11,273 nt of DNA from Nitrospinota bacterium (GTDB lineage Bacteria; Tectomicrobia; Entotheonellia; J063). The notes under the pieces were generated by a model, which saw only the letters and a list, made by a program, of their open reading frames with translations, did no database searches and was not told the origin of the DNA. Each line of letters begins with the position of its first letter. Position 1 is the first letter of the stretch. Positions 1 through 11,273 of this stretch are shown in pieces. The position numbers and the translations under genes were made by a program. The stretch spans positions 1 through 11,273 of the forward strand of contig RFHZ01000526.1 in assembly GCA_003696125.1 (NCBI GenBank). The letters run 5' to 3'.

Positions 1-1011
1 GAGCTCCCTTACCTGTACCCGGAGGAGTTCAAAGAGCATAAGCTCACCCCCCCCAAGGGTATCCTCCTCTATGGTCCCCCGGGCTGTGGGAAGACCCTGA
101 TCGCCAAGGCGGTGGCGAACAGCCTGGCCGAGAAGATCGAGAAGAAGACCGGCCAGAAGGCCAAGAGCTATTTCCTCAACGTCAAGGGCCCTGAACTCCT
201 GAACAAGTATGTGGGAGAGACGGAGCACAAGATCCGCGAAGTGTTCAAGAAGGCGAAGGAGAAGGCGCGGGAAGATACGCCGGTCATCGTCTTCTTTGAC
301 GAGATGGACTCCATCTTCCGCATGCGCGGGTCTGGCGTCTCTTCGGACATGGAAATCACGGTCGTAGCCCAGTTCCTCTCCGAAATCGATGGCCTGGAAG
401 CGTTACGGAACGTGATCGTCATCGGTGCCACCAACCGGCAGGATCTGATCGATCCGGCCGTGTTGCGACCGGGACGGCTCGATCTGAAGATCAAGATCGA
501 TCGCCCCAACAAAGAGGCGGCCAAGGATATCTTCTCCAAGTACCTCACCCCTGATCTCCCCATCCACCCGGAGGAGCTGGCCAAGGCGGATAACGACCCG
601 AAGAAAGCGGTCGATCTGCTCATCGATCGGATCACCGAGTATATGTACAGCACGGATGATCGGAATAAGTTCCTGGAGGTCACCTATGCCCGTGGAGAAC
701 GGGAGGTCTTCTACTTCAAGGATTTCATGAGCGGAGCGATGATCGAGAACATCGTGGCCCGGGCCAAGAAGATGGCCATCAAGCGCTTTATCGCCACCGG
801 TGAGAAGGGGATAAAGTTCGAGGATCTGCAGGAGGCGGTGGCCGGGGAGTTCAAAGAAAACGAAGATCTCCCCAACACCACCAATCCTGATGACTGGGCG
901 CGTATCTCTGGTCGCAAAGGCGAAAAGATCGTCAACGTGCGCACCCTCATCGGTGGAGAGCCGGCCAAGGCACGGAGCATCGAAGACATTCCGGGTGGCC
1001 AATATCTGTGA
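1..1011 (+). CDS. mpa: Proteasome-associated AAA+ ATPase Mpa/ARC (5' partial)
   Basis: This is the hexameric ring ATPase that binds Pup-tagged proteins, unfolds them with ATP and feeds them into the 20S proteasome. The frame is open from base 1, so only the last 336 codons are present; the N-terminal coiled coil and OB domains, and the true start, lie outside. Seen (numbering from the first codon): Walker A GPPGCGKT at 25-32, a pore-loop-like YVG at 70-72, Walker B VIVFFDE at 95-101, sensor-1 ATN ending at Asn145, and RPGRLD at 156-161 with the arginine-finger arginines. The protein ends in GQYL, the tail which in Mycobacterium Mpa docks in the alpha-ring pockets and opens the gate, so a working proteasome partner is expected. 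It is followed by dop after 96 nt in the same direction. Other AAA+ proteins (FtsH, Cdc48) are ruled out by this tail and by the neighbours. Confidence 0.96.
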
Positions 1012-1107
1012 TAAGGACGTCTCGCTCTCCCTATTGCCCGTACGGCCTGGAGAGGAGAGGACGCAGGGAAAGACGACGCACTGATGTAAAGGTGGATGGG
1101 AACGACC
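1012..1107 (+). other. mpa-dop intergenic spacer with imperfect hairpin
   Basis: This spacer holds no gene. CTCTCC (1025-1030) can pair with GGAGAG (1049-1054), with a further CGTC/GACG pairing outside it (1018-1021 with 1060-1063), around a self-complementary CCGTACGG at 1038-1045. No T-run follows, so it does not look like an intrinsic terminator; mpa and dop are probably co-transcribed. The purine stretch AAAGGTGG (1088-1095) is the likely dop ribosome binding site. Confidence 0.4.
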
Positions 1108-2592
1108 ATGGCGATTCAAAAGATTATGGGTAGCGAGACAGAATACGGGATCACGGTCCGTAACGATCCTGACTTTGATCCGATCTCCAAATCTCTCCTC
1201 CTGATCAACAGCTATCAGACCGATCCCCTGACTCGCTTCCTCTGGGATTATGACCAGGAGGACCCCCTGGTCGATGCACGCGGCTTTGAGCTTGATGAAG
1301 AGTTCGAGGTACCGGACCAGCAGGATAACATGAGCATCAACAAGATCCTGCCCAACGGGGCCCGTTACTACCTGGACCATGCCCATCCCGAGTTTTCCAC
1401 CCCGGAATGTTCCAATCCGCGTGACGTGGTCTGTTACGAGAAGGCAGGGGAGCGGATTCTCGATATCAGCCGTATCCGGGCCGAGCATGCCCTGCCGACA
1501 GAACAGCGCATCCTGATCTATAAGAATAACAGCGATCGCAAGGGGAACAGCTACGGCTGCCATGAGAACTACCTCATGGATCGCAGCACCCCTTTTAACC
1601 TGATCATCGAACACCTGATCCCCTTTCTGGTCACCCGCATCATCTTCTGCGGTTCGGGCAAGGTGGGCGTGGAGAACGAGACCGAGTTTGTCCCCTATCA
1701 GATCTCGCAACGGGCAGACTTCTTTGAGACCGAGATCGGTCTCGATACCATGGTCAAGCGTCCCATCATCAATACCCGCGATGAACCGCATGCCAACCGG
1801 GACAAGTACCGGCGTCTGCACGTCATCGTGGGGGACTCCAACATGTCCGAGTACACCATCTACCTGAAGATGGGGACGACCAGCATCGTCTTGAGCATGA
1901 TCGAGGACCAGTTCCTGGAGAAGAGCCTCGTCCTTCGCAACCCGGTCAAGGCGCTCAAAGCCATCTCACGGGATCTGACCTGCCGTCGGCCGGTCGAGCT
2001 GGACAACGGGCAGAAGATGACCCCCATAGACATCCAGCGTTTTTACCTGGAGCAGGCGCAGCGCTATTATGCCGACCGCCCCTGCGATCCGATCACCGCC
2101 GATATTCTGGGTAAATGGGCCTATGTCCTCGATGCCCTGGCCACCGATCCCTTCTCCCTCCGCCGGGAAGTGGACTGGGTCATCAAGTGGCACCTGATCA
2201 ACTCCTATATCGAGAAGCGGGGAGAGGCCTGGAACAGCTCCCGCGTGGCCATGATGGATCTCCAGTACCATGACATCCGGCCGGACAAAGGGTTATACTA
2301 TATCCTGCAGCGTTCCGGGGAGGTGGAGCGGATCGTGACCGATGAGGAGATCCGGGTGGCCCTGGAACATCCCCCCACCGATACACGGGCCTATTTCCGG
2401 GGGATGTGTTTACGCAAGTTCCGACAACATATCTTCGGTGTCAACTGGGATTCCCTCTCCTTCAACGTGGACGAGGGCCCGATCAAACGGGTGCTGATGG
2501 AGGAACCGGCCAAGGGGTCTAAGGCCCATGTGGAGGAGTTATTAGCCCGCTCTAATACGGTAGAAGAACTCCTGGTTAACCTGTCTCTTTAG
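1108..2592 (+). CDS. dop: Dop, deamidase of Pup / depupylase
   Basis: Dop belongs to the carboxylate-amine ligase-like (glutamine synthetase fold) family. It hydrolyses the isopeptide bond between Pup and lysine, and in species whose Pup ends in Gln it also deamidates that Gln. Seen: the N-terminal nucleotide/metal motif GSETEYG with Glu10; an insertion right after it (about residues 16-70, with WDYDQEDPLVDARGFEL) matching the Dop loop that PafA lacks; YLDHAHPE with Asp90, equivalent to the nucleophile-like Asp of Dop; then NSYGCHENYL, INTRDEPHA, the GDSN motif and DLQYHDIR. The C-terminal KAHVEELL is also typical of Dop. Length 494 residues, close to the usual 500. Start: ATG 1096 is in frame, but AAAGGTGG directly abuts it, whereas ATG 1108 has a usable spacing and gives the short N-terminus usual for the family; I chose 1108. 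It lies between mpa and pup, the classic place. Confidence 0.95.
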   Translation: MAIQKIMGSETEYGITVRNDPDFDPISKSLLLINSYQTDPLTRFLWDYDQEDPLVDARGFELDEEFEVPDQQDNMSINKILPNGARYYLDHAHPEFSTPECSNPRDVVCYEKAGERILDISRIRAEHALPTEQRILIYKNNSDRKGNSYGCHENYLMDRSTPFNLIIEHLIPFLVTRIIFCGSGKVGVENETEFVPYQISQRADFFETEIGLDTMVKRPIINTRDEPHANRDKYRRLHVIVGDSNMSEYTIYLKMGTTSIVLSMIEDQFLEKSLVLRNPVKALKAISRDLTCRRPVELDNGQKMTPIDIQRFYLEQAQRYYADRPCDPITADILGKWAYVLDALATDPFSLRREVDWVIKWHLINSYIEKRGEAWNSSRVAMMDLQYHDIRPDKGLYYILQRSGEVERIVTDEEIRVALEHPPTDTRAYFRGMCLRKFRQHIFGVNWDSLSFNVDEGPIKRVLMEEPAKGSKAHVEELLARSNTVEELLVNLSL

Positions 2593-2707
2593 TAAGGGAG
2601 GAGATGAGCACGAGCAAACAAGTGTCACAACCAACAAATCATTCGCATTTCCTATAGGCCGAGAGACGGCTCTGGCCTGGGCTCGGCGATGATGAAGGAG
2701 AGAAGGT
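2593..2707 (+). other. dop-pup spacer: mini-ORF and possible alternative stem-loops
   Basis: This 115-nt gap is long compared with the 3-5 nt gaps that follow. It contains a 17-codon ORF at 2604-2657 (MSTSKQVSQPTNHSHFL) placed just after AAGGGAGGAG. It also contains two mutually exclusive pairings: AGGCC (2656-2660) with GGCCT (2674-2678), extended by AGA/TCT, and GCCGAG (2658-2663) with CTCGGC (2682-2687). AAGGAG at 2695-2700 is the pup ribosome binding site, 7 nt before the ATG. The ORF could be a leader peptide or chance; the structure could tune Pup output relative to the other proteins. No convincing promoter was found. Confidence 0.35.
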
Positions 2708-3004
2708 ATGGTGTGGCAGGCATTCTTCAACAAGCAGCATCGATCAACGCACTCCTATACCGGTGTGACCCCGGATGAGTGGGCACAGCTTGTCCAGGTG
2801 GTGCAGGCGGCAGGGGAACAGCAGCGGATCAAGAAGGGGGAGACACCGAAACGGGAGGAGGAGAGAAGCGCCGCCAGCTCGGTGAAAGAGAGGGGGGAGA
2901 GCCTGAAAGAGGATGTCGATAAGCTGCTCGATGAAATCGATGAGGTCCTGGAAGAGAATGCCGAGGAATTTGTCAAAAACTATGTACAACGAGGAGGAGA
3001 GTAA
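2708..3004 (+). CDS. pup: Pup, prokaryotic ubiquitin-like protein, extended form ending in GGE
   Basis: Pup is a small, mostly disordered protein that PafA attaches through its C-terminal Glu to lysines of target proteins, marking them for the Mpa-proteasome. The C-terminal half (about residues 60-98) is canonical: LKEDVDKLLDEIDEVLEEN, the helix that pairs with the Mpa coiled coil, then AEEFVKNYVQRGGE. It ends in Gly-Gly-Glu98, not Gly-Gly-Gln, so it is encoded in the ligation-ready form. At 98 residues it is about half again as long as the usual 60-70. The extra N-terminus (about 1-40) has Trp, Phe and a VTPDEWAQLVQVVQ stretch that may form a helix; residues 42-65 are charged and likely disordered. 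The ATG at 2708 has a strong AAGGAG 7 nt upstream. GTG codons at 2798 and 2801 would give a normal-length Pup but have no good ribosome binding site. The last codons double as the prcB ribosome binding site. Confidence 0.93.
   Translation: MVWQAFFNKQHRSTHSYTGVTPDEWAQLVQVVQAAGEQQRIKKGETPKREEERSAASSVKERGESLKEDVDKLLDEIDEVLEENAEEFVKNYVQRGGE
2992..2999 (+). promoter_or_regulatory. prcB ribosome binding site inside the last pup codons
   Basis: AGGAGGAG spans the codons for Arg95-Gly96-Gly97-Glu98 of Pup. It lies 7 nt before the TTG at 3007 and 10 nt before the ATG at 3010. Ribosomes finishing pup should cover it, which suggests translational coupling of pup and prcB. A Gln codon at the end of Pup would change only the base after the purine core. 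Confidence 0.65.
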
Positions 3005-3009
3005 CCTTG

Positions 3010-3801
3010 ATGCTCAACCTGCGCTACCAGGGTTCCAGCTTTTTTGAATTACTCCAGACCGACTTTGCCCATCTGCTACCCCGGTACCAGGTCGAGCATG
3101 CTGCTTTACTCCAGAGGGAATTTCCTCTACCGCATGGCACGACCATTCTCGCCCTCAAGTATGCCGAGGGGGTCCTGCTCGCCGGTGATCGTCAGGCCAC
3201 AGAGGGGTTTCAGATCTCGGATCGTCGTATCGAGAAGGTGTACAAGGCGGATGAGTTCTCGGCCATTGCCATTGCCGGAGTCGCCGGTCCGGCCATCGAT
3301 ATGGTCAAGCTCTTTCAAACCGAACTGGAGCACTACGAGAAGATCGAAGGGGAACCGCTTGCGCTGGAAGGAAAGGCAAACAAGCTCGCCCAGATGATCA
3401 AGCAGAACTTCCCGGCCGCGCTGCATGGACTGGTGGTCATTCCGATCTTTGCCGGCTTTGATCGTAAAAAGGGGATAGGAAGGATTTATAAATACGATGT
3501 CACCGGGGGAAAGTACGAAGAGCGCAACTACTACGCTACCGGATCAGGAGGGAAAGATGCGCGGAGCACCCTGAAGAAGTTCTACCGGGAGAATCTTTCC
3601 CGTCAGGAGGCCATCCGCCTGGCGCTCGAAGCCCTACTCGATGCCGCGGAGGAGGATGTGGCTACCGGAGGTCCTGACCTCATCCGCGGCATCTATCCGA
3701 CCATCCAGACGGTCACCGCCCAGGGAATCAAGGAGGTATCGGTAGAGGAGATCAAGCCGATCTGTGAAGCGCTAATCCAGGAGAGAAAGGAAAAGGAATA
3801 G
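3010..3801 (+). CDS. prcB: Proteasome subunit beta PrcB (20S core, catalytic)
   Basis: This is the threonine protease of the 20S core; its heptameric rings form the inner chamber where unfolded proteins are cut. Seen (numbering from ATG 3010): a propeptide of 43 residues ending in LPHG, then Thr44, which becomes Thr1 after self-cleavage. The catalytic partners sit at the expected spacing: Asp60 in AGDR (Asp17 of the mature chain) and Lys76 in IEKVY (Lys33). SGGKDARSTLK and DAAEEDVATGGPDLIRGIYPT match the conserved beta-subunit blocks. Mature length is about 220 residues, normal for the family. An in-frame TTG at 3007 has slightly better spacing to the AGGAGGAG and would add one Met; the choice does not affect the mature enzyme. 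It starts 5 nt after pup and ends 4 nt before prcA. Confidence 0.97.
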   Translation: MLNLRYQGSSFFELLQTDFAHLLPRYQVEHAALLQREFPLPHGTTILALKYAEGVLLAGDRQATEGFQISDRRIEKVYKADEFSAIAIAGVAGPAIDMVKLFQTELEHYEKIEGEPLALEGKANKLAQMIKQNFPAALHGLVVIPIFAGFDRKKGIGRIYKYDVTGGKYEERNYYATGSGGKDARSTLKKFYRENLSRQEAIRLALEALLDAAEEDVATGGPDLIRGIYPTIQTVTAQGIKEVSVEEIKPICEALIQERKEKE

Positions 3802-3805
3802 AGCG

Positions 3806-4504
3806 ATGGCTATGCCCTTTTACGTTGCACCAGATCAGATGGTGCAAGACAAGGCGGAGTACGCCAAAAAAGGTATTGCAAAAGGGAAATCGATCGTGGT
3901 GCTGGAATATAAGGATGGGATCATCCTCACCGCGGAAAACCCGAGCGCATCCCTGAACAAGATCGCCGAGATCTATGACCGGATCGCCTTTGCCGGGGTC
4001 GGCAAGTACAGCGAGTTCGAGAACCTGCGCAAGGCAGGGGTCCGCTATGCCGACATCAAAGGCTATGCGTACAGCCGGGAGGATGTGACCACCAAATCCT
4101 TGGCCAACGCCTATTCTGAAGTCATCGGTAATATCTTTACGCGCGAGATCAAACCGCTCGAGGTCGAAATCCTGGTGACCGAGGTGGGGGAGGATCCCCA
4201 GCAGAACCAGATCTATCATATCTCCTTTGACGGGAGCATCAGCGATCACCACCGCTACGCGGTCATCGGTGGACAGGCGGAGAAGATCAGCTCCTACCTG
4301 GAACGGCACTACCAGGAGAACCTGGAACTCCCTGCCGCCCTCGCTCTCTGCAAAGCAGCTCTGGAAACGGTCCAGTCAGGAAACTCCCTGCCGGAAGAGA
4401 ACCTGGAGGTGGCCATCCTCGACCGCAACCGGGAGGGGAGAAAGTTCCGCCGGATTCCGACTTCAGAGATCGGTGAGCTGCTGCGCCAGGCCAGGAAGGG
4501 CTGA
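3806..4504 (+). CDS. prcA: Proteasome subunit alpha PrcA (20S core, gate)
   Basis: This is the non-catalytic subunit that forms the outer rings of the 20S core, gates the entry pore and binds the C-terminal tails of Mpa. Seen: the N-terminal gate peptide MAMPFYVAPDQ, matching the bacterial alpha-subunit start, followed by the alpha-type helix (KAEYAKKGIAKGKS), AENPSASLNKI, YDRIAFAGVGK and the GYAYSREDVT block. It has no processed N-terminal Thr, as expected for an alpha subunit. Length 232 residues. The start ATG 3806 has AAGGA 8 nt upstream; ATG 3812 is less well placed. Only 4 nt separate it from prcB and 3 nt from pafA, so the three are surely one transcript. Confidence 0.97.
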   Translation: MAMPFYVAPDQMVQDKAEYAKKGIAKGKSIVVLEYKDGIILTAENPSASLNKIAEIYDRIAFAGVGKYSEFENLRKAGVRYADIKGYAYSREDVTTKSLANAYSEVIGNIFTREIKPLEVEILVTEVGEDPQQNQIYHISFDGSISDHHRYAVIGGQAEKISSYLERHYQENLELPAALALCKAALETVQSGNSLPEENLEVAILDRNREGRKFRRIPTSEIGELLRQARKG

Positions 4505-4507
4505 ACG

Positions 4508-5899
4508 GTGAAGAGAAGAATCTATGGGCTGGAGAGCGAATACGGGATCATCTTTACCTCAGAAGGCCGCCGTACCCTCCCGGCAGAGAAGGCGGTCCGC
4601 TACCTGTTTGAAAAACTGATCACCACAGAGGGATTCCTCAACGTCTTCCTGGAAAACGGAGCCCGCTTCTATCTGGATACCGGGTGCCACCCGGAGTACG
4701 CCACCCCTGAGTGTGCCAGTCCGCTCGATGTGGTCATTTACGACAAGGCCGGGGAGAAGATCCTGGAGGACCTCCTCTACTACGCGGAACAGCGTCTCCG
4801 CGAAGAAGGGCTCTCCGGGAATCTGGCCATCTTCAAGAACAACACCGACTTTGTCGGCAATTCGTACGGCTGCCATGAGAACTACCTGGTGGAACGCACC
4901 ACCGATTTCTACGACCTGGCCGAACAACTGATCCCCTTCCTGGTGACCCGCCAGATCTATGCCGGCTCTGGCAAGTACTTCAAGACACGACGGGGCATCG
5001 ACTTCTACATCTCGCAGCGTGCCCAGCACATCCGCCAGGAGATCTCTGGAACCACGACCAATGAGCGGAGCATCATCAATACCCGTGATGAACCGCATGC
5101 GGATAAGGAGCGGTATCGTCGCCTCCACATCATCGTGGGGGATTCGAACATGTCCGAGTACACCACCTATCTCAAGATCGGAACCACGGCCCTGGTGCTG
5201 GAGATGGTGGAAGATGGGTTCATCCGCAAGGACTTTTCTCTCCGTAACCCGGTACGGGCTCTGAAGGATATCTCCCGGGATCTGACCTGCAAAAAGAAGC
5301 TCCAGCTCGAAGACGGGGGGAAGGCGAGTGCCCTGGAAATCCAGCGGGAGTACTACGAGCTGGCTCTCAAGTACTACTCCACCAAGCCGAAAGACCCGGA
5401 GGTGGAGGATATCCTGGAGAAGTGGGGTTACGTCCTGCACTGGCTGGATCAGGACCCGATGCACCTGCACCGGGAGATCGATTGGGTGATCAAGAAGTCG
5501 CTGATCGATAACTATTTGACCAGCAAGGCCGGCCACTTCCCTTCTGATGACAAGATCCTGATGATGGATCTCCAATATCACGATATCCGCTCCACCAGGG
5601 GACTCTACTATCTCATGGTGCGGAACAACCAGGTGGAACGCGTGCTCACTAATGCCCAGATCCAGCTCGCCACCGTCCAGCCTCCCCAGAATACCCGGGC
5701 CAAACTGCGGGGAGAGTTGATCAAGCTGGCCAAGCAGAAACGGATCCCCTACGACCTGGACTGGAACTATATCCGGCTTGGCTACCTGCTCAACCTTTGG
5801 GTCCGTTGCAACGATCCCTTCCAGGAAGAGGATGAAAAGGTGACCCTCCTCAAACGGCGTCTGGAAAAGACCAACTTCAAGTACGGGTACCTGCTTTAA
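4508..5899 (+). CDS. pafA: PafA, Pup-protein ligase
   Basis: PafA uses ATP to phosphorylate the C-terminal Glu of Pup and then joins it by an isopeptide bond to lysine side chains of substrates. It has the same fold as Dop but no Dop loop: the N-terminal GLESEYG (Glu9) runs directly into IIFTSEGRRTLPAE. Seen further: NGARFYLDTGCHPEYATPEC with Asp57, the catalytic base position in Mycobacterium PafA; NSYGCHENYL; INTRDEPHA; GDSNMSEYTTYLK; DLQYHDIRSTRGLYY; and a C-terminal domain ending in YGYLL. Length 463 residues, normal. The start is GTG at 4508 with AGGAAGGG 7 nt upstream, 3 nt after the prcA stop. Its central part is very like the Dop of this operon in protein and partly in DNA. All active-site residues that I can place are present. 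Confidence 0.97.
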   Translation: MKRRIYGLESEYGIIFTSEGRRTLPAEKAVRYLFEKLITTEGFLNVFLENGARFYLDTGCHPEYATPECASPLDVVIYDKAGEKILEDLLYYAEQRLREEGLSGNLAIFKNNTDFVGNSYGCHENYLVERTTDFYDLAEQLIPFLVTRQIYAGSGKYFKTRRGIDFYISQRAQHIRQEISGTTTNERSIINTRDEPHADKERYRRLHIIVGDSNMSEYTTYLKIGTTALVLEMVEDGFIRKDFSLRNPVRALKDISRDLTCKKKLQLEDGGKASALEIQREYYELALKYYSTKPKDPEVEDILEKWGYVLHWLDQDPMHLHREIDWVIKKSLIDNYLTSKAGHFPSDDKILMMDLQYHDIRSTRGLYYLMVRNNQVERVLTNAQIQLATVQPPQNTRAKLRGELIKLAKQKRIPYDLDWNYIRLGYLLNLWVRCNDPFQEEDEKVTLLKRRLEKTNFKYGYLL

Positions 5900-5967
5900 C
5901 CGGTAGTGACGGTGCTGCCACTTTTCATCCTTCTCCCCTGCCAGGGAGTGGTCAACAGGAGGGGAGG
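5900..5967 (+). promoter_or_regulatory. Leader before the radical SAM gene with possible ribosome-site-hiding stem
   Basis: The 68-nt gap ends in a strong ribosome binding site, AGGAGGGG (5957-5964). TTCTCCCCT at 5931-5939 is complementary over 9 positions (one G-U) to 5960-5968, which covers the ribosome site and the A of the ATG. An exclusive alternative is CTCCC (5933-5937) with GGGAG (5944-5948), which would free the site. A weak GGTAG/CTGCC stem (5902-5906 with 5915-5919) followed by ACTTTTC might act as a partial terminator after pafA. These are read by eye only; pyrimidine-purine complementarity of this length can arise by chance. Confidence 0.3.
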
Positions 5968-7200
5968 ATGAAGCCCCGTATCCTGCTGGTCAATCCGCCT
6001 GTCTACGACTTTACCGCGTACGACTTCTGGCTCCAGCCGTACGGGATGCTTCGTGTGGCTGGACAACTCCGCCAGGCAGCGCAACTCACCTATTTCAACT
6101 ACCTCACCCCGCTCCGCCGCAACGCCAGAGGCCAGGGGAAATTCCCGGCCACCATCATCCCCAAACCGGCCCTCTTTGCCGACATCCCCCGCTTCTTCCG
6201 GCGCTTCGGGAAACCACGCCAGGCCTTTCTCTCCTGCCTGCAAGAGCAACACTTCGATCTGGTCATGATCCAGACCGTCATGACCTACTGGTACCTGGGG
6301 GTCAGGGAGGTGATCGAGGATGTACGCAGGCTCCAGCCCTGGGCCCGGATCGTGCTGGGAGGCGTCTATGCCACCCTCTGCCCGGATCATGCCCGTACCC
6401 TGGGTGCCGACTTCGTCCAGGTGGGTCCGGTTTCGCCTGCCCTGTCCCACTTCCTGGGCATAGAGCTGACCGAAGGCTTACCCTTCTGGGAAGGAACAGG
6501 GAGTGAGGTGGGGGTGATCAAGCTGACCGAAGGATGCCCCTTCCGCTGCACCTACTGTGCCGTACCTCACCTCTACCCGCGCTTCGTGGCCCGTCCCACC
6601 AACGCCTGCCTGGAAGAACTCCGCTACCTGCTGCGATGCGGGGTACGCCATGTGGCCTTTTACGATGACGCGCTCCTCTTCCAGCCTGAGCAGGCCCTGA
6701 TCCCCTTTCTGGAAGGGGTCCTGCGCGAGGGACTGCGCGTTACCTTCCATACCCCGAACGCCTTGAATGCCCGCTTCCTGACACCGGAGATCGCCGCCCT
6801 GATGGTGCGGGCCGGGTGTCAATCCTTTTACCTCGGCTTTGAGAGCGGCTCGTACGCCTGGCAGCGCAAGACCGGGGGAAAGGTGTATGGGGAAGAGTTT
6901 CGACAGGCGGTACATACCCTCCGCTCTGCCGGTGCCCCTTCCATAACCGCCTATATCATCCTGGGCCACCCGGATAGCGAAGAGCAGGAAGTGGAGGCCT
7001 CTATAGAGATGTGCCGGCAGGAAGGGGTACGGGTCATGCTCTCCGAATTTGCCCCGGTCCCTGGTACCGTAGACGGGGAGAAGTGCCGGCAATGGGTGGA
7101 TCTGGCTGAGCCCTTAAATCATAACAAGACGGCCTTTACCATCCGGCGCCTGGGCTGGGAGCGGGTCAATGCCCTGAAAGCGTTGAGTAAAGGCCTCTGA
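5968..7200 (+). CDS. Radical SAM protein with N-terminal cobalamin-binding-like domain
   Basis: This is a radical SAM enzyme that would reductively cleave S-adenosylmethionine with a [4Fe-4S] cluster; its substrate is unknown. Seen: an N-terminal Rossmann-like B12-binding-type domain (about 1-165) with ILLVNPP at 5-11, the LVMIQTVMTYW strand-helix and VLGGVYATLCPDHA at 129-142, but without the DxHxxG motif of base-off cobalamin binders. The cluster motif is C190-xxx-C194-xx-C197 in TEGCPFRCTYC. It is followed by barrel elements including FYDDALLF (231-238), GFESGS and YIILGHPDSEE. The C-terminal SEFAPVPGT and EPLNHNKTAF resemble stretches common in B12-binding/Elp3-like radical SAM proteins. 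No second cluster motif (SPASM) is seen. Length 410 residues. The start ATG follows AGGAGG by 5 nt. It sits 68 nt downstream of pafA and may be co-transcribed with it, but a proteasome role is only inferred from position. Confidence 0.85.
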   Translation: MKPRILLVNPPVYDFTAYDFWLQPYGMLRVAGQLRQAAQLTYFNYLTPLRRNARGQGKFPATIIPKPALFADIPRFFRRFGKPRQAFLSCLQEQHFDLVMIQTVMTYWYLGVREVIEDVRRLQPWARIVLGGVYATLCPDHARTLGADFVQVGPVSPALSHFLGIELTEGLPFWEGTGSEVGVIKLTEGCPFRCTYCAVPHLYPRFVARPTNACLEELRYLLRCGVRHVAFYDDALLFQPEQALIPFLEGVLREGLRVTFHTPNALNARFLTPEIAALMVRAGCQSFYLGFESGSYAWQRKTGGKVYGEEFRQAVHTLRSAGAPSITAYIILGHPDSEEQEVEASIEMCRQEGVRVMLSEFAPVPGTVDGEKCRQWVDLAEPLNHNKTAFTIRRLGWERVNALKALSKGL

Positions 7201-7206
7201 GTCCTC

Positions 7207-8304
7207 CTATTCCCCCAGCAGGTTACAGTCTGCCGCGTACCATCCTACCTGCACCGGATCGTTCTCCTGCAATCCCAACTGCTGCACGAGGCGACTGGAG
7301 GTGCGGCTGAGGAGAGTGGTGCGTTCGCCCCAGGCCACGGTCAGCTCGGTGATGTCTCCCAGGTATACCCTGGCCGTGATGCGCCCGCTAAAGAGATTCT
7401 CTCCCGGCCACCCTGCCCCTGGAGGCAGGACCTGCACCGCATCCGGCCGGATAGAAAAGCTGATGGGTTGCCCAGGAACCAGGGAAGGGAGCGGCGGGCA
7501 GATCACCTGGAGTCCCTCCTCGATTTCTATGTGCATCCCCCGCTCGTCCATCCCGGTGATCCGGCCACTAAAGATATTGGAAGCACCCATGAAATCGGCC
7601 ACAAACCTGGTGCGAGGGGTCTGAAAGATCTCCTCTGGGGTCCCGATCTGCTCCCACCTCCCGTGCCGCATCACGGCAATGCGATCAGACATGCTCAGCG
7701 CCTCTTCCTGGTCATGCGTCACATAGATGAAGGTGATGTTCACCTCCTGCTGAATGCGGCGCAATTCTACCTGCATCGCCTTGCGTAGCTTGCGGTCCAG
7801 CGCACCCAGCGGTTCATCCAGCAGCAAGACCTGGGGACGCAGAACCAGGGCTCGGGCCAGGGCCACCCGCTGCTGCTGTCCTCCACTCAGTTGAGCGGGA
7901 CGCCGGGACTCAAACCCGCCCAGATGCACCAGGTCTAGCACCTCCTTGACCCGCCGGCTGATCTCTGCTTCCGGCACCCGGCGCGATTTCAGGCGGAGTC
8001 CAAAGGCGATGTTCTCCTTGACCGTCAGATGAGGGAAAAGGGCATAGTTCTGGAACACGATGTTGGAGCTCCGCTCGTACGGGGGACGATCGTTGACCAC
8101 CTCCCCGTTGATCAGGATTTCACCACTGTCCGGCGTTTCCAATCCCCCGATCAGCCGCAGGGTGGTGGTCTTGCCACAGCCTGAGGGACCGAGCAGGGAG
8201 AAGAACTCTCCCTCCCGGATACGCAGGCTGACATCGTTTACCGCCAGCACCTCGCCGAACCGCTTGCTCACATGCCGCAACTCTACACCGATTCTCTCTC
8301 CCAT
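7207..8304 (-). CDS. potA: ABC transporter ATPase PotA (polyamine importer family)
   Basis: This ATP-binding subunit drives polyamine uptake from the cytoplasmic side of the membrane. Seen (365 residues): Walker A GPSGCGKTT at 39-47, Q-loop Gln85 in IVFQNYALFP, signature LSGGQ at 139-143, Walker B VLLLDE at 159-164, D-loop GALD, and switch His197 in IYVTHDQEEAL. The C-terminal third (from about residue 240) fits the TOBE-type regulatory domain of this family. The ATG at 8304 overlaps the potC stop by one base (TGATG), with GGAGGG just upstream; an in-frame GTG sits immediately before it. The open frame runs further back to 8568, but that part is potC in another frame. It is the last gene of the operon. 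Related importers for iron or sulfate share these motifs; the polyamine assignment comes from PotD and the permeases. Confidence 0.93.
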   Translation of the reverse strand: MGERIGVELRHVSKRFGEVLAVNDVSLRIREGEFFSLLGPSGCGKTTTLRLIGGLETPDSGEILINGEVVNDRPPYERSSNIVFQNYALFPHLTVKENIAFGLRLKSRRVPEAEISRRVKEVLDLVHLGGFESRRPAQLSGGQQQRVALARALVLRPQVLLLDEPLGALDRKLRKAMQVELRRIQQEVNITFIYVTHDQEEALSMSDRIAVMRHGRWEQIGTPEEIFQTPRTRFVADFMGASNIFSGRITGMDERGMHIEIEEGLQVICPPLPSLVPGQPISFSIRPDAVQVLPPGAGWPGENLFSGRITARVYLGDITELTVAWGERTTLLSRTSSRLVQQLGLQENDPVQVGWYAADCNLLGE

Positions 8305-9083
8305 CACACCCTCCGCTGTTCCAGAATGGTGCCGATGATGACCAGCACCAGCGGGACCACAACGATGAGTGTTCCCAGGGCATTGACCATGGGAGACACA
8401 CCGAGACGGATCATGGAATAGACCCGCAGGGGCAGGGTAGACGAGCCGACACCGGCCACAAAGAAGGTGATGACAAAGTCGTTGAACGACCAGGGAAAGG
8501 CGAGCAGGGCGGCGGCCAGGATCCCCGGTTTCAGAAGGGGTAAGGTGACCTTCCACAGGGTCGTCCACTCATCCGCTCCCAGGTCCATGGCCGCCTCCTC
8601 CAGGGTTCGATCGATCCGCTGCATCCGGGCGATGATGACCAGGGTGGTCAGGGGGATGGAAAAGGAGATGTGGGCCAGCAGGATGGTCAGGACCCCGAGG
8701 CGCATGTTCAGGAAGACGAAGAAGAGGAGAAGGGAGATGCCGATGACGATGGAGGGCATGATCAGGGGGATGTAGAGGATCCCCTGGAACAGGGACTTGC
8801 CCCGAAACGAGGAGCGGTACAGGGTCAGGGCGGTCAGGGTCCCGATGGCGGTGGAGATGAGGACCGAGGGGATGGCAACCATGAGGCTGATCTTCAGCGC
8901 ATCCTGAATCTTCTGGTTCTGAAACACCTCCTGGTACCACTTCAGGGTAAACCCTTCCCAGCGGATACTGTACTCGGAGGGGGTAAAGGAGAAGGCGATC
9001 AGCACCAGGAGGGGCGCGTACATGAAGAGGTAGACACAGAAGGAGAGAACCGGTAACAGGCGGGGTGCCCTCTGTCCTCTCAC
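8304..9083 (-). CDS. potC: ABC transporter permease PotC
   Basis: This is the second membrane subunit of the importer. Seen: 259 residues with about six hydrophobic segments (first at about 9-32, then 65-88, 100-125, 130-152, 186-210 and 235-254). The cytoplasmic EAA loop is at about 162-182 (EEAAMDLGADEW then VTLP), the coupling helix that contacts the ATPase. The FPWSFNDFVITFF stretch after it is typical of PotC/PotI permeases. The start is GTG at 9083, overlapping the potB stop as GTGA (4 nt), with AGGAG 8-9 nt upstream, which points to translational coupling. The stop overlaps potA by one base. Confidence 0.93.
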   Translation of the reverse strand: MRGQRAPRLLPVLSFCVYLFMYAPLLVLIAFSFTPSEYSIRWEGFTLKWYQEVFQNQKIQDALKISLMVAIPSVLISTAIGTLTALTLYRSSFRGKSLFQGILYIPLIMPSIVIGISLLLFFVFLNMRLGVLTILLAHISFSIPLTTLVIIARMQRIDRTLEEAAMDLGADEWTTLWKVTLPLLKPGILAAALLAFPWSFNDFVITFFVAGVGSSTLPLRVYSMIRLGVSPMVNALGTLIVVVPLVLVIIGTILEQRRV

Positions 9084-9976
9084 CGTGCCTGCTCCTGAAA
9101 GGCTTCCTTCCCCCCACCGACCCGCATGTACAGGAAGAGGAGGAGGAGAATGAGGGCCAGCAGGAGGAGGGAGAAGGCGGAGCCGAGCGGCCAGTGCCGC
9201 AGCCCGGTAAACTTCAGGGTGATGAACTTCCCGATCATCATCGCCTTGGCTCCCCCCAGCAGCTCAGGTACCAGAAACTCGCCTATGGCCGGGACAAAGA
9301 CCAGCACCGAGCCGCTGAGCATCCCCCCTCTGGTCAACGGTAAGGTCACCTTGAAGAAGCGCTCGGCCGGGGTGGCCCCCAGATCGGCCGCCGCCTCCAG
9401 CACCGAGCGATCCAGTCGCTCCAGCGAGGCGTAGAGGGGAAGGATCATGAAGGGGAGGTAGGTGTAGACCAGTCCTACCAGCACGGCAAACTCGTTGTGC
9501 AGCAGGGGTAAGGGTTCCCGGATGAGATGAAGCCTGGTCAGGAAGTTGTTGACCAGCCCATGGTCGGCCAGCAGGGTCATCCAGGAGTAGATCCGCACCA
9601 GGTAGCTGGTCCAGAAGGGGAGGATGACCAGGAAGAGGAGGAGGGATTTGTGCCGGCCACCGTAGAAGGCGATCCAGTACGCCACCACATAGCCCCCGAT
9701 CAGGCAGAAGAGACTGGTCAGCAGGGCCAGGCGAAAGGAGCGGAAGAAGATCTTGAGGAAGAGGGGATCCAGGATCTGCCGGTAGTTCTCCAGGGTGAAC
9801 TCGTACCTGATCGTTCCCCAGGGACCCCGCGTCAGGAAGCTATAGTAGACCACGATGAGCATCGGGATCAGGGTGAAGACCAGCAGCCAGAAGGCGGCCG
9901 GACCCAGCAGGACCCCCAGGCCACAGGTCGGGTGACGCCGGAAAAAACGCAGGATACGTCGCCTCAGCTTGCGCAT
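9080..9976 (-). CDS. potB: ABC transporter permease PotB
   Basis: This is the first membrane subunit of the importer, pairing with PotC. Seen: 298 residues, a basic N-terminus (MRKLRRRILRFFRR), a first membrane segment at about 19-48, further segments near 81-105, 112-134, 162-183, 218-240 and 264-284, and an EAA loop at about 194-213 (EAAADLGATPAE then VTLP). VPAIGEFLVPELLGG after the loop is characteristic of PotB/PotH. The ATG 9976 is preceded by GGAG at 4 nt and lies 14 nt after the potD stop. The stop overlaps potC by 4 nt. Confidence 0.93.
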   Translation of the reverse strand: MRKLRRRILRFFRRHPTCGLGVLLGPAAFWLLVFTLIPMLIVVYYSFLTRGPWGTIRYEFTLENYRQILDPLFLKIFFRSFRLALLTSLFCLIGGYVVAYWIAFYGGRHKSLLLFLVILPFWTSYLVRIYSWMTLLADHGLVNNFLTRLHLIREPLPLLHNEFAVLVGLVYTYLPFMILPLYASLERLDRSVLEAAADLGATPAERFFKVTLPLTRGGMLSGSVLVFVPAIGEFLVPELLGGAKAMMIGKFITLKFTGLRHWPLGSAFSLLLLALILLLLFLYMRVGGGKEAFQEQAR

Positions 9977-9990
9977 GCTTCTCCGTCTTC

Positions 9991-11187
9991 CTATGAACCT
10001 AACAGGCGAGTCCAGATCTCATCGTAAATGGGGAGGATCTCATCCGGGATGACCGCCAGGAACTCGATGCGGGCCAGCTCCTTTTCTGTCGGGTAGATGG
10101 CCGGATTCTTGGCGATCTTCGGATCGACGTATCTCTCCACCGCCACCTGGTTGGGGGTGGCATAGCCGGAAGCCTTCGAGTTGTTTGCCGCCACCCTGGG
10201 TCTGAGCATGTAGTTGATAAAGACCTCGGCCGTGAACTTGTGGGGTGCATCCTTGGGGATGGCCATGTTGTCAAACCAGCCCGTTCCCCCTTCCTTGGGC
10301 AGGATCCACTCCACGGCCGGGTTCTCCCAGTGCGCCTTGACGATCTCCCCGTTCCAGCCATGGGCCACGATGATGTCCTCGGTGATCAGGGCTTTCTTCT
10401 CCTCTGCCCCCGGATAGAAGGCCTTCACGTGCGGTTTGATCTTCATGAGGAGTTCTCCCGCTTCGCGCAACTCCTTCTCGCTGTGCGTGTTGACCGAATA
10501 GCCCAGGTATTCGAGGGCCGTGGCCATCACCTCTTCCCGTTCATCGGTAAAGCCGAGTTTGCCGGAGTAGCGTTGGGGGCCACTCACGAACATGAGGGCC
10601 CAGCTCCCCACATGGGGGTCCCCTTTGGTATACTTGGTGTTATGGGCCATGGCGGTCATGCCCCAGGCGTAGGGGACCGAATAGGTGTTGCCCGGATCAA
10701 AGGAGGTGTTAAGGAACTTGGGCATGATGTTCTTCATGTTAGGGATGTGCTCATGGTTGATGGGAGCGAGGAGCCCCTGCGCGATATGGATGGGCAGGAA
10801 GTTGTGGGTGGGAAAGACAACGTCGTACGGGGCCCCACCGGCCTGGAGTTTGGCCAGCAACTGCTCGTTGCCGGGGAAGGTATCATAGGTCACCTTGACC
10901 CCGAACTCCTTTTCAAAGTCGGGAATGGTATCCGGATGGATGTAGTCTTCCCAGTTGTAAACGAATAGCTGTCCCCCCTCTTTCTTGATCTTCTCCAACA
11001 CCTCAGGAGACGGGCTTTGCGCGGCAAAGGCCTGGCGGTGTTGACTCAAGATCTCGGAGAGGAGCGTTGTCGAGATCCCCAGCGCGACTCCCCGCTGCAT
11101 GAACTCCCGCCGGGTGAGGCGTTCCTCCCAGAGTGCTTCTACCCAGGTGTCGAGCCAGCGTCGATGTCTTCTCTCACGGATTGGCAT
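9991..11187 (-). CDS. potD: Polyamine-binding protein PotD, Tat-exported
   Basis: This is the substrate-binding protein that delivers spermidine or putrescine to PotBC. Seen (398 residues): a twin-arginine motif TRREFMQ with Arg26-Arg27, a moderately hydrophobic stretch (33-47) and a possible signal peptidase site after AFA (53-55). There is no lipobox Cys, so the product is probably soluble in the periplasm. The mature part begins with QLFVYNWEDYIHPDTIPDFE, typical of the family. Residues matching the polyamine-contacting aromatic and acidic residues of E. coli PotD are visible: Trp278 in GWNG, and Trp304 and Asp306 in GWFDN. The C-terminal LRPRVAANN and GYATPN blocks also fit. The ATG at 11187 follows GGGAGGGAGGG, and a stop TAG in frame at 11202-11200 bounds it. 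Which polyamine is bound cannot be told from sequence alone. Confidence 0.92.
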   Translation of the reverse strand: MPIRERRHRRWLDTWVEALWEERLTRREFMQRGVALGISTTLLSEILSQHRQAFAAQSPSPEVLEKIKKEGGQLFVYNWEDYIHPDTIPDFEKEFGVKVTYDTFPGNEQLLAKLQAGGAPYDVVFPTHNFLPIHIAQGLLAPINHEHIPNMKNIMPKFLNTSFDPGNTYSVPYAWGMTAMAHNTKYTKGDPHVGSWALMFVSGPQRYSGKLGFTDEREEVMATALEYLGYSVNTHSEKELREAGELLMKIKPHVKAFYPGAEEKKALITEDIIVAHGWNGEIVKAHWENPAVEWILPKEGGTGWFDNMAIPKDAPHKFTAEVFINYMLRPRVAANNSKASGYATPNQVAVERYVDPKIAKNPAIYPTEKELARIEFLAVIPDEILPIYDEIWTRLLGS

Positions 11188-11200
11188 GACCCTCCCTCCC
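11188..11200 (-). promoter_or_regulatory. potD ribosome binding site
   Basis: Read on the minus strand this is GGGAGGGAGGGTC directly before the ATG: a purine-rich Shine-Dalgarno stretch squeezed between the start codon and the heptamer array. The transcript leader must therefore contain repeat sequence unless transcription starts within a few bases of the ribosome site. Confidence 0.6.
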
Positions 11201-11273
11201 TAATGAGTAATGAGTAACGAGTAATGAGTAACGAGTAATGAGTAATGAGTAACGAGTAATGAGTAACGAGTAA
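11201..11273. repeat. Heptanucleotide tandem repeat array (TAATGAG/TAACGAG)
   Basis: Ten full 7-bp units plus TAA run to the window edge. Calling TAATGAG 'T' and TAACGAG 'C', the order is T T C T C, T T C T C, so 11201-11235 and 11236-11270 are identical 35-bp blocks. The plus strand meets stop codons in all frames; the minus strand (the potD direction) has none within the array. It lies in the potD upstream region. Short heptamer arrays of this kind (STRR sequences) are known from cyanobacteria and occur elsewhere; their role is unclear. The array may continue beyond the window. Confidence 0.95.

Follow-up and report, generated by a model that had tools for sequence, protein, structure and literature searches.

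The window, an 11,273-nucleotide stretch that comprises one entire contig, contains a pupylation gene cluster. The assembly of origin is fragmented, with 990 contigs totalling 4.18 Mb, a completeness of 94.8%, and a contamination of 8%. On the forward strand, the gene order is mpa (3′ part), dop, pup, prcB, prcA, and pafA (Table 1). The Mpa sequence has the pore loop KYVGE and the C-terminus GGQYL. The PafA sequence scores 542.9 bits, slightly below the NCBI cut-off of 551.3 bits. A B12-binding radical SAM gene lies downstream of pafA (5968-7200, forward strand), followed on the reverse strand (7207-11187) by an ABC importer set of an ATPase, two permeases, and a solute-binding protein, which resembles polyamine importers. 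A GC-rich hairpin is possible near the pup ribosome-binding site in the dop-pup gap (2593-2707), and is no better than those of shuffled sequences (z -0.75).

Table 1. Features of the pupylation cluster and of the pup gene in the window.
Feature	Position	Strand	Evidence
Mpa, 3′ part (contig edge removes 5′ end)	1-1011	+	TIGR03689, E 2.7e-131
Dop	1096-2592	+	TIGR03688, E 1.1e-173
Ribosome-binding site AAGGAG, 7 nt before ATG 2708	2695-2700	+	Same motif at starts of L003, L005, L006, L007
pup, 98 aa, ending RGGE	2708-3004	+	PF05639, E 3.4e-22; TIGR03687, E 2.9e-17
N-terminal extension, residues 1-33	2708-2806	+	Outside Pfam coverage; alignment with solved Pup chains begins no earlier than profile position 26; relatives
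Outer extension, residues 1-24 (Trp3, Phe6, Phe7)	2708-2779	+	Length and sequence variable in relatives; low pLDDT
Conserved hydrophobic patch WAQLVQVVQ, residues 25-33	2780-2806	+	W..[IL]V, hydrophobic positions, pN/pS
GTG codons 31/32, proposed alternative starts	2798-2803	+	Ribosome-binding site absent
AAGEQ junction, residues 34-38, equivalent of canonical start MA..EQ/QK	2807-2821	+	Non-extended Myxococcota Pups begin here
Core helix of Pup with the GGE end, residues 59-98	2882-3001	+	pN/pS 0.05 in relatives; AF2 helix
PrcB, 20S proteasome beta subunit	3007-3801	+	TIGR03690, E 6.1e-94
PrcA, 20S proteasome alpha subunit	3806-4504	+	TIGR03691, E 2.2e-93
PafA, Pup ligase	4508-5899	+	TIGR03686, E 5.5e-163

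A further pupylation cluster occurs in this assembly (G000:C895:1-16318, L176) and encodes Mpa (2226-3446), Dop (3460-4959), Pup (5013-5195), and PafA (5210-6589) with no prcA or prcB nearby. Its Mpa is divergent, carrying an insertion and no GQYL end, and its 63-residue Pup has no extension. This cluster may represent a genuine additional system or may reflect the contamination of the bin.

An earlier note on this DNA, made from the letters alone, had described the 98-residue product as a Pup with a long N-terminal extension, and this description holds. The reading frame encodes a genuine Pup that is lengthened by approximately 33 residues before the canonical Pup start. It exceeds the cut-offs of both family models, with scores of 79.6 bits for PF05639 (cut-off 27) and 62.4 bits for TIGR03687 (cut-off 41.45). 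The Pfam match spans residues 38-98 only and the TIGR03687 match residues 68-98. The protein ends in Gly-Gly-Glu, one of the two C-termini expected of Pup (Gly-Gly-Glu or Gly-Gly-Gln), and dop, pafA, and the proteasome genes adjoin its gene, as is also expected. Its length lies outside the 60-70 residues stated for Pup, which is a description of known Pups and no functional criterion.

The extension is shared by relatives of the same class. All four of the Entotheonellia-type Pups compared carry at least 14 in-frame codons before the canonical start, corresponding to extensions of 14-19 residues. These read MTRQYTFATSPAWAAIVTC before the junction AEGGQQ (L003), MMEQGHRWAGIVTC before SEGGQQ (L005), MIVKQTLGVTDRWHGIVTC before AEGGQQ (L006), and MIVKQTPGDTDRWYGIVTC before AEGGQQ (L007), while the window Pup ends its extension with TPDEWAQLVQVVQ before AAGEQQ. 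The motif W..[IL]V directly precedes the junction in 5/5 class members (shuffle p 0.003-0.026 each), of which the near-identical L006 and L007 amount to one. Conservation thus begins at about codon 25, rather than only from about codon 31, the pattern that the earlier note would have taken as refutation.

These comparisons bear directly on where translation begins. Codons 31 and 32 are GTG and are placed correctly for a Pup of canonical length, such that a start at 2798 or 2801 would leave the extension untranslated and yield a protein of 67-68 residues. However, no Shine-Dalgarno sequence of at least 4 nt was found before either codon, whereas AAGGAG precedes ATG 2708, where the earlier note had placed a strong ribosome site, and also the ATG of all four relatives. 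In addition, the relatives carry Cys and no start codon immediately before the AEGG/SEGG junction, and selection upstream of it acts at the protein level. We rejected the GTG starts on the basis of the missing ribosome-binding site, the starts of the relatives, and this conservation; an untranslated extension is highly improbable. The long form is the predicted gene product given its ribosome-binding site and conservation. Interpretation of the extension as a signal peptide or lipoprotein was also rejected on inspection, as the hydrophobic stretch is too short.

To define the wider distribution of the extension, we combined a name-based search with a Pfam search of 282 genomes from one phylum, whose named members mostly carry Myxococcota labels; a Pup scored above the cut-off in 54 of the 282. 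Altogether, 57 Pups of this group were read, with L143 left out. Extra residues, numbering 14-33, are present in 52 of the 57, and the remaining five (L137, L159, L160, L170, L174) start with MA at the canonical place. The canonical part is constant at 65-70 residues throughout, in Entotheonellia as in Myxococcota. For Myxococcota, the ATG with the best ribosome-binding site was chosen as the start, a choice on which the hydrophobic pattern near the junction depends little. A ribosome-binding site stands at the chosen ATG in 52/57 cases, a count that is partly produced by construction and that refers to a set also including five Entotheonellia.

Pups of several small phyla (L204, L214, L217, L220, L223, L224, L225, L150) are extended as well and carry hydrophobic residues close to the junction, with the hydrophobic register shifted in some. 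The examined Pups of Actinomycetota, Nitrospirota, Methylomirabilota/Rokubacteria, and Acidobacteriota have the canonical start. Wherever the contig reaches, extended Pups are accompanied by a full Mpa-Dop-PrcB-PrcA-PafA set, and the Mpa motor is therefore available to act on them. The extension is not private to one lineage, but is widespread in proteasome-bearing pupylation clusters outside Actinomycetota.

Several further observations were made in these genomes. Two related genomes, G390 and G656 (L227, L229), encode a second, extended Pup (L223, L224), and the 10 kb around it contain no gene for Mpa, Dop, PafA, or the proteasome. Window-like Mpa, Dop, PafA, and PrcA/B are absent from the stretches of up to 14 kb that include the Methylomirabilota/Rokubacteria pup (L233-L238, L054, L060, L078), which seems unlinked from its enzymes. 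Most Mpas of the clade (L177, L178, L181, L183-L200, and others) carry an N-terminal peptide, [KR][KR][GS]F[VM]RD[VT]M[RK][RK][IL]S, located before the coiled coil and approximately 107-128 residues ahead of the PPN motif. This peptide was not detected in L239-L241 and L176.

The conserved part of the extension is the hydrophobic patch at residues 25-33 of the window Pup. Among the residues singled out in the earlier note, Trp25 and L28/V29/V31/V32 are conserved in kind, whereas Trp3, Phe6, and Phe7 are not conserved in relatives. In Myxococcota, large hydrophobic residues (FILMVWY) account for 0.69 of sequences at position -2, 0.92 at -3, and 0.67 at -5 before the AA[EGD] junction, compared with 0.27 after shuffling of these extensions. 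They are rare at -7 to -12. The eight-residue Myxococcota profile is not individually significant against single Entotheonellia extensions (p 0.07-0.48), whereas its fixed-register sum over five Entotheonellia sequences is (p < 0.0002). Since significance is reached only by the sum, the extensions of the two groups may be homologous or convergent.

Comparison of synonymous and non-synonymous changes in 13 related pairs gave a pN/pS of 0.53 when the extension was taken as a whole; the linker has a value of 0.31 and the core one of 0.05. Along the extension, the ratio climbs from 0.23 at -1 to -6 through 0.60 at -7 to -12 to 0.98 at -13 to -18; these are pooled Nei-Gojobori counts that are small and include pairs with a shared member, so the gradient is sound and the individual values are approximate. 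Purifying selection thus acts on the patch as protein, and constraint over all 40 N-terminal residues is not supported. The free evolution of the outer part would fit a view of the extension as tolerated, weakly selected drift, in which the ancestral start moved upstream and the sequence before the old start was kept for translation or solubility. The variation in length from 14 to 33 residues, the several losses, and the 19/57 extended Pups that retain a start codon where the old start lay point the same way. We nevertheless judge drift improbable, given the clear protein-level selection on the patch and its 92% hydrophobic occupancy at -3.

Within the N-terminal half, conservation is highest at the junction itself, with A35 and Q38 of the window Pup nearly invariant in alignment A1. 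As it coincides with the canonical beginning of Pup, the extension might be read as a propeptide that is cleaved near AA[EGD] to release a canonical Pup. Against this, AA is preceded by different residues (M, S, R, G, C, Q), no stretch resembling a signal peptide is present, and no protease was identified in this analysis. Such processing is very unlikely.

Two trees bear on how the extension arose. The Dop tree unites the extended Pups in a single group (38 rows, SH-aLRT 92), and four changes in total are required, including three losses within Myxococcota. The PrcB+PrcA tree leaves the deeper branching without resolution and needs six changes. One genome, G636 (L232), was scored as extended after its sister G366 and not from its own Pup. 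Methylomirabilota/Rokubacteria fall outside the placement because no window-like Mpa, Dop, PafA, or proteasome gene lies near their pup. A single early gain followed by several losses is the simplest reading, though not a proven one.

Structural prediction favors a patch over a fold. An AF2 model of the window Pup contains the known helical core (54-94) at high confidence and a helix at residues 22-36 with a pLDDT of only ~60, while a model of one extended Myxococcota Pup has no helix in the extension. Pro or Gly occupies -4 in 23/51 sequences, which, like the second model, speaks against a conserved helix. We rejected an N-terminal helix as a shared feature after these two models, so the "helical-looking" character attributed to this region is weak. 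None of the solved Pup chains aligned covers the extension. These models point to a conserved hydrophobic patch rather than an ordered domain, and the extension may be disordered despite that patch. Of the ordered or sticky N-terminus suggested previously, the sticky patch fits the data and the ordered helix does not, as a conserved feature. A sticky patch would be compatible with both consequences proposed in the earlier note, a changed start of unfolding and a separate partner, and the data favor neither.

Pup docks on the coiled coils of Mpa with its N-terminus toward the pore. Because of this orientation, the patch would enter the Mpa channel before the canonical leader. In the window Pup, the outer part of the leader is polar and variable, and the conserved hydrophobic patch sits right before the canonical start; the Mpa pore loops would grip the large side chains of that patch. 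A docked pupylated substrate would be caught and threaded more often and released less often. We give an even chance to this proposal that the patch is a stronger initiation leader helping Mpa to catch or hold the end that is threaded first.

Several lines of evidence bear on this leader role. In Mycobacterium tuberculosis, the first 15 residues of Pup lie in the Mpa channel, ringed by pore loops (PMC8755798), and the Pup N-terminus is threaded first (PMC3511204). The aromatic pore loop KYVGE is kept in the Mpa of organisms with extended Pups, which counts in favor of grip. The constant canonical part behind the extension, the fixed hydrophobic positions, the selection on the patch, W..[IL]V in all class members, and the accompanying full gene set count in favor as well. 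We infer from this that the patch would contact the pore and thereby strengthen capture and holding. Counting against grip, the five Myxococcota Pups without an extension retain a full Mpa-proteasome cluster, which implies that the extension is dispensable; under the leader proposal, its repeated loss indicates that it would modulate the system rather than be essential. In ClpXP, grip is most important beside the folded domain (PMC6677533), whereas the Pup N-terminus is far from such a place. In addition, when extended and non-extended genomes were compared, the pore loop, coiled-coil spacing, and N-terminal peptide of Mpa did not vary with the extension.

Conservation of AA[EGD]..Q at fixed positions seems to go beyond what a generic grip would require. 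The main rival explanation is that the patch is a short motif that binds another protein, with the long polar N-terminus merely displaying it. The fixed register at -2/-3/-5 followed by AA[EGD]..Q resembles a recognition motif, and the conserved N-terminal peptide of most clade Mpas could serve extra interactions. Conversely, residue class rather than identity is conserved across phyla, with the Myxococcota profile scoring single Entotheonellia Pups weakly, and no partner was found in this analysis. The Mpa peptide is kept where Pup has lost its extension and goes undetected in G366, G636, and G528 of the extended group. We regard this binding role as possible but doubtful; the partner could be a receptor, a chaperone, a membrane-linked protein, or a surface of the proteasome or of Dop/PafA.

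If the patch acts as an initiation leader, these proteins would represent a second architectural class of Pup outside Actinomycetota, found in Entotheonellia, Myxococcota, and several small phyla. In this class, a hydrophobic engagement element would be added before the canonical start, and Mpa would start on a dedicated grip sequence instead of a plain disordered tail. We propose this tentatively, at slightly under even confidence. The initial capture of a substrate by the motor of a proteasome is a question of general interest in protein degradation. As a tag, Pup carries the initiation site in its own N-terminus, and the detailed work consulted concerns the short polar actinobacterial form. 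The conserved patch suggests a different start of protein destruction outside the well-studied actinobacteria. Natural Pups with and without the patch, all beside an intact Mpa-20S cluster, make the leader role directly testable.

Statements on Pup length and composition that derive from Actinobacteria fail elsewhere. According to one review, every pup gene encodes 60-70 residues (PMC3511204). Iyer et al. 2008 (PMC2588565) report Pup in deltaproteobacteria, planctomycetes, nitrospirae, and verrucomicrobia and give a size range of 50-90 residues that would allow extensions; a search of that text by selected terms found no mention of an N-terminal extension. Their deltaproteobacterial case, Plesiocystis, lacks linked proteasome genes, whereas those of the present clusters are linked. 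The open literature searched does not describe an N-terminal extension of Pup or pupylation in Myxococcota or Entotheonella. UBact (Lehmann et al. 2017) reportedly comprises Pup homologues of Gram-negative bacteria, and resembles the extended Pups in being a Pup-like modifier outside Actinobacteria. With the Pup of M. tuberculosis and other Actinomycetota (PF05639), the window shares the C-terminal core D..LLDEID.VLEENAE.FV..YVQ.GG[EQ] and the gene order dop-pup-prcB-prcA, and the alignment of the extended-Pup profile with solved Pup chains begins near the N-terminus of those chains. The M. tuberculosis-type Pup has 60-70 residues and a polar Gly/Asp-rich N-terminus, whereas the window Pup, as the earlier note had remarked of its unlike N-terminus, carries 33 more residues and a hydrophobic patch.
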